From positions 62,001 to 126,000 of the forward strand of contig CANMQH010000008.1 in NCBI GenBank assembly GCA_947499935.1: a stretch of 64,000 nt of DNA, read 5' to 3'. Positions 1 to 64,000 of this stretch are shown here, one piece after another. Below the pieces are notes generated by a model. The model was not told the origin of the DNA and did not search any database. It was given only the letters and a program-made list of their open reading frames with translations. Numbering within the stretch: the first letter of the stretch is position 1; each line of letters opens with the position of its first letter. Source of the stretch: an uncultured Algibacter sp. Lineage in GTDB: Bacteria > Bacteroidota > Bacteroidia > Flavobacteriales > Flavobacteriaceae. Both the position numbers and the translations under genes were made by a program.

Positions 1-78
1 CCATTTATTACTACTAGTAACGATATTTTTGGAATCCTTATTTACTTTTGGATTGCTAAATTAATACTAGGCATTTAA
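1..78 (+). CDS. mgtE: C-terminal tail of an MgtE-like magnesium transporter (partial)
   Basis: Frame 1 is open from the first base to a TAA at 76-78, giving a 25-residue hydrophobic tail that reads PFITTSNDIFGILIYF and then a second short hydrophobic stretch. This matches my memory of the last transmembrane helix of MgtE-type Mg2+ channels, which carries a TTSND or TTxxD motif near the C-terminus. The rest of the gene lies before the window. It converges on the histidine kinase gene with 46 bp between the stop codons. The tail is short, so the family call is inference; that it is the end of a membrane protein gene is more secure. Confidence 0.6.
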   Translation, partial: PFITTSNDIFGILIYFWIAKLILGI

Positions 79-124
79 TACTAAACGCGTTTAAACTTTT
101 TTTAAGACGAGACACTTTCAAACC

Positions 125-2245
125 TCAGGACACCTTAACCATATATTTTTTAACAATATTAAACAGTTTATTTTTATCAATAGGTTTAGAGATAAAGCCA
201 TCAAAACCAGTTTCTTTAATTTTTTCAATTTCTTCAGGAAAAGAGTAAGCTGTATGCGCAATTATAGGAATTTTAATATTAAATTCTCTAATTTTAGAAA
301 ACGCACTGTGGCCATCTAAATAAGGCATTTTAATATCCATAAGTATAAGGTCTATCTCGTCGTTTTCTTTACAAATATCTACAGCTTCTTGGCCATTTTT
401 AGCTCTAATTATTTGAAAGTTAAACTGTTTTAAGAGTTTAGAAATTAATAAATAATTTAGGTTATTATCTTCGGCAATAAGAATAATTTCCTCGTTACCA
501 AGGTCTAATGGAATATGCTCATTTTTGGGTATATAGTTAGGAGTATGCTCATCAATTTTTAAAGGTACAGAAACTGCAAAGGTGGAGCCAACACCAACTT
601 CAGATTTTAAAGTAATTTTGCCGCCAAGCATTTCGGCATAAGCTTTAGATATGGCAAGCCCTAAACCTAAGCCAGAGCTATTTGGGTCTGAGGAGTTAAA
701 GTCAATTTTATTAAAACGCGTAAATATTTTGTCGTGTAAATTATCTGGAATACCTATGCCAGAATCTTTAATAAAAAAATCAATCATTTGGGTGTCTTTA
801 TTAATTTCGTAACCAAAAATCACGAAACCCTCATTGGTATACCTAACAGCGTTAACTAATAGGTTAGTTGCTATTTGATTAATTTTTATAACATCGGTAA
901 TAACATGCTTTGTAAGTAATGTTTTGGGTGGCATAAATTTAAAATCGATGTCCCTACTTTTATCCATGGTAGCTTTTATAGACTCAAAAGTGGCATAAAA
1001 AATTTTATGTAAATCAATACTAGAGTATTTGGGGGCTATAACGGCAGAATCAATTTTAGACATTTCAACCAAATGATCTATAATATCGACTAAGTGTTTT
1101 CCGCTTTGTTGTATAATCTTTAAGTATCTATGCCTTTCTTGTTCAGAAATATCTTGTTTTAGTGTAAGGTCCGAAAAACCCAAAATAGCATTCATGGGGG
1201 TTCTAATTTCGTGAGATAAATTCATAAGAAAAGCAGATTTTAATTTATCGCTTTCTTCAGCCTTTAGTTTTGTTCTTTCCAGCTCTGTTTTTTGATGGTG
1301 GTTTTGCTCAAATAATTTACCAATATATCTAAACTCGCCACGAGTATTTTTTAGGGCATTAATAGCATGCACATTTCCTTTTTCTAGAACTTCTTTAATA
1401 AGTTTTATAGGTTTTTTAGCCCATTTATTAGCAAAATACAGGAAAATTAAAATAGCACCTATAAAACCAAATAAAATGGTGCGTAATATCTTTTCTGTGG
1501 CTGTAAAATCTAGTTTAGATTGCCTTTTAAATAATAAAGATGCAATATTTTTATTATGTATGTTTTTAACATCAAAAACATAATGAATCTCATTTTTTTT
1601 AAGGGTTTCACGGCCTGTTATATACGATATTTGAGAACTGCTTACATTCTCTAGATTTACAAAATATTTGTCATCTAACAGTTTGGCCATAAACAAATAA
1701 CCTTGGGGTTGGGTTTTGTTCTTAAAAGGGTCTTCGGAGGCATGTACTGTTGCGCCATGAACAATTAATATACCTTCATCTATTTTTACATAAAATTTTA
1801 TGAGTTTATCTCTTTTAAGTTTGGTAAAAACGTCTTTGGGTATAAACTCTTTAGAGCTAATTTTAGTGGTAGAAACTTTGGTAACAAACTCCTCGTCCAT
1901 AGAATAGGCATCTAAATAGTCTACTTTATAAGTGTCTACTAAGTAGGCGAGCGAATTATCAAACCATCTAACATCTTTATTTTTAATAAAATCTACAAGC
2001 TCATCCCAATACGTAATTTCATTAATAAGGTTGGTGTAGCTTTCGTTATTTAAACTCATTAAAGCATTAATCTCTCTTTCTAAAGCTTCAGAAGATGTAG
2101 AAAAAAATGCTTTTTTATGATTTATATTTTGATAATATAATGCAGAAAACAATAAAATAAAACCAGCAGAAACAACAGATAGCAGTAATACAACTTTAGA
2201 ATATGTAGTAACTCTTAATTTCTTTTTAGCCGATCGGAAGGACAT
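125..2245 (-). CDS. Hybrid sensor histidine kinase/response regulator with CHASE4-like sensor
   Basis: Membrane-bound hybrid kinase of 706 residues. A transmembrane helix (about 18-38) and a second at about 255-275 enclose an extracytoplasmic region whose ITYWDELVDF and WFDNSLAYLVDTY stretches resemble CHASE4 sensors. A short coiled coil (315-338) leads to a HisKA domain with the phospho-acceptor His345 in SHEIRTP. A HATPase domain follows, with N box NLLVNAVRYT, G1 DSGIGIP at 494-500 and G2 GLGLGLAI. The C-terminal receiver (about 586-703) has Asp637 in LMDIKMP and Lys in ISKPI. Autophosphorylation followed by intramolecular relay to Asp637 is expected. No output domain or partner regulator is adjacent, so the signal and target are unknown. 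Confidence 0.93.
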   Translation of the reverse strand: MSFRSAKKKLRVTTYSKVVLLLSVVSAGFILLFSALYYQNINHKKAFFSTSSEALEREINALMSLNNESYTNLINEITYWDELVDFIKNKDVRWFDNSLAYLVDTYKVDYLDAYSMDEEFVTKVSTTKISSKEFIPKDVFTKLKRDKLIKFYVKIDEGILIVHGATVHASEDPFKNKTQPQGYLFMAKLLDDKYFVNLENVSSSQISYITGRETLKKNEIHYVFDVKNIHNKNIASLLFKRQSKLDFTATEKILRTILFGFIGAILIFLYFANKWAKKPIKLIKEVLEKGNVHAINALKNTRGEFRYIGKLFEQNHHQKTELERTKLKAEESDKLKSAFLMNLSHEIRTPMNAILGFSDLTLKQDISEQERHRYLKIIQQSGKHLVDIIDHLVEMSKIDSAVIAPKYSSIDLHKIFYATFESIKATMDKSRDIDFKFMPPKTLLTKHVITDVIKINQIATNLLVNAVRYTNEGFVIFGYEINKDTQMIDFFIKDSGIGIPDNLHDKIFTRFNKIDFNSSDPNSSGLGLGLAISKAYAEMLGGKITLKSEVGVGSTFAVSVPLKIDEHTPNYIPKNEHIPLDLGNEEIILIAEDNNLNYLLISKLLKQFNFQIIRAKNGQEAVDICKENDEIDLILMDIKMPYLDGHSAFSKIREFNIKIPIIAHTAYSFPEEIEKIKETGFDGFISKPIDKNKLFNIVKKYMVKVS

Positions 2246-2458
2246 GGTTTACAATTTGTTTCCATAAATTTAAGTTAAAAAATCTTGTTAAATATAAATA
2301 AAGTGAGAATTTTACCTATAATTTAATTCTTTAAATCAGTTTGCTAAATGATTAAGCTATAAACAATAACAATAAATACAGTAGCTTTTACTATGTAATA
2401 GGTATTCTATTTTCTCAAAAATTCCTTAAATTCGCAACCTTATAAGAAAAGAGCGTAA

Positions 2459-5400
2459 ATGAGCACTAAATTTCCTGAATATAAAGGACTTGACTTACCA
2501 AATGTAGCCAACCATATACTACAGTATTGGCAAGAAAACAACATCTTTGAAAAAAGTGTAACAACCCGTGAGGGCAATAAACCTTTTGTGTTTTTTGAAG
2601 GGCCTCCGTCTGCAAACGGATTACCTGGTGTACACCATGTTTTAGCACGTGCCATAAAAGATATTTTTCCACGCTATAAAACCATGAAAGGGTATCAAGT
2701 AAAGCGTAAAGCTGGCTGGGATACACATGGTTTGCCTATTGAGTTGGGTGTAGAAAAAGAATTAAACATCACTAAAGAAGACATTGGTAAAACTATTTCT
2801 GTTGAAGATTATAATGCAGCATGCCGCAAAGCAGTAATGCGTTATACGGATGTTTGGAACGACCTTACGCAAAAAATGGGTTACTGGGTAGATATGGATG
2901 ATCCGTACATTACTTACGAGCCAAAATACATGGAAAGTGTTTGGTGGTTGTTAAAGGAGATTTATTCTAAAAAATTAATGTACAAAGGCTATACCATACA
3001 GCCTTATTCTCCAAAAGCAGGTACAGGTTTAAGCTCGCACGAGGTAAATCAACCAGGAGCATATCAAGATGTTACAGACACTACAGTTGTTGCTCAGTTT
3101 AAAGCATTAAACGAAACATTGCCAGATTTTTTACAAAACCAAGGCGATATTCATTTTATAGCTTGGACAACCACACCTTGGACATTACCCAGTAATACGG
3201 CATTAACTGTTGGTCCAAAAATTGATTATGTTTTAGTTGAAACTTACAACCAATACACCTTTAAATCCATACGTGTGATTTTGGCAAAACCGTTGGTTGG
3301 AAAACAATTTGGCGGTAAGTTGTTTAATCAAGTTGAAGAAAAATCAGGACTTCTAGAATATAAAGATGGCGATAAAAAAATTCCGTTTTATGTTGTAAAA
3401 GAATTTAAAGGAAAAGATTTAGTTGGTATTAAATACGAGCAACTTTTAAAATACGCCTTACCAAACGATAATCCAGAACATGCCTTTAGAGTTATTGCAG
3501 GAGATTTTGTAACCACCGAAGATGGTACAGGCATTGTACATACCGCACCAACTTTTGGAGCAGATGATGCACTAGTTGCTAAACAAGCATCACCCGAAAT
3601 CCCACCATTATTGGTTAAAGATGAAAACGATAATCTAGTGCCACTTGTAGATTTACAAGGTCGTTTTAGACCAGAAATGAAAGAGTTTGGCGGCAAGTAC
3701 GTAAAGAACGAATATTATAACGATGGCGAAGCACCAGAGCGTTCTATAGACGTGGAATTAGCCATTAAATTAAAAGAAGAAAATAAAGCCTTTAAGGTTG
3801 AAAAATATAAGCATAATTACCCACATTGCTGGCGTACAGATAAACCAATTCTTTATTACCCATTAGATTCTTGGTTTATTAAAGTAACCGATATAAAAGG
3901 TAGAATGCATGAGTTAAATACAAGTATTAATTGGAAACCAAAATCAACAGGAGAAGGACGTTTTGGTAACTGGTTAGCCAATGCAAACGATTGGAATTTA
4001 TCACGCTCACGTTATTGGGGAATCCCTTTACCAATTTGGAGAACCGAAGATGGTAAAGAAGAAATTTGTATTGGTTCTGTTGAAGAGTTAAAAGCGGAAA
4101 TGACAAAAGCAGTTTCGGCTGGTGTTTTAGCTGAAGACATTTTTGCAGATTTTGAAGTTGGAAATAACTCTGAAGAAAACTATGCCAAGCTAGATTTACA
4201 CAAAAATATTGTTGATGGTATTGTGTTAGTGTCCTCAAACGGACAACCTATGCATCGCGAAGCAGATCTAATAGATGTGTGGTTCGATTCTGGTTCAATG
4301 CCTTATGCACAATGGCATTATCCTTTTGAGAATAAAGAGAAAATTGACGGTAATACATCATTTCCAGCAGATTTTATTGCAGAAGGTGTCGATCAAACGC
4401 GAGGTTGGTTTTACACGCTTCATGCTATCGGGACTATGGTTTTCGATTCTGTAGCGTATAAAAATGTAGTATCAAACGGATTGGTATTAGACAAAAACGG
4501 ACAAAAAATGTCTAAACGTTTAGGCAATGCTGTAGATCCTTTTGAAACTTTAGGGACTTACGGAGCTGATGCCACACGTTGGTATATGATAAGTAATGCC
4601 AACCCTTGGGATAATTTAAAATTTGATTTAGAAGGTATTGAGGAGGTAAAGCGTAAGTTTTTTGGAACGCTTTACAATACATATTCCTTTTTTCAATTAT
4701 ATGCTAATCTTGATAATTTTAATTACAGCGAAACAGATATAGCATTAAACGAGCGACCAGAAATAGACCGATGGATACTTTCAGAATTACATACATTAAT
4801 CCAAAAAGTAGACGATTATTATGCAGATTATGAGCCTACAAAAGCAGCGCGTGCTATCTCAGATTTTACACAAGATTATGTAAGTAACTGGTTTGTGCGT
4901 TTAAGTAGAAGACGTTTTTGGAAAGGCGATTACGGGCAAGATAAAATTTCGGCATACCAAACACTTTATACCTGTATGGCAACCATAGCCAAACTAGGTG
5001 CTCCTATAGCGCCATTTTTTATGGATAGGTTATATTTAGATTTAAATGCTGTTACTAAAAAAGAAGATTTTGAAAGTGTACACTTGTCTGAATTTCCAAA
5101 ATTTGATAACAGTTTTGTTGATAAGTCTCTGGAAAGCAAGATGGAAAGCGCCCAATCAATCTGTTCTCTTGTATTATCATTAAGGGCAAAAGAGAAAATA
5201 AAAGTAAGGCAACCATTACAAAAAATAATGATTCCTATTGATAGTCAATCTCAAAAAAATGAAATTTTAGCAGTTTCAGACCTTATAAAATCAGAAGTTA
5301 ATGTAAAAGAAGTTCAAGTTTTAGAAGATGCGTCCGATATTTTGGTAAAACAAATAAAACCCAACTTTAAAGTACTTGGTCCTCGTTTTGGTAAAGACAT

Positions 5401-5866
5401 GAAAGCGGTAGCGCAACTCGTTAATAACTTTACATCTACAGATATAAAAGAGATTGAGCAAAATGGTATTTTAGATGTCGAAGTAAATGGTAAAACAATT
5501 ACTTTAGAAAAAACAGACGTAGAGATAACATCTCAAGATATAGAAGGCTGGTTAGTAGCAAACGAAGGTGCATTAACCGTAGCTCTAGATGTTACCATTA
5601 CGCACGATTTGAAAAAAGAGGGAATTGCTAGAGAATTAGTTAATAGAATACAAAATTTACGTAAAGATTCTGGTTTTGAGGTTATCGATAAAATTGATGT
5701 AACCTTTCAAAAAAACGAGCATATAGTTGATGCTGTTGAGGCTAATTTAGAATATATTAAGTCTGAAACACTAACAGAAGAATTACATATTATTGATAAT
5801 TTAAAAGACGGTATAGAAATTGCTTTTGATGATGTAAATACCAAATTGTATATACAAAAACATTAA
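2459..5866 (+). CDS. ileS: Isoleucyl-tRNA synthetase
   Basis: Cytoplasmic class Ia aminoacyl-tRNA synthetase charging tRNA-Ile, 1135 residues, in the size range of the long Bacteroidota IleRS type. The N-terminal Rossmann half has the HIGH-equivalent PxxxGxxHH at residues 50-60. The CP1 editing domain shows TTTPWTLPSNTAL. The second signature KMSKR is at residues 683-687, followed by the anticodon-binding helical domain (WILSELH onward) and a long C-terminal extension from about 950. The ATG at 2459 places the start just ahead of the conserved N-terminus. The gene runs into the DksA-like gene 4 bp later and lspA follows 153 bp after that, an order often seen in flavobacteria. Confidence 0.98.
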   Translation: MSTKFPEYKGLDLPNVANHILQYWQENNIFEKSVTTREGNKPFVFFEGPPSANGLPGVHHVLARAIKDIFPRYKTMKGYQVKRKAGWDTHGLPIELGVEKELNITKEDIGKTISVEDYNAACRKAVMRYTDVWNDLTQKMGYWVDMDDPYITYEPKYMESVWWLLKEIYSKKLMYKGYTIQPYSPKAGTGLSSHEVNQPGAYQDVTDTTVVAQFKALNETLPDFLQNQGDIHFIAWTTTPWTLPSNTALTVGPKIDYVLVETYNQYTFKSIRVILAKPLVGKQFGGKLFNQVEEKSGLLEYKDGDKKIPFYVVKEFKGKDLVGIKYEQLLKYALPNDNPEHAFRVIAGDFVTTEDGTGIVHTAPTFGADDALVAKQASPEIPPLLVKDENDNLVPLVDLQGRFRPEMKEFGGKYVKNEYYNDGEAPERSIDVELAIKLKEENKAFKVEKYKHNYPHCWRTDKPILYYPLDSWFIKVTDIKGRMHELNTSINWKPKSTGEGRFGNWLANANDWNLSRSRYWGIPLPIWRTEDGKEEICIGSVEELKAEMTKAVSAGVLAEDIFADFEVGNNSEENYAKLDLHKNIVDGIVLVSSNGQPMHREADLIDVWFDSGSMPYAQWHYPFENKEKIDGNTSFPADFIAEGVDQTRGWFYTLHAIGTMVFDSVAYKNVVSNGLVLDKNGQKMSKRLGNAVDPFETLGTYGADATRWYMISNANPWDNLKFDLEGIEEVKRKFFGTLYNTYSFFQLYANLDNFNYSETDIALNERPEIDRWILSELHTLIQKVDDYYADYEPTKAARAISDFTQDYVSNWFVRLSRRRFWKGDYGQDKISAYQTLYTCMATIAKLGAPIAPFFMDRLYLDLNAVTKKEDFESVHLSEFPKFDNSFVDKSLESKMESAQSICSLVLSLRAKEKIKVRQPLQKIMIPIDSQSQKNEILAVSDLIKSEVNVKEVQVLEDASDILVKQIKPNFKVLGPRFGKDMKAVAQLVNNFTSTDIKEIEQNGILDVEVNGKTITLEKTDVEITSQDIEGWLVANEGALTVALDVTITHDLKKEGIARELVNRIQNLRKDSGFEVIDKIDVTFQKNEHIVDAVEANLEYIKSETLTEELHIIDNLKDGIEIAFDDVNTKLYIQKH

Positions 5867-5870
5867 TATT

Positions 5871-6251
5871 ATGAGTACAGAAAATAACATAAGATTTTCA
5901 GATAATGACTTAGCAGAGTTTAAGACATTAATTCAAGAAAAAATAGAAAAGGCTAAACACGATTTAGAACTTATAAAAAGTGCGTACATGAATGATCTTA
6001 ATAACGGTACAGACGATACGTCGCCTACTTTTAAAGCCTTTGATGAAGGCAGTGCGGTTATGAGTAAAGAGTCTAACTCACAATTGGCTATCCGTCAAGA
6101 AAAATTTATTCGCGATTTAAAAAACGCATTAATTAGAATAGAAAATAAGACGTATGGTATTTGTCGTGTAACTGGAAAACTAATAAACAAAGAACGTTTA
6201 AAATTAGTGCCACATGCTACATTAAGTATTGAGGCTAAAAACATGCAATAA
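5871..6251 (+). CDS. DksA/TraR-family protein with a cysteine-poor C-terminus
   Basis: 126 residues with the DksA/TraR layout: an acidic N-terminus, a long coiled-coil pair (about 10-95) and a C-terminal segment YGICRVTGKLINKERL ending VPHATLSIEAKN. In DksA the corresponding segment holds a four-cysteine zinc site. Here only the Cys in GICRV remains, so classical zinc binding looks impossible. Family members act on RNA polymerase through the secondary channel; whether this one does is inference. It starts 4 bp after ileS and is probably co-transcribed with it, ending at the hairpin at 6275-6317. Confidence 0.85.
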   Translation: MSTENNIRFSDNDLAEFKTLIQEKIEKAKHDLELIKSAYMNDLNNGTDDTSPTFKAFDEGSAVMSKESNSQLAIRQEKFIRDLKNALIRIENKTYGICRVTGKLINKERLKLVPHATLSIEAKNMQ

Positions 6252-6274
6252 ATAATTTGTTTTAACAATATATT

Positions 6275-6317
6275 AAAAACGTCTCTACCCATTTAAATCT
6301 AGGTTGAGACGTTTTTT
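6275..6317 (+). terminator. Rho-independent-type terminator after ileS-dksA-like
   Basis: Arms AAAAACGTCTC and GAGACGTTTTTT form an 11-bp stem around an 18-base loop, and the 3' arm ends in a T run. It lies 24 bp after the DksA-like stop codon and before lspA, so lspA probably has its own promoter. Confidence 0.75.
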
Positions 6318-6404
6318 ATATCAATTCTTATTTTAAATGAGAAATGGTATTATTTTAATGCCTACCCAAAAAAAGGAAACAACGTTCAAGATACTTAGTA
6401 TAAT

Positions 6405-7022
6405 ATGTCGCTAAAGAAATCGATTATAATTATTGTTATCATTTTACTTATAGACCAGATTAGTAAAATATATATAAAAACCCACTTTGTTCTGCATGAA
6501 AATGTACCAGTTTTTAATTGGTTTAAAATCTACTTTATTGAAAACGACGGCATGGCCTGGGGAACAAAAATTAGCGATTTTGTAACGTTTATTTCAGATA
6601 GAACGGCCAAAGTAATTTTAACACTATTTCGGGTTTTAGCCATATTTGGAATTGGGTATTGGCTCCACATGGCAGTTAAAAAACAACATTCTAAAATTTT
6701 AATCCTAGCTATTGCCTTAATATTTTCTGGGGCTTTAGGTAATATTATAGATTCTGTATTTTATGGAGTTTTGTTTGATGATAGTATTAGCCAAGTCGCT
6801 ACTTTTTTACCAGAAGCTGGTGGATACGATGCGCTGTTACATGGTCGGGTGGTAGATATGCTTTATTTTCCTTTATTTGAAATAGATTTACCACAATGGT
6901 TTCCAGGATATGGAGGTAAGCGTTTTAACTTTTTTGAGCCTGTATTTAATATAGCAGACATGGCTATAAGTACAGGCTTTATAATGCTTATTGTCTTTAA
7001 TAAAAAAGCCTTTGCTAAATAG
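6405..7022 (+). CDS. lspA: Lipoprotein signal peptidase (signal peptidase II)
   Basis: Inner-membrane aspartyl protease that removes signal peptides from diacylglyceryl-prolipoproteins. At 205 residues it is longer than the roughly 160 of proteobacterial LspA. Four hydrophobic helices are visible. Conserved pieces are DQISK near the N-terminus, NDGMAWG (family NxGxAFG), GNIIDS, and the catalytic-aspartate motifs GRVVDM and FNIADMAI. About 30 extra residues lie between GNIID and GRVVD (FDDSISQVATFLPEAGG region), which I recall as common in Bacteroidota LspA. The window encodes more than ten lipoproteins that would be its substrates. Confidence 0.95.
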   Translation: MSLKKSIIIIVIILLIDQISKIYIKTHFVLHENVPVFNWFKIYFIENDGMAWGTKISDFVTFISDRTAKVILTLFRVLAIFGIGYWLHMAVKKQHSKILILAIALIFSGALGNIIDSVFYGVLFDDSISQVATFLPEAGGYDALLHGRVVDMLYFPLFEIDLPQWFPGYGGKRFNFFEPVFNIADMAISTGFIMLIVFNKKAFAK

Positions 7023-7075
7023 TATACAAATGTTATAATCGTTTAGTTAACCCTCAAAGAAGTATTGTTATAGTA

Positions 7076-7083
7076 TAAGTTTG
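7076..7083 (+). promoter_or_regulatory. Candidate -7 box (TAAGTTTG)
   Basis: TAAGTTTG matches the Bacteroidota -7 consensus TAnnTTTG and ends 17 bp before the ATG of the OmpA-like gene. I see no clear TTTG at -33, so the call rests on the -7 box and its position. Confidence 0.4.
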
Positions 7084-7100
7084 TCAAAAAATTATCCATT

Positions 7101-8996
7101 ATGAAAATTAAAAATTTACTTATTTTACTTGTGTTTTTGTCGTTGAGTTATGCAAAAGTTATGGCTCAGAATACGTACGATATAGTTTTTCCTAATACAG
7201 AAAATGATAGAGATACAAATTGCCAACAATGCATACAAGCGTTTAGTAAAAAACCTAAAGAGGTAAAATTTTCTATAAAAAGAGAAGGGAATAATCTGTA
7301 TTTTCAAATTAATGATAAAAAATGGTTTAATAACTTGTTTAAAGGCTCTGGTGATGGAATTGCTGTTGATGTTGTGGCAAAAAATCGTTTTGATTGTGAA
7401 ATAGAATCTATTGAAAGTTCTCAGATAATGGGAAAACTTTTAAAGCCTATTTACGGATCAAAATTAAGAAATGGTTTAAAACCTTTTGGTGAAAATGGAT
7501 TTAGGGTACATGTTGGTAGAATTTCTGATACAGACATTAATAAGGAATTGGAATACAATATCTTATTTTTAAACAATAAAAATTTATGTAATTATTACTT
7601 CATATACGATTTAAAGTCCTATCCATGGGATTTGCTAGATATGGGTGTATATCTGGATTCGTTAACTTATAATACAAAAAAAATTACTCCTGAAAGTCAA
7701 GAAGGTTTTGTAATAAGAAATAAAAAGTTGAGGTTTAAAATTCCTTTTAAAAAAAATAAATCAGAATACTCGCAAGAAGATATTAAACCTATATATGATT
7801 CACTGCGATTAACAGATTTTAATATAAAGACCATAAGAATTAAAGCTTATGCATCAATTGAAGGGAGTTTAAAACGTAATATAGTATTGCAAGAACAGCG
7901 TGCAAATAGTATAGTTGCTGCGTTACAATCATTTCAAAAACCAACCATAAGCACAGAAGTATCATCATCTGAAAATTGGGTAGAATTTCTAAATGATATT
8001 GAAGGTACAAAACATGAAAATTTAAAAACATTAACCAAAAGCGAAGTTAAGGCAAAACTTACAGGAGAACTGGCTAATGCCTTAGAACCTATTTTAAAAC
8101 AGCATAGAAAAGCTGTTTTAGAAATGGAATTAGAAAAGAAGGATAAGTACAAAAATATGTCTGCCGATGTGTTGTTGGAAAAATTTAACACAGCTATAAG
8201 TTCCGAAAAGCTTAAAGAAGCTCTAGAAATACAGAATTCTATTTTTGAGAAACTTAAATCTAAAGAAATTTCTCCAGAGTTTTTAATAGGAATGGAAATA
8301 CCAAAACAGGCCAAATTTGCGAAAATATTTAATAAAAATTCGGCCATTAGGTATATGCTAGATATAAGAAAATCTTTAATTGTTTATAATGAATTATTAG
8401 AGCTAGAAAAATTAGTTCCTAAAGATGCAGAGGTGAAATATAATATTATGTCTATTAAAATGAAATTATGGAGGCATAGGGCTTTAGAGATTAATGAGGC
8501 TAAACTAAAAAATCAAATAGCTGCTTTAAAAAATTATAAGATTGATAAGGCGCTTATTTTACGTATGATGGTTAATTTTCATATTATAAAAGCTGAAAAT
8601 GCTATGTATAAAAGAGATTATGTAGCCAAGGATAAATCTGTAGCATTTATAAATAGTAATTATAAAAAAATAGACTTGTCTGACTATGATTATTTAAGTT
8701 TAGCACAGTTTTTTAGTTACTATGCGAATTTGGATATGGCTGTAGCGTTACTAGAAAATAAGTCAAGAACTATACATATTGATGAAGATCTTTTGTTTTA
8801 TTATCTTAACCTTACGATTGTAAATAAAGAGCTTACCAAAGATTTAAATTACAGAACTATTTTGCTTAATGCGCTTAATTTAAATAAGGGGCGATTTTGT
8901 AAATTATTTAATGCTGTTGAGGATGGAGGTGTTACTTTTCAACTATTAAATGATGTTTATTTAAGAAAAACATACTGCGAAAGTTGTAAAAACTAA
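7101..8996 (+). CDS. Secreted protein with OmpA-like domain, function unknown
   Basis: 631 residues with a clear signal peptide (NLLILLVFLSLSYAKVMAQ). The N-terminal part holds a CQQC pair near residue 42. Residues about 235-275 (IRIKAYASIEGS, then LQEQRANSIVAAL) resemble the peptidoglycan-binding OmpA/MotB fold, where a GxASxEG turn is followed by a helix with R-A-x-x-V. The C-terminal half is predicted helical, possibly TPR-like, and ends in a Cys pair (YCESC). It is probably periplasmic or outer-membrane associated. The gene overlaps the convergent cyclo-ligase gene by 4 bp. I do not recognise a named family for the whole protein. Confidence 0.75.
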   Translation: MKIKNLLILLVFLSLSYAKVMAQNTYDIVFPNTENDRDTNCQQCIQAFSKKPKEVKFSIKREGNNLYFQINDKKWFNNLFKGSGDGIAVDVVAKNRFDCEIESIESSQIMGKLLKPIYGSKLRNGLKPFGENGFRVHVGRISDTDINKELEYNILFLNNKNLCNYYFIYDLKSYPWDLLDMGVYLDSLTYNTKKITPESQEGFVIRNKKLRFKIPFKKNKSEYSQEDIKPIYDSLRLTDFNIKTIRIKAYASIEGSLKRNIVLQEQRANSIVAALQSFQKPTISTEVSSSENWVEFLNDIEGTKHENLKTLTKSEVKAKLTGELANALEPILKQHRKAVLEMELEKKDKYKNMSADVLLEKFNTAISSEKLKEALEIQNSIFEKLKSKEISPEFLIGMEIPKQAKFAKIFNKNSAIRYMLDIRKSLIVYNELLELEKLVPKDAEVKYNIMSIKMKLWRHRALEINEAKLKNQIAALKNYKIDKALILRMMVNFHIIKAENAMYKRDYVAKDKSVAFINSNYKKIDLSDYDYLSLAQFFSYYANLDMAVALLENKSRTIHIDEDLLFYYLNLTIVNKELTKDLNYRTILLNALNLNKGRFCKLFNAVEDGGVTFQLLNDVYLRKTYCESCKN

Positions 8997-9580
8997 AAGG
9001 TATAAATTGACTTTGGGGTAACGCAATAATCTAGTTTAATATCATTGTTATTAATATCTGCGATTTGTGTTTCAGCTTCAAAAAAAGACACCCCTATTTT
9101 AATAGTTTCAGGTTTACACTTGGATAAAAAGCGGTCGTAAAAGCCTTTGCCGTAACCTATTCTGTTTCCAAGTTTGTCGAATGCTAAAAGCGGTACAAAC
9201 ACAACATCAACCTTGTTGTTAGAAATTTCTATACCGTCTACCGGTTCGGGAATATTATAGTTGTTTTTTTTAATTTTTGTACTATCCGTTAAAAGAAAAT
9301 TAATCATCTCATGAGTCTTAAAATCACTTTTTGAGAGTAGTATATTTTTATCTTTTCCAGATAAAATATTTAAAATATAATCGGTGTTAATTTCTTTTTG
9401 CTCTTCTATAGACAGAAATATATGATAGAATGTATGTTGCCAAATAGGTAATTTTAAAAGCTTATTAGCAATGCTTAAACTTAGATCATCAACGTTATTT
9501 GGTGTTAATCTTTCACGAAGGTTTTTGTATGTTTTTCTGAGTTCGGATTTGGTCATTTTTACTTTTTTAATTGAACTCAA
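8993..9580 (-). CDS. 5-formyltetrahydrofolate cyclo-ligase
   Basis: ATP-dependent enzyme converting 5-formyl-THF to 5,10-methenyl-THF in folate metabolism. The 195 residues contain the N-terminal helix KSELRKTYKNLRERL typical of the family and the C-terminal signature FDKLGNRIGYGKGFYDRFL, which includes the GYGxGxYDR phosphate-binding loop. The initiator used here gives MSSIKKVK before MTKSELRK; the internal ATG at 9556 is equally plausible and would give a more usual N-terminus. The 3' end overlaps the preceding plus-strand gene by 4 bp. Confidence 0.95.
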   Translation of the reverse strand: MSSIKKVKMTKSELRKTYKNLRERLTPNNVDDLSLSIANKLLKLPIWQHTFYHIFLSIEEQKEINTDYILNILSGKDKNILLSKSDFKTHEMINFLLTDSTKIKKNNYNIPEPVDGIEISNNKVDVVFVPLLAFDKLGNRIGYGKGFYDRFLSKCKPETIKIGVSFFEAETQIADINNNDIKLDYCVTPKSIYTF

Positions 9581-9630
9581 TATTCAATTAAGAGCATCAT
9601 TATTTATATAATAAAACCAAAGTGTTTTAC

Positions 9631-10047
9631 TTAAGCACTTTTTTCAAAAATAGCTTTTAATTCATTAATTCTAATAGGTTTGATAAGGTAATCGGCAACA
9701 CTATTTAAAGATTTTGCACGATTTATATCTATTGGGTTTATTGAAGAACTTACAACATAAAGCGTTATGGTTTTATTAAAGTTGTTTTTTATTTTAGTAA
9801 AACGTTCTAAAAATTGCCATCCATCCATAACAGGCATATTTAAATCTAAAAAAATAATTTCGGGAATACTACTTTCATCATTTATATTTTGCAATAAGGC
9901 TTCAAAATAATCTATACTTTCTTTACCGTCAGAAAAAATCATTAAATTTTTACATAATTTTTTAGTCTCAATAATTTTTTTAACCAAATTAACATAAACA
10001 TTATCATCGTCTATGATACAGGCTAAATTTACTGATGGTAACTTCAT
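9631..10047 (-). CDS. Stand-alone receiver-domain response regulator
   Basis: 138 residues made only of a CheY-like receiver. Acidic pocket DDD sits near residue 13, the phospho-acceptor Asp in FLDLNMPVMDGW, the switch Ser in VVSSS and the conserved Lys in YLIKPIRI. There is no output domain, so it probably passes signal by protein contact or phosphorelay. It lies 11 bp downstream of the PAS histidine kinase on the same strand, and the two are likely a co-transcribed pair. Confidence 0.93.
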   Translation of the reverse strand: MKLPSVNLACIIDDDNVYVNLVKKIIETKKLCKNLMIFSDGKESIDYFEALLQNINDESSIPEIIFLDLNMPVMDGWQFLERFTKIKNNFNKTITLYVVSSSINPIDINRAKSLNSVADYLIKPIRINELKAIFEKSA

Positions 10048-10058
10048 ATTTTGAGAGA

Positions 10059-11522
10059 TTAAAATTGTATTTTAAATGTTGACCCTATATCAACATCACT
10101 ATCTACAGATATGTGACCGTTGAGAGACTCTACTTGATTTTTTGTTATAAATAAACCTATACCAACAGCATCTTTGTTGTAATGGAAGGTTTTGTACATG
10201 CCAAAAAGTTTGTTTCCAAATTTTTGCATGTCTATACCCATACCATTGTCACTTACTTCTAGATACTTTTTGCCATCGGATACATAGGTTTTAATAGCAA
10301 TTTCTGGTGACCTTTGTTTATGCTTATATTTTATTGCATTGGTTACCAAATTTAATAAAATACTTTCTAAATACGCAGGTAAATAGTTTAAATGTGATAA
10401 TTGAGAAAAGTCTATGTTAAATTTAGTATCGCTTTCATGTATAATTCTACTAATAGATTTAATAACTCTGTCTAGAGTTTCACTAAATGAAACTTCAACC
10501 TTTTTATGATTGGTTTTTGTTTGTATGGTCACAATTTCGTTTAAATGTTCTATCGTAGAGTTTAAACTTTCTGAGATGTCTTTGATATTGCCTAACATTT
10601 CTAATTTCTCTTCAATCGAGTCCACGTCTTCAATAAAGTCTGTGATTAGAGTAAGATTGCTACTGTGTGATCTTAAGTTATGAGATACAATATGAGCAAA
10701 ATTAAATAGTCTAGAATTTTGAGAGGCTATAATATCGGATGTCTTTTGAAGCGTTAAGATTTTAGATTTATCGTCGTCTATGTCTTGGAAAATACCACGA
10801 ATTCCTATAATGTTTCTCTCGTTATCATAAACAGGTTTACCTATAGCTCTAACCCAAAACTTTCTTTTGTTTGCTGTTAGCATTATAATTTCGGTATCAA
10901 ATGGAATACCTTCCATGCTGCATTGAATAAAACAATTTGATGCTAATTCTATATGCTCTTCTGCATAATACTTGTACGCTTTTTTTAAGGAAGGGAGATA
11001 ATCTTCTGGGTATTCTAATATTTTTCTGGTTTGCTGATCCCAATAACTTTTTTGTTTTATAAAATCGATAAACCAACTGCCAGTATTAGTCATTTTTGCA
11101 AATTCTCTGTAATAAAAGTTGCTTTTTTTAACCTTTTCGTTAGTTCGAAACTTTTTTTCTTTAAAAAATAGAATTTTAGAATCGTCTTTTTGAGCTATTG
11201 CCTCTTTTTCATTGGTGTAGCAAAAGAATTCTTTAAGCTTACCGTCTTTACGAAGAATTTGTATATTTTGTTCAAAATGCGTGTGGTGCTTGATATAGCT
11301 AAAAAAGTTATCTCTAAATTCTTCTCTATAATCATCACCAATAAGTTTGTTTAAAAAAAAGCTGATGTTTACATCAATGTCGCTTTCATTATAACCTAGT
11401 TTTTTTAGAAATGCTGATGACCAATAGTTGGAGCCATCTTTATATTCCCAATATTCTGTATTTGAATCATTAATGATGTTTTGCAATAATCGATCTTCTG
11501 CCATACTATCTGAAATTACCAT
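10059..11522 (-). CDS. Cytosolic PAS-domain sensor histidine kinase
   Basis: 487 residues without transmembrane helices. Two PAS-like modules are visible: about 15-110 (EYWEYKDGSNYWSS) and about 140-255 with PAC-like ending VYDNERNIIGIRGIFQDI. The dimerisation segment carries the His in FAHIVSHNLRSHSSNL, the Bacteroidota HNLRS type, followed by HATPase boxes LVTNAIKYKHK, VSDNGMGIDM and GIGLFITK. It is followed 11 bp later by a single-domain receiver, its likely partner. The absence of membrane segments points to an intracellular cue such as redox state or a small ligand; this is inference. Confidence 0.92.
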   Translation of the reverse strand: MVISDSMAEDRLLQNIINDSNTEYWEYKDGSNYWSSAFLKKLGYNESDIDVNISFFLNKLIGDDYREEFRDNFFSYIKHHTHFEQNIQILRKDGKLKEFFCYTNEKEAIAQKDDSKILFFKEKKFRTNEKVKKSNFYYREFAKMTNTGSWFIDFIKQKSYWDQQTRKILEYPEDYLPSLKKAYKYYAEEHIELASNCFIQCSMEGIPFDTEIIMLTANKRKFWVRAIGKPVYDNERNIIGIRGIFQDIDDDKSKILTLQKTSDIIASQNSRLFNFAHIVSHNLRSHSSNLTLITDFIEDVDSIEEKLEMLGNIKDISESLNSTIEHLNEIVTIQTKTNHKKVEVSFSETLDRVIKSISRIIHESDTKFNIDFSQLSHLNYLPAYLESILLNLVTNAIKYKHKQRSPEIAIKTYVSDGKKYLEVSDNGMGIDMQKFGNKLFGMYKTFHYNKDAVGIGLFITKNQVESLNGHISVDSDVDIGSTFKIQF

Positions 11523-11533
11523 ACGATATATTA

Positions 11534-11541
11534 CAAATGTA
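11534..11541 (-). promoter_or_regulatory. Candidate -7 box for the PAS kinase/receiver operon
   Basis: On the minus strand this reads TACATTTG, matching TAnnTTTG, and it ends 11 bases before the ATG at 11522. No convincing -33 element is visible. A short leader of about five bases would result. Confidence 0.4.
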
Positions 11542-11725
11542 ATTGTATTTAAGCAGATAATCGAAAAAAAAAGCTTTTAATCGTTAAAACGCAAGCTTTT
11601 GTATGATTTTTTGTAGCTTAAAACTTATTTTTTATTCAGTATTAACCGATGTTAATATTGTAAATACATATAGATATAACTAATTTTATTTGAAATCATG
11701 ACAATTTTTAAGATAAGAGCTACTA

Positions 11726-12697
11726 CTATTTTAGCTTGGTTGTTATGTGAAATAGAGCGTCACCTTGATAAACAATTGGAGATTGATTAACGTTTATAAT
11801 GTAACCCAAATTAGGTGCTTTAACAATGTAATTAAATTTACCATAGGGGTCTGTAATATTTCCTAGATGATCTCCTTTTTCTACATAAGAGCCAATAGCT
11901 ATAGATGCTTTAAACATGCCAGAAAACTTAGCGCGCAACCACTTACTATCGTTAATAAAAACACAATCTTTTTTTGGTTTTGATGATTTAAAGGTTGTTT
12001 TTAACATGCCTAAGTGTTTTAAAATCCGTTTACAACCGTTTACTCCAGTATTAGTAACGATATCATCTATATGAAAAGATTTTCCGCCCTCAAAAAGTAA
12101 TAGAGGCTTCTTTAGTTTGTAGCAAGTTGATCTAAAAGATTTAGATAAGTTTGAAGAATATAACACAAATGGTGCTCCAAAAACCTTAGCTAAATCATTA
12201 AGGTTTTCATTATCTTTAGAATATCTTAGTTGTGGTGCATTAAACCTACCAGATCCACCTGTATGAAAGTCTACAATTAAATCTACATGAGGAATAACGC
12301 CTTCTATAAGTTTGTATGCAACCCTGCCGGCTAACGAACCTAATGGACTCCCAGGGAATACTCTATTAAGATCCCTGCCATCTGGAAATTCACGTTTTAA
12401 ATTTATAAAACCAAAAACATTAATTACAGGCATACATATAATGGTTCCACATTTGGGTTTATTTATATCTTTGGCTATAAGCTGTCTTACAATTTCAACA
12501 CCATTAACCTCATCGCCATGTATACCAGCAGTAAATAAAACAATTGGTCCAGGCTTTTTAGAGCGTTCAATAATAACGGGTACATTTACAGGTGTAGATG
12601 TATGCAGGTTTGCAACGTCAAAGTTAACCTCTTTGCTTTCACCTGGTTTAATTTGTTCTCCAAATATTGTTAATATGTTATCTTTAGTGTTTGGCAT
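11726..12697 (-). CDS. Succinylglutamate desuccinylase/aspartoacylase-family (M14) amidohydrolase
   Basis: 323-residue zinc-dependent deacylase-like protein. The first zinc motif is HGDEVNGVE (HxxE), the third ligand is the His in VDFHTGG, and FEGGKSF supplies the candidate catalytic Glu, as in aspartoacylase-type M14 enzymes. A C-terminal beta domain ([16 protein letters not shown]) resembles the lipoyl-like cap of this subfamily. Its start overlaps the end of rimK by 14 bp, so the two are translated from one message. Genes of this type recur beside rimK in many bacteria, which suggests a substrate tied to glutamylation or another amino-acid tag; the true substrate is unknown. Confidence 0.9.
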
Positions 12698-13574
12698 TTA
12701 TCTTGTGCTTTTTTTCAATAAAACTTATAATAGCTTTGGCTATATTTCTTCCTGTAGCGGTCTCTATACCCTCAAGTCCAGGGGTAGAGTTTACTTCTAG
12801 TAATAAGGGACCTCTTGAGGATTGAAGCATGTCTACACCGCATACTGGGAGTTTAAGTGCTGCTGATGCATTCATAGCTAATTTTAATTCATCATGATTA
12901 AGTTTAACAATATTAGCGGTACCGCCACGATGCAAGTTAGAACGAAATTCGCCTTCTTTACCTTGGCGCTTCATGGCGCCAACAACTTGTCCGTCTACAA
13001 TTAATGCCCGTAAATCTGCACCACCTGCTTCTTTTATGTATTCTTGTACAATAACTCGTGCTTGTAGGCCATTAAAGGCTTCCAATACAGATTCTGCAGC
13101 ATTTTTTGTTTCTGCTAAAACAACGCCTAGACCTTGTGTACCCTCTAATAATTTGATAATTACGGGTGTGCCGCCAACATGTTCTATAACTTCTTCAACA
13201 TCTCTAGAATAATTAGTAAATACTGTTTTTGGCATTCCAATACCAGCTTTACTTAAGCGTTGTAAGCTTCTTAGTTTATCTCTAGAACGTTGTATAGCAT
13301 CAGAGGTTACAATGGTAAAAACACCCATCATTTCAAACTGCCTTACTACTGCACAACCATAAAAAGTTACTGAAGACCCTATTCTGGGTATAATAGCATC
13401 AACATAGTCTAAATATCTATCTTTATAGTAAATAGTTGGTTTTTCTTTTTCTATAATAATATCGCATTTAAGCGGGTCAATAACTTCAATTTTATGACCT
13501 TTTCTTTCACCTTCTTCAATAAGGCGCTCTGTAGAGTATAATTGCGAATTTCTTGATAAAATTACTATGTTCAT
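12684..13574 (-). CDS. rimK: RimK-type ATP-grasp ligase
   Basis: 296-residue ATP-grasp enzyme of the RimK family, which adds glutamate residues to the C-terminus of ribosomal protein S6 in E. coli. It starts [18 protein letters not shown] as RimK does, has the ATP-binding glycine loop in [14 protein letters not shown] (about residues 143-156), and ends with the Mg-binding stretch [14 protein letters not shown]. The start overlaps the RimB-like pseudogene by 4 bp and the 3' end overlaps the M14 gene by 14 bp, a tightly coupled operon. The S6 substrate is assumed from the family. Confidence 0.95.
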
Positions 13575-13997
13575 GATGCTTTTAAATTAAATGATGCATG
13601 TTCTATATCTACATCAACTATAAATTTTCGTTTTAAAAACGGTCTTCCAATAAGTACTGGAAACCTCATGTCGGACCTAGTGCTTAAAGTTAAGTTGATT
13701 TTATAAGTTTTACTAAAAAATATAACCTCAGATTTTACTTTGTATCGGTTTTCTTTATAGCCATTACTACTTTTTATATTTGTTCGCCAAAATGTATCAA
13801 AATACAATCTTTAGTTTATCCAAAGTTTTTATGTATACCGCTGTTAAAGATACATCTTAAGTGTTGGTCTTCTTCTATAGTTTTAGAACAATGAATGGCA
13901 GATGTGTAAGCACCAGCATCAATTTTTACATCAATATTAAATAAGCCTAGTTTGGGAAATCAACAATATCAATACGTCCAACAATTTTTTTATCCAT
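13571..13997 (-). pseudogene. Frameshifted RimB-like (RimK-linked) protease gene
   Basis: Three reading-frame pieces together recover a 142-codon gene of the PF05618 family (RimK-associated ATP-dependent zinc protease, retropepsin-like). From ATG at 13997 the frame reads MDKKIVGRIDIVDFPN and then stops. Shifting by one base at about 13950 continues as KLGLFNIDVKID and AGAYTSAIHC until a TAA near 13820. A third frame from 13807 gives IKSSNGYKENRYKVKS and MRFPVLIGRPFLKRKF to the stop. The two single-base losses fit the length exactly. The protease motif reads DAGAYTS where the family has DTGAxTS. The order protease, rimK, deacylase is preserved. Sequencing error in the A run at the first break is possible, but two separate breaks plus the motif change favour decay. 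Confidence 0.75.
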
Positions 13998-14152
13998 CGT
14001 TTATGTTTGATAAAAGCTAGCAATTTAGGAAAAATGATAAATAGAAATAATAATAATCTTCAAATTTTAAAAATTAGTTTAAGTCTTGCTATTTTAACAA
14101 AATTTAGGAGCCAAAACAGCATATCGCATAGGTGTAATTCGAGTTAAATAAT

Positions 14153-14160
14153 TACCTTTG
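14153..14160 (+). promoter_or_regulatory. Candidate -7 box for uvrC (TACCTTTG)
   Basis: TACCTTTG fits TAnnTTTG and ends only five bases before the uvrC ATG at 14166. With the usual start point five to seven bases downstream of the box, the message would begin at or next to the start codon, that is, leaderless. No clear -33 box is seen. Confidence 0.45.
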
Positions 14161-14165
14161 AAAAG

Positions 14166-15959
14166 ATGGATGCCCCTAATTTAGATATACAATTAAAGAC
14201 ATTGCCAAGCCAGCCTGGAGTATATCAATACTATGATAAGGATGGCACAATTATATATGTAGGTAAGGCTAAAAATTTAAAAAAAAGGGTGTCGTCTTAT
14301 TTTACAAAAACCCATGATAATGGAAAAACAAGGGTGCTTGTAAAAAAAATTGCTAATATAAAGCATATCGTTGTAGATACAGAAACCGATGCGCTTTTAC
14401 TAGAAAACAACCTTATTAAAAAGTATCAACCACGGTATAATGTATTGCTAAAAGACGATAAGTCATACCCGTGGATTTGTATAAAAAATGAGCGTTACCC
14501 TCGTGTATTTTCTACCCGCCGAGTTTTTAAAGATGGTAGCGAATATTTTGGGCCTTACACGAGTGGAAAAACGGTTAAAACGCTTTTAGATTTGATAAAA
14601 GGATTATACAGTTTACGAACTTGTAATTATCATTTATCGAAAGAAAAAATAGAAGCAGAAAAATACAAAGTATGTTTAGAATACCATTTAGGAAATTGTA
14701 AAGGTGCTTGTGAAGGATTAGAAACCGAAATAGAATACAACGAAAGTATTAAGGCTATTAAAGAAATTTTAAAAGGAAATTTTAAAGATTCTTTGTTGCA
14801 ATTTAAAATGCAAATGAAGCACTATGCCGAGGAGATGCGTTTTGAAGAGGCACAGAAAATTAAAGAGAAAATAGAAGTATTAGAGAATTACCAGGCCAAA
14901 TCAACCATTGTAAACCCTAAAATAAGTAATGTTGATGTGTTTTCTATAATGAGCGACGAAAGTTATGGTTATGTTAATTTTTTACAATTGTCATACGGTT
15001 CTATCATTCGTTCGCATACCTTAGAAATAAAAAAGAAGCTAGATGAAACAGATAAAACGCTTTTAGAGCTAGCTATTACAGAGATTAGGCAGCGTTTTAA
15101 TTCTAATTATAAAGAAATTTATGTGCCTTTTAAAGTAGATTTGGGCGAAAATATTAAAGTAACCATTCCTAAATTGGGCGATAAAAAGCAGATTTTAGAT
15201 TTATCGCTTAGAAACGCTAAATACTTTAGGATGGAACGTTTTAAGCAAATAAAAATTGTGGACCCCGATAGGCATGTTAATAGAATAATGGCGCAAATGA
15301 AAGCTGATTTAAGACTTTCTGAAGAGCCAAGACATATAGAGTGTTTCGATAATTCTAATATACAAGGCACGCATCCAGTGGCGGCATGTGTGGTTTTTAA
15401 AAATGGAAAGCCGAGTAAAAAAGAGTACCGTAATTTTAATATAAAAACGGTTGAGGGACCTGATGATTTTGCGTCTATGGAAGAAGTAGTTTACAGACGC
15501 TATAAACGGTTGTTAGAAGAAGAGCAACCATTACCTCAACTTATTATTATTGATGGTGGTAAAGGGCAATTATCGTCTGCTTTAAAAAGTTTAGATGCTT
15601 TAAATTTAAGAGGGAAAATAGCCATAGTAGGTATAGCCAAACGTTTGGAAGAATTGTTTTATCCCAATGACCCCATTCCGTTATATTTAGATAAGCGAAG
15701 CGAAACTCTAAAAATTATCCAACAATTGCGAAACGAAGCCCATCGTTTTGGTATAGAGCATCACAGAAATAAGCGTAGTAAAACGGCATTAAATACAGAG
15801 CTTGAGACTATAACTGGCGTTGGTGAAAAAACAGTTGTAGAATTGCTAAGGCATTTTAAATCTGCTAAACGCGTAGCTAATGCTAAATTAGATGAGTTAG
15901 AGGCCGTAGTAGGGGTTTCTAGAGCAGAAAAAGTATATAATTTTTATCATGAAAGTTAA
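14166..15959 (+). CDS. uvrC: Excinuclease ABC subunit C
   Basis: Nuclease subunit of UvrABC nucleotide excision repair, 597 residues. The N-terminal GIY-YIG domain (about 12-92) contains GVYQYYDKDG and IIYVGKAKNLKKRV. A UVR helix pair binding UvrB is at about 215-250 (HYAEEMRFEEAQKIKEK). The RNase H-like C-terminal nuclease has ECFDNSNIQGTHPVA and DDFASMEEVVYRR, followed by tandem helix-hairpin-helix motifs (TITGVGEKTVVELL). All family landmarks are present in order. The length is normal. It follows the degraded RimB-like gene divergently. Confidence 0.98.
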   Translation: MDAPNLDIQLKTLPSQPGVYQYYDKDGTIIYVGKAKNLKKRVSSYFTKTHDNGKTRVLVKKIANIKHIVVDTETDALLLENNLIKKYQPRYNVLLKDDKSYPWICIKNERYPRVFSTRRVFKDGSEYFGPYTSGKTVKTLLDLIKGLYSLRTCNYHLSKEKIEAEKYKVCLEYHLGNCKGACEGLETEIEYNESIKAIKEILKGNFKDSLLQFKMQMKHYAEEMRFEEAQKIKEKIEVLENYQAKSTIVNPKISNVDVFSIMSDESYGYVNFLQLSYGSIIRSHTLEIKKKLDETDKTLLELAITEIRQRFNSNYKEIYVPFKVDLGENIKVTIPKLGDKKQILDLSLRNAKYFRMERFKQIKIVDPDRHVNRIMAQMKADLRLSEEPRHIECFDNSNIQGTHPVAACVVFKNGKPSKKEYRNFNIKTVEGPDDFASMEEVVYRRYKRLLEEEQPLPQLIIIDGGKGQLSSALKSLDALNLRGKIAIVGIAKRLEELFYPNDPIPLYLDKRSETLKIIQQLRNEAHRFGIEHHRNKRSKTALNTELETITGVGEKTVVELLRHFKSAKRVANAKLDELEAVVGVSRAEKVYNFYHES

Positions 15960-16001
15960 TTTTAATCCTAGTTTTTAAACGACTAAAGCACAACAATAAA
16001 T

Positions 16002-18239
16002 TTGAATTATAAAACCATCATAGTCATTTTGTTTTTTTTAGTGTTTATTTCTGCGAAAGCGCAAAATAAACCCGAAAAAAGAATACCAAAAGTAGGCTTG
16101 GTGCTTAGTGGTGGTGGTGCAAAAGGACTAGCGCATATTGGTGTTTTAAAAATTATTGATAGCTTAGGGGTAAATATTGATTATGTTGCAGGCACAAGTA
16201 TGGGTGCTATAATTGGCGGATTGTATGCTTCTGGCTATTCTGGTAAACAATTAGATTCAATTTTTGCAGAAGTAGATTTTGATAATATTATAAGCGATGT
16301 ATTGCCAAGGTCTTCAATGACTTTTAATGAGCGTGATAATATAGAAAAGTACGCTGTTAAATTACCTTTCAATAAATTTAAGGTTAAGTTGCCATCTGCG
16401 CTTTCCAGAGGGCATAATACCTATAGTATGCTTCAAAGGTTAACCATGCATGTTAATGAGGTAGACGATTTTAACAAACTACCTATTCCGTTTTTTTGTA
16501 TAGCTACTAATGTAGAGACCGGAGCACAAGTTATATTAGATAAAGGTAATTTAACACAATCTGTTATGGCTAGTGGAGCATTACCATCATTATTTCAGCC
16601 TGTAATTATAAATAATAACGTTTTAATTGATGGCGGTGTCGTTAATAATTACCCCATAGATGAGTTAAAAACAAAACATGTAGATATTGTTATAGGTGTC
16701 GATGTACAAGATACTTTAGTAACTCGAAAAGAGTTAACATCTGCTCCCGATGTGTTGATGCAAATTAATAATTTTAAAACTATTAGGGCTATGAAAACAA
16801 AGGTTGTAAAAACCGATGTTTACATAAAGCCAGATATAAAAGATTATAGTGTAGTGTCTTTTGATAAAGGAAAAAAAATTATAAAAGCAGGAGAATATGC
16901 GGCGTTATCTAAGCTGAATATCTTTAGACAATTAGCTTCAAGACAAGCTAAAAACACAAAAATAATAAGACCCAAACCTATTGATAGCATCATAATTAAT
17001 GATATTGCTGTAAAAGGAAATGAAAAGTATACAAGAGCTTTTATTTTAGGGAAGTTAAAACTTAAAGGTCAAGAAAAGATTAGTTATAAAGATTTTAATA
17101 CAGGTATTAATAATTTAGTAGCAACTAATAATTTTGACTCTTTTGAGTATGAATTAAAAAATAGTAAAGATAAAGAAGGGTATAATCTTAATGCCACTAT
17201 AAAAGAAACTAAAGTTAATACCTTTTTAAAGTTAGGCTTGCATTATGATGATTTGTACAAAAGTGCAGCTTTGATTAACATGACTAGAAAAGCGTTATTA
17301 TTTAAAAATGACTTTATTTCATTTGATGCTATTTTGGGAGATAATATTAGGTACAATTTCGAATATTTAATAGATAAAGGTTTTTATTGGAGTATAGGTT
17401 TAAGGTCTAGATATAATCAATTTAATAAAAACATAAGTGCAGAATTGTTGTTAAACGATTTTCAAATAGCTAATACTGGTGTAAACAAGATTGATGTGAA
17501 ATTAGAAGACCAAACCAATCAATTTTATTTACAAACACTATTTAGAAGAGATTTTTCATTGAGTTTAGGCATAGAGCATAAACGTTTAGAAATTGATTCA
17601 GAAACGCTATCCACTGAGAATTCTGATGAAGCCTTTCAATTTGAAAATACAGATTTTTTAAGTCTCTTCGCAAATTTAAATTTAGATACTTACGATAATA
17701 AATATTTTCCTAAAAGAGGGGTGTACTTTAATGGCGATGCGCATTTTTATTTCTCTGGATCTCAATTTGCTGAGAATTTTGATAATTTCTCAATTGTAAA
17801 AGGCGATTTAGGGTATGCGTTTAGTGTTTCAGATAAATTGGCATTTAACGCCCAAGCCCATGGAGGTTTTAAACTAGGTGATAATTCTATAAATACTCTA
17901 GATTTTGCTTTAGGTGGTTACGGTAATAATCTTATAAATAATTTTGTGCCATTTGTGGGGTATGATTTTATATCGCTTATTGGTAATAGTTATGTAAAGG
18001 CTTCTTTTATGGCAGATTATGAGATTTTTAAAAATCAACATATCACTGCCGAAGCTAACTGGGCAAATATTGATAACGATATTTTTGAATCTGGAGAGTG
18101 GTTTACTCTTCCCGATTACAGAGGGTATGCTTTGGGGTATGGTATTGATACGTTTTTAGGCCCTGTTCAAGCCAAATTTAGTTATTCACCTGAGCAAAAA
18201 AAGAGCGTTTGGTTTTTTAATATAGGATTTTGGTTCTAA
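16002..18239 (+). CDS. Patatin-like phospholipase with POTRA and outer-membrane barrel (type Vd-like)
   Basis: 745 residues starting at a TTG that gives a good signal peptide (KTIIVILFFLVFISAKAQ). The patatin domain (about 30-300) has the oxyanion loop GGGAKG at 37-42, nucleophile Ser66 in GTSMGA, and the catalytic Asp in LIDGGVVNNYP. A POTRA-like segment follows at about 325-400 (INDIAVKGNEKYTRAF). The rest is a predicted beta-barrel of the Omp85 type ending in WFFNIGFWF with a terminal Phe. This is the architecture of PlpD-like type Vd autotransporters, so lipase or acylhydrolase activity at the outer membrane is likely. No ATG fits the signal peptide better than the TTG. Confidence 0.9.
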   Translation: MNYKTIIVILFFLVFISAKAQNKPEKRIPKVGLVLSGGGAKGLAHIGVLKIIDSLGVNIDYVAGTSMGAIIGGLYASGYSGKQLDSIFAEVDFDNIISDVLPRSSMTFNERDNIEKYAVKLPFNKFKVKLPSALSRGHNTYSMLQRLTMHVNEVDDFNKLPIPFFCIATNVETGAQVILDKGNLTQSVMASGALPSLFQPVIINNNVLIDGGVVNNYPIDELKTKHVDIVIGVDVQDTLVTRKELTSAPDVLMQINNFKTIRAMKTKVVKTDVYIKPDIKDYSVVSFDKGKKIIKAGEYAALSKLNIFRQLASRQAKNTKIIRPKPIDSIIINDIAVKGNEKYTRAFILGKLKLKGQEKISYKDFNTGINNLVATNNFDSFEYELKNSKDKEGYNLNATIKETKVNTFLKLGLHYDDLYKSAALINMTRKALLFKNDFISFDAILGDNIRYNFEYLIDKGFYWSIGLRSRYNQFNKNISAELLLNDFQIANTGVNKIDVKLEDQTNQFYLQTLFRRDFSLSLGIEHKRLEIDSETLSTENSDEAFQFENTDFLSLFANLNLDTYDNKYFPKRGVYFNGDAHFYFSGSQFAENFDNFSIVKGDLGYAFSVSDKLAFNAQAHGGFKLGDNSINTLDFALGGYGNNLINNFVPFVGYDFISLIGNSYVKASFMADYEIFKNQHITAEANWANIDNDIFESGEWFTLPDYRGYALGYGIDTFLGPVQAKFSYSPEQKKSVWFFNIGFWF

Positions 18240-18491
18240 TTAAATTAATAGATTAAGCTAATGTATTAATCTTAAATAAAGTCATAAATTTTTCCGATAT
18301 TTGTATAATTATGAAACCTTTTTGGGAAAATTTATTAATATTTCTACATTACCTCATCAAGAGAAATCCTGAGTGAGCATACTTTATTGTATCTTTATAT
18401 AGTATTTAATTTCAGTTTATTATACCCTTAAATATATTAGCTTCATTCAGTAAAAGCCTAGTTTTCGGGTTAATCTTTTAACATTAAAGTT

Positions 18492-19649
18492 ATGCCTTTT
18501 TATCATAAGTTAGGAAACATTCCGCCAAAGCGACATACTCAGTTTAGAAAACCAGATGGTACGTTGTATTCCGAACAATTGTTTGGAACCATTGGTTTTG
18601 ATGGTATGTCAACAAATAGTTACCACGAGCAACGTCCAACACAAGTAAAAGAAATAAAAAAACAGTATAGTGTTGCGCCAAAAATAGCTAAAGCTAATAA
18701 TATACAATCTTACCGTTTAAAAGGTTTTCAAGTAAAACCAGAACAGGATTTTTTAGAAAGCCGAAAAACAATTTTAATAAATAGCGATTGCGCTATTATT
18801 TTAGCCGCACCAAAACAATCTACCCAAGATTATTTTTATAAAAACACAGATGCCGATGAGCTTATTTTTGTTCATAAAGGTTCAGGAAAACTAAGAACAC
18901 ATTTAGGGAATCTTGATTTTAAATACGGCGATTACTTAATAATACCAAGAGGTATTATTTATAAAATAGATTTTGATACGGAAGATAATCGTCTCTTTAT
19001 TGTGGAGTCTCGCAGGCCAATTTACACGCCAAAACGTTATAGAAACTGGTTTGGTCAATTGCTAGAACACTCACCCTTTTGTGAGCGTGATATTCGTAGG
19101 CCATACGAACTAGAAACAAATAACGAGTCAGGAGATTTTTTAATCAAAGTAAAAAAACAAGACGATATTATAGAAATGGTATATGCATCACACCCATTTG
19201 ATGTGGTTGGGTACGATGGTTATAATTACCCCTATGCGTTTTCAATACACGATTTTGAGCCCATAACAGGGCGTATTCATCAACCACCACCAGTGCATCA
19301 AACATTCGAAACCGATGCCTTTGTTGTATGTAGTTTTGTGCCTCGACTTTACGATTACCACCCAAAATCCATTCCTGCACCCTATAACCATAGTAATATA
19401 GATAGCGATGAGGTGTTGTATTATGTAGATGGTGATTTTATGAGTAGAAACGATGTTGATGCTGGGCATATTTCATTACACCCAGCAGGTATTCCACATG
19501 GGCCGCATCCAGGAGCTGCAGAGCGTAGTATTGGAAAAACAAAAACCGATGAACTCGCCGTTATGGTAGATACCTTCAAGCCTTTAATGGTTACCGTTGA
19601 CGCTATGGAGATTGCAGACAATAGTTATTATAAATCATGGCTAGAATAA
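18492..19649 (+). CDS. hmgA: Homogentisate 1,2-dioxygenase
   Basis: 385-residue cupin-fold dioxygenase that opens the homogentisate ring to maleylacetoacetate in tyrosine degradation. Fe(II)-binding and catalytic elements appear in PYNHSNIDSDEVLYYVDGDF (His and Glu) and HPAGIPHGPHPGA (His). The N-terminus (GNIPPKRHTQFR) is that of the shorter bacterial form. The next enzyme upstream in the pathway, 4-hydroxyphenylpyruvate dioxygenase, is encoded 0.7 kb downstream with a CCC-motif membrane gene between, consistent with one degradation module. Fumarylacetoacetase and phenylalanine hydroxylase are not in the window. Confidence 0.95.
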   Translation: MPFYHKLGNIPPKRHTQFRKPDGTLYSEQLFGTIGFDGMSTNSYHEQRPTQVKEIKKQYSVAPKIAKANNIQSYRLKGFQVKPEQDFLESRKTILINSDCAIILAAPKQSTQDYFYKNTDADELIFVHKGSGKLRTHLGNLDFKYGDYLIIPRGIIYKIDFDTEDNRLFIVESRRPIYTPKRYRNWFGQLLEHSPFCERDIRRPYELETNNESGDFLIKVKKQDDIIEMVYASHPFDVVGYDGYNYPYAFSIHDFEPITGRIHQPPPVHQTFETDAFVVCSFVPRLYDYHPKSIPAPYNHSNIDSDEVLYYVDGDFMSRNDVDAGHISLHPAGIPHGPHPGAAERSIGKTKTDELAVMVDTFKPLMVTVDAMEIADNSYYKSWLE

Positions 19650-19658
19650 ATATTATTT

Positions 19659-19733
19659 GAAGCTATTTCCTGCTTTCCGTTGTATCTTTTTTGAAGAAAA
19701 ATCAAAAAAGGATGTCACTTCAATCAGGGCTAA
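19659..19733 (+). repeat. Dispersed mosaic intergenic repeat, copy 1
   Basis: Between hmgA and the CCC-motif gene. It begins GAAGCTATTTCC, TGCTTTCCG, contains a 9-bp hairpin CTTTTTTGA/TCAAAAAAG (19686-19710) and ends GATGTCACTT then CAATCAGGGCTAA. The same order of blocks occurs at 55712-55780, with a different hairpin in the middle. I recall similar elements between genes in other Flavobacteriaceae; that is memory, not a search. The hairpin could also slow transcription of the downstream genes. Confidence 0.65.
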
Positions 19734-19804
19734 GCGTATTAACTAACATACATTAAATCGATTAAGTTTCTCTATTTACAGGGGAGATGAATTTAGAAAA
19801 ATAG

Positions 19805-20278
19805 ATGAGTCAAAACAAATTACCAGCAGATCCATTAGCATTAATTTTAGCGATTATAGCATTAGTAATTACATTAGCAGCATGCTGTTGTTACGGTATT
19901 TTTGCAATTATACCTTTAATAATAAGTATTATAGGTTTAGTTTCTGCTAATAGAAGTTTAAGAGCTTATGCAAATAATCCCGAAGTATACTCACTTGGTA
20001 CTAGAAGTAATGTATATACCTCTAAAATTTTAAATATTATAGCTATTGTATTTAGCGGGATTATGTTTTTGTGGGGATTAGCAGTTGTTATTATTTATGG
20101 AAGTATCATCTCATTAGGTGCTTTAAATGCATTTGACGAATTTAAAAATGCTAAAAGCCATCAGCAAGATAATGATACCATATTTAATGATTCAGAAGAT
20201 TTTAATAAAACAGAAAACGATTCTATAATACTAGATTCGTTTGATTTACAAATAGAAAATATTAAAAATAGTAACTAA
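19805..20278 (+). CDS. CCC-motif membrane protein
   Basis: 157 residues with two hydrophobic helical regions (about 10-47 and 75-107). The first contains a run of three cysteines in LAACCCYGIFA, characteristic of the CCC-motif family of small Bacteroidota membrane proteins. The C-terminal 45 residues are polar and acidic. No enzymatic residues are evident. It sits between hmgA and hpd on the same strand with gaps of 155 and 84 bp, so it may be co-expressed with tyrosine catabolism without taking part in it. Confidence 0.85.
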   Translation: MSQNKLPADPLALILAIIALVITLAACCCYGIFAIIPLIISIIGLVSANRSLRAYANNPEVYSLGTRSNVYTSKILNIIAIVFSGIMFLWGLAVVIIYGSIISLGALNAFDEFKNAKSHQQDNDTIFNDSEDFNKTENDSIILDSFDLQIENIKNSN

Positions 20279-20362
20279 GTATTCAAACACTGCCAGTTTT
20301 GAATCTCTCCTAGAATACTAAACTAAGTTTATGTATTACGGAGATTAAGAAAGGCTTTTATT

Positions 20363-21523
20363 ATGAGTAAAGACATAAAATCAGTAAACTACGGTTTAGA
20401 AAAAATATTTGAAGGCGCACAAGATTTCTTACCGCTTTTAGGAACAGATTATGTAGAGTTCTATGTAGGCAATGCAAAACAATCGGCACATTTTTATAAA
20501 ACAGCATTTGGGTTTCAATCGTATGCCTATAAGGGATTGGAAACAGGTTCAAAAGATTCGGTGAGTTATGTATTAAAACAAGATAAAATTAGATTAGTAT
20601 TAACAACGCCATTACATAGTAAATCACCAATAAATAATCATATTGTAAAACATGGCGATGGTGTTAAAGTTGTAGCTTTATGGGTAGAAGATGCTAGAAA
20701 AGCATATGAAGAAACAACTAGTAGAGGTGCAAAATCTTATATGGAGCCTGTTGTAGAAAAGGATGAACATGGCGAAGTTGTTAGAGCAGGAATATATACG
20801 TATGGAGAAACGGTACACATGTTTGTGGAACGTAAAAACTATAACGGTACTTTTTTACCAGGATTCCGTGAGTGGAAATCAGATTATAATCCAGAATCTG
20901 TTGGTTTAAAGTATATAGATCATATGGTAGGTAATGTAGGTTGGGGACAAATGGATACTTGGGTAAAATGGTACGAAGATGTTATGGGATTTGAGAATTT
21001 TTTATCTTTTGATGATAAGCAAATCCATACTGAATATTCAGCGTTAATGAGTAAAGTCATGAGCAATGGTAATGGTCGTATAAAATTTCCAATTAACGAA
21101 CCTGCAAAAGGTAAAAAACGTTCGCAAATAGAAGAATATCTAGATTTTTACGAAGGTGCAGGCGTACAGCATATAGCAGTAGCAACAGATGATATTATCA
21201 GTGCAGTAAGTCAATTAAAATCTAGAGGTGTAGAGTTTCTATCAACACCACCAGAGGCATATTATAGAGCTGTACCAGAGCGTTTACAAACGCATAACCA
21301 TGAGTTAAGAGAAGATATAGAAACTTTAAAAGGCTTAGGCATCATGATTGATGCCGACGAAGAAGGTTACCTGCTTCAAATTTTCACAAAACCAGTAGAA
21401 GATAGACCGACCTTGTTTTTTGAGATTATTCAGCGTATGGGAGCTAAAGGTTTTGGAGCAGGTAATTTTAAAGCACTTTTTGAGTCTATAGAGCGAGAAC
21501 AGGCTAGTAGAGGTACGCTTTAA
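20363..21523 (+). CDS. hpd: 4-hydroxyphenylpyruvate dioxygenase
   Basis: 386-residue Fe(II) enzyme forming homogentisate from 4-hydroxyphenylpyruvate. It shows the two glyoxalase-like halves; the metal ligands are His in YIDHMVGNV, His in GVQHIAVATDD and Glu in FFEIIQRMG, and the C-terminal helix GAGNFKALFESIEREQ closes the active site as in known HPPDs. The N-terminal half begins GTDYVEFYVGNAKQSAHFY. Together with hmgA it gives two consecutive steps of tyrosine breakdown. It ends 26 bp before a palindromic terminator. Confidence 0.97.
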   Translation: MSKDIKSVNYGLEKIFEGAQDFLPLLGTDYVEFYVGNAKQSAHFYKTAFGFQSYAYKGLETGSKDSVSYVLKQDKIRLVLTTPLHSKSPINNHIVKHGDGVKVVALWVEDARKAYEETTSRGAKSYMEPVVEKDEHGEVVRAGIYTYGETVHMFVERKNYNGTFLPGFREWKSDYNPESVGLKYIDHMVGNVGWGQMDTWVKWYEDVMGFENFLSFDDKQIHTEYSALMSKVMSNGNGRIKFPINEPAKGKKRSQIEEYLDFYEGAGVQHIAVATDDIISAVSQLKSRGVEFLSTPPEAYYRAVPERLQTHNHELREDIETLKGLGIMIDADEEGYLLQIFTKPVEDRPTLFFEIIQRMGAKGFGAGNFKALFESIEREQASRGTL

Positions 21524-21549
21524 AGTAAATATTTAGTAAATTTTATTTT

Positions 21550-21582
21550 AGACTTGACAAGTTTTAAAACCTGTCAAGTCTT
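21550..21582. terminator. Bidirectional palindromic terminator, family A
   Basis: Arms AGACTTGACA and TGTCAAGTCT enclose GTTTTAAAAC, so the whole is palindromic except for one A/C mismatch. It separates the convergent hpd and T9SS-cargo genes, and a closely related palindrome separates another convergent pair at 34331-34368. Confidence 0.75.
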
Positions 21583-23580
21583 CTATATTTTTATAAATTT
21601 AATTGTTTGTTTACTGTTTTTAGAAGATACTATCAAAAAGTAAATACCAGAATGTAAATGTCTAAGATTGATAGTGTTTTTAATATTAAGGTCTTTAATA
21701 TTATAACTGTTTAATTTTATCCCTTTTATATCAAAGAGGCTTAACTTTAAATTTGTATTTTTAGTATTAGAATTAATATGTAATATGTCTTTAAGAGGGT
21801 TGGGATATATATGAAAACGGTTAGTATCAAGATCTGATACACTAAGGCTTATAGACTCAGGGATGTTAGTCATAAACCATTCCATATCACTAGCAGTACC
21901 AAATTGCCAATTAAATTTTCTTGCCGGTTGTAATCTGTATTTGGGTCTTTCAGGAGCTGTTCTTGTCCATGCTTCTATAGTATACTTAGAAGTTGCAAAC
22001 ATATTATTTATTTGAGTCGTAATCTCAGATGAGTCTAGTCCTAGTTTCTTTTGTGCCCAAAATGTTCTTGCTAATAGAGCTGCAACATCAGGAGCGTGTT
22101 GGCTATCATCCCATGGTTTCCAATAAATATCATTTCTTTCAAATTTTTTGTCTGTTTGTCCACTAAATAGATAATAAGGTTGGATTTTACCATCAATATT
22201 AGGGTGAACGTCTGTTACCTCGTAAATACAGTGTTTTGCGACATTTTCTCCAAGATTAACTAAAAATTCAAGAGCTTTCCTATCTTCAGAATGCAAATAA
22301 TATCTCCAAATAGCATCTGACAATAAAGCGCTAAGCCAAGGAGAAATAATAGGTTGTCTATAACCATTGATGTCTTCTCCAGTGCCAGGGTCGTTAGCAC
22401 CTTCGTGAGGTCCCATAGGGTGTAATAGACCTCCTTCTGGTAAATATCCATTCACAGGATTTTTTGCTCTATCAAAGGCATGGGCAGCTCTTTCGTTAAC
22501 TTGATTTTTATAAATAGCATCGCCTGTAGTTTCAAAAGCAGACAATGCACCTAGTAGCCAGTATGTAAAATGCCTTTCAGTCCAAAAGCTATAACCATCT
22601 TCAAGTTTTAAGTTTTCTCTAGTTGCAAATTCTGCAACATCAATAATTTTATCTTCGAGATCAGTGTCTCCTGTCATCATAATATCAATAAGCATTGAGC
22701 CTCCAAAACTATATTTGAGGTCATCAATAAAATTAGGATTCTCTAAAGTAAATCTTCCTCTATCATCTAGAAATTTCGAATAAAACTGCGTAGCTTTGTG
22801 GGCGGATTTTAACCATTTTAATTCACCGGTTTTAAAATATAAATTCCATAAGCATCCAGCACGGTCAAATAGCCATGGAGCTCTTTCTAAAACGTTAACT
22901 TTATATTGTTCCTGTACAGTATTAGCTACATCATTTACTGCAGAAGCTCCGAAGTTAATCATAGCGTCATGATGCCATTGGTACTCAGTGGAGACTTGAT
23001 TTACAGGAACAAATTTTGTCCTAATTACGCACTTACTCAACCAATCTGGAGGAAATGTTGCAAAAACAGGAGGTTCTTTAATTTCGATATATTTGGGATT
23101 ATTGATATCGTCCAAATATTCGTCTTCAGCATCTTGAACAGTAACCCAATTATCTTTTACGTTGCCCTGAGTACCAAGTTCCAATGTGCGATTTAATCCA
23201 TATTTTACTTTCAAATTTAGGGGATTCAAAGACGTAAAAACCACATTGAAATATAATAATGCAGAACGAACACCGCCTACATTTGTGTCATTTGATAATG
23301 AATACCATCTAAGGGTTTCTTTTGCATAAGAGGCTATCTCATTATCAAGATTATCTGTAATGATAATTTGAGAAATACTGTTTACTGTATTTCTTGGAAA
23401 AGGAACACCTATAGAAACTAATTGATTACTGCCACTAGTTATTGTTTGTCCAGGATGTAAAGTTATTGGTATTTCACCCGTATTGGGTAAATTTTCATAT
23501 AGGGCTTGGCTATTTGTATTTAAGGTGATAAGGAAAAGTAATAATAATAAGCGTTGTTTCATGATAAAGGGAGAGTTCAT
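21583..23580 (-). CDS. Secreted T9SS cargo protein, probable polysaccharide-active, function unassigned
   Basis: 665 residues with an N-terminal signal peptide (best from the internal Met at 23562: MKQRLLLLLFLITLNTNS) and a C-terminal type A T9SS sorting domain (FHIYPNPLKDILHIN to the end). After a beta-rich N-terminal part (LVSIGVPFPRNTVNS), the middle is helical with repeated aromatic and Trp-containing helices (WLLGALSAFETTGD, SPWLSALLSDAIWRYY) like an (alpha/alpha) barrel of glycoside hydrolases and polysaccharide lyases. The N-terminal block recalls exo-rhamnogalacturonan lyase-type proteins, but I cannot confirm a family. Export through the outer membrane by T9SS is well supported. Confidence 0.75.
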   Translation of the reverse strand: MNSPFIMKQRLLLLLFLITLNTNSQALYENLPNTGEIPITLHPGQTITSGSNQLVSIGVPFPRNTVNSISQIIITDNLDNEIASYAKETLRWYSLSNDTNVGGVRSALLYFNVVFTSLNPLNLKVKYGLNRTLELGTQGNVKDNWVTVQDAEDEYLDDINNPKYIEIKEPPVFATFPPDWLSKCVIRTKFVPVNQVSTEYQWHHDAMINFGASAVNDVANTVQEQYKVNVLERAPWLFDRAGCLWNLYFKTGELKWLKSAHKATQFYSKFLDDRGRFTLENPNFIDDLKYSFGGSMLIDIMMTGDTDLEDKIIDVAEFATRENLKLEDGYSFWTERHFTYWLLGALSAFETTGDAIYKNQVNERAAHAFDRAKNPVNGYLPEGGLLHPMGPHEGANDPGTGEDINGYRQPIISPWLSALLSDAIWRYYLHSEDRKALEFLVNLGENVAKHCIYEVTDVHPNIDGKIQPYYLFSGQTDKKFERNDIYWKPWDDSQHAPDVAALLARTFWAQKKLGLDSSEITTQINNMFATSKYTIEAWTRTAPERPKYRLQPARKFNWQFGTASDMEWFMTNIPESISLSVSDLDTNRFHIYPNPLKDILHINSNTKNTNLKLSLFDIKGIKLNSYNIKDLNIKNTINLRHLHSGIYFLIVSSKNSKQTIKFIKI

Positions 23581-23721
23581 GATTAATAATTAGTTTGAAT
23601 CATATTATTATACGACATGAGCCTTTAAATTTAGTGTTATTAATACATTGTTTAACATTTATTTAACATAATAGTTTGGTTTTTAAAGACCTTATTTTCA
23701 GTAAATAAGATGGGTGTTAAA

Positions 23722-23767
23722 TGAATTATCAGTAAAAAACAAGGATTTGTTTTTTACTGATAATTCA
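23722..23767. repeat. Perfect 21-bp inverted repeat between divergent genes
   Basis: Arms TGAATTATCAGTAAAAAAC plus AA and their exact complement flank the four-base loop GGAT. It lies in the 333-bp gap (23581-23913) upstream of both the T9SS-cargo gene and the DUF3108 gene, not after either. It could be an operator, a terminator of an unseen short transcript, or a remnant of a miniature element. The remainder of the gap holds one -7 box and nothing else I can support. Confidence 0.8.
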
Positions 23768-23827
23768 AATTTTAAAAAACTAACACAACTATAACACATG
23801 AAACAACAGAGAATACAATTAAATTTT

Positions 23828-23835
23828 TATTTTTG
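23828..23835 (+). promoter_or_regulatory. Candidate -7 box (TATTTTTG) upstream of DUF3108 gene
   Basis: TATTTTTG matches TAnnTTTG and lies 78 bp before the chosen ATG at 23914. A start site near 23841 would leave an approximately 73-base leader. It would drive the run DUF3108, tryptophan dioxygenase, M23 and pgi. Confidence 0.35.
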
Positions 23836-23913
23836 GAACAGTAATTGTAATTCTTGTCTTATAACAATAAATGTTATATAGATTTAGTTACATTATTAAC
23901 GACCCAGAACAAG

Positions 23914-24696
23914 ATGAAAAAAATACTACTCATACTAGCAATTATAATATCAGCGCAAACGTCTTTTGCTCAAAAAGAAGCAGCGTTTGGAGATGGCGAA
24001 TGGTTTAAATTTAAAATGAGCTATAGTAATTGGCTTAAGGCCGGTAATGCTACGCTTACCGTTAAGGACACAAAATTAAATGGTAAAGACGTATACCACG
24101 TTTTAGGTAAGGGCTGGACAACAGGTATGATAAAATGGTTTTTTAAAGTAAAAGATAGGTATGAAAGTTATTTTGATAAAACGACAATTATGCCTTATAA
24201 ATTTATTAGAAATATAGATGAAGGTGGGCATACAAAAAACTTAGAGATTGATTTTGACCAAAAAAACAATAAAGCATTTGTAAACGACAAAAAACATAAA
24301 ACAAAGAAAACTATAGAAACCAAACCTAATATCCAAGATATGGTATCTACATTCTATTATTTGCGTAATAATTTAGATACCGATAATTTAAAAGTTGGTG
24401 ATGAGGTGAAAATAGATATGTTTTTTGATGAAGAAAATTATGGTTTTAAACTAAAATATTTAGGAGAAGAAACTATAAGCACAGATTTTGGAGATATAGA
24501 TGCATTAAAATTTAGACCATATGTTATGGCTGGACGTGTTTTTAAAGAAGAAGAAAGTTTAACTCTATGGGTCTCAAAAGACAAAAATAAATTACCTTTA
24601 CGCATTAAAGCAGATTTAGCTGTTGGTTCGCTACGTGCAGACTTAGAAGCTTTTAAAGGGTTAAAACATCCTTTTAAAATAGTTGTTAAAAATTAA
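23914..24696 (+). CDS. DUF3108 secreted protein
   Basis: 260 residues from the ATG at 23914, which begins a clean signal peptide (KKILLILAIIISAQTSFAQ); the frame stays open upstream to 23854 but that extension lacks signal features. The mature part is beta-rich and follows the DUF3108 pattern: FKMSYSNWLKAGNATL near the start, YESYFDKTTIMPYKF, then TFYYLRNN and a C-terminal PLRIKADLAVGSLRADL. It is probably periplasmic or on the outer membrane inner face. It is the first gene of a tight run with tryptophan dioxygenase 5 bp after it. Confidence 0.88.
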   Translation: MKKILLILAIIISAQTSFAQKEAAFGDGEWFKFKMSYSNWLKAGNATLTVKDTKLNGKDVYHVLGKGWTTGMIKWFFKVKDRYESYFDKTTIMPYKFIRNIDEGGHTKNLEIDFDQKNNKAFVNDKKHKTKKTIETKPNIQDMVSTFYYLRNNLDTDNLKVGDEVKIDMFFDEENYGFKLKYLGEETISTDFGDIDALKFRPYVMAGRVFKEEESLTLWVSKDKNKLPLRIKADLAVGSLRADLEAFKGLKHPFKIVVKN

Positions 24697-24701
24697 GAAA
24701 T

Positions 24702-25619
24702 TTGAATTCCGACATAACTAAAAAACTCAAAGAAAAATACGAAGGCATAGACCAAGATGTTAATGTGCATTTAGAAGGTTTATTACACAGTAAACCCATT
24801 AATTATTGGGATTATATCCAAACAGATGCCTTGTTAAATCTTCAAATACAGCGTACTGTTTTTCCAGATGAGATGGTATTTATTATGTATCATCAAATCA
24901 ATGAATTGTTGTTTAAAATGATACTTGGTGAAATAGAACAAGTAGCAAAAAATAATGATATTGATGCTGCTTTTTTTACATCTAAATTAATGCGTATTAG
25001 CCGTTATTTTGATATGCTTACATCTTCATTTACAATCATGAAAGATGGTATGGATGTCGATCAATATAATAAATTTAGAAAAACTTTAACACCAGCTAGC
25101 GGATTTCAAAGTGCGCAGTATAGAAAGATTGAGTTTGCCTCAACAGAGCTTATAAATCTTATAGATAAAAGGTTTAGAGATACTATTGATAGAGATTCGT
25201 CTTACGAGCATGCATTCGAACATTTATATTGGCAAGCTGCAGGAAAGGATTATAAAACAGGTAAAAAAACGCACACGTTATCAGCTTTTGAAGCACGTTA
25301 TAAAGATGAGTTTATTAGATTTACAAAATTTTATCAAAATAATAATTTGTGGTCAAAATTTAAGTCATTACCAGAGCAAGCTCAAGCTAATAAAGATTTA
25401 ATGAATGCTATGCGCCATTATGATTATACGGTAAATGTAAAATGGGTTATGGCACATTATAATACGGCTAATCATTATCTTAATATTGGTGGAAAAACAG
25501 CCGAAGCCACAGGAGGAAGCGAATGGGTGAAATATATGCATCCAAAGTATCAAAAACGAATATTTTTTCCACATTTATGGACAGAAAAAGAAATACAAGA
25601 TTGGGGAATAGGTATTTAG
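24702..25619 (+). CDS. kynA: Tryptophan 2,3-dioxygenase
   Basis: 305-residue haem enzyme opening the tryptophan indole ring to N-formylkynurenine. Substrate-pocket segments are visible: DEMVFIMYHQINELLFKM corresponds to the DEMLFIxxHQxxELW region of the family, SGFQSAQYRKIEF follows, and the haem-proximal His is in VMAHYNTANHYL. It starts at TTG 24702, five bases after the DUF3108 stop, with no ATG nearby that keeps the conserved N-terminus. kynB, kynU and other kynurenine genes are not in the window. The M23 gene begins inside its 3' end. Confidence 0.93.
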   Translation: MNSDITKKLKEKYEGIDQDVNVHLEGLLHSKPINYWDYIQTDALLNLQIQRTVFPDEMVFIMYHQINELLFKMILGEIEQVAKNNDIDAAFFTSKLMRISRYFDMLTSSFTIMKDGMDVDQYNKFRKTLTPASGFQSAQYRKIEFASTELINLIDKRFRDTIDRDSSYEHAFEHLYWQAAGKDYKTGKKTHTLSAFEARYKDEFIRFTKFYQNNNLWSKFKSLPEQAQANKDLMNAMRHYDYTVNVKWVMAHYNTANHYLNIGGKTAEATGGSEWVKYMHPKYQKRIFFPHLWTEKEIQDWGIGI

Positions 25620-26920
25620 TTTTTCTAATATTTTTGACATCTTTCTTTTGCTGTAAGGAAGTTCCAGAGCCAGTAATTCAACAAGAATTAGACGTAATTG
25701 AGGAACCAGAACCTATTTTAGAATTTGGCTATAAATTAGAAGATTTCATTGTTAAAAGAGATACCATACGAAGCGGTGATAGTTTTGGAGAAATATTAGA
25801 TCGTAATCACGTAGGCTACCCTAAAATTTTTAATGTAGCTGAAAAAGCTAAAGATACGTTTGATATAAGGCGCTTGCAAGTGGGTAAACCTTACACCTTA
25901 TTATGTTCTAAAGACTCCCTAGAAGTTGCAAAATGTTTTATCTACCAACCAAATTTAGAAGAGTACGTTGTTATAGATTTTCAAGATTCTATTCGCGCCT
26001 ATACCAGTAGAAAACCTATTACTTATATAGAAAAAACAGCTACAGGTGTTATTAATAACAATATATCCGAAACTTTAGATAAGCAAGGTTTAAGCTCAAA
26101 ATTGGCTTATAAAATGGCCGATGAGATTTATGCTTGGACTATAGATTTTAGGCGCTTACAAAAAGGAGATCGATTTAAAGTGATATATGAAGATAAATAC
26201 ATAGATGATACAATATACGCAGGTGTTCACAAAATAAAAGCAGCTTTTTTTGAGCATAATACAGAGCCTTTTTATGCTTTTGAGTTTACTACAGATTCAT
26301 TAAAAAATATTGTTGATTATTTTAATGAAGATGCTAAAAATCTAAGACGTGCTTTTTTAAAAGCACCATTAAAATTTAGCAGAATATCTTCAAGATATAA
26401 TTTAAAGAGACGTATAGCAGTCTACGGTTTTAAAGTACGTCCGCACAAAGGTACAGACTTTGCAGCGCCAATTGGTACACCAATAATGGCAACGGCCAAT
26501 GGTACCGTTATAAAATCTGAAAGAAGAGGTGGTAATGGTAACTATGTTAAAATACGGCATAATGCTACATACGAAACACAGTACCTCCACATGAAAAAAC
26601 GTAAATCTAAAGTAGGTGATTTTGTTAAACAAGGCGATGTTATTGGCTGGGTAGGTATGACAGGAAATACAGGTGGTCCTCATGTATGTTACCGATTCTG
26701 GAAAAATGGTAAACAAGTAGATCCTTTTAAACAAAAATTACCCGAAGCTAAACAAATTTCAGATTCACTAAAATTAGAGTATTTAAATTTTATTCAACCC
26801 ATAAAAAATCAGCTTGATGATATTCCGTTTTTAGAAACCGATATTTTGAATGATACGCTTGAAGAAAATTTAAACGAAACGACACAAGAAAATAATAATA
26901 TAATTTCAACCAATAAATAA
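25577..26920 (+). CDS. M23-family peptidase lipoprotein (LytM-like) with altered HxH motif
   Basis: Cell-wall peptidase-like protein of 447 residues. A hydrophobic lipoprotein-type signal (YLVFLIFLTSFFCC) is followed by a long linker and, at the C-terminus, a LytM domain: HKGTDFAAPIG (HxxxD zinc pair), YLHMKKR, and GGPHVCYRFWKNG. Canonical LytM enzymes have HLH here, so the last zinc-ligand His is Cys in this protein. The ATG at 25577 overlaps the dioxygenase gene by 43 bp; a TTG at 25601 would cut this to 19 bp and still leave the signal. It cross-links or trims peptidoglycan if active; activity is uncertain. Confidence 0.9.
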   Translation: MDRKRNTRLGNRYLVFLIFLTSFFCCKEVPEPVIQQELDVIEEPEPILEFGYKLEDFIVKRDTIRSGDSFGEILDRNHVGYPKIFNVAEKAKDTFDIRRLQVGKPYTLLCSKDSLEVAKCFIYQPNLEEYVVIDFQDSIRAYTSRKPITYIEKTATGVINNNISETLDKQGLSSKLAYKMADEIYAWTIDFRRLQKGDRFKVIYEDKYIDDTIYAGVHKIKAAFFEHNTEPFYAFEFTTDSLKNIVDYFNEDAKNLRRAFLKAPLKFSRISSRYNLKRRIAVYGFKVRPHKGTDFAAPIGTPIMATANGTVIKSERRGGNGNYVKIRHNATYETQYLHMKKRKSKVGDFVKQGDVIGWVGMTGNTGGPHVCYRFWKNGKQVDPFKQKLPEAKQISDSLKLEYLNFIQPIKNQLDDIPFLETDILNDTLEENLNETTQENNNIISTNK

Positions 26921-26923
26921 TTT

Positions 26924-28543
26924 ATGGCATTACCAAACATAAATCCCACGACTACCAAAGCATGGCAAAATTTAAAAGAACATTTTGAGGATGTAAAAGA
27001 CGTCCATATGAAAGATTTGTTTGCTCAAGATAAAGAGCGTGCGGATAAAATGACCATCAAATGGGATGATTTTTATGTAGATTTTTCAAAAAATAGAATT
27101 ACAGAAGTTACTTTAAAGTATTTGTTGGAATTAGCTGATGATGTTAAACTAAAGGATGCTATAAAGAGTCAGTTTTCTGGAGATATTATAAATAAAACCG
27201 AAGGAAGAGCTGTTTTGCACACAGCACTCCGTGCACCGAAAAATGCAAATTTTAAGGTTAACGGTGTCGATGTGATGCCCGATATCCATAAGGTAAAGCA
27301 AAGTATTGAAGCTTTTACTAATGAGGTTGTAAACGGCCATAAAAAAGGACATACAGGAAAAGCATTTACAGATGTAGTAAATATAGGTATAGGTGGCTCA
27401 GACTTAGGGCCAGCTATGGTTGTAGATTCATTACAATATTACAAAAATCATTTAAACACGCACTTTGTTAGTAATGTTGATGGAGATCATGTTAATGAGG
27501 TCATTAAAAAGTTGAATCCAGAGACTACGCTTTTTGTAATAGTTTCTAAAACGTTTACAACGCAAGAGACACTATCAAACGCCAATACCCTTAAAAAGTG
27601 GTTTTTAAAATCGGCTAACGAAAAAGCTATAGCAAGCCATTTTGTTGCGGTGTCTACAAATATTGAAAAGGTAAAAGGTTTTGGCATAGATGAGAATAAT
27701 ATTTTTCCGATGTGGGATTGGGTCGGTGGACGTTTTTCTTTATGGAGTGCCGTAGGTTTAACTATTAGCCTAGCTGTTGGGTATAATAATTTTGATAACC
27801 TATTAAAAGGGGCTCATAAAATGGATGAGCATTTTAAAAACGAAGACTTTTCAAGTAATATTCCTGTCGTTTTAGCATTAATAAGCGTTTGGTATAATAA
27901 TTTCTTTAAAGCCGAAAGTGAAGCTGTAATTCCATATTCTCAATATCTAAATCAATTTGCTACGTATTTGCAACAAGGTATTATGGAAAGTAATGGTAAA
28001 GGTGTAGATAGAAATGGTAAATCAATAGATTATCAAACAGGGACTATTATTTGGGGTGAGCCAGGAACCAATTCGCAACATGCTTTTTTTCAATTAATAC
28101 ATCAAGGCACTAAATTAATACCAGCCGATTTTATTGGTTTCACAAAACCGTTGCATGGTAATCAAGACCATCAAAATAAATTAATGTCTAACTTTTTAGC
28201 ACAAACAGAGGCGCTTTTAAATGGAAAAACAGAAGCTGAAGTTATTGCAGAAGGTGCTAATTCAGAGATTGTTTCATTTAAAGTATTTCCAGGTAATAAA
28301 CCAACCAATACTATTTTTGTAAATAAACTGTCTCCAGAAAGTTTAGGGAAACTTATAGCCATGTATGAGCATAAAATATTTGTTCAAGGCATCATCTGGA
28401 ATATTTTTAGTTACGATCAATTTGGTGTAGAATTAGGTAAACAATTAGCCTCAAAAATTTTACAAGAATTTAACAGTAGTAGTAATACTGAGCACGATTC
28501 TTCCACTAATAATTTATTGAATTATTATAAAGGAATGATGTAA
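26924..28543 (+). CDS. pgi: Glucose-6-phosphate isomerase
   Basis: 539-residue glycolytic isomerase interconverting glucose 6-phosphate and fructose 6-phosphate. Landmarks are [13 protein letters not shown] (phosphate binding), [30 protein letters not shown] (signature 1), the catalytic Glu region [16 protein letters not shown], and [13 protein letters not shown] (signature 2). The gene starts 3 bp after the M23 stop and is the last of the run, ending at the hairpin at 28574-28609. Confidence 0.98.
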
Positions 28544-28573
28544 AACACAATATTTTTAGCGTAAAAAACCTAA

Positions 28574-28609
28574 AAAAAGTGTTAATATATTATTATGTTA
28601 ACACTTTTT
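28574..28609 (+). terminator. Terminator after pgi
   Basis: A perfect 12-bp stem AAAAAGTGTTAA/TTAACACTTTTT with a 12-base loop, 30 bp after the pgi stop, with T-rich sequence following. Confidence 0.75.
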
Positions 28610-28668
28610 GTTTGTCATTTTTATTGAATTGCTTAACATTTTCGTAATATTAGATACTTAATTATGAG

Positions 28669-28676
28669 TATTTTTG
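28669..28676 (+). promoter_or_regulatory. Candidate -7 box for the first TonB receptor operon
   Basis: TATTTTTG fits TAnnTTTG and ends 27 bases before the receptor ATG at 28704. TTTTCG about 25 bases upstream is a weak -33 candidate. Confidence 0.45.
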
Positions 28677-28703
28677 TGTTGACTAATTTCAAATTAATTA
28701 ATT

Positions 28704-31253
28704 ATGACAAAAATTACGCATTTTTTTATGTTGACTGTAGTATTGCTTTTTGCAGTAATAGTTACGGCACAAAGTACAATCTCAGGTACTATTATTGATG
28801 TAGGAAGTAATGTTCCGCTTCCTGGGGCCAATGTTATTGAAAAGGGTACGTCTCATGGTGTGACTACAGATTTCGATGGGAATTTTACCATAAAAACTAA
28901 ATCTTCTTCAGGAGAAATAGTAATTTCGTACATTGGATACAATTCTAAAACAGTTGTTTTTACTCAAGACATAGACCTTGGTAAAATAACTCTAAGTTCT
29001 AATCAAGTAGGGTTAGAAGAAGTCCAAATCATTGCATCTGTGGCTGTAGATAGAAAAACACCTGTTGCAGTTTCTACAATTAGAAAAGAAGAAATTCAGC
29101 TTAAATTAGGAAACCAAGAATTTCCTGAGATTTTAAAATCTACTCCTGGCGTTTTTGTAACACGTAATGGTGGAGGTTTTGGAGATGGAGAAGTTACTAT
29201 GCGAGGTTTTAATTCAGAAAATGTTGCCGTTTTAATAAATGGTATTCCTGTAAACGATATGGAAAATGGTCGTATTTTTTGGAGTAACTGGGCAAGTTTA
29301 GGTAGTGTAACCTCAACTATACAATCTCAAAGAGGTTTAGGTGCAGCAAAAATTGCGGTGCCGTCTGTTGGTGGTACTATAAATACAATAACAGAATCTA
29401 CAGACGCAGAAAAAGGAGGATTTGTTGGTTTTGATGTTGGAAACGACGGTTATACAAGATATGGTGCCAAAGTATCAACAGGACTTTTAGAAAATGGTTT
29501 AGCAGTTACAGCTTATGGAGATAGAACAGTTGGTGATGCTACATATGCTGATGGTACTAATTTTAATGCCATTTCATATTTTTTAAATGTGTCTTACAAA
29601 TTAAATGATGCTCATAAATTTGCATTTAATGTATTTGGTGCAAAACAACGTCATGGTCAACGCCAAAATAGATCATTAATAAACGATTATAGATTAAGTG
29701 AAAGAGGTAGACGTTATAATCCAGATTGGGGATTTAAAAACGGACAGGTAACAAATATTGAAGATAATTTTTATCACAAGCCATTAGCCTCAATAAACCA
29801 TTATTGGAGAATTAATGATAATAGTAAATTATCTACCTCGTTTTATGGATCAACAGGAACTGGAGGCGGTGGCGGAATTGCAGGAGAAGAAAACAACAAG
29901 TTTTCTGATGCCAGTTATAAAATAGGGAATTTTGGACCAGTAGATTTGGATAGAATTGTTGAAGAAAATATAGCTAATGGTGCTAATGGATCAACAGCAC
30001 TTTTAAGGGCTAGCAGAAATGACCATGTTTGGGTAGGAGCTTTAAGTGTTTTTAATACAAAACTTACCGATAATATCGATTTAAATGTTGGAGCCGATTA
30101 CCGTTGGTATGTTGGAGAACATTTCCAAGAAGTTACAGATTTACTTGGTGGTCAATATTTTTTAAGTGATGACGATATTAATAATCCAAATAGGGCAACT
30201 CAAGTTGGCGACAAAATTAATTTTCACGATAAAGGTTATCATCAATATATTGGTGGGTTTGGCCAAATAGAGTATGACGACGAAGATTTTTCAGCTTTTT
30301 TTGCTGCTAATTATAATAATAGTAGATACAGAAGAGAAGATTTTTTTCAAAAATTAGATAGTGACCCTAATCAAATAACAGATCCAGAAAGCTTCAACGG
30401 ATATGGTGGAAAATTAGGTGCTAGTTACCGTTTTGATTCTATGCATAATGTATTCTTTAATGCAGGGTATTTTGAAAGGGTACCGTTTCTTGACGATGTT
30501 TGGTTAAATTTTAGTAATGACGATTTTAACGAAGGTATTGAAAACCAAAAAATAACAAGTTTTGAAGTTGGTTATGGTTTACGTTCAGAAAAATTATCGG
30601 CTAATTTAAATGTTTATCATACCATTTGGAAGAATAGGACAGAAACAGCAGATCAAGGTACTGGAGATAACTTATTAACGGCCAATATTAATGGTTTAGA
30701 AGCTTTGCATCAAGGTGTAGAGTTTGATTTTGAGTACCGTCCGCTTAATTTTTTAAACGTTACAGGCATGATTTCTTTTGGAGATTGGACATGGAATAAT
30801 AATGTAACAGATGTACCTTTTTTCGATGTAGATAGAAATCCAACGGGTATAACTACAGATATCTACCTTAAAGGAATTCCTGTTGGACGTTCTGCACAAA
30901 CCACATCTGCACTTGGTGTTAGATTAAATATTTCACCTAAAACATCTTTTACTTTTGATTATAATTATTATGACAGGTATTATGCCGATTTTAATTTACA
31001 AAGTAGAAATACAGAAGAAACTTTAGATACTAAACCATGGAAAGTACCAAGTTATTTTCTGTCGGATATTATTTTAAAGCATGATTTCGAATTTGGAAAC
31101 TTTAATGCTAGAATAGTTGGTAGAATTAATAATTTGTTAGATGAATCATTTATCAATAGAGCAGACGATGGTAACACAAGTTCTGCATCTGATGCCTTAG
31201 TGTTTTTCGGGCAAGGTAGAACGTTTAGTATAAGTACAAGAATTAATTTCTAA
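28704..31253 (+). CDS. TonB-dependent receptor with carboxypeptidase-like N-terminal domain
   Basis: 849-residue outer-membrane transporter. Signal peptide (about 1-22), then a CarboxypepD_reg-like beta domain (ISGTIIDVGSNVPLPGANV, FDGNFTI, VISYIGYNSK; about 25-110), a plug domain (about 120-235, with TPGVFVTRNGG and VTMRGFNSENVAVLINGIP), and a long barrel ending GRTFSISTRINF. It is followed 17 bp later by a surface-lipoprotein candidate and then endonuclease I, a receptor/lipoprotein/enzyme order resembling nutrient uptake loci, although the partner is not a typical SusD. The substrate is unknown; nucleic-acid products are suggested only by the neighbours. Confidence 0.93.
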   Translation: MTKITHFFMLTVVLLFAVIVTAQSTISGTIIDVGSNVPLPGANVIEKGTSHGVTTDFDGNFTIKTKSSSGEIVISYIGYNSKTVVFTQDIDLGKITLSSNQVGLEEVQIIASVAVDRKTPVAVSTIRKEEIQLKLGNQEFPEILKSTPGVFVTRNGGGFGDGEVTMRGFNSENVAVLINGIPVNDMENGRIFWSNWASLGSVTSTIQSQRGLGAAKIAVPSVGGTINTITESTDAEKGGFVGFDVGNDGYTRYGAKVSTGLLENGLAVTAYGDRTVGDATYADGTNFNAISYFLNVSYKLNDAHKFAFNVFGAKQRHGQRQNRSLINDYRLSERGRRYNPDWGFKNGQVTNIEDNFYHKPLASINHYWRINDNSKLSTSFYGSTGTGGGGGIAGEENNKFSDASYKIGNFGPVDLDRIVEENIANGANGSTALLRASRNDHVWVGALSVFNTKLTDNIDLNVGADYRWYVGEHFQEVTDLLGGQYFLSDDDINNPNRATQVGDKINFHDKGYHQYIGGFGQIEYDDEDFSAFFAANYNNSRYRREDFFQKLDSDPNQITDPESFNGYGGKLGASYRFDSMHNVFFNAGYFERVPFLDDVWLNFSNDDFNEGIENQKITSFEVGYGLRSEKLSANLNVYHTIWKNRTETADQGTGDNLLTANINGLEALHQGVEFDFEYRPLNFLNVTGMISFGDWTWNNNVTDVPFFDVDRNPTGITTDIYLKGIPVGRSAQTTSALGVRLNISPKTSFTFDYNYYDRYYADFNLQSRNTEETLDTKPWKVPSYFLSDIILKHDFEFGNFNARIVGRINNLLDESFINRADDGNTSSASDALVFFGQGRTFSISTRINF

Positions 31254-31270
31254 TTAAAAGAGATACAAAA

Positions 31271-32914
31271 ATGAAAAGATTTATATACATATTATTGACA
31301 ATAACTATTAGTTTAGTGTCATGCGAAAAATCCTTAAAAGATACTTTTGAAGAACTTGATCTTGATAGAAATGTGGTTGGTGATGATACCATAACATTGT
31401 CAGACGATGATTATGCAGAAATTGGTATAAATACGACTTTCTTTGAAAGCCTTGATGATGCCAAAGAATTAATACCAGATTTTCTTACTAATAGATATCC
31501 TGTTTGGGGAAAAGGATCTTCTGTTTTAGTGAATTATGACTTAGAGTTTGGTACTAATCTTGAAGAAGTAGTTCGTTTTACTGATGCTACAATATATCAG
31601 TTAGGTCTTGATGATTATGCTACAACAGGAAATGAAGGCGCTGCATTTTATCCCGAAATTATATCTACTGATTTTATTCCACAAATTTTAGATAATGCTA
31701 TTACTACGCCAGAAGATGGTGCTATTGTTTTAGCACGTTATGACCAATTTTTTATGGAACCTGTAATAGGTTTAGCAAATATATATCAGGCCTCTTTTCC
31801 TACTAATTTTGGAGATTTCGAGAATATTGACCTTTTAGGAGCTCAAGGTTGGACATCAGGATCTGCTAATGTTCAGGGTTCTGGATTTGATAGCGGTGCG
31901 TTTGCTAATGAAGATTGGTTAATTTCTCCTGAGATTGATTTAACAGGTCTAGAAGATTTAAAATTTCAAATTAATCAAGAAATTGACTTATTCGGTGCTC
32001 CAGTAGAATCAATCGATATTATAATCTCTACAGATTATGTAACAGGTTCCGATCCTTTAATTGCTACATGGACTGCACTTAGTTTTGATAAACAAGCTTT
32101 TGGTGATTTAACGCTTTCAGAAGATTTTGACTTTTCTGCTTACGATGGAGAAACTATTCACATAGCTTTTAAATATACATCTACAGATATGGCATCGGCC
32201 AGATGGAGAATTGAATCTTTTGCTATTAAGACAATAGGTGTAGAAGGAGAATTTGACAATAAAGGAGATTATTATACTTATGATGGTTCAGAATGGGAAG
32301 CTGTTGAAAATGTACTTTATTTAAGTTCATCTCATTATGATGCTATGGGTGAAGACTCAGGTAGACCTGGAAGACGAAATAATTTTAGTAATTCTATAGC
32401 TCCAGAAGATTATATACCTACTTTTTTAAGAATAACACCACCATACAATTTTGCACAAGACGAAGATCAATTATTTGTAATCTATAAATTTTTTAATGGA
32501 AGTAATGTTATTAGAGGAAATTCTTATAGCGTTATTAATGGTGAGTGGACACCACATCAAACGCAGTTACAGTTTGGCCACGATGGTAATAAGTGGATTC
32601 CAGATAACACCATTAAATATATATTTTCTGGAAGTGATTATACGTTTATATCAACCGAATTTGCAACTATTTACCCTAACCCAGCTTCAAACTTAATGCA
32701 ATTTTCAAGTTTTGATAGAAGAGCATCTGGTGGTAATATTTGGAGTAACGATATGTTATTAGAAGCTATAGATGCATTATTAGATAATCTTTTTCCAGAT
32801 GCAGAAATAGGACAAAAATACCAAGTTACTTTTGAGGTGTTTACAGGTTCAAGAGGTATAGAAACTCAAGCTGTTATAAAAGCTGAAGATGGTGAATGGG
32901 CTTATCAAGAATAA
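31271..32914 (+). CDS. Surface lipoprotein with choice-of-anchor J domain
   Basis: 547 residues with a lipobox (ISLVSCEKSLKD). The central region (about 180-320) is a choice-of-anchor J module: a jelly-roll segment beginning GAQGWTSGSANVQGSG, NEDWLISPEIDLTG, and IHIAFKYTSTDMASARWRI. The C-terminal part (about 380-547) has repeated short segments ending WRY-like YLSSSHYDAMG and TFEVFTGSRG. It starts 17 bp after the receptor gene and is probably its extracellular partner. No catalytic motif is seen; ligand capture is inferred. The lipoprotein of the second receptor (38356-39801) has the same module at its C-terminus. Confidence 0.85.
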   Translation: MKRFIYILLTITISLVSCEKSLKDTFEELDLDRNVVGDDTITLSDDDYAEIGINTTFFESLDDAKELIPDFLTNRYPVWGKGSSVLVNYDLEFGTNLEEVVRFTDATIYQLGLDDYATTGNEGAAFYPEIISTDFIPQILDNAITTPEDGAIVLARYDQFFMEPVIGLANIYQASFPTNFGDFENIDLLGAQGWTSGSANVQGSGFDSGAFANEDWLISPEIDLTGLEDLKFQINQEIDLFGAPVESIDIIISTDYVTGSDPLIATWTALSFDKQAFGDLTLSEDFDFSAYDGETIHIAFKYTSTDMASARWRIESFAIKTIGVEGEFDNKGDYYTYDGSEWEAVENVLYLSSSHYDAMGEDSGRPGRRNNFSNSIAPEDYIPTFLRITPPYNFAQDEDQLFVIYKFFNGSNVIRGNSYSVINGEWTPHQTQLQFGHDGNKWIPDNTIKYIFSGSDYTFISTEFATIYPNPASNLMQFSSFDRRASGGNIWSNDMLLEAIDALLDNLFPDAEIGQKYQVTFEVFTGSRGIETQAVIKAEDGEWAYQE

Positions 32915-32984
32915 ATAAGTATACAATAATAATTACAAAAGGTCTCAGTTAAGGCCGTTTTATAAAAATCAAATTCATAAGAAA

Positions 32985-33752
32985 ATGAAAAAAATATTTT
33001 TATTACTTATTTCAATAGCTTTCATTAGTTGTTCAAATAATGACGATTCTCAAACTCCTGATGTTGGACTAGGTTTAGATGTCCCTGCAGAGTTAGAACA
33101 GTATTACACAAGAATTACGTTTACTGAAGATAAAGAAGCTAATTACGATGCACTAAGGAAACATACTGTCGATAATCATGAGGATATTTTGTCCTACGGA
33201 CAAAGGCATGATTTCTTGTATAACGCCGATGCAGATATAGCAAACACTGATAATGTAACGTTAATGTACTCTAGTGAAAGTAGATATTGGGAAGAATACA
33301 CCTCTGGTTCTAATATGTATATGCCTCAAACATTTAATACAGAACATGTTTATCCTCAATCTTTATTACGAATGAGAGATGCTGTAACAGATTTACATCA
33401 TTTAAGATCTGCAGATGCTACAGTTAATAGTAATAGAAGTAATCTTCCTTTTGTTGATGGTAGTGGAACTTACATGCGTATTGGAAATGGTTGGTATCCA
33501 GGTGATGAATGGAAAGGTGATGTGGCTAGAATGATTTTATATTTAAATGTGAGATATCGTGAAAAAATCGAAAAAGTTGGCTCAATAGATTTATTCTTAA
33601 AATGGAATGTTGAAGATCCAGTATCTGCATTTGAAGAGCAAAGAAATAATGTTATCTATGCCGCACAAGGCAACAGAAATGCGTTTATAGACAACCCATA
33701 TTTAGCAACATTAATTTGGGGTGGAGATGCTGCCGAAAATAAATGGCAATAA
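32985..33752 (+). CDS. Endonuclease I-family secreted nuclease (lipoprotein)
   Basis: 255 residues starting with a lipoprotein signal (LLLISIAFISCSNNDD). The His-Me finger core of the EndA/NucM/Vvn family is clear: FNTEHVYPQSLL, DLHHLRSADATVN and SNRSNLPF, which supply the catalytic His and the metal-binding Asn. Family members cleave DNA (and often RNA) with little sequence preference outside the cytoplasm. It lies 70 bp after the choice-of-anchor J lipoprotein in the receptor operon and ends at a strong terminator, so secretion to the cell surface with the receptor is likely. Confidence 0.93.
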   Translation: MKKIFLLLISIAFISCSNNDDSQTPDVGLGLDVPAELEQYYTRITFTEDKEANYDALRKHTVDNHEDILSYGQRHDFLYNADADIANTDNVTLMYSSESRYWEEYTSGSNMYMPQTFNTEHVYPQSLLRMRDAVTDLHHLRSADATVNSNRSNLPFVDGSGTYMRIGNGWYPGDEWKGDVARMILYLNVRYREKIEKVGSIDLFLKWNVEDPVSAFEEQRNNVIYAAQGNRNAFIDNPYLATLIWGGDAAENKWQ

Positions 33753-33772
33753 TCAATTTATATATTAAATCC

Positions 33773-33802
33773 AAAAACCGCTTCAATTGAAGCGGTTTTT
33801 TT
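33773..33802 (+). terminator. Terminator after endonuclease I gene
   Basis: AAAAACCGCTTCAATTGAAG with CGGTTTTTTT forms a near-perfect palindrome (stem AAAAACCGCTTCAA) followed by a T run, 20 bp after the stop codon. Confidence 0.88.
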
Positions 33803-33816
33803 ATTCATATAATGAT

Positions 33817-33824
33817 TACATTTG
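33817..33824 (+). promoter_or_regulatory. Candidate -7 box (TACATTTG) for the small membrane gene
   Basis: TACATTTG matches TAnnTTTG, 26 bases before the ATG at 33851 and just after the preceding terminator. No -33 element stands out. Confidence 0.45.
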
Positions 33825-33850
33825 TTTTCTAAAATTAAAAATATAAACTC

Positions 33851-34291
33851 ATGTATAGCGCTGTAAAATCACTCCATTCCTATTGGGCATATTTAGTACT
33901 TATTGTTTTAATAATAGCAACTGTAAATGCTTTAATAAAAACATTTGGAGATAAAGAGTATGAAGCAAGCGATTTTAGAAAATCTTTATTTACTTTAATT
34001 GTATCGCATATTCAGTTACTCATCGGGTTAGTATTGTATTTTGTATCGCCTAGATTACAGCTTTTTAGCGAATTGGGTATGGGAGATATCATGAAAGATT
34101 CTGTAAACAGACTCTATTTATTTGAGCACCCATTAATTAATATTATTGCAGTAGCTTTAATTACTATTGGGTACTCTAAGCATAAAAAGAAATTAACGTC
34201 TAATAGTAAATTAAAAACTATAGCCATTTTTTATACCATAGCTTTAGTCTTGTTTTTATCAAGAATTCCTTGGAGTACTTGGATTGGATAA
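33851..34291 (+). CDS. Four-helix membrane protein, cytochrome b-like annotation family
   Basis: 146 residues with four hydrophobic helices at about 12-30, 47-66, 92-112 and 124-140. Conserved His residues occur in SLHSYWAYL, SHIQLLIG and FEHPLINI, which is why flavobacterial homologues are sometimes labelled cytochrome B; haem binding is not established. It has its own promoter candidate and is followed by a bidirectional terminator shared with the convergent nuclease gene. Function unknown. Confidence 0.75.
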   Translation: MYSAVKSLHSYWAYLVLIVLIIATVNALIKTFGDKEYEASDFRKSLFTLIVSHIQLLIGLVLYFVSPRLQLFSELGMGDIMKDSVNRLYLFEHPLINIIAVALITIGYSKHKKKLTSNSKLKTIAIFYTIALVLFLSRIPWSTWIG

Positions 34292-34330
34292 TAAACACTT
34301 TAGATATTATATTGAAGATAAACGTATCCC

Positions 34331-34368
34331 AGACCTGTCAGGTTTTAAAAACTTGACAGGTCTTTTTT
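34331..34368. terminator. Bidirectional palindromic terminator, family A
   Basis: Arms AGACCTGTCA and TGACAGGTCT flank a GTTTTAAAAAC centre, followed by TTTTTT. It sits between convergent genes. The sequence is the same design as the palindrome at 21550-21582, with centre and arms differing by a few bases. Confidence 0.85.
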
Positions 34369-35440
34369 AATCATTAGTTTTTATTATTACTGAGGTGTCT
34401 ATTTCCTTAATAACATATACATAAACCGGGAAATGATCACTAAAACCATTGCTAAAATTACCGTTGGACCAACTTCTAAAGGGGTAGCCTTTATATTTAC
34501 CATTATGGTTAATCAAATAGCTTTTATTAAAAATACCAGCTTTGTAAAACCTATAAGACGCATAATCTTTTTCAAGTAATGGCTTAGTAAGCATAATTTG
34601 GTCAAATAAACTCCAAGAATCGCGATAAGCTGTGGTGCCTAAACCCTTTTTGAAGAAAGTTTCAAAAGGATTATAAATACCTTTTAATCCTACATTTCTA
34701 GTGTTTTTAGCTTTTAAAATTTTCTTTATACTTGTATTATTTGGGTTATCATTTAAATCACCCATTATAAAAATTTTTGAGTAAGGGTCTATAATTTGTA
34801 ACGAATCTACAAGACGCTTACTTAACCTTGCTGCAGCAATACGTTTAGGTCTGCTTCTGGCTTCTCCACCACGTCTAGATGGCCAATGATTTACAATAAT
34901 ATGGATTAAATCATTCTCAAGTTTACCACTAACTAATAACTGATTACGAGTGTATATTCTTTTTTGGTTTTGGTCATCATGTATTATCAATTCGTGACTG
35001 CTGGTGTTTATGGGTGTAAATAATTTTTTTTGAAACAACAGTGCGACATCAATGCCTCTAACATCAGGAGAGTCATAATGTATAATGCCATAATCTTTAT
35101 CTTGTAATACAGTATTATTTATAAGATCTTCTAATACATCTGCGTTTTCAATTTCACAAATACCTATAATAGCAGGGGTGTTTTGGGTTACATCTTTTCC
35201 AATTTCGGCAATGACTTTAGCCATATTATTTATTTTTGAATTATAGGCTTTTCTGCGATTTGATTTTATCTTCATTATTGGGCTAAATTCATCAAGTTTC
35301 GTAGGATTATTTATAGTGTCAAATAAATTTTCTACATTGTAGAATGCTAAGGTGTGGATTTTAAACTTTTTCTTTTGTGCATTAACGGTTGCAAATACAC
35401 TTAAAGAAAGTATAAGAAGAGTAAGCTTTAAACAATTCAT
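34367..35440 (-). CDS. Secreted endonuclease/exonuclease/phosphatase-family protein
   Basis: 357 residues with a signal peptide (LKLTLLILSLSVFATVNAQ). The EEP catalytic set is complete: YNVENLFD (Asn), GICEIEN (Glu), VNHWPSRRGG (His), FIMGDLNDNP (Asp and Asn) and SDHFPVYV at the C-terminus (Asp-His pair). The R-rich WPSRRGGEARSRP stretch is typical of the secreted DNase-like group in Bacteroidota. The likely product is an extracellular nuclease or phosphodiesterase. It is divergent from the second TonB receptor gene, 102 bp apart, suggesting shared control. Confidence 0.9.
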   Translation of the reverse strand: MNCLKLTLLILSLSVFATVNAQKKKFKIHTLAFYNVENLFDTINNPTKLDEFSPIMKIKSNRRKAYNSKINNMAKVIAEIGKDVTQNTPAIIGICEIENADVLEDLINNTVLQDKDYGIIHYDSPDVRGIDVALLFQKKLFTPINTSSHELIIHDDQNQKRIYTRNQLLVSGKLENDLIHIIVNHWPSRRGGEARSRPKRIAAARLSKRLVDSLQIIDPYSKIFIMGDLNDNPNNTSIKKILKAKNTRNVGLKGIYNPFETFFKKGLGTTAYRDSWSLFDQIMLTKPLLEKDYASYRFYKAGIFNKSYLINHNGKYKGYPFRSWSNGNFSNGFSDHFPVYVYVIKEIDTSVIIKTND

Positions 35441-35542
35441 TTTAAATATAATAAGTTGATTTTGTCTACTATATTACAAAACTTAAACCAGAGTTATTCT
35501 ATATGAATGATGTTTATAATTAATTTGGATTATAAAATAAGT

Positions 35543-38344
35543 ATGAAAAAAATTGGTCTACTTTTTTTCTTAGAATTTTTTTGTATTGCTGTTTATGCAC
35601 AGCAAACCAGTATTAAAGGTAGTGTAAAAAACGCTGTGTCTTTACAGCCTATAGAAGGTGTAAATATTAGTATTGAAAATTCAAATCTTAAAACGACAAC
35701 AAATATTCTAGGCGAATTTGTATTTAACAAAAGTATACCTCTAGGAGAACAAATACTCAAAATTTCTAAACTAGGATATATTACAAAACGATATCCAATA
35801 ATTATAAACGAAGGTAAAACGGTGAATATTACCGATATGATTTTAGATAGAGATACCTCCATTAATAATGATTTATTTACCATTACACTTACAGATGACG
35901 AGCTAAATAATGATACTAGTGGTGCAGATAATATTTCAGGTTTATTAGCATCGTCATTAGATGTTTTTCAAAGAACTGCTGCTTTTGAGTTTAGTCAATC
36001 ATTTTATAGATTACGAGGTTTAGATTCTAATCATGGTAATGTACTTATAAACGGCATAGAAATGAATAAGGTTTATAACGGGCGGCCGCAATGGAGTAAT
36101 TGGGGTGGTCTAAATGATGTGTTGCGTAACCAAGAATTGAGCACAGGTTTAGCGCCTTCAAATTATAATTTTGGAGGTATTTTAGGAACAACAAATATTA
36201 ACGTAAGAGCATCAGAATATAGGTCTGGCGGTCGCTTAACATATTCATCTTTAAATAGAAGCTATACCAACCGAGTTATGGCAACATATGCCTCTGGATT
36301 ATTAAAAAATAACTGGGCATATACCATATCTTTAGGAAGGCGTTGGGGAAATGAAGGCTATCAAGATGCTACTAGTTATAATTCCAATTCGTTTTTCACT
36401 TCCATAGAAAAGAGAATTAATGAAAAACATAGCTTGAATGTAACCGCAATATATACTCCAAATCGTAGGGGTAAATCATCACCAAATACTCAAGAGGTTT
36501 TTAATTTAAAAGATATAACATACAATGCGTATTGGGGTTGGCAAAATGGTAAAAAACGTAATTCTAGGATTAAAGAGGTTAACGAACCCATAATAATGTT
36601 AAATCACTATTGGAATATAAATAACAAAACAACATTAAATACTAATGTTGGATATCAATTTGGGTCATTAGGGAACAGCCGTTTAGATTATAATGGTACA
36701 GATTTGATAGACGGATTTCCTCAAGGTGGAGGTGCAAATCCTAGCCCGACTTATTACCAAAAGCTGCCTAGTTATTTTGAACGAAATTTTCCAAATGATT
36801 TACAATTTACTTTTGGCGCATTAAAGGATTTTACAAATGATGGTCAAATAGATTGGAACGCTTTGTATACTGCAAATACTAATAATGCGCAAAATAATAG
36901 AAATGCTATTTATGCTTTATATGAAGATAGAGTTGATGATAGGCAATTAACCGTAAATACAATTTTGAATAAAGTTATAAGCGATAATATAATAATAAAC
37001 GCATCTTTAAACTATAAGACCTTAAGGTCTGAAAATTTTGCTGAAGTTTTAGATTTATTGGGTGCATCAACATATTTAGATATTGATGGTTTTGCATCAA
37101 ACATTAATGATGCGCAAAACGATTTGTTAAACCCCAATAGAATTGTAAGCGAAGGCGATAAATTTAAATACCATTATAACCTTTTTGCAAATGAGTTAGG
37201 AGGCTATGCTCAAGCTCAGTTTAATTATAATAAAATAGATTTTCATGTTTCTGGAAATGTAAAAAACACTGTTTATCAAAGAGAAGGTTTGTATCAAAAT
37301 GGTGGATTTCCAGATAATTCATTTGGTAAAGGCGACCAACTAAGCTTTACAGGTTTTGGAGCTAAAGCGGGTTTAATTTATAAAGTAACAGGTAAGCATT
37401 TTTTTGATTTTAATATGGGTTATATATCCAGAGCACCATCGTTACAAAACACGTATTCAAATTCTAGAGAAAATCATAATATTGTACCAAACATATCTAA
37501 TGAAAATATAGTATCTATGGATGCCAGTTATATATTTCGCACATCTAACATTAAAGCTAAATTAACAGGGTATTATACGAGTATAAAAGATGCTAGCGAA
37601 ATTTCATTCTTTTTTGCTGATGGTATTGGTGGCGATAATACGGCTTTTGTACAAGAGGTTTTACAAGGTGTAGAAAAAAAGCATGTGGGTGCAGAATTTG
37701 GTATAGAAGCTCAAGTAACTCAAACTATTAAATTAAAGTCTGCAGCTTCTATAGGTCAATTTACGTATAATAATAATCCAAATTTATTTCTTTCTACAGA
37801 ACCAGATGATGAAGCATTAGCTGCAGGTTTTATAAATGGATTTAAGCGTTTTGGACAATCTAAACTAAAAGATTATAAACTGGCTTCTGGCCCTCAAAAT
37901 GCTTATTCTATAGGGTTTGAATATAGAGACCCTGATTTTTGGTGGTTTGGAGCTACAACCAATTTTTTTACAAATACATATATTGATGTTAGTCCTTTAA
38001 CTCGGTCTGCAAACTTTACTACAGATTTTGATGGTAATGTATTTAATGATTTTGATGAAGGTTTAGCAAGAAATTTATTAAAACAAGAGCGTTTTGATGA
38101 TTATATGGTCGTTAATGTAATAGGTGGTAAATCATGGAAAATCAGTAAATATTATGTTGGGTTTTTTGCAAGCATCAATAACGTATTAAACGAGGTTTAT
38201 AAAACAGGCGGTTTTGAGCAAGGCAGAAATGCTAATTATAGAGAGTTAAGAAATGATAAAGCTTTAAACACACCTGTTTTTGGACCAAAATATTGGTATG
38301 GTCGAGGAACAACATATTTTTTAAATGTCAATGTTAGATTTTAA
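35543..38344 (+). CDS. TonB-dependent receptor with carboxypeptidase-like N-terminal domain (second)
   Basis: 933 residues from the ATG at 35543, which starts the signal peptide KKIGLLFFLEFFCIAVYAQ; the frame extends 12 codons upstream without merit. A CarboxypepD_reg-like domain (IKGSVKNAVSLQPIEGV, ILGEFVFN; about 20-105) precedes the plug (FYRLRGLDSNHGNVLINGI) and a large barrel ending TTYFLNVNVRF. The DUF5689 lipoprotein gene follows 11 bp later. Receptors of this kind next to DUF5689 and EEP genes recur in flavobacteria as far as I recall. Substrate unknown. Confidence 0.92.
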   Translation: MKKIGLLFFLEFFCIAVYAQQTSIKGSVKNAVSLQPIEGVNISIENSNLKTTTNILGEFVFNKSIPLGEQILKISKLGYITKRYPIIINEGKTVNITDMILDRDTSINNDLFTITLTDDELNNDTSGADNISGLLASSLDVFQRTAAFEFSQSFYRLRGLDSNHGNVLINGIEMNKVYNGRPQWSNWGGLNDVLRNQELSTGLAPSNYNFGGILGTTNINVRASEYRSGGRLTYSSLNRSYTNRVMATYASGLLKNNWAYTISLGRRWGNEGYQDATSYNSNSFFTSIEKRINEKHSLNVTAIYTPNRRGKSSPNTQEVFNLKDITYNAYWGWQNGKKRNSRIKEVNEPIIMLNHYWNINNKTTLNTNVGYQFGSLGNSRLDYNGTDLIDGFPQGGGANPSPTYYQKLPSYFERNFPNDLQFTFGALKDFTNDGQIDWNALYTANTNNAQNNRNAIYALYEDRVDDRQLTVNTILNKVISDNIIINASLNYKTLRSENFAEVLDLLGASTYLDIDGFASNINDAQNDLLNPNRIVSEGDKFKYHYNLFANELGGYAQAQFNYNKIDFHVSGNVKNTVYQREGLYQNGGFPDNSFGKGDQLSFTGFGAKAGLIYKVTGKHFFDFNMGYISRAPSLQNTYSNSRENHNIVPNISNENIVSMDASYIFRTSNIKAKLTGYYTSIKDASEISFFFADGIGGDNTAFVQEVLQGVEKKHVGAEFGIEAQVTQTIKLKSAASIGQFTYNNNPNLFLSTEPDDEALAAGFINGFKRFGQSKLKDYKLASGPQNAYSIGFEYRDPDFWWFGATTNFFTNTYIDVSPLTRSANFTTDFDGNVFNDFDEGLARNLLKQERFDDYMVVNVIGGKSWKISKYYVGFFASINNVLNEVYKTGGFEQGRNANYRELRNDKALNTPVFGPKYWYGRGTTYFLNVNVRF

Positions 38345-38355
38345 ATACGTAGATT

Positions 38356-39801
38356 ATGAAAAAAATCAGCAAAATTAAAATAGTATTCAGTTGTGTATTA
38401 ATGGTATTGTTTATTGCGTCTTGCGTTAAAGATGATAATTTTAGAGTTCCAGACATTTCAATAGCCGAGCCCAATATTCCACAAGATAAAATAACAACTT
38501 TTAGAGCTATAAAATCGCTTTATGACCAAGCTGTAAATGGAGGTAATACAACGGTGGTTATTGATGATGATTCCGATTTATATATAGAAGGTTATGTTGT
38601 GTCTTCCGATAAATCGGGCAATTTTTTTGAAGAGCTAATTATTCAGAATAAAATCGATGACAGCAATCCTGATAATGACCCAAGACTAGGGTTTAAGGTC
38701 GATATAAATGTAAGTAACCTATCGGATACCTATCAATTTGGTCAAAAAGTATATGTAAAAATGAATGGGTTAACCATAGGAGAAACTAGTGGTGTTATAA
38801 CTATTGGTAAAGGTGATGCCGTAAATGTAAAACAAATACAGGCAGCAGAATATAAAGATATTGTGATTAGAAGTAACGAGATCGCAACCATTATTCCCAA
38901 AAATGTAAGTTTAGCAGATTTAACCAAAAATGATGAAAACACCTTAATTCAATTAAGCAACATACAGTTAAACCGTTTTGAGTTGGGTGCCACTTTTGCT
39001 AGCGAACCTTTTGATGAGTTTGATGGTTTGCGTTTATTAGAAAGTTGCGATTCTGGTATTTCTATGGTTATGCAAACCAGTACGTTTTCAGATTTTAAAT
39101 CATTAATTGTACCTCAAGATAGAGGCACTGTAACTGGTGTGTTTAGTCGAGATTTTAGAGATGATTTTAATGTACTTATTATTAACAGTTCTACAGATAT
39201 TAATTTTGATGATACTGAGCGTTGTGACCCTTTAGAGTTAAATTGTGGCACTGTAGCTAACGCAGGTTCAGAGAATTTGTTTTTTGAAGATTTTGAATCA
39301 CAACGAAATAACCAATTGATTGTTGGAAATGGCTGGACAAATTACATGCAAGCAGGCTCTGTAGGTTGGGAAGCATACTCATCAGTATCAACTAATGCAT
39401 CATTAGGGCGTTCTGCTAGATTTAAATCGGCAAGTTCTGGAGATAATCAAAATATAGGCTGGCTCATTACACCAGCCATAAATTTAGATGCTCAAGATGG
39501 AGAAACCCTGCGTTTTAAAACTTCTAATAGTTTGGCCGATAGTAGTTTTTTAGAAGTTCTGTATACTTTAGATTGGGATGGTAATGAAGACAATATAGAA
39601 TCAGCAAATTGGGGCGTTTTATCTGCTGCATATATCGTTAGAGATACCGACTCATTTGTGCCATGGTTTAATTCTGGTCATGTAGATTTATCTTGTGCTA
39701 GTGGTATTATGTATATAGCCTTTAAATATACGGGTAGTGGGCAAGAAACTTTTGATGGTGTTTACGAATTAGATGATATAAGCATTGATTATAGAAATTA
39801 G
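38356..39801 (+). CDS. DUF5689 and choice-of-anchor J surface lipoprotein
   Basis: 481 residues with a lipobox in VLFIASCVKDDN. The N-terminal region (about 45-270) fits DUF5689, an OB-like beta domain: LYIEGYVVSSDKSGNFF, LGFKVDINVSNLS, KVYVKMNGL, and DRGTVTGVFSRD. The C-terminal region (about 300-481) is a choice-of-anchor J module with FFEDFES, GWLITPAINLD, and YIAFKYTGSG. It starts 11 bp after the receptor stop and is probably its outer-surface partner. OB-type folds can bind nucleic acid, which would fit the adjacent nuclease; this is inference. Confidence 0.85.
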   Translation: MKKISKIKIVFSCVLMVLFIASCVKDDNFRVPDISIAEPNIPQDKITTFRAIKSLYDQAVNGGNTTVVIDDDSDLYIEGYVVSSDKSGNFFEELIIQNKIDDSNPDNDPRLGFKVDINVSNLSDTYQFGQKVYVKMNGLTIGETSGVITIGKGDAVNVKQIQAAEYKDIVIRSNEIATIIPKNVSLADLTKNDENTLIQLSNIQLNRFELGATFASEPFDEFDGLRLLESCDSGISMVMQTSTFSDFKSLIVPQDRGTVTGVFSRDFRDDFNVLIINSSTDINFDDTERCDPLELNCGTVANAGSENLFFEDFESQRNNQLIVGNGWTNYMQAGSVGWEAYSSVSTNASLGRSARFKSASSGDNQNIGWLITPAINLDAQDGETLRFKTSNSLADSSFLEVLYTLDWDGNEDNIESANWGVLSAAYIVRDTDSFVPWFNSGHVDLSCASGIMYIAFKYTGSGQETFDGVYELDDISIDYRN

Positions 39802-39932
39802 CACGTTTAGTAGATTAAAGCTAAAATTGCATCTACTTTAAACCCAAATGTTTTATTCTAAAACCCAAGTGTGTTATTTCGTTCTTTTTTTTCCTTTTAA
39901 ATTTACACTTTATAACTTATATAATTTGAAAA

Positions 39933-40730
39933 ATGAAAAAACTAACATTATTATTTCTATCATTAACCTTTACAATGTTAACCATTAGTTGTTCTGATGA
40001 CGATGAAACTGTTCTTGTGCGTGAAGTATCTCAAGAAGAATTAGATGCTGTGTTAAAAGCACTTGAAGATGCAGAAAATGATCAAAATGGCGGAGACGAT
40101 ATGGGTACAGTTCTAAAATGTACTAATGGACAAGCGCCTTTAGTTGTAGAACAAGATGGACTTATTATTGTTGAAGCAGAATCTGCTAATATTGATAATA
40201 CAGGATGGGCATTAAGAAATTCAATAAGTGATTTTACTGGCGATGGCTATTTGGTTTGGGAAGGTTCAAATTCTTTTGGTACTCCTGGATTAGGCCTTTT
40301 AACTTATAAAATAAAAATTAATACTCCAGGAACTTATCGTTTTGTTTGGAAATCTAGAATTACAATAGGTACAAATGCAACCGAACATAATGATTCTTGG
40401 TTAAGATTTCCTGATGCTGATGACTTTTTTGGAAGAAAAGGAATGAGTACAGTGTTTCCTAGAGGTAGCGGAAAAACGCCAACACCTGTTGGTGCAGGAA
40501 GTGATAACTGGTTTAAAATATATATGAATACTGCTGAAGCTTGGGACTGGGCTTCCAATACTTCAGATTTTGATGCACATCCTATTTTTGTAAGATTCGA
40601 TACTGCTAAAACCTATACTATGGAAATTTCAGGACGATCTAATGGTCACGGAATAGATAAGTTTACTTTATTTACAACCACTAGCGGCCAAGATGATAGT
40701 TTACCTATAAGTGAGGTTACATGTGAATAA
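39933..40730 (+). CDS. Lipoprotein with carbohydrate-binding-like beta-sandwich
   Basis: 265 residues starting with a lipoprotein signal (LLFLSLTFTMLTISCSDDDE) and an acidic linker to about residue 60. The mature domain has IIVEAESANIDNTGW, YLVWEG and YKIKINTPGTYRFVWKSR, then YTMEISGRSNGHGIDKF at the end, a jelly-roll layout like malectin or CBM6-type modules. Ca2+/glycan binding at the cell surface is possible but no ligand residues can be assigned. It follows the DUF5689 gene by 131 bp with no clear terminator between, so it may belong to the same unit. Confidence 0.75.
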   Translation: MKKLTLLFLSLTFTMLTISCSDDDETVLVREVSQEELDAVLKALEDAENDQNGGDDMGTVLKCTNGQAPLVVEQDGLIIVEAESANIDNTGWALRNSISDFTGDGYLVWEGSNSFGTPGLGLLTYKIKINTPGTYRFVWKSRITIGTNATEHNDSWLRFPDADDFFGRKGMSTVFPRGSGKTPTPVGAGSDNWFKIYMNTAEAWDWASNTSDFDAHPIFVRFDTAKTYTMEISGRSNGHGIDKFTLFTTTSGQDDSLPISEVTCE

Positions 40731-40779
40731 AAATCAACGAACATTATACACGTATTAAAATTTTAAATCTAAAGAAATT

Positions 40780-40815
40780 GAGGTCGTCTAAAAAGTGATT
40801 TTTAGACGACCTCTT
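40780..40815. terminator. Bidirectional palindromic terminator, family B
   Basis: A perfect 15-bp stem GAGGTCGTCTAAAAA with complement TTTTTAGACGACCTC around GTGA. It lies between the convergent lipoprotein gene and lysC. Its core TCTAAAAAGTGATTTTTAGA recurs, with one loop base changed, at 62842-62882. Confidence 0.85.
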
Positions 40816-40886
40816 AATTTGTAAATTAAATCCTTTAATAATGTAATATATCAATTATTTAGGACATGACTAACTAATGCTATTGT

Positions 40887-42209
40887 TTATAGAGTGACTA
40901 ATTCAAATAAATAATTATTTAGTTTTTGTAATGTTTTAATTTTATCTTTTGTATCAATTAACAAACTAATATTGTTGTTGCTTCCCCCATAAGAAATCAT
41001 TCTAATTTTTACATCTTGTAATATTTGGAATAATTTATAAGTGCTTTGGTGATTTACGCATTCATGCCCTACCAAACAAATAATACTATGATTATTATCC
41101 ACCTCTACAGTCGCAATATTATCTAACTCTTTAATAATTTTATTTAAATTTTTATCATCATCAATAGTTAATGACACAGCAACCTCTGATGTTGTAATCA
41201 TATCAATGGACGTTTTATAAACCTCAAAAACCTCAAATACTTTTTTTAAGAACCCATGGGCTTGCAGCATTCGTGCAGACTTAATTTTTATAGCAGTAAT
41301 GTTATCTTTTGCTGCTATAGCTTTTATACCGCTACCCGAAGTTTTCTCAGAAATTAACGTACCATAAGCCTCTGGCTCCATAGTGTTTTTTAACCTAACA
41401 GGTATACTATCTGCCCTCACTGGTATAACCGTTTGCGGGTGTAATATTTTTGCGCCAAAATAAGCCAACTCTGCAGCCTCATCAAAAGATAAGTTAGAAA
41501 TTGGTTTTGTGTTTTCAACATACCTTGGGTCGTTATTATGCATGCCGTCAATATCCGTCCAGATTTGCACTTCTTCGGCTTTAATTGCAGCGCCAATTAT
41601 AGTTGCCGTATAATCACTACCGCCACGTTGTAAATTGGATATTTCGCCAGTTTCGTCTAAACATATAAAACCTTGAGTAATGTATATTTGCGAATCTTTT
41701 GTGTTATCAAAAACCGTTTTAAAATTCTTTTTAATATATTCAATATCAGGCTCTTTAAAACTATCAATTTTCATAAAATCTAGAGCAGGTAATAACGATG
41801 CATTTATACCTTCTTGCTCTAAATAACTATTAAATATATATGTTGAAAGCAACTCACCTTGTGCCACAATTTGGTTATCTAATAATGCTGATGATGCCTT
41901 ATATGTGCATGCCGATAAAAAACTAAAAATCCCAGAAACATAGGTTTTACAATCGCTATTCAATAATGTATTAATAATAAGTCTATCTATAGTGTTCATA
42001 TACGTCTCGTGTAACGTATCAATCTTAGTAATAGCATCATTTGGAGTTTTATTTAAGATATCTCTAGCAATGGCAACTAATTGATTTGTTGTACCTGACA
42101 TAGCAGATAATACCACAATTTTTTTATGACCATCATTAATTATATCTTTAACATGACTCATGTTTTCTACAGAACCAACAGAAGTACCACCAAATTTTAA
42201 AACTTTCAT
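40887..42209 (-). CDS. lysC: Aspartate kinase (monofunctional)
   Basis: First enzyme of the aspartate family pathway (lysine, threonine, methionine). From the ATG at 42209 the protein is 440 residues and begins with the kinase signature MKVLKFGGTSVGSVENM; the upstream extension to 42242 adds 11 residues before this conserved start and is rejected. Other landmarks are GFICLDETGEISNLQRGGSDYTA, IWTDIDGM, and FDEAAELAYFGAKILHP. Two ACT segments are at the C-terminus (about 300-440). No homoserine dehydrogenase domain is fused. It is divergent from an ACT-like protein gene. Confidence 0.96.
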   Translation of the reverse strand: MKVLKFGGTSVGSVENMSHVKDIINDGHKKIVVLSAMSGTTNQLVAIARDILNKTPNDAITKIDTLHETYMNTIDRLIINTLLNSDCKTYVSGIFSFLSACTYKASSALLDNQIVAQGELLSTYIFNSYLEQEGINASLLPALDFMKIDSFKEPDIEYIKKNFKTVFDNTKDSQIYITQGFICLDETGEISNLQRGGSDYTATIIGAAIKAEEVQIWTDIDGMHNNDPRYVENTKPISNLSFDEAAELAYFGAKILHPQTVIPVRADSIPVRLKNTMEPEAYGTLISEKTSGSGIKAIAAKDNITAIKIKSARMLQAHGFLKKVFEVFEVYKTSIDMITTSEVAVSLTIDDDKNLNKIIKELDNIATVEVDNNHSIICLVGHECVNHQSTYKLFQILQDVKIRMISYGGSNNNISLLIDTKDKIKTLQKLNNYLFELVTL

Positions 42210-42226
42210 ATTCAATATTTTGAAAA

Positions 42227-42234
42227 CAAAATTA
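42227..42234 (-). promoter_or_regulatory. Candidate -7 box for lysC
   Basis: On the minus strand it reads TAATTTTG, matching TAnnTTTG, 17 bases before the lysC ATG at 42209. It lies inside the rejected N-terminal extension, which supports the shorter start. Confidence 0.45.
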
Positions 42235-42306
42235 TAGCTCATTTATGAAATAGCTATGTTTTTTGTAAAAAATGTTTATTTTTACACAAATTGTTAAATA
42301 ATTAAC

Positions 42307-42963
42307 ATGAAGACTGTATCTAACTGTGTTGAGGACATTTTAATAACACAACCTTACCTTGAAGAAGCATTATCCAGAAACATTATAAACTTTAGTGCTT
42401 TAGCCATTGAGCTTGTAGAACCTATAAGCAAAATGCTTAAAAAAGAAGTAAAACCTGGAGCTATAATGATGGCTCTAAGACGATACAATCCTCCTGCTGG
42501 ACTATCGCATTCCTTGAAAATGAAACGGGTTATCCAAAATCTAGGGGATATAACAGTACGTTCTAATCTAACAGATTTTACAGTTAAAAATTCTGAAACT
42601 ATTATTGACAATCACGCCAAAATATTAGATCGAATTAACCAAGAATCTAAGTTGTTTTACACCTTTACAAGAGGTATACATGAAAGTAACATTATTATAT
42701 CTAGCAGTTTAAATGGGTTTATTAAAGAATCTTTAGTAAATGAAACCTTTCTAGCCATACAAGACGGACTCACTGCAATAAGCATAAATTTACCTCAAAA
42801 CAACTCTAAAATTGCAGGCTTATACTATCATTTTTTTAAACGATTAGCTTGGGAAGGTGTAGTCCTTTACGAAGTTCTTTCTACAACTAACGAGTTTACC
42901 ATTTTGGTTGAAGATGAATTTGTTGACAAAGCGTTTACTGCCATTAAAAAAGTTAAAGCTTAG
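42307..42963 (+). CDS. ACT-like protein divergent from lysC, probable regulator
   Basis: 218 residues, soluble. The C-terminal 60 residues (ISINLPQNNSKIAGLYYHFFKRL, then VVLYEVLSTTNEFTILVEDEF) follow the beta-alpha-beta-beta-alpha-beta pattern and wording of aspartokinase ACT domains, and a second such unit seems to precede it (FTRGIHESNIIISSSL). The N-terminus (about 1-60) is helical, EDILITQPYLEEALSRNIIN and GAIMMALRRYNPP, possibly winged-helix. There is no kinase domain. Being 97 bp from lysC on the opposite strand suggests an amino-acid sensing role, but the function is not established. Its end overlaps the brnQ end by 11 bp. Confidence 0.75.
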   Translation: MKTVSNCVEDILITQPYLEEALSRNIINFSALAIELVEPISKMLKKEVKPGAIMMALRRYNPPAGLSHSLKMKRVIQNLGDITVRSNLTDFTVKNSETIIDNHAKILDRINQESKLFYTFTRGIHESNIIISSSLNGFIKESLVNETFLAIQDGLTAISINLPQNNSKIAGLYYHFFKRLAWEGVVLYEVLSTTNEFTILVEDEFVDKAFTAIKKVKA

Positions 42964-44239
42964 TTTTTGAAGTTAAGTTTTTATAGACATTAATTAAAAC
43001 AAACATTAAAATAGCCGGTAGTACCCATCCTAAATTCTGATTAGCAAATGGTATTATATTTTTAACACCTACTAAACGTTCAACAGGCATTAAAAAACCC
43101 AAGAAATCTGGAATACTAAAAACAAAAGTCACTAAAACTACACCTCTAAAAACTGCTTTAGACCCCCATTTTTCTGGTAATACATTCAATATAATAAGGA
43201 TAATGCACAAAGGATAAATAAACATTAAGATTGGAAGTGCCACATCTATAATATACTTAACATCCATTTGCCCAACACTAATACCAACAACACAACACAC
43301 TATAGCTGTATATAAATATGCTTTTTTTAATGCACTAAAATATGCCTTAAAAAAATCTGCTATACTAACTACTATGGCTACTGCTGTAGTAAAACAAGCT
43401 AACGCAACAAGCACGCTTAAAAACGTAGAGCCTATATGACCTAATGTTTTAACAGCTAAGCCTGAAAGCAAATTAGTTCTTGAAATTGATTCTTCAAATT
43501 GGCTATTATAAAAAGCACCAATAGCTATAAGCCCAGCATAAATGATAAACAAACCTACCATAGCTATAATTCCAGATTTGGCAATCATCGTTTTTCTTTC
43601 AGCAAATGACATCGCAATTTTAGAATTATTAATGGACACTAAAACAACACCACCCATAATCATACCTGCCATAGCATCATACGTTTGATAACCTTCTAAC
43701 AAACCACTAATCATAGGTACATCAAAACTTGATGGATTCATTTCAGCCGGTGAAGAAAAAACACCTACCACAATAATTGATAAAACAATTAAAACAATAA
43801 CGGGTGTTAAATATTTACCTAAAAAGCTTAGTACTTTTGTTCTGTTAATCACAAATAAAAACACAAGTACAAAATATACAATACTGGTTAATAAAGCACT
43901 TGTACCAAAAAAAGGCTCAATAGCCATTTCGTGAGCTACAGCAGCAGTTCGCGGACATGGTAGAGTTACCGTTATGGCATACATACAAAAGCAAAAAAGC
44001 AAGCTAAAAGTCTTAGATACTTTTTTACCAAAATCAAACATAGTGCCCTGTAATCTGGCATGAGCAAATATAGCAAGCAAAGGTATTATAGTTGCAGATA
44101 TTACAAATCCCAACGTGACCAACCACCAATCTGTACCAGATTTAAAACCTAATAACGGGGGTAATATCAAATTCCCTGCGCCAAAAAAACCAGCAAACAA
44201 AGCAAATCCAAACACAAAGGTTTCTTTAGTTTTATTCAT
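42953..44239 (-). CDS. brnQ: Branched-chain amino acid carrier (LIVCS family)
   Basis: 428-residue inner-membrane symporter for leucine, isoleucine and valine. About twelve hydrophobic helices are visible. It has the family start FGFALFAGFFGAGNLILPP and the TLPCPRTAAVAHE and GMIMGGVVLVSI loops expected of BrnQ. The C-terminal end overlaps the convergent ACT-like gene by 11 bp, and its 5' end is 35 bp from the divergent hydrolase gene, whose -7 box lies in the spacer. Confidence 0.94.
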   Translation of the reverse strand: MNKTKETFVFGFALFAGFFGAGNLILPPLLGFKSGTDWWLVTLGFVISATIIPLLAIFAHARLQGTMFDFGKKVSKTFSLLFCFCMYAITVTLPCPRTAAVAHEMAIEPFFGTSALLTSIVYFVLVFLFVINRTKVLSFLGKYLTPVIVLIVLSIIVVGVFSSPAEMNPSSFDVPMISGLLEGYQTYDAMAGMIMGGVVLVSINNSKIAMSFAERKTMIAKSGIIAMVGLFIIYAGLIAIGAFYNSQFEESISRTNLLSGLAVKTLGHIGSTFLSVLVALACFTTAVAIVVSIADFFKAYFSALKKAYLYTAIVCCVVGISVGQMDVKYIIDVALPILMFIYPLCIILIILNVLPEKWGSKAVFRGVVLVTFVFSIPDFLGFLMPVERLVGVKNIIPFANQNLGWVLPAILMFVLINVYKNLTSKTKL

Positions 44240-44249
44240 AGTATGATTT

Positions 44250-44257
44250 TATCTTTG
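44250..44257 (+). promoter_or_regulatory. Candidate -7 box for the alpha/beta hydrolase
   Basis: TATCTTTG matches TAnnTTTG, 17 bases before the ATG at 44275. The corresponding -33 region would fall within the 5' end of brnQ. Confidence 0.48.
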
Positions 44258-44274
44258 TCTAAGATAAATTAAAA

Positions 44275-45054
44275 ATGATTTTAGAGCACAAAGGCATCAA
44301 TATTTTTTACACAGACCAAGGTCAAGGCAATACTATTGTATTGCTTCATGGTTTTTTAGAAAACAGCTCTATGTGGGATTATATTTTACCTCAATTAACG
44401 AAAAAAAACAGGGTTATTTGTACTGATTTACTAGGACACGGAAAAACAGGATGCATTGGCTATATACATAGTATGGAACTTATGTCTGAAACCGTTGAAG
44501 CCTTACTTACCCACCTAAACATAAATCAATCTATTTTTATTGGTCATTCTATGGGTGGTTATATAGCACTCGCTTTCGCGGAAAAAAACCCAGACAAATT
44601 AAAAGGATTATGTTTAATGAATTCTACAGCACAAGCAGATAGTACTCAAAAGAAACAAAATAGAGATAGGGCTATTTTAGCTGTAAAACAAAATCATAAA
44701 ACATTTATAAGGATGGCCATAGGTAATTTATTCCGTCCAAAGAACAGAATACTATTTAGTAAAGATATTAATAACGTTACTAATGAAGCCCTTAAAACCC
44801 CATTACAGGGTATTATTGCAGCATTAGAAGGCATGAAAACTCGAAAAGACAGAGAAACGCTATGGCTTTCTTCATCTTATAAAAAGTTATTAATAATTGG
44901 TAAAGAAGACCCTGTGTTAGATTACAAAACTTTAATACCCCAAACAAAACATGATAACATAAAATTAGTAGAGTTTCCAGATGGCCATATGAGTCATATT
45001 GAAAATACGTACGAATTATCTTGTTCGATAATGCATTTCATCGAAAATATTTAG
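44275..45054 (+). CDS. Alpha/beta hydrolase
   Basis: 259-residue cytosolic hydrolase. The oxyanion element is LLHGFLENSSMW; the nucleophile is Ser92 in GHSMGG; the acid Asp is in GKEDPVLDYK; the catalytic His is in PDGHMSHIE. The cap (about 125-190) is short and helical. The layout is shared by esterases, MenH-like lyases and haloalkane-type enzymes, so substrate cannot be assigned. Neighbours (brnQ, a small zinc-ribbon-like gene and thiL) do not indicate a pathway. Confidence 0.9.
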   Translation: MILEHKGINIFYTDQGQGNTIVLLHGFLENSSMWDYILPQLTKKNRVICTDLLGHGKTGCIGYIHSMELMSETVEALLTHLNINQSIFIGHSMGGYIALAFAEKNPDKLKGLCLMNSTAQADSTQKKQNRDRAILAVKQNHKTFIRMAIGNLFRPKNRILFSKDINNVTNEALKTPLQGIIAALEGMKTRKDRETLWLSSSYKKLLIIGKEDPVLDYKTLIPQTKHDNIKLVEFPDGHMSHIENTYELSCSIMHFIENI

Positions 45055-45112
45055 CTTTTTGTCGATATATTAGTTTTTATATATACTTTTACCTCAGCAA
45101 AACACATATAAT

Positions 45113-45367
45113 ATGAAAATTAGCACTACCAAACCTACTCTAATGCCAAAAGTATATTGTAATCTTTTTGGTCATGATTATCAAGTTACTAGAAAAGTAA
45201 CCTATCATGTAAAAGAATACACATGTTGTAATTGTAAAAAAGAGTTAACTACAGACAGTAATGGGAAACTGGTAGAGCTTACTGCTAAATTTAAAGAAAT
45301 AAATGCTATTTTAGAACGCATTCATTCTGCAAGAATAGAACGTTCAAAACAAAAAATGTTTGCATAA
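45113..45367 (+). CDS. Small zinc-ribbon-like conserved protein
   Basis: 84 residues, basic. The N-terminal half contains CNLFGHDYQV and EYTCCNCKKEL, so Cys17, His and the CCNC group could form a single zinc site similar to small prophage-type DUF1660 proteins; the C-terminal half (VELTAKFKEINAILERIHSARIE) is one long amphipathic helix. It follows the hydrolase by 58 bp. The presence of conserved-looking metal residues and normal codon use argue that it is a real gene. Function unknown. Confidence 0.65.
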   Translation: MKISTTKPTLMPKVYCNLFGHDYQVTRKVTYHVKEYTCCNCKKELTTDSNGKLVELTAKFKEINAILERIHSARIERSKQKMFA

Positions 45368-45431
45368 TAATAATAATTGCTATTATCAACAATTAAATTG
45401 ATATAAAACTCTCAAAAACAAACACATTTAT

Positions 45432-46478
45432 TTAGGCATTAAAATTTTTCCAGCCTTGAGCTTTAAGTGGAATTCTAGAATCTGCTCTAGTTACCAAATG
45501 CATGCCTTCTTTTGCTTCTTTCATATAGCCAATAATACTTAAATTAGGGTTGGCTTTAATTTTAGGAAAATCGGCTTGAGAAACCGTAAATAAAAGTTCG
45601 TAATCCTCTCCTCCATTCAGCGCCACTGTAGTGCTATCTATATTAAATTCTTCGCAAGTAGAAATCACTTGAGGATCTAATGGTATTTTATCTTCATATA
45701 AATCACATCCTACATCACTTTGTTTACATAGGTGTATAATTTCAGAAGATAACCCATCACTTATATCAATCATAGAGGTTGGCTTAACTTCTAAATCTTT
45801 TAACAATGTAATAATATCTTTTCGAGCTTCAGGCTTTAATTGTCGTTCAACAATATAATTGTAAGGTTCTAAATCTGGCTGACTATTTGGGTTTACCTTA
45901 AACACAGCCTTTTCGCGTTCTAAAACTTGTAACCCCATGTATGCCGCGCCCAAATCTCCCGAAACCACCAATAAATTATCTGGCTTGGCACCAGTTCTGT
46001 ATATCTCCTCGTTAGCATTCACCTCTCCAATAGCCGTAACAGATATTAATAACCCTGTATTGGAAGACGTTGTATCTCCTCCAATAACATCAATGTTATA
46101 TATATTGGCTGCTGTTTCAATACCTGCATACAAATCTTCTAAAGCCTCTAAAGGAAAACGATTAGACACTGCAATAGAAACAGTCACTTGAGTTGCCTTG
46201 GCATTCATGGCATAAACATCAGATAAATTTACGACAACGGCCTTATATCCTAAATGCTTTAAAGGCATATAGCTTAAATCAAAATGCACCCCTTCTACAA
46301 GTAAGTCTGTGGTAACAACAATCTGCTTATCATCAAAATTAAGTACAGCAGCATCATCGCCAATACCTTTTATGGTTGATGATTGTGTAATCTTAAAGTT
46401 TTTTGTTAAATGATCTATAAGTCCAAACTCTCCTAAATCACTTATTTTTGTATGCGATTGATTTTTATCTTCTATCAT
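45432..46478 (-). CDS. thiL: Thiamine-monophosphate kinase
   Basis: 348 residues. Phosphorylates thiamine monophosphate to the active cofactor thiamine diphosphate. Recognisable pieces are GIGDDAAVL near residue 40, the VVTTDLLVEGVHFDLSYMP Mg/ATP segment, GGDTTSSNTGLLISVTAIG, MIDISDGLSSEIIHLC and NGGEDYELLFTV. It is a PurM-like fold kinase with all hallmark motifs. The start is set by a -7 box four bases upstream of the ATG, suggesting a leaderless message. Confidence 0.96.
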   Translation of the reverse strand: MIEDKNQSHTKISDLGEFGLIDHLTKNFKITQSSTIKGIGDDAAVLNFDDKQIVVTTDLLVEGVHFDLSYMPLKHLGYKAVVVNLSDVYAMNAKATQVTVSIAVSNRFPLEALEDLYAGIETAANIYNIDVIGGDTTSSNTGLLISVTAIGEVNANEEIYRTGAKPDNLLVVSGDLGAAYMGLQVLEREKAVFKVNPNSQPDLEPYNYIVERQLKPEARKDIITLLKDLEVKPTSMIDISDGLSSEIIHLCKQSDVGCDLYEDKIPLDPQVISTCEEFNIDSTTVALNGGEDYELLFTVSQADFPKIKANPNLSIIGYMKEAKEGMHLVTRADSRIPLKAQGWKNFNA

Positions 46479-46482
46479 ACTG

Positions 46483-46490
46483 CAAAAGTA
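46483..46490 (-). promoter_or_regulatory. Candidate -7 box for thiL (leaderless arrangement)
   Basis: On the minus strand it reads TACTTTTG and ends four bases before the thiL ATG at 46478. Transcription would begin at or inside the first codon. It is back to back with the plus-strand box at 46497-46504. Confidence 0.45.
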
Positions 46491-46496
46491 AGAAGC

Positions 46497-46504
46497 TAAT
46501 TTTG
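46497..46504 (+). promoter_or_regulatory. Candidate -7 box for the propeller-MbnP-MbnH operon
   Basis: TAATTTTG matches TAnnTTTG. It is 48 bases before the ATG at 46553 and only six bases from the divergent thiL box, so the two promoters overlap face to face. Confidence 0.42.
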
Positions 46505-46552
46505 TTTTTACTATATTTATACGAAAACATAACCTATTTAGTTATAACATAA

Positions 46553-47815
46553 ATGCTACGCATGAAATCTCGAATTTTAAATAAAATATCCTTTGCTTTA
46601 ATTTTATTAATTGCTTTTCAAAATTGCTCTAATAATGATGATAAAGGCTCTGAAGAAACTATAACTAAATGTGAAAATGGTTTCGCAGGTATATACCCTT
46701 GTAATGGATACGATTTGTTGGCAAACATACCTACATCTAGATTAACATCAGATGTTAGTGTAACACTAGTATCTGTAAACGGTAATGATATTTGGGGATG
46801 GACAGATGCATTAAATGGAAACGAATATGCCATAGTTTGTACTACCAATAGTGCGGCTTTTGTTAATATTACCGACCCTATAAACCCAATCATTTTAGGC
46901 AGAATTGATACAGAAACTGTTGATAATTCTTGGCGTGATGTAAAAGTATACAAAGACCATGCTTTTATTGTCGCAGATAATGCAGGTGCTCATGGTATGC
47001 AGGTTTTTGATTTAACAAGACTTAGAAACGTAGCTAATCCTCCAGAAGTTTTTACACCAGATTTTGTATATGATGGTATTGGCAGCTGTCATAATATTTT
47101 TATAAATGAAGATGAAGGTGTCGCTTATTTAGTGGGGTGCGATGTATTTAGTGGAGGACCTGTTTTTATTGATATTAGCAACCCTACCAATCCTACCCAG
47201 CTAGGGGCTTATGCAAACGATGGCTATTCTCACGATGCACAAGTAGTAACTTATAATGGACCAGATACCGATTACACAGGCAAACAAATTTATATAGGTA
47301 GTAATGGTAATCGGTTTGGCACTAACAAAGTGGTTATTCTTGATGTTACAGATAAAACTAACCCTGCATTTATTGCAGATGTGAGCTATCCCAACCCAGG
47401 TTTTGCACATCAAGGTTGGTTTACAGAAGATATGACACATTTTATTTTTGGAGATGAATTGGATGAAACCAATAATGGCACCAATACAAGAACACTTGTT
47501 TTTAATTTAACAGATTTGGATGCTCCAGTTTTATCCTCAACGTATCTGGGTCCAACATTAGCAGTAGATCATAATGGTTATGTAAAAAGGGATACTTACT
47601 ACCTAGCAAATTATAGAGCAGGTTTAAGAGTTTTAGATATCTCAAATATTAGCGCTCCAACAAATAGTATGATAGAAATAGGGTTTTTTGATACTTATCC
47701 TGATAATGATGATGCAAATTTTGATGGTGTTTGGAGTGTTTATCCATACTTTCCAAGTGGTAATATTGTTATAAACGATATTAATCGTGGCTTATTTATT
47801 ATTAAGAAAAGCTAA
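46553..47815 (+). CDS. Choice-of-anchor B (LVIVD-repeat) lipoprotein
   Basis: 420 residues; either the first ATG or that at 46562 precedes a lipoprotein signal (ALILLIAFQNCSNNDD). The body is an LVIVD-type beta-propeller: repeats such as AAFVNITDPINPIILG, GMQVFDLTRLRNVAN, PVFIDISNPTNPTQLG, VVILDVTDKTNPAFI and GLRVLDISNISAPT, with HQGWFTEDMTHFIFGDE typical of choice-of-anchor B proteins. It is exported and lipid-anchored. It is the first of four tightly spaced genes leading to MbnP- and MbnH-like proteins. Substrate or partner unknown. Confidence 0.9.
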   Translation: MLRMKSRILNKISFALILLIAFQNCSNNDDKGSEETITKCENGFAGIYPCNGYDLLANIPTSRLTSDVSVTLVSVNGNDIWGWTDALNGNEYAIVCTTNSAAFVNITDPINPIILGRIDTETVDNSWRDVKVYKDHAFIVADNAGAHGMQVFDLTRLRNVANPPEVFTPDFVYDGIGSCHNIFINEDEGVAYLVGCDVFSGGPVFIDISNPTNPTQLGAYANDGYSHDAQVVTYNGPDTDYTGKQIYIGSNGNRFGTNKVVILDVTDKTNPAFIADVSYPNPGFAHQGWFTEDMTHFIFGDELDETNNGTNTRTLVFNLTDLDAPVLSSTYLGPTLAVDHNGYVKRDTYYLANYRAGLRVLDISNISAPTNSMIEIGFFDTYPDNDDANFDGVWSVYPYFPSGNIVINDINRGLFIIKKS

Positions 47816-47829
47816 CTGAATAAAAAATC

Positions 47830-49170
47830 ATGCCCCATTCTTATAAACTTACCCTAATAGTATACCTAGCCTTGGTCGTATTTTGTGGATGTTCTAAAAC
47901 AGAAGACAATATAGACCCAAACCCAGTTACTAATAATATAGCACTAGATTTTGTAAAAACTTTAGGAGGCTCAAAAAATGAAAGCGCACAATCTATAACA
48001 AAAACCTTAGATGGCGGGTATGCCATTTTAGGCTACGCGCAAAGTATGGATGGCGACGTTACAACTAAAACTAATGAATCTTTTGATTATTGGTTATTAA
48101 AATTTGACCAAAACCATATATTACAATGGCAAAAAACGTATGGGGGTAGTGATGATGATAGAGGTAGTGATATTATACAAACCACCGATGGCGGTTTTGC
48201 ATTAATTGGATTTAGCCAAAGTAACGATGGTGATTTAAACGAAAATGCTGGAAATGACGATTTCTGGGTAACTAAACTAAATGCCTCTGGTAATATTATT
48301 TGGCAAAAAACATTTGGATTTCTAGGCACAGACTCTGGGTTATCCATAATTCAAACACATGATGATGGATTTCTGGTAACAGGTATTTTAGATGTTACTG
48401 CATCTAATGGACAAGGTAAAAATAGTAGTGTTTTACATGCAGGGGGTGATTACTGGGCCATAAAACTAGATGCTTTAGGCGAAAAAGAATGGAGCAAATT
48501 TTACGGAGGGTCTCTTTCTGATACACCTTTTGATGTCATTCAAACCAAAGATAATGGTTATATCATTATAGGCTCTTCAGACAGTAACGATGTCGATATA
48601 ACAAACAATAAAGGCGCCTATGATTTTTGGATTATTAAAATATCCGAAACGGGCACTTTGCTCTGGGAAAAATCCTTTGGAGGCAAAGAAATTGACGAAG
48701 CTCATGCCATTACAAGTACTGCCGATGGTAATTACATTATTGTAGGAGATACTAGAAGTAATGATTTAGACGTGTCTAACAACAAAGGTGTAGCCGATGT
48801 GTGGATTATTAAAATATCCCCCATGGGCGAACTTATATGGGAAAAAACATTTGGTGGCACTAGTTTTGATGCTGGACGCTCAATCTCAAAAACCCAAGAC
48901 GATGGCTTTATAATTTCAGGAAATTCTAGAAGTGCTAATGGGGATGTTTCAAGCAATAGCGGACAAAACGATGCTTGGATTCTAAAAATTGACAATCAAG
49001 GGAGTTTAAAATGGCAAAAATCCTTTGGAGGTTCTAATATTGATTTTGCAAAAAACGCCATTCAGCTTAACGATAATAGTATTATTGGGGTTGGAGAATC
49101 TAGCAGCTCTAATGCTGATATTATTAATAACAAAGGATTTTCAGATCTATTAATCTTTAAAATAAAATAA
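47830..49170 (+). CDS. Seven-repeat beta-propeller lipoprotein
   Basis: 446 residues with a lipobox in LALVVFCGCSKTED. Seven repeats of about 52-57 residues follow, each with a consensus like TFGGSxxDxAxSI, then TxDGGYIIxGxSxSNDGD and DxWIIKIxxxGxLxWEK. Start of repeats, by text: TLGGSKNE, TYGGSDDD, TFGFLGTD, FYGGSLSD, SFGGKEID, TFGGTSFD and SFGGSNID. Seven units predict a closed propeller filling the whole mature protein. It lies 14 bp after the LVIVD gene and 6 bp before the MbnP-like gene. No catalytic residues are seen; a surface binding or scaffold role is possible. Confidence 0.88.
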   Translation: MPHSYKLTLIVYLALVVFCGCSKTEDNIDPNPVTNNIALDFVKTLGGSKNESAQSITKTLDGGYAILGYAQSMDGDVTTKTNESFDYWLLKFDQNHILQWQKTYGGSDDDRGSDIIQTTDGGFALIGFSQSNDGDLNENAGNDDFWVTKLNASGNIIWQKTFGFLGTDSGLSIIQTHDDGFLVTGILDVTASNGQGKNSSVLHAGGDYWAIKLDALGEKEWSKFYGGSLSDTPFDVIQTKDNGYIIIGSSDSNDVDITNNKGAYDFWIIKISETGTLLWEKSFGGKEIDEAHAITSTADGNYIIVGDTRSNDLDVSNNKGVADVWIIKISPMGELIWEKTFGGTSFDAGRSISKTQDDGFIISGNSRSANGDVSSNSGQNDAWILKIDNQGSLKWQKSFGGSNIDFAKNAIQLNDNSIIGVGESSSSNADIINNKGFSDLLIFKIK

Positions 49171-49176
49171 TTTAAA

Positions 49177-49935
49177 ATGAAAACAGTTTTTTCTATGCTT
49201 TTAACGCTTTTGCTAGTATGTACATCATGCGGTAATGACGACAACTCTACTATACAAGCTACAAATATTACATTTAACTTCAACCATGACTGGGATGGTA
49301 ATCAAGTTACAAATACAAATTTTAACACGTTAGATTTTACCAATGAAAATGGTGAAAAAATGAGTATTACCAAACTACGATATCTAATTTCAGATATTGT
49401 ATTTACTGACGAGAACGACATAGAAACCAGAATAGATGGCTACAACTTAGTTGATGTAACCAATGCTGAAGGTTTATCGTTTACAGCGACTAGCGGTCTT
49501 GCTAATGGAACCTATAAAAATGTATCATTTACATTTGGGTTCAATAATAATGATAATTACCAAAATTACACCGATTTAAATTCGGCATCATGGAATGTTC
49601 CTAGTATGCTAGGCGGAGGTTATCATTTTTTGCAATTGGAAGGCAAATTTATAGATAGCACTAATGATGAGGTAGGCTATGCATATCATGCCATAAGGGC
49701 GGTTGATAATTCGGTAAGTCCACAAAAATTTCAAGACACTTTTTTTGAAGTTAATTTAGGTGAAGTCACCATTTCAAACAATACTGTTTTCAATATAAAC
49801 ATGAATATAGCCGAATGGTTTAAAGGTCCAAATACATGGGATTTAAATGTACTTAATAATATGCTTATGCCAAATTTTGATGCGCAAGTTATGATGTTTG
49901 AAAACGGACAAAATGTATTCAGTCTAGAACCCTAA
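49177..49935 (+). CDS. MbnP-family protein (lipoprotein)
   Basis: 252 residues with a lipobox (LLLVCTSCGNDD). The mature domain follows the MbnP family: NITFNFNHDWDGNQV near the start, MSITKLRYLISDIVF, TYKNVSFTFGFN, the WNVPSMLGGGYHFLQLEGKF block with its conserved Trp and His, and AYHAIRAV. MbnP proteins were first linked to methanobactin/copper operons; in that system the partner di-haem MbnH oxidises a Trp of MbnP to kynurenine, creating a copper site. Here an MbnH/MauG-type gene follows 12 bp downstream. Candidate modified Trp residues lie in HDWDGN and AEWFKGPNTWDLN. Confidence 0.9.
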   Translation: MKTVFSMLLTLLLVCTSCGNDDNSTIQATNITFNFNHDWDGNQVTNTNFNTLDFTNENGEKMSITKLRYLISDIVFTDENDIETRIDGYNLVDVTNAEGLSFTATSGLANGTYKNVSFTFGFNNNDNYQNYTDLNSASWNVPSMLGGGYHFLQLEGKFIDSTNDEVGYAYHAIRAVDNSVSPQKFQDTFFEVNLGEVTISNNTVFNINMNIAEWFKGPNTWDLNVLNNMLMPNFDAQVMMFENGQNVFSLEP

Positions 49936-49947
49936 TAATTTTATACA

Positions 49948-51015
49948 TTGAGACATTGGTTAGCATATGCTAAAGTTCTTATTGTTTTTATTTGCATTTC
50001 GTGTTCAAATGAAGACACAGCACAATACACGCCCACACCAACGCAATTACAAATCCCTAAATTATTTGAAGATAATATTTTAAACCCTGTTATTCCTCTA
50101 AATAACCCACAAACTGTAGAAGGTATTTCCCTTGGCAAAAAATTATTTTTCGACCCTATTTTATCTAGAGACAACACAATAGCCTGTGCAGATTGCCATA
50201 ATCCAAAGCATGCTTTTACCGATCCTAACAGATTTAGCGATGGTGTTGATGGTCTTTTAGGCTCACGAAACTCAATGCCACTTTTTAACCTAGCATGGAA
50301 TTACGACGAAAAATTCTTTTGGGACGGTAGTTCTTTTAGTATAGAACATCAAGCTTTTGCTCCAGTAACAAATCCTATTGAAATGGCTAATACTTGGCCT
50401 ACAGTTGAAGAAAAACTTATACAGCATCCAGAATATCCAGAGCTATTTAAACAAGCTTTTGGAGCATCAACAATAGATTCTACTCTTGTCACTAGAGCAA
50501 TAGCACAATTTGAACGCACTTTAATTTCATCTAATTCAAAATTTGATAAACACCTCCTTGGTGAAACCACTTTAACGTCTGAAGAGCTTAATGGATTTAA
50601 TGTTTTTATGGACGAAACTCGAGGTGACTGCTTCCATTGCCATGGCAGCGACAAGAATCCGTTGTGGACCGACAACGCTTTTCATAACAACGGTTTAGAT
50701 AATACATTTACAGATTTAGGCTTAGGTAATATAACAGGTGACCCTGCGGATAATGGCAAATTTAAATCGCCCTCACTTAGAAACCTAGCTTTTACAGCAC
50801 CCTACATGCACGATGGTAGGTTTCTAACACTTGAAGATGTTATTAATCACTACAGCGAAGGCTTAAAAAACTCTCCAACTATAGATCCATTAATGAAGAA
50901 AGTAGCTCAAGGTGGTGTTCGTTTAACTTCAAAAGACAAGGCCGATTTAAAGGCTTTTCTTTTAACACTTACTGATCAAGAATTTATAAGCAATCCCAAC
51001 TTTATCAGTCCATAA
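49948..51015 (+). CDS. Di-haem cytochrome c peroxidase/MauG-family protein, MbnH-like
   Basis: 355 residues from a TTG start, which gives a lipoprotein signal (AKVLIVFICISCSNED). Two c-type haem sites are present: CADCH at residues 80-84 and CFHCH at 228-232. The FKSPSLRNLAFTAPYMHDGRF segment is typical of the bacterial peroxidase/MauG family. Next to an MbnP-family gene the most likely role is MbnH-like oxidation of Trp in that partner; ordinary H2O2 peroxidase is the alternative. It is the last gene of the operon. Confidence 0.9.
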   Translation: MRHWLAYAKVLIVFICISCSNEDTAQYTPTPTQLQIPKLFEDNILNPVIPLNNPQTVEGISLGKKLFFDPILSRDNTIACADCHNPKHAFTDPNRFSDGVDGLLGSRNSMPLFNLAWNYDEKFFWDGSSFSIEHQAFAPVTNPIEMANTWPTVEEKLIQHPEYPELFKQAFGASTIDSTLVTRAIAQFERTLISSNSKFDKHLLGETTLTSEELNGFNVFMDETRGDCFHCHGSDKNPLWTDNAFHNNGLDNTFTDLGLGNITGDPADNGKFKSPSLRNLAFTAPYMHDGRFLTLEDVINHYSEGLKNSPTIDPLMKKVAQGGVRLTSKDKADLKAFLLTLTDQEFISNPNFISP

Positions 51016-51080
51016 TAAAAAGCTATAAAACTATATGCTAATATAATGTTAGGTTGTGTGGTAATCCATGACTTATATTG

Positions 51081-51088
51081 TATATTTG
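51081..51088 (+). promoter_or_regulatory. Candidate promoter for the suf operon
   Basis: TATATTTG matches TAnnTTTG. A TTG at 51054-51056 lies about 24 bases upstream, near the -33 spacing. The sufA ATG is at 51153, so a leader of roughly 55-60 bases is expected. The first suf genes follow without another candidate. Confidence 0.52.
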
Positions 51089-51152
51089 TGCTCTATTTAG
51101 AAACCGTCTTAATAGAATACGCTAAGACATTCTAAATCTAATAATTAATGAT

Positions 51153-51482
51153 ATGATTAAAGTTTCTGAAACAGCTAAGAAAAAAGTTATCGAGCTTATG
51201 CAAGATGGCGGCTATAGCCCTACCCAAGATTTTGTACGTGTTGGTGTTAAAAGCGGTGGTTGTTCTGGTTTATCTTACGACTTAAAATTTGATAAGGAAA
51301 ACCAAGAAGATGATAAAGTGTTTGAAGATAATGATATAAAAATTATTGTGGACAAAAAAAGTTTCCTTTACCTAATTGGTACTACACTTGAGTATTCGGG
51401 TGGTCTAAACGGAACAGGATTTGTTTTTAACAACCCAAATGCAAACCGTACTTGTGGTTGTGGCGAATCATTTTCCTTATAA
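51153..51482 (+). CDS. sufA: SufA/HesB-type iron-sulfur carrier
   Basis: 109-residue A-type carrier that receives and passes on Fe-S clusters. The three conserved cysteines are in GGCSGLSYDL and the C-terminal TCGCGESF. Size and motif spacing are normal. It leads the suf operon, followed by sufB 53 bp later. Confidence 0.95.
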   Translation: MIKVSETAKKKVIELMQDGGYSPTQDFVRVGVKSGGCSGLSYDLKFDKENQEDDKVFEDNDIKIIVDKKSFLYLIGTTLEYSGGLNGTGFVFNNPNANRTCGCGESFSL

Positions 51483-51535
51483 AAGCACACCCCAATCCTC
51501 TCCAAAAAGAAGGCGCTTTCAAATAGTAAAAAATT

Positions 51536-52984
51536 ATGAGTAAATATACAGAAGACGATTTAAGAGAAGAATTAAAAACCAAGGAATACGAATATGGTTT
51601 TTATACCGATATAGAATCTGATACATTCCCAAATGGCTTAAATGAAGATATTGTGCGTGCTATTTCTAAAAAGAAAGAAGAACCACAATGGATGACCGAC
51701 TGGAGGCTGGAAGCCTTTAGAATTTGGAAAGATATGGAAGAACCAGAGTGGGCTAATGTACACTATAAAAAGCCCGACTTTCAAGCAATTGCATATTATT
51801 CAGCTCCTGCATCTATAGATCCTAATAAAACATTAGACGATGTAGATCCAGATTTGCTAGCGATGTATAAAAAGCTAGGAATTTCAATCGATGAGCAAAA
51901 AAAAATGAATAACGTTGCGATGGATATTGTGGTAGATTCTGTTTCAGTTGCAACAACTTTCAAAAAAACTTTAGGAGAAAAAGGTATTATTTTCATGAGT
52001 ATCTCTGAAGCTATAAAAGAGCATCCAGAATTGGTGAAGAAATATATTGGGACTGTGGTTCCAACAAAAGATAATTTTTATGCCGCATTAAATTCAGCGG
52101 TATTTAGCGATGGCTCGTTTTGTTATATTCCAAAGGGTGTTAGATGTCCAATGGAGCTTTCTACGTACTTTAGAATTAATCAAGGAGGAACAGGACAATT
52201 TGAGCGTACTTTGCTTATTGCAGACGAAGATAGTTATGTTAGTTATTTAGAAGGTTGTACTGCACCAAGTAGAGATGAGAACCAGTTACATGCAGCTGTT
52301 GTAGAGCTTATTGCTTTAGATGGTGCCGAAATTAAATACTCAACTGTTCAAAACTGGTATCCAGGAAATGCCGAAGGTAAAGGAGGTGTATTCAACTTTG
52401 TTACAAAAAGAGGCATCTGCGAAAAAAATGCAAAAATATCTTGGACACAAGTAGAAACTGGTAGTGCCGTAACTTGGAAATATCCAAGTTGTATTTTAAA
52501 AGGCGACAACTCCGTTGGCGAGTTTTACTCTATAGCAGTAACCAACAATTTCCAACAAGCAGACACAGGTACCAAAATGGTTCATTTGGGTAAAAACACG
52601 AAATCAACCATTATTTCAAAAGGGATTTCTGCGGGCAAATCGCAAAATAGTTATCGTGGTTTAGTGCAAATAAATTCGCGCGCAGAAAATGCTCGTAATT
52701 TTTCGCAATGTGATAGTTTACTTATGGGTAATGAATGTGGTGCACACACATTTCCATACATTGAGGCAAAAAACAAATCAGCTAAAATAGAGCACGAAGC
52801 TACAACCAGTAAAATTGGAGAAGACCAAATCTTTTACTGCAACCAACGTGGTATAGATACAGAAAAAGCTATTGCTTTAATTGTAAATGGATTTAGTAAA
52901 GAGGTTTTAAACAAACTCCCTATGGAGTTTGCCGTAGAAGCTCAAAAATTATTAGAGATAAGCTTAGAAGGTAGTGTTGGTTAA
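51536..52984 (+). CDS. sufB: Fe-S cluster assembly scaffold SufB
   Basis: 482 residues; forms SufBC2D, the scaffold on which clusters are built in the cytoplasm. Diagnostic stretches are [60 protein letters not shown], and [20 protein letters not shown]. The length is that of the usual cyanobacterial and Bacteroidota type. A small hairpin starts at its stop codon, and an unrelated lipoprotein gene is inserted before sufC. Confidence 0.98.
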
Positions 52985-53012
52985 TGCTTTCTCAATCAAA
53001 ATTAAGCATTAA
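52981..53012 (+). other. Hairpin at the sufB stop codon
   Basis: TTAATGCTT (52981-52989, including the sufB TAA) pairs with AAGCATTAA (53004-53012). There is no T run after it, so it is more likely an mRNA stability or processing element than a terminator. Confidence 0.5.
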
Positions 53013-53094
53013 AAACTATCAAAAAAAGTAATTTTTTAATAAAGTAAACGTTGTTTGGAGTGTAAATCAATAACTTCAATAAACTAAAATCAAA

Positions 53095-53499
53095 ATGAAA
53101 AAAACACTTTTTATCGCATGTATTATGCTAATAAGCATAGCTTGCAAGAACGAAAACAAATCAAATCAGGAAGAGACTCTAGTCGATAATATAGAAAACC
53201 AAAGTGATGACTTAACACTTATAAAGGGTGAGTTTGTTTATTATGATGATGCAGCAGTATTACAGTCATATGACGAAATTTATGGTGTATTCATAACAGA
53301 CAAAATGCTAGAACTTAGCAAACAAGCCCAGGCTCATAAAAAATTACCAACCGATATGGTTTTAGTAGAAGTTAAAGCCAAAGTTACTAAACAAAAAGAC
53401 GAAAAAATCCTTTGGGATAATAAAGCCGAAATTATTGAAATATTAAGTGTTTCGGCTATAGATAAAGAAAACAACAATATAGTAAAATTAGGAAAATAA
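53095..53499 (+). CDS. Small lipoprotein inserted in the suf operon
   Basis: 134 residues with a lipobox ([16 protein letters not shown]) and an acidic N-terminal linker. The mature domain is small and beta-rich ([18 protein letters not shown], then [18 protein letters not shown]). I recognise no family and see no Cys/His metal sites after the lipid anchor. It ends 4 bp before sufC, so it is surely co-transcribed; a role in iron-sulfur assembly is not implied by its location in the envelope. Confidence 0.8.
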
Positions 53500-53503
53500 T
53501 AGG

Positions 53504-54256
53504 ATGTTAAAAATTAACGATTTACACGCTAGTATTGAAGATAAAAGTATCTTAAAAGGTATTAACCTTGAAGTGAAAGCAGGAGAAGTTCATGCTATTA
53601 TGGGGCCCAATGGTTCTGGAAAAAGCACATTAGCCTCTGTAATTGCAGGAAAAGAAGATTACGAAGTTACCAAAGGTAATATTACGCTAAATAACGAAGA
53701 TATAGATGAATTGGCGGCCGAAGAGCGTGCTCATAAAGGCATTTTCTTATCATTTCAATATCCTGTTGAAATTCCAGGAGTATCCGTTACTAACTTTATA
53801 AAAACTGCCATAAACGAAACGCGTAAAGCTAAGGGTTTAGAAGATATGCCTGCTAAAGAGATGCTTAAGCTTATTCGAGAAAAATCGGAGCTTCTAGAAA
53901 TTGATCGTAAATTTTTATCACGATCTTTAAACGAAGGTTTTTCTGGTGGAGAGAAAAAACGTAATGAGATTTTTCAAATGGCTATGTTAGAACCTAAATT
54001 AGCTATTTTAGACGAAACAGATTCTGGTTTAGATATTGATGCCTTACGCATTGTTGCCAATGGTGTTAACAAACTAAAAAGCAAAGACAATGCTGTAGTC
54101 GTTATTACGCATTACCAACGCTTATTAGACCATATTGTACCAGATTTTGTACATGTACTTTATAATGGTAGGATTGTGAAATCTGGAGGAAAAGAGCTCG
54201 CTCACGAATTAGAAGAAAAGGGTTACGATTGGATTAAAGAAGAAGTAAACGCCTAA
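53504..54256 (+). CDS. sufC: Fe-S assembly ATPase SufC
   Basis: 250-residue ABC-type ATPase of the SufBC2D complex. Walker A is GPNGSGKST (residues about 34-42), the signature is [12 protein letters not shown], Walker B is [16 protein letters not shown] and the H-loop His is in VITHYQR. It belongs to the soluble SufC group, recognisable by DETDSGLD. Starts 4 bp after the small lipoprotein gene. Confidence 0.98.
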
Positions 54257-54259
54257 AAG

Positions 54260-54362
54260 AATGTTTATGCAGTAGGTATTTTACTTATATACTACAGTAA
54301 ACATTAAAATATAAAATATTAGTAAACAGTCCATCACTTAGTTCTCATTTATAAAAACTAAG
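54260..54362 (+). other. Two hairpins in the sufC-sufD spacer
   Basis: AATGTTTA (54260-54267) pairs with TAAACATT (54298-54305), with inner GTAG/CTAC pairs. A second stem CTTAGTT/AACTAAG spans 54337-54362. Neither is followed by a long T run. They lie in the largest gap (131 bp) within the core suf genes. Confidence 0.4.
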
Positions 54363-54387
54363 ATTGTGTACTGAAAACTGAATAACA

Positions 54388-55701
54388 ATGGATTTAAAAG
54401 AAAAATTAGTATCATCCTTTTTGGTATTTGAAGATAATGTAAATGAAGATACCTTTATTCACGATATTAGAAATAATGCCATAAAATCATTTGAAGAAAA
54501 AGGCTTTCCTACTAAAAAAGAAGAAGCTTGGAAATACACCTCTTTAAATAAAATATTAAAAGAAGATTATAGCGTTTTTCCAAAACAAGAAAACGCTATA
54601 GAATATCGCGATGTTAAAAAATATTTTATAGATGATATAGATACATACAAAATTGTATTTATAGATGGCAAATATTCATCACATTTATCACAAACCACAC
54701 ATGATGGTATAGATGTATGTTTAATGTCTTCGGCATTAAGCAAACCAAAATATCGTTTAATTATAGAAAATTACTTTAATAAAGCAGCTACTAAAGATAG
54801 CTTGTCGTCTTTAAATACAGCATTTTCTAGTGAGGGTGCATACATCCATATTCCAAAAAATAAACTGGTAGAAAAACCTATACAAATTGTACATTTTTCA
54901 ACAGGAAACGAATCTGCAACCTTTTTACAACCACGTAACTTAATTGTTGTAGACGAGAATTCGCATGTGCAAATAATAGAGCGTCATCAAAGTTTAACTA
55001 AAAACCCAGTTTTAACTAACAGTGTTACCGAAATTTTTGCAGACAAACGTGCCTTTGTAGATTATTACAAAATACAGAATGATAATACCAATGCTTCCTT
55101 AATAGACAATACCTATATTAAACAACAGCAAGAAAGCATAGCATCTGTACACACTTTTGCATTTGGTGGCAAGTTAACACGAAATAACTTAAACTTTTAT
55201 CAAGAAGGAGAGCGCATAGATTCTATTTTAAAAGGCGTTACCATTATTGGCGATAAGCAACATGTAGACCATAATACTTTAGTACATCATATAGAACCAA
55301 ATTGCGAGAGCCACCAAGATTACAAAGGTATTTTTGGAGAGAACGCTACAGGCGTTTTTAACGGTAAAATTATTGTAGAAAAAGAAGCTCAAAAAACGAA
55401 TGCCTTTCAATCAAATAATAACATATTAATTAGTGACAAGGCAACTATAAACACCAAACCTCAACTAGAAATTTTTGCCGATGATGTAAAATGCTCACAC
55501 GGTTGTACCATTGGTCAATTAGACGAAAGCGCTATGTTTTACATGCAATCTCGCGGTATTCCAGAAAAAGAAGCCAAAGCTCTTTTAATGTATGCCTTTA
55601 GCAACAATGTATTAAACTCGGTAAAAATATCCGAAATCAAACAACGTATTACCAAGATTATCGCTAATAAATTGGGCGTTAATATAGGGTTCGATTTATA
55701 A
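54388..55701 (+). CDS. sufD: Fe-S cluster assembly protein SufD
   Basis: 437 residues, partner of SufB in the scaffold. Diagnostic are the N-terminal GFPTKKEEAWKYTSLNKIL, the beta-helix core with NFYQEGERIDSILKGVTI, KGIFGENATGVFNGKIIVE, and the C-terminal DDVKCSHGCTIGQLDESAMFY and MQSRGIPEKEAKALL. Order and length match other Bacteroidota. Confidence 0.97.
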   Translation: MDLKEKLVSSFLVFEDNVNEDTFIHDIRNNAIKSFEEKGFPTKKEEAWKYTSLNKILKEDYSVFPKQENAIEYRDVKKYFIDDIDTYKIVFIDGKYSSHLSQTTHDGIDVCLMSSALSKPKYRLIIENYFNKAATKDSLSSLNTAFSSEGAYIHIPKNKLVEKPIQIVHFSTGNESATFLQPRNLIVVDENSHVQIIERHQSLTKNPVLTNSVTEIFADKRAFVDYYKIQNDNTNASLIDNTYIKQQQESIASVHTFAFGGKLTRNNLNFYQEGERIDSILKGVTIIGDKQHVDHNTLVHHIEPNCESHQDYKGIFGENATGVFNGKIIVEKEAQKTNAFQSNNNILISDKATINTKPQLEIFADDVKCSHGCTIGQLDESAMFYMQSRGIPEKEAKALLMYAFSNNVLNSVKISEIKQRITKIIANKLGVNIGFDL

Positions 55702-55711
55702 AATTTTTATT

Positions 55712-55780
55712 AGGAGCTCATCCCGCTTTCGGCAGTCGCTCTCTGCGAAGAGCTCCAACAAATGCCTCAATCGGGGCTAG
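55712..55780 (+). repeat. Dispersed mosaic intergenic repeat, copy 2
   Basis: Distinctly more GC-rich than its surroundings. It contains GGAGCTC (55713-55719) pairing with GAGCTCC (55750-55756), CCCGCTTTCGGCAGTCGCT, and ends AAATGCCTCAATCGGGGCTA. The block order matches 19659-19733 (GAAGCTATTTCC, TGCTTTCCG and CAATCAGGGCTA). An in-frame ATG inside it (55762) makes a spurious ten-residue extension of sufS. Confidence 0.7.
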
Positions 55781-55791
55781 ACTTACTTGCT

Positions 55792-57006
55792 ATGTTCAAT
55801 ATAAACGAAATAAGAAAAGACTTTCCCATTCTTTCTCGCAAAGTTAATGGTAAACCTTTAGTGTATTTTGATAATGCAGCAACATCGCAAACACCACAAC
55901 AAGTTATCGATGTTATTGTCGATTATTATTCAAATTATAATGCCAATATACACCGTGGCGTACATACATTAAGTCAAGAAGCCACCGATTTATACGAACA
56001 AGCACGTCAAAAAATACAAGCTCACTTTAATGCTAAGCATTCGCATGAAATAATTTTAACTTCTGGCACAACAGACAGCATTAATCTTATTGCAAACGGA
56101 TTTTCATCACTTCTAAAAAAAGGAGATGATGTTATAGTCTCTGCCTTAGAGCATCACAGTAATATTGTGCCTTGGCAAATGCTCTGCGAACGCACAGGTG
56201 CATCCCTAAAAGTTATTCCAATGAACTTAGAGGGCGAGTTAATTATGTCGGAATACGATAAATTAATATCAAAAAACACAAAACTTGTTTTTGTAAACCA
56301 TGTTTCTAATGCCTTAGGAACTATAAACCCTATTGAATATATCATTAAAAAAGCGCATGCCGTAGGAGCAGCCGTTTTAATAGACGGCGCACAATCTACG
56401 CCACATATAAAACCAGATGTACAAGATTTAGATGTCGATTTTTATGTAGCTTCTGCTCATAAATTATGTGGTCCAACTGGTGTTGGAATGCTTTACGGAA
56501 AACAAGATTGGCTAAACAAATTACCGCCTTACCAAGGTGGCGGAGAAATGATTGCCGAAGTTACTTTCGAAAAAACAACATACGCCGATTTACCTCATAA
56601 ATTTGAAGCAGGCACACCTAATATTTGTGGTGGTATCGCATTTGGAGCTGCCATAGATTACATGAATGCTGTTGGTTTTAACAACATCGCTTTATATGAA
56701 AACGAGTTGTTAGAATATGCCACAAAAGCATTGCTAGACATAGAAGGTTTAAAGATATATGGCACATCAAAACAAAAAACTTCTGTCATTTCGTTTAATT
56801 TAGATGATATACATCCTTACGATGTTGGCACCATACTAGATAAACTAGGTATTGCTGTTAGAACTGGACACCATTGTGCGCAACCTATCATGGATTTTTA
56901 TAAAATTCCAGGTACTGTTCGCGCTTCCATATCTTTTTATAATACCAAAGAAGAAATTGATGCTTTGGTAACAGGCATTAAAAAAGCGAAGATGATGTTG
57001 TCTTAA
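55792..57006 (+). CDS. sufS: Cysteine desulfurase SufS
   Basis: PLP enzyme supplying persulfide sulfur to SufE; 404 residues from the ATG at 55792. The pyridoxal lysine is in ASAHKLCGPTGVG, the reactive cysteine is in RTGHHCAQPIMDF, and group II features such as LEHHSNIVPWQ are present. The ATG at 55762 adds MPQSGLDLLA, which derives from the intergenic repeat and is not conserved, so the later start is chosen. SufE is encoded two genes downstream. Confidence 0.96.
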   Translation: MFNINEIRKDFPILSRKVNGKPLVYFDNAATSQTPQQVIDVIVDYYSNYNANIHRGVHTLSQEATDLYEQARQKIQAHFNAKHSHEIILTSGTTDSINLIANGFSSLLKKGDDVIVSALEHHSNIVPWQMLCERTGASLKVIPMNLEGELIMSEYDKLISKNTKLVFVNHVSNALGTINPIEYIIKKAHAVGAAVLIDGAQSTPHIKPDVQDLDVDFYVASAHKLCGPTGVGMLYGKQDWLNKLPPYQGGGEMIAEVTFEKTTYADLPHKFEAGTPNICGGIAFGAAIDYMNAVGFNNIALYENELLEYATKALLDIEGLKIYGTSKQKTSVISFNLDDIHPYDVGTILDKLGIAVRTGHHCAQPIMDFYKIPGTVRASISFYNTKEEIDALVTGIKKAKMMLS

Positions 57007-57055
57007 ATTAGTTGGCTTCATTTTTGTACTTTCATAGGTAAACAAATTAAGTGGG

Positions 57056-57853
57056 ATGAAAAGTATATTAATAATCTTTAGTATCATTTTATTACGATGC
57101 TGTGTTTCACCTACAGTATTTCAAATGATGGCTTCTAACCAAAATAACAACAATCTCTTAAAAGAACTTCATGGAGATTATCAAATAATCAGTTTAAAAA
57201 ACAAAGATATTTCGGCCTACAATAGTCATGTTGTTTTTAATAATCAAACAAAACAAATTTCTGGTTTTTCTAGTTGTAATCGTTTTTTAGGAACTTTTTC
57301 ATTAAATAAAAACACACTTTCACTTAATATAGTAAATAGTACTAAAAAACTTTGTAAAAGTAAAATCAATACTATTGAAAAAGAAACCATTGAAGCATTA
57401 AATAAAGCCGATTATATTTTATTTATTGATAATGGTTTTTCTATATCAAGTGATGAAGAGATATTATTATCAGCAGTAAAAAAAGTGACTACTGCAGACA
57501 AGATAAGTATTGAATACACAGCATCTTCTAGAGGTTTATACAATAATATTTTAATTAAAGAAAAAATTATTTCAATGCTAACAACCCGAGGAGGCAAACC
57601 TGTTAAAAATAATTGTAAAGACAAAGATTGGGATAAACTAAAAAGTCTTGTAAAACATATAGATGTAGAAAACATATCAAATCTAAAAGCACCAACTAAG
57701 GCTTTCTTATATGATGGTGCAGCAATGGCTAAATTAAAAATCGTTCATAATGGTACAGTTTACGAGACTAAACCTTTTGATCATGGTAATCCACCAAAAG
57801 ATATTGAAATGTTAGTTAAAGAAATAACAACTATGTCTCAAAACATTGAATAG
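57056..57853 (+). CDS. META-domain lipoprotein inserted between sufS and sufE
   Basis: 265 residues with a lipoprotein-type signal ending in LLRCCVSP. Residues about 35-145 form a META/HslJ-like domain: LHGDYQIISLKNKDI, QISGFSSCNRFLGTF, and KETIEALNKADYIL. The C-terminal 110 residues (ASSRGLYNNILIKEK, KDKDWDKLKSLVKHI and FLYDGAAMAKLKIVHNG) look like a second small domain found fused to META in some Bacteroidota. It lies 49 bp after sufS and 39 bp before sufE. Its role in the envelope is unknown. Confidence 0.83.
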   Translation: MKSILIIFSIILLRCCVSPTVFQMMASNQNNNNLLKELHGDYQIISLKNKDISAYNSHVVFNNQTKQISGFSSCNRFLGTFSLNKNTLSLNIVNSTKKLCKSKINTIEKETIEALNKADYILFIDNGFSISSDEEILLSAVKKVTTADKISIEYTASSRGLYNNILIKEKIISMLTTRGGKPVKNNCKDKDWDKLKSLVKHIDVENISNLKAPTKAFLYDGAAMAKLKIVHNGTVYETKPFDHGNPPKDIEMLVKEITTMSQNIE

Positions 57854-57892
57854 CAATTATTGTTATTGTATTTTTGTGTAAAATTTGTAACT

Positions 57893-58315
57893 GTGAGTAT
57901 TAAGGACATACAAAACGAAATAATAGACGAGTTTTCCATGTTTGAAGATTGGGAAGAACGCTACCAATACATGATAGATCTAGGAAAAGATTTACCATTA
58001 ATTGACAATCAATATAAAACCGAAAGTAACATTATAAAAGGTTGCCAAAGTAAGGTTTGGGTACATGCCGAATTGCAAGATAATAAAATTACTTTTACTG
58101 CAGATAGTGATGCTATAATAACTAAAGGTATTATAGCTATTTTAATTCGTACTTTTTCTAATCAGCATCCAAAAGATATTATAGATGCCGATACCGATTT
58201 TATTGACGCCATCGGATTAAAAGAGCATCTATCGCCAACACGAGCCAATGGTTTGGTAAGTATGATAAAGCAACTTAAAATGTATGCCATAGCATACCAA
58301 ACACAATTAAATTAA
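57893..58315 (+). CDS. sufE: Sulfur acceptor SufE
   Basis: 140 residues from a GTG at 57893; the frame continues upstream to 57860 (MLLYFCVKFVT) but the conserved protein begins SIKDIQNEIIDEF. The acceptor cysteine is Cys51 in IIKGCQSKVWV. It takes persulfide sulfur from SufS and stimulates it. Typical length and motif. Confidence 0.95.
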   Translation: MSIKDIQNEIIDEFSMFEDWEERYQYMIDLGKDLPLIDNQYKTESNIIKGCQSKVWVHAELQDNKITFTADSDAIITKGIIAILIRTFSNQHPKDIIDADTDFIDAIGLKEHLSPTRANGLVSMIKQLKMYAIAYQTQLN

Positions 58316-58325
58316 TGTGTTTTAT

Positions 58326-58378
58326 AATTTCTGCGAACGCAGGAATTTATTAATAAGATTTCCGTATTTATCGGAAAT
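58326..58378 (+). repeat. Two small palindromes between sufE and sufT
   Basis: TTTCTGCGAACGCAGGAA (58328-58345) and ATTTCCG/CGGAAAT (58358-58378) form adjacent hairpins. The CTGCGAACGCAGG block resembles small dispersed palindromes I recall from Bacteroidota spacers. No T run follows the first; either may modulate expression of distal suf genes. Confidence 0.5.
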
Positions 58379-58396
58379 GAAAAAACGTTTAAAAAA

Positions 58397-58720
58397 ATGA
58401 GTGATACTATAGACACCGCAGAACTTGGAGAAAAAATAGTAAATGTTTTAAAAACAATTTATGACCCTGAAATTCCAGTAGATATATACGAGCTAGGCTT
58501 AATTTACGATGTATTTGTAAACGAAGATTACGACGTAAAAATACTAATGACTTTAACAACGCCTAATTGTCCTGTTGCCGAAACACTACCCGTAGAGGTT
58601 GAAGAAAAAGTAAAATCTTTAAATGCTGTTAAAGATGCCGAAGTTGAAATTACTTTTGACCCACCATGGACACAAGAATTAATGAGTGAAGAAGCAAAGC
58701 TAGAATTAGGAATGCTTTAA
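58397..58720 (+). CDS. sufT: SUF-associated DUF59 protein (SufT-like)
   Basis: 107 residues of the MIP18/DUF59 family. It has the signature TIYDPEIPVDIYELGLIYD near the start and the conserved Cys in LTTPNCPVAETLP; the C-terminus is FDPPWTQELMSEEAK. Homologues aid Fe-S cluster maturation or transfer. Lies in the suf operon 81 bp after sufE. Confidence 0.93.
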   Translation: MSDTIDTAELGEKIVNVLKTIYDPEIPVDIYELGLIYDVFVNEDYDVKILMTLTTPNCPVAETLPVEVEEKVKSLNAVKDAEVEITFDPPWTQELMSEEAKLELGML

Positions 58721-58730
58721 GTTTCTTAAA

Positions 58731-59185
58731 ATGAAATCTTTAATAAAGTTAATTTTAATTTTTATGCTATTATTCACTTCCTGTGATAAAATAGCTAGTA
58801 AAACTAAAGAAACCATAAATAAAAGTGGTGAAACTGTTGGAGAAACAGCTACAGAGTTTTTTGAAGGCGTCACTGAAGGTGTTGACAAAACACTTGAATG
58901 CGAGTTTTATTATCTCAAGAATTAATTGACAAAGGCATCAAAACAGGTTCTTTTACCATAGCGGACATTGAATTAGAAGGAAAAAATAATTTATTAACGC
59001 TTTATATTATTTTTGACAAAGCTTTTAATGCAGAGGTAATTGCTAAAGCATTTGATAAAAACAATTTAGAAATAGGACGATCTAAAATTAATATTGAAGG
59101 TTCTGTAGGAGAAGCAAAATACTTTGATTTTGAATTTGATAAAAGAACCTACATAGGAGTTAGAAACAAAATAATGATTGAATAA
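58731..59185 (+). pseudogene. Frameshifted small lipoprotein gene
   Basis: Two overlapping frames. The first (58731-58925) has a lipoprotein signal LILIFMLLFTSCDKIA and runs through EFFEGVTEGVDKTLE before ending CEFYYLKN and stop. The second (58898-59185) begins at an ATG inside that sequence and gives LLSQELIDKGIKTGSF and LLTLYIIFDKAFNAEV with no signal. If one base is added near 58905, the two join into a 150-residue lipoprotein with continuous sense, VDKTLECE followed by VLLSQEL. I recall single full-length homologues in flavobacteria. A true mutation, a sequencing slip or translational frameshifting could each explain it. Confidence 0.65.
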
Positions 59186-59187
59186 TA

Positions 59188-59694
59188 ATGCCAGACCAAA
59201 TTATAAACCGCGTAGCGAACAGTAAATTAATTACTATTAACCTTGAGGATTATTACCCAAAAGGCAACCGTGTGCTTTTTGATATTAAAGATTGGCTTTT
59301 TGAAGGTTTTGTTTTGCGAGAAAAAGATTTTAGGCAACAGGTTGCTGCATTTAATTGGTCTCAATACAAAGATAGCTATATAGCTTTAACATGTAGTTCA
59401 GATGCCATTATTCCTGGCTGGGCTTATATGTTGCTTAGTATACACTTAGAGCCTTTCGCTAAAAAAATTATTATTGGTAATCTTGAAACATTAGAAACTA
59501 TAATATATCAAGATATTATAAATAAACTAGATGTTACGGCGTTTAACAATAGTCCTGTTATTATTAAAGGCTGTTCTAAAAAACCTGTACCCCAAAACGC
59601 TTACATTATGCTTGCTACTAAACTAAAACCAATAGCTAAATCCATTATGTATGGTGAGGCTTGTTCTTCTGTACCACTATACAAAAACAAATAG
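59188..59694 (+). CDS. DUF2480 protein
   Basis: 168 residues, soluble. Landmarks of the family are ITINLEDYYPKGNRVLFDIKD, AFNWSQYKDSYIALTCSSDAI and a C-terminal VIIKGCSKKPVPQNAYI with two conserved-looking Cys. Genes of this family follow suf genes in many Bacteroidota, suggesting a link to Fe-S metabolism, but no biochemical role is known to me. It starts 2 bp after the previous stop and ends at a terminator. Confidence 0.9.
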   Translation: MPDQIINRVANSKLITINLEDYYPKGNRVLFDIKDWLFEGFVLREKDFRQQVAAFNWSQYKDSYIALTCSSDAIIPGWAYMLLSIHLEPFAKKIIIGNLETLETIIYQDIINKLDVTAFNNSPVIIKGCSKKPVPQNAYIMLATKLKPIAKSIMYGEACSSVPLYKNK

Positions 59695-59742
59695 TTTTAA
59701 ATAATCCATGTGACCTAATTAATAAACGCGGGTCTAATCTAT

Positions 59743-59770
59743 AATCACTTTGTACTTGAAGTGATTTTTT
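59743..59770 (+). terminator. Terminator ending the suf operon
   Basis: AATCACTT/AAGTGATT stem with an eight-base loop and TTTTTT tail, 48 bp after the DUF2480 stop codon. Confidence 0.78.
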
Positions 59771-59813
59771 ATTGAAATTAAATTTAACTTATATTTACAA
59801 TCACAATTAATTA

Positions 59814-60728
59814 ATGAGAACAATGAAAAAAACCCTACTATTATTGGCATTTTGTATCGGAATGGTTTCGATGAATGCGCAAACTAAAGAAGACTTACAA
59901 GCTCAAAAAGCCGAAAAACAAGCTGTTGCAGACGCTGCACAAGCAGAGGCTAATGCCTTACAAGCCCAAATAGATGCTCTACCTGGTTGGAGAATTGGTG
60001 CCTTTGGTACTATAGGTGGTAGTATCTCTGGTTTTGATAACTGGTACTCTCAAGGCACACCAAATAACAATTCTGGTAATATTGGCGTTACGTTTAATGG
60101 ATTTGCTAATTTAATTGAAGACAAATTCTTTTGGAGAAACTCATTAACTGCTAATTTAAACTGGGTAAAATTAGATAACAAAGATACTGATTTAGATAGT
60201 GATGATTTTAACCCAACTACAGATGTCTTTAACTTATCGTCTTTATATGGTAGAAATATCACTAAAACACTTGCTGCTTCTGCCTTAATGGAATACAGAA
60301 CAACATTATTAGATAATTTTAATGACCCAGGATATTTAGATATTGGTATTGGTGCTACTTGGACACCTATAGAAAATTTAATTGTTGTAATACACCCATT
60401 AAACTACAATTTTGTATTTGCTGATAATGACGATATATTTGAATCTTCATTAGGTGCAAAAATTGTTGCCGATTATACAAGACAAATAGGTGCTATAAAC
60501 TTTAAAACCAACTTATCAGCCTTCCAAAGTTATAAGTCTGGAGACTTATCTAACTGGACATGGACTAACTCATTTGGATACACAATATGGAAAATGATTG
60601 GTGTAGGTTTTGATTTTGGTTTAAGAAGTAATAAACAAGAAGCTGCTAATTTTCAAGGTGTTAGCTTAGGAGATGCAGATAACGATTTACAATCTTACTG
60701 GACATTAGGTATGAGTTATAAATTCTAA
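59814..60728 (+). CDS. DUF3078 outer-membrane protein
   Basis: 304 residues (or 301 from the ATG at 59823), with a signal peptide KKTLLLLAFCIGMVSMNAQ. A short coiled coil rich in Gln and Ala (about 24-55) precedes a predicted beta-barrel, with repeated aromatic-ended strands such as WRIGAFGTIGGSISG and the final LQSYWTLGMSYKF. It matches DUF3078 proteins, whose genes commonly follow the SUF/DUF2480 block. It has its own promoter region and a perfect palindromic terminator. Confidence 0.88.
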   Translation: MRTMKKTLLLLAFCIGMVSMNAQTKEDLQAQKAEKQAVADAAQAEANALQAQIDALPGWRIGAFGTIGGSISGFDNWYSQGTPNNNSGNIGVTFNGFANLIEDKFFWRNSLTANLNWVKLDNKDTDLDSDDFNPTTDVFNLSSLYGRNITKTLAASALMEYRTTLLDNFNDPGYLDIGIGATWTPIENLIVVIHPLNYNFVFADNDDIFESSLGAKIVADYTRQIGAINFKTNLSAFQSYKSGDLSNWTWTNSFGYTIWKMIGVGFDFGLRSNKQEAANFQGVSLGDADNDLQSYWTLGMSYKF

Positions 60729-60766
60729 TAAAAAGAGTTGGTTTATCTTATAAAGTTTTAAGTTTA

Positions 60767-60802
60767 AAAAACTCAGGATTGAATTCAATCCTGAGTTTTT
60801 TT
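60767..60802. terminator. Perfectly palindromic terminator, family C
   Basis: A 36-bp sequence that equals its own complement: AAAAAACTCAGGATT, GAATTC centre, then AATCCTGAGTTTTTT. The stem CTCAGGATT recurs after the next gene at 62303-62336. Confidence 0.88.
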
Positions 60803-60965
60803 ATTTAATAAATTTTAGATACTTATTACCTCAGCTTAGAATCTAATTAATTCATTATTAAATTATTTAAAAACCAATGCACTTATTTTTAAAAAACCCT
60901 TGTATTAGTAAAACTCAATATTTTTAAAATAGTGAAGCATTATTTAAATTAAATCCCCAAACACA

Positions 60966-61006
60966 AGTTGTTTGTCCACAAGACAACTACATTAAGCACT
61001 TAATGT
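60966..61006. other. Paired hairpins upstream of the acidic lipoprotein gene
   Basis: AGTTGTTTG/CAAGACAACT (60966-60988, one bulged base) and ACATTAAG/CTTAATGT (60989-61006) abut. They lie about 60 bp upstream of the ATG at 61063. The remainder of the 334-bp gap 60729-61062, apart from the terminator, shows nothing I can name. Confidence 0.45.
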
Positions 61007-61062
61007 TATTTTACGATGTAAAAGTTTTGTAGTATTGAATCTTAAAATAAAAATTTAGAATA

Positions 61063-62250
61063 ATGAAAACAAAAATGATTTTTAATGTTAATAAATTTAT
61101 AGGTATAGTAATGCTTGTATTTATTTTTAGTTGCTCGAGTGATGATAATAAACCCTCAGATGAAGCGACTTGCACCTCACTCCCATCAAACAATATAGCC
61201 CTTTATACAGGTGAGTTATCTGCTGGGTCTCTTAACGATGACGATGGAACAGTGACTATAGAATTTGCTGGAAATAACGATGCAGGATGCCCTACATATT
61301 CTGCTACTTTTAGCGAAGCAGCTTTAAATAACAATACAGAATCTGTATTTGACAACATTGTATTTAGAAAAGATGGTGATAAATTTATAGCTACCCAAGA
61401 AAGTATTGGAGGGCAAACATTTGTTATAGACACATCAAACAATGATTTACAAATTCAAGTAGGCTCAATTAGTTTTAATGGCACACTGGGAGAAAGTACA
61501 GGAGGAGATGGCGGTGATGACACAGGTAGCGTTAACACGCTTAACCTTGACATAGACAAGGTCATACTATACGGTCTTGATGTAGAACTTACAGATAAAG
61601 AAACCTATGATATTCCTGTAGATTTGGGCACAAGCGGAACTTCTTTTGATGAAAGTGAAATAGAGTTCGTTGGAACTGGAACAATTATTGAAATAGAGTT
61701 TTACTCTAATACACCTATGTTAGCTGCGGGAACTTATACCTTTGGTAATAATGAAGAAGCTTTCACGTTTGACGGCGACATTTCAAGTATTCCTGAAAAT
61801 GATGATAAAAACTATTCTGTTGAAGCAGGAACAATAACAGTTTCTTACTCAGGAGACGATATCATAATAACATATGATTTATCTTTAGATAGTGATACCG
61901 ATACAAGTACAGATATAGATGCTAAAACAAATGGTAATTTTACAGGTGAGTTATTACAAATTGGTGAATGTTTTGTAACCTTACCTAATAGCCTTTTAGA
62001 AACATTTGATGGTGATTATTCCGATGGTTCAACAGGAAGTATAACTATAAGTTTAAATGCTGATGAAACCTACAACATTACATATAGTAATGGAGCCGAT
62101 GCTACTGAGGATATTACTTTCTGTAAAGAAAATATAACAGTAGAAGAGTTTATATTTGAAAGTGGCTCTACTAATATATTGCTTGCAATTGATAGCGATG
62201 GAGAAATTTTAATTGATGCTGCTACTTCAGGAGGTATTTTTTCTAACTAA
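61063..62250 (+). CDS. Acidic surface lipoprotein, function unknown
   Basis: 395 residues with a lipoprotein signal ending VFIFSCSSDDNKPS. The mature protein is strongly acidic and beta-rich. A glycine/aspartate linker (TGGDGGDDTGS) divides it near residue 150. A second module starts VNTLNLDIDKVILYGLD and repeats ITISLNADETYNITYSNG-like strands near the end. No family recognised. It follows the DUF3078 gene after a terminator, so it is probably expressed alone. Its composition fits a cell-surface protein. Confidence 0.8.
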   Translation: MKTKMIFNVNKFIGIVMLVFIFSCSSDDNKPSDEATCTSLPSNNIALYTGELSAGSLNDDDGTVTIEFAGNNDAGCPTYSATFSEAALNNNTESVFDNIVFRKDGDKFIATQESIGGQTFVIDTSNNDLQIQVGSISFNGTLGESTGGDGGDDTGSVNTLNLDIDKVILYGLDVELTDKETYDIPVDLGTSGTSFDESEIEFVGTGTIIEIEFYSNTPMLAAGTYTFGNNEEAFTFDGDISSIPENDDKNYSVEAGTITVSYSGDDIIITYDLSLDSDTDTSTDIDAKTNGNFTGELLQIGECFVTLPNSLLETFDGDYSDGSTGSITISLNADETYNITYSNGADATEDITFCKENITVEEFIFESGSTNILLAIDSDGEILIDAATSGGIFSN

Positions 62251-62302
62251 AATCAATAATAATTGCAATAAAAGACATCTCTCTTTAGATTATTAATTTT
62301 TT

Positions 62303-62336
62303 AAAACTCAGGATTTAATAAAATCCTGAGTTTTTT
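62303..62336. terminator. Palindromic terminator, family C
   Basis: A 14-bp stem AAAACTCAGGATTT with AAATCCTGAGTTTT around AATA and a T tail, 52 bp after the lipoprotein stop. It shares AAAACTCAGGATT with the terminator at 60767. Confidence 0.86.
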
Positions 62337-62841
62337 ATTTTATATATTTTCATTACACTCTAAATGCCAATACAACTAAGTTTTTCCAGCTATTTCACTT
62401 TATAACAGTTGTTGTTATATAATACTACTTGCTCGAGTTAAAAAACGGTTATAAATTTATAATGGTCCTTAAAACCAACATAAAAACCTAAAAATCAATT
62501 CTCTGTAATATTGATAATGTAAAGCATTACTAATAAGAAGTCTATGATATATGTAACTCATTATAAATAATGTCTTCAAGCAAATATATTTTATTTTAGA
62601 TAATGTTCAGAATGACATCTACATAGCATACAGTAAAATATTAATTAAATCCAGGTTATATATAATTAATTATATCAGCTTGACTGAACAAAATTAAAAC
62701 CCTATTGCGACACTAATTTCAAAAATCTATGGCTGTATTATTTTAAATAAATAAACTCTTAAATCTAACTCTAGTTAATAAAAACAGAGATTTTAAGTGG
62801 ATAAATTTCAAAATACTTAAATCCTTGATAATATAAAATTA
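62337..62841. other. Gene-poor stretch
   Basis: About 500 bp, very AT-rich, with no plausible ORF above 60 codons and no tRNA-like fold. A 16-bp palindrome ATATAATTAATTATAT is the only structured element noticed. No promoter is needed here, because both flanking genes end into it. Confidence 0.6.
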
Positions 62842-62882
62842 AAAAAAGCCATCTAAAAAGTTATTTTTAGATGGCTTTTTTT
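62842..62882. terminator. Bidirectional palindromic terminator, family B
   Basis: A perfect 18-bp stem AAAAAAGCCATCTAAAAA and its complement around GTTA, four bases from the end of the minus-strand aminopeptidase gene. The inner ATCTAAAAAGTTATTTTTAG matches the terminator at 40780. Confidence 0.9.
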
Positions 62883-62886
62883 AATT

Positions 62887-64000
62887 TTATAAGTTCATTA
62901 TATCCTCAATCTCATCGGCTTCAATAGGGATATTACGCATCAGGTTAAAAGGCTCTCCTTTTTCTTGAATAACAACATCGTCTTCCAATCTAATGCCAAA
63001 CCCTTCCTCAGGAATATATATTCCGGGTTCTACAGTAAATACCATATTAGCTTGCATAGGCTCGGTTAGTATACCGTAATCATGTGTATCTAAGCCCATG
63101 TGATGCGAAGTACCATGCATAAAGTATTTTTTATAGGCAGGCCATTCTGTATTTTCATTTTGAATATCTGCTTTATCAAGTAAACCCAAGCCAAGTAATT
63201 CGCTGGTCATTATTTTGCCAACTTCTATGTGGTATGCTGCCCAATCTGTTCCGGGTAAGAGCATTTTTGTGGCTTTGTTTTTTACGCTATTAACAGCATT
63301 GTAAACGGCTTTTTGTCTTTCAGAAAAACGTCCAGAAACTGGCACACTGCGCGTCATATCGCTAGAGTAATTAGCATACTCTGCACCAACATCCATAAGA
63401 ATTAAATCGCCTGCTATGCATTGTTGGTTGTTTTCTATGTAATGTAAAACGTTGGCATTATTACCAGAAGCAATAATAGGTGTGTAGGCAAACTTTTTTG
63501 AGCGATTACGTGTAAACTCGTGAATAAATTCAGCTTCAATTTCATATTCCCAAACCCCAGGTTTAACAAAATTTAAAATACGTCTAAAACCTTTTTCGGT
63601 GATATCACATGCCTTTTGTATAAGATCAATTTCAATACCGTTTTTTACAGAACGAAGCTGTTGTAAAATGGGATTGCTTTTTGCAACGCGGTGCGCAGGA
63701 TATTTGTTTTTAAGCCACTTTGTAAAACGGTCTTCTCTGGTTTCGGTTTCAACATTTGCTCTGTAATGTTCGTTGGTGTTAATGTAAACCGTGTCGCATT
63801 GCGTCATGATTTCAAACATTACTTTTTCTAAATCTTGTAGCCAATACACTGTTTTTATACCGCTAGTTTTAAAGGCGTTCTCTTTTGTTAGTTTTTCACC
63901 TTCCCAAATAGCAATATGTTCGTTAGTTTCTTTTAAAAACAATATTTCGCGATGCTTTTCTTTTGGGCAATCAGGACATAAAACCAAAATACTTTCTTCC
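62887..64000 (-). CDS. pepP: Aminopeptidase P-family Xaa-Pro peptidase (partial, 5' end outside window)
   Basis: M24 metallopeptidase that removes N-terminal residues preceding proline. The frame stays open to the window edge at 64000, and the upstream residues (SILVLCPDCPKEKHREIL) fit the N-terminal creatinase-like domain, so the TTG at 63987 is not the start. All five metal ligands are visible: LILMDVGAEYANYSSDMTR (two Asp), HGTSHHMGLDTHD (His), FTVEPGIYIP (Glu) and GFGIRLEDDVV (Glu). At least 371 residues are encoded here; about 60 residues appear missing. Confidence 0.94.
   Translation of the reverse strand, partial: EESILVLCPDCPKEKHREILFLKETNEHIAIWEGEKLTKENAFKTSGIKTVYWLQDLEKVMFEIMTQCDTVYINTNEHYRANVETETREDRFTKWLKNKYPAHRVAKSNPILQQLRSVKNGIEIDLIQKACDITEKGFRRILNFVKPGVWEYEIEAEFIHEFTRNRSKKFAYTPIIASGNNANVLHYIENNQQCIAGDLILMDVGAEYANYSSDMTRSVPVSGRFSERQKAVYNAVNSVKNKATKMLLPGTDWAAYHIEVGKIMTSELLGLGLLDKADIQNENTEWPAYKKYFMHGTSHHMGLDTHDYGILTEPMQANMVFTVEPGIYIPEEGFGIRLEDDVVIQEKGEPFNLMRNIPIEADEIEDIMNL

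Follow-up and report, generated by a model that had tools for sequence, protein, structure and literature searches.

In the window, which denotes the whole 64,000-nucleotide stretch of DNA from an uncultured Algibacter sp. analyzed here, an MbnP-family lipoprotein (C) is encoded directly beside an MbnH/MauG-type dihaem lipoprotein (D), and in C a valine occupies the position that aligns to the kynurenine-forming tryptophan of MbnP. In our main reading, which we judge to have about an even chance of being right, D looks catalytically intact, with its haem-binding and catalytic residues kept, and would serve a different site in C, composed of His150, His171, Met231, and an aromatic residue at position 139 and predicted to hold Cu(I). 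The pairing, the gene order, the loss of the tryptophan in one subclade, the MauG-type residues of D, the co-occurrence of C and D, and the changes of His150 and Met231 where D is missing are established from comparative sequence data. More tentatively, we propose that a MauG-type dihaem enzyme was redeployed from making kynurenine to a kynurenine-free copper site, where its job would be peroxide-driven redox control of the partner's copper, because the majority of class II MbnP proteins (the class of C) no longer have the modified tryptophan, ten loci lack tryptophan at both positions of that loop, and a new His/His/Met triad decayed in the absence of the enzyme.

The four genes of the run lie on the + strand with gaps of 14 (A/B), 6 (B/C), and 12 bp (C/D), so the open reading frames confirmed the spacing given in the first-pass annotation; its extent of 46497..51015 was also correct, except that it begins 56 bp before the first ATG (46553). 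Gene A (46553..47815, 420 aa) encodes an LVIVD/choice-of-anchor-B beta-propeller lipoprotein, as had been proposed, with scores above the cut-offs of TIGR04312 choice_anch_B (512 bits; cut-off, 100) and PF08309 LVIVD (36.9 bits; cut-off, 20.2). Gene B (47830..49170, 446 aa) encodes an SBBP-type propeller lipoprotein; no family exceeded its own cut-off in the profile searches (SBBP lipoprotein LipL53, NF047494: 44.1 bits; cut-off, 400), and the predicted structure, with 28 strands in seven blades (pLDDT 80.5) and the CylK propeller as its nearest solved fold (Foldseek E 1e-22), agreed with the earlier description of a seven-repeat propeller. Genes C (49177..49935, 252 aa) and D (49948..51015, 355 aa, TTG start) complete the run. 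By eye, all four proteins show a lipobox-like Cys with acidic residues after it (C-SNNDDK, C-SKTEDN, C-GNDDN, and C-SNEDT), the automatic count of these acidic residues being usable for C alone. The slot is flanked by two genes outside the system, a thiL-like gene with an AIRS domain (45432..46478, - strand) and a sufA-like gene (PF01521; 51153..51482, + strand), with homologues within the fetched stretch at 58 and 63 of the 64 class II loci, respectively.

C belongs to the MbnP family, as annotated before: it scored 90.9 bits against PF20243 MbnP (gathering score, 27) and has the MbnP fold in its structural model. The NCBIfam profile search returned no match for C, its sequence matched none of the sequences of solved structures, and its profile gave a single chance match to solved structures (E 0.54); the class I MbnP profile reached 7l6g at E 0.008. 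Residue columns were compared across 165 rows (class I, n = 64; class II, n = 64; class III, n = 37), and a larger class II alignment of C comprised 327 rows; the C protein of locus L206, which has no D, was read later and lies outside both. Among the papers listed in the literature searches, which were mostly off-subject and drawn from a collection excluding most subscription papers, no title or abstract dealt with class II MbnP proteins.

MbnH is reported to oxidize one tryptophan of MbnP, and Manesis et al. 2021 reportedly identified the first Trp of the WxW motif as the residue made into kynurenine. The copper site of MbnP of the OB3b type includes a His corresponding to the His171 column and a Met, which we take from the alignment to lie two residues before the kynurenine Trp. 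All 64 class I and all 37 class III proteins have Trp at the kynurenine column, against 12 of 64 in class II; Val stands there in the remaining 52, among them C of the window (Val141, 49597..49599, + strand). At the Met-ligand column, C has Trp139 (49591..49593, + strand), and the class II proteins show W60 and F4 of 64; in the larger alignment, all 327 rows are aromatic here (W317, F10), and L206 has Leu. Ten loci combine Phe139 with Val141, leaving no Trp at either position, and retain D. These columns follow the class II-III and class I-III alignments, and the direct class I-II alignment disagrees, pairing the kynurenine Trp with Trp139 instead of Val141 (E 7.2e-31). We set the direct alignment aside because class III, intermediate between the two, gave better E-values against either class (4.9e-37 and 1.5e-61), because residue 141 covaries with Gly173, which is lost in each of the 52 proteins with Val141, and because 12 class II proteins have Trp at both 141 and 139. 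Val141 is thus, with one alignment dissenting, the residue equivalent to the modified Trp of MbnP, and the kynurenine role that had been assigned by analogy is not supported for the window's subclass, in which no conserved equivalent Trp is present. The neighboring Trp139 is itself conserved in class II, and a shifted tryptophan modification is possible. Well-supported branches force only 3 of the 7-8 WxWP/WxVP changes in the D tree and 7 of 11 in the B tree, many branches being weak in both, which tells against the main reading.

D scored 192.3 bits against PF03150 CCP_MauG, and its best NCBIfam model was TIGR04039 of the MbnH family, the affiliation suggested earlier, at 254.6 bits, below the cut-off of 362.85. 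Its best PDB match was 6e1c (E 6.1e-50), and the canonical cytochrome c peroxidase (CCP) 1iqc was matched strongly too (E 2.6e-44). Both haem motifs named in the first-pass annotation are kept: CADCH at residues 80-84 (50185..50199, + strand; C80, C83, and H84 each in 87/87 rows) and CFHCH at residues 228-232 (50629..50643, + strand; C228, C231, and H232 each in 87/87 rows). Trp125 (50320..50322, + strand) occupies the family's bridging-Trp position in 87/87 class II and 43/43 class I rows, and the distal Glu is likewise present in 87/87; among these rows are the ten loci in which C lacks Trp at both 139 and 141. We take the bridging Trp and the distal Glu to have their MauG-type roles. Tyr302 (50851..50853, + strand; 87/87 rows), which is predicted to ligate the second haem axially, aligns with Tyr of 6e1c and with Met of 1iqc and 3o5c; D thus lacks the Met found at this position in classical dihaem CCPs and is not one of them. 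PMC6405878 describes the roles of the bridging Trp and distal Glu in MauG-type dihaem enzymes and links the axial Tyr of MauG and BthA to bis-Fe(IV) chemistry.

The residues of the proposed site are nearly invariant where D is present. His150 (49624..49626, + strand) and Met231 (49867..49869, + strand) were each found in 326/327 class II and 37/37 class III rows, and His171 (49687..49689, + strand), the column of the OB3b-type His ligand, is common to all three MbnP classes (165/165). At two loci of congeners (L060 and L206), A, B, and D are all absent and C is left; both proteins have Tyr at 150 and Thr at 231, and L206 also has Tyr at 171, whereas L060 keeps His171 and Trp139. Since the two come from congeners and share changes, they probably represent one loss. 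This, the absence of A and B as well as D from both loci, and the residues kept in L060 count against the main reading. The secondary structure of C suggested a hairpin bringing together His150 and His171, the sole pair of the proposed residues so indicated. We propose that His150, His171, and Met231, together with the aromatic side chain at 139, form a D-dependent and probably Cu(I)-binding site, in which case the pairs would not have canonical-position kynurenine as their common product. The two His and the Met would be the Cu(I) ligands in a pocket that may resemble CusF, with Met/His ligands and an aromatic cap, rather than a kynurenine site. Through long-range electron transfer, D might use peroxide to oxidize this pocket, at either its copper or its aromatic cap, and all four proteins may act at the cell surface. 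CusF is a Cu(I) chaperone in which an aromatic ring caps the Met/His ligands (PMC6235853). It serves here as an analogy only; no relation to C was detected, and CusF has no haem partner.

A rather unlikely alternative is that D still oxidizes a Trp of C, the target having moved two residues upstream from 141 to Trp139 with a kynurenine-type copper site kept. Conservation of Trp139 in 317/327 rows, as expected of a modified residue, and its placement on the kynurenine Trp by the direct class I-II alignment both count against our main reading and favor a shifted target, as do its position in the loop that held the earlier target and the Leu139 of L206. Such a shift is hard to reconcile with the Phe139/Val141 loci, which keep D with all checked residues, with the Trp139 retained in L060, where D is missing, and with the better-scoring class II-III alignment, which sets Trp139 on the Met column. 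The full scheme of the first-pass annotation, in which canonical MbnP/MbnH chemistry forms kynurenine at the canonical Trp for copper acquisition, is the least probable of those considered. The MbnP and CCP_MauG profile matches, the MbnP fold, the adjacency of C and D, and the canonical WxW pairs that some relatives have in this A-B slot agree with it; the Val at the equivalent position, shared by the window with 51 others of the 64 class II loci, the Trp at the Met-ligand column, the sub-threshold TIGR04039 score of D, and the lack of an NCBIfam match for C do not. Unless the alignment is wrong, sequence already contradicts this scheme for the window's subclass.

D could also act elsewhere, on Trp221 of C or within one of the propellers A and B, although we regard this as improbable. 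Trp221 is found in 326/327 class II rows and is nearly specific to the class (1/37 in class III), and both D-less C proteins keep it, so it looks structural and is thought unlikely as a new target of D. Arg309 of B was present in 96/96 rows (88 distinct) from cassettes with C-D and in 0/20 without; a single branch of the B tree separates the two groups, so the difference is one event and was rejected as proof of contact with C-D. In A, the sole difference between cassettes with and without C-D was a weak one, Thr/Ser at 312. SBP56 proteins are propellers. In favor of a target of this kind, a MauG-like gene adjoins that of the SBP56-family copper enzyme methanethiol oxidase in the mtoX-SCO1-mauG operon, and no MbnP, LVIVD, or SBBP propeller is named in the portion of that report available (PMC5739008). 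Finally, D might be an ordinary surface peroxidase that clears hydrogen peroxide, C supplying it with electrons or anchoring it, but this appears very improbable: membership of the CCP_MauG superfamily and the strong match to canonical CCPs are in its favor, but the axial Tyr that every row has where CCPs have Met, a feature tied to bis-Fe(IV) chemistry in MauG and BthA (PMC6405878), and the changes in ligand-type residues of C where D is missing point away from it.

Our preferred reading, a D-dependent copper site in C, would bear on what MbnH-type enzymes do. To our knowledge, Trp-to-kynurenine conversion is their only known partner reaction, and the two are uncoupled in a flavobacterial clade where the enzyme persists although its target residue has been lost, raising the question of MauG-type roles beyond tryptophan. 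Natural controls are at hand in the WxWP and WxVP partners of the same D clade, the F139 loci with no Trp there, and the orphan C proteins without D. The label 'MbnP family protein' is accordingly no guarantee of a kynurenine site, and redeployment, if true, would give a dihaem enzyme for redox control of a partner's copper, not for tryptophan modification.

The A-B-C-D order on a single strand recurred at 64/64 class II loci fetched with flanks, and is therefore not due to chance. Class II C and D co-occur in a near-obligate manner across the genomes compared (D in 113/114 genomes with C; C in 113/113 with D). B was found in 126 genomes, 45 of which had no C adjoining it by coordinates, and the 20 inspected among these contained A and B with no match to C or D. 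A-B is thus, by gene content, a thiL-sufA unit that also exists without C-D, and the C-D module was probably inserted into it. The propellers, previously put forward as partners, are not obligate ones; for A, its presence in cassettes without C-D and its one weak difference leave such a role unsupported, and the evidence weakly favors B over A as the partner.

Of the systems already described, that of Methylosinus trichosporium OB3b (MbnP/MbnH; 7l6g, 6e1c) resembles the pair in the fold of C, the common His, and an adjacent dihaem enzyme with two CXXCH motifs, bridging Trp, and axial Tyr. It differs in that the system here has Val for the kynurenine Trp, Trp or Phe at the Met-ligand column, the additional near-invariant His150 and Met231, and A-B alongside; moreover, the genome (99.95% complete) gave no PF05114 match at E 0.001 for the methanobactin enzyme MbnB, the mbn gene searched, which for MbnB bears out the earlier remark that no methanobactin gene was visible. 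MopE/SACCP and CorA/CorB likewise combine a copper protein and a dihaem partner in each operon, with two His near the copper. Their site consists of Kyn-x-His, a further His, and water (PMC3912023), unlike C, which has W139-x-V141 and no Kyn-x-His motif. Neither MopE nor CorA was matched by C in sequence among solved structures, and their absence from the best 50 of each fold list proves nothing. The class I flavobacterial WxW pairs, members of the same family, differ in keeping Met-x-Trp-x-Trp and in having D on a separate branch; among 13 class I loci with long flanks, 12 had no A or B match. In seven sampled genomes, a non-class-II MbnP adjoins B by coordinates (six read as WxW, G178 assigned only from its score), four of the seven cassettes sitting between thiL and sufA. 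Class III proteins (Met-x-Trp-Pro...GGGYH), from other Bacteroidota with one from KSB1, have His150, Met231, and the GGGYH loop in common with class II but keep the kynurenine Trp (37/37) and mostly the Met (35/37), and the four class III loci read consist of C-D alone.

The four open reading frames that the first-pass annotation had placed one after another, with intergenic gaps of 14, 6 and 12 bp, were borne out. In the family profile search, A (46553-47815, +; 420 aa) was a choice-of-anchor-B/LVIVD propeller (512 bits), C (49177-49935, +; 252 aa) belonged to the MbnP family (90.9 bits against a cut-off of 27), and D (49948-51015, +; 355 aa) was a CCP_MauG protein whose top NCBIfam model, MbnH, scored 254.6 bits, below the cut-off of 362.85. 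B (47830-49170, +; 446 aa) matched no family above its cut-off in this search; its predicted model has seven blades and 28 strands (pLDDT 80.5), and the nearest structure was the propeller of CylK (Foldseek E 1e-22; TM 0.80 by query; 22% identity), a Friedel-Crafts alkylating enzyme with a seven-bladed propeller. Surface exposure of all four proteins is plausible, because each begins, as judged by eye, with a lipobox-like signal followed by acidic residues, comparable to the SDDFE export signal derived for Flavobacterium johnsoniae surface lipoproteins in the available text of PMC5080379. At least two acidic residues followed the lipobox in 60/64 C proteins by an automatic count, which was usable for C only, as the wrong cysteine was often picked in A, B and D. 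The window's genome encodes a second CCP_MauG protein (L002, G000:C3:124510-124938), which lies in an open frame of 601 residues and is related to D only very remotely.

The MbnP family model PF20243 was present in 118/249 genomes of the window's family. Motif classification of 111 loci (the 30 best-scoring, 80 hand-chosen across the remaining list and the window, hence not all PF20243 places) gave 64 of the window's type (class II), 43 of the WxW type (class I) and four unclassified, of which L060 was by sequence class II with an altered motif and L043, L061 and L068 were WxW types. The A-B-C-D order on a single strand was found in 64/64 class II loci, with gaps of at most 60 bp for A-B in 60/64, B-C in 64/64 and C-D in 62/64; in some relatives (L040, L066, L067, L071), A stood in three or four tandem copies before B. 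Class II C was detected in 114 of 397 family genomes (E ≤1e-50) and class II D in 113 (E ≤1e-95), the sole difference being G244, with C and no D. In 395 genomes of the phylum, five matches were better than 1e-90, all within the window's family, and the 25 weaker matches that came as loci comprised, by motif, four class III and 21 class I proteins. One genome of the phylum (L183) had a second C-like frame and two adjoining D frames, possibly a duplicated pair. Some public entries label class II proteins 'MbnP family protein', and no work on them was found in the literature searched, key subscription papers being outside its reach. MbnPH partners have been noted far beyond methanobactin producers, and MopE/CorA are kynurenine copper proteins, according to the available text of PMC3621798 and PMC3912023.

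The first tryptophan of the WxW motif occupied a column that is mostly valine in class II. In OB3b MbnP this tryptophan, as Manesis and colleagues reportedly described in 2021, is converted to kynurenine and required for copper binding, with His and Met as ligands; the 7l6g sequence reads GMAWNW...VHVG. In our 165-protein alignment, all class I (64/64) and class III (37/37) proteins had Trp in the kynurenine-Trp column; class II proteins had Trp there in 12/64 and Val in 52/64, including V141 of the window. Residues in the Met column were M60 L3 I1 (class I), M35 F2 (class III) and W60 F4 (class II). This register follows from class III (Met-x-Trp-Pro-x-x-Met-GGGYH), which bridges the other two, its Met and Trp aligning with class I and its Pro and GGGYH with class II. 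Independent support comes from Gly173, which tracks Trp141: among 327 class II rows, of which 310 were distinct, it was present in 12/12 with Trp141 and 0/315 without. The C tree, built from 98 of the 165 proteins (32/64 class I, 29/64 class II, 37/37 class III), resolved each of the three classes as a single group (I, 100/100; II, 100/99; III, 96/90).

D does not follow the tryptophan of C, since the types with Trp141 (WxWP) and Val141 (WxVP) were separate on the C tree and intermixed on the D tree (63 rows; 7-8 changes, three forced by well-supported branches). The B tree, drawn from 72 of the 96 rows, likewise mixed the two types (11 changes, seven forced by well-supported branches). No D position at 80% conservation told WxWP from WxVP partners (12 vs 50 rows). 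No variation was seen in either CXXCH motif or at R107, W125, E145 and Y302 across the 87 class II D rows (82 distinct) that scored >430 bits against the window's D. In the alignment, Y302 corresponds to Tyr in MbnH 6e1c and to Met in the CCPs 1iqc and 3o5c; Tyr-His ligation marks MauG and BthA, and Met-His ligation CCPs, in the available text of PMC6405878.

His150, His171 and Met231 of C, with the aromatic residue at 139, appear to form one D-dependent site. In the C model, His171 ends strand 165-172, which follows strand 152-159, starting two residues past His150, across a short turn; because these strands are successive, His150 and His171 probably lie close together, a proximity that covers these two residues, Met231 not being placeable. 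The predicted site recalls CusF, whose Met/His ligands are capped by an aromatic ring (PMC6235853, available text). We regard a kynurenine-free predicted Cu(I) site on C, served by D, as about an even bet. The main rival is that Trp139 carries a shifted modification, and the direct class I-II profile alignment, contrary to the bridged one, indeed sets W139 on the kynurenine Trp; as to the need for a tryptophan at either position, the invariant D residues were also kept in 10/10 loci with F139 and V141.

The proposed kynurenine-free site can also be viewed through two orphan C proteins (L060 in G244 and L206 in its congener G629), which lie between thiL and sufA with no A, B or D at the locus; class II C occurred in 2/6 genomes of this genus. 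Whole-genome searches of both yielded no D of class II, the best hits having 41% and 39% identity (in G244, the D that adjoins the genome's own class I C), and no match to B with a query that matched 126 genomes elsewhere; the absence of A applies to the locus. At the 26 positions with ≥98% conservation across the remaining 326 class II rows, a set picked after seeing the data, L060 changed only H150Y and M231T, and L206 N135D, H150Y, H171Y and M231T; 297 of the 326 changed none. L206 has Leu at 139, and both keep W221. The altered His and Met residues in D-less C proteins are suggestive of a link to D, and only that, because the positions were chosen post hoc, the two proteins share an ancestor (identity at 142/257 aligned positions) and A and B are absent as well.

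In the fetched class II stretches, homologues of the flanking genes thiL (45432-46478, -) and sufA (51153-51482, +) were found in 58/64 and 63/64, both in 57/64. In L111, L169, L171 and L172, this slot is occupied by an A-B-C-D run whose C-D pair is of the canonical WxW type; L175 shows thiL and then the contig end, and L170 neither flank. B occurred in 126/249 genomes: 74 with class II C, seven with another adjoining MbnP (WxW by reading in six, by score alone in G178, which was classed as non-class-II) and 45 without a neighbouring C. Twenty of these 45 were read, with A and B in 20/20, sufA in 20/20, thiL in 18/20 and no match to C or D; the gene picker used in the flank search passed over one gene in each of two loci (A, L185; B, L195). 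A-B therefore also exists alone. In many family genomes, A-B lies between thiL and sufA, also without C-D (L185-L204), as a two-gene unit of unassigned function. In the B tree built from 59 of the 116 rows, a single branch (100/99) parted rows with C-D from rows without, which fits one C-D insertion, or one loss; class-I-associated B rows did not form a group separate from class II B rows, as would fit later in-place exchange of the C-D pair. Arg309 of B (48754-48756) was present in 96/96 rows from cassettes with C-D and 0/20 without (mostly Phe), a difference that tracks one branch of the B tree.
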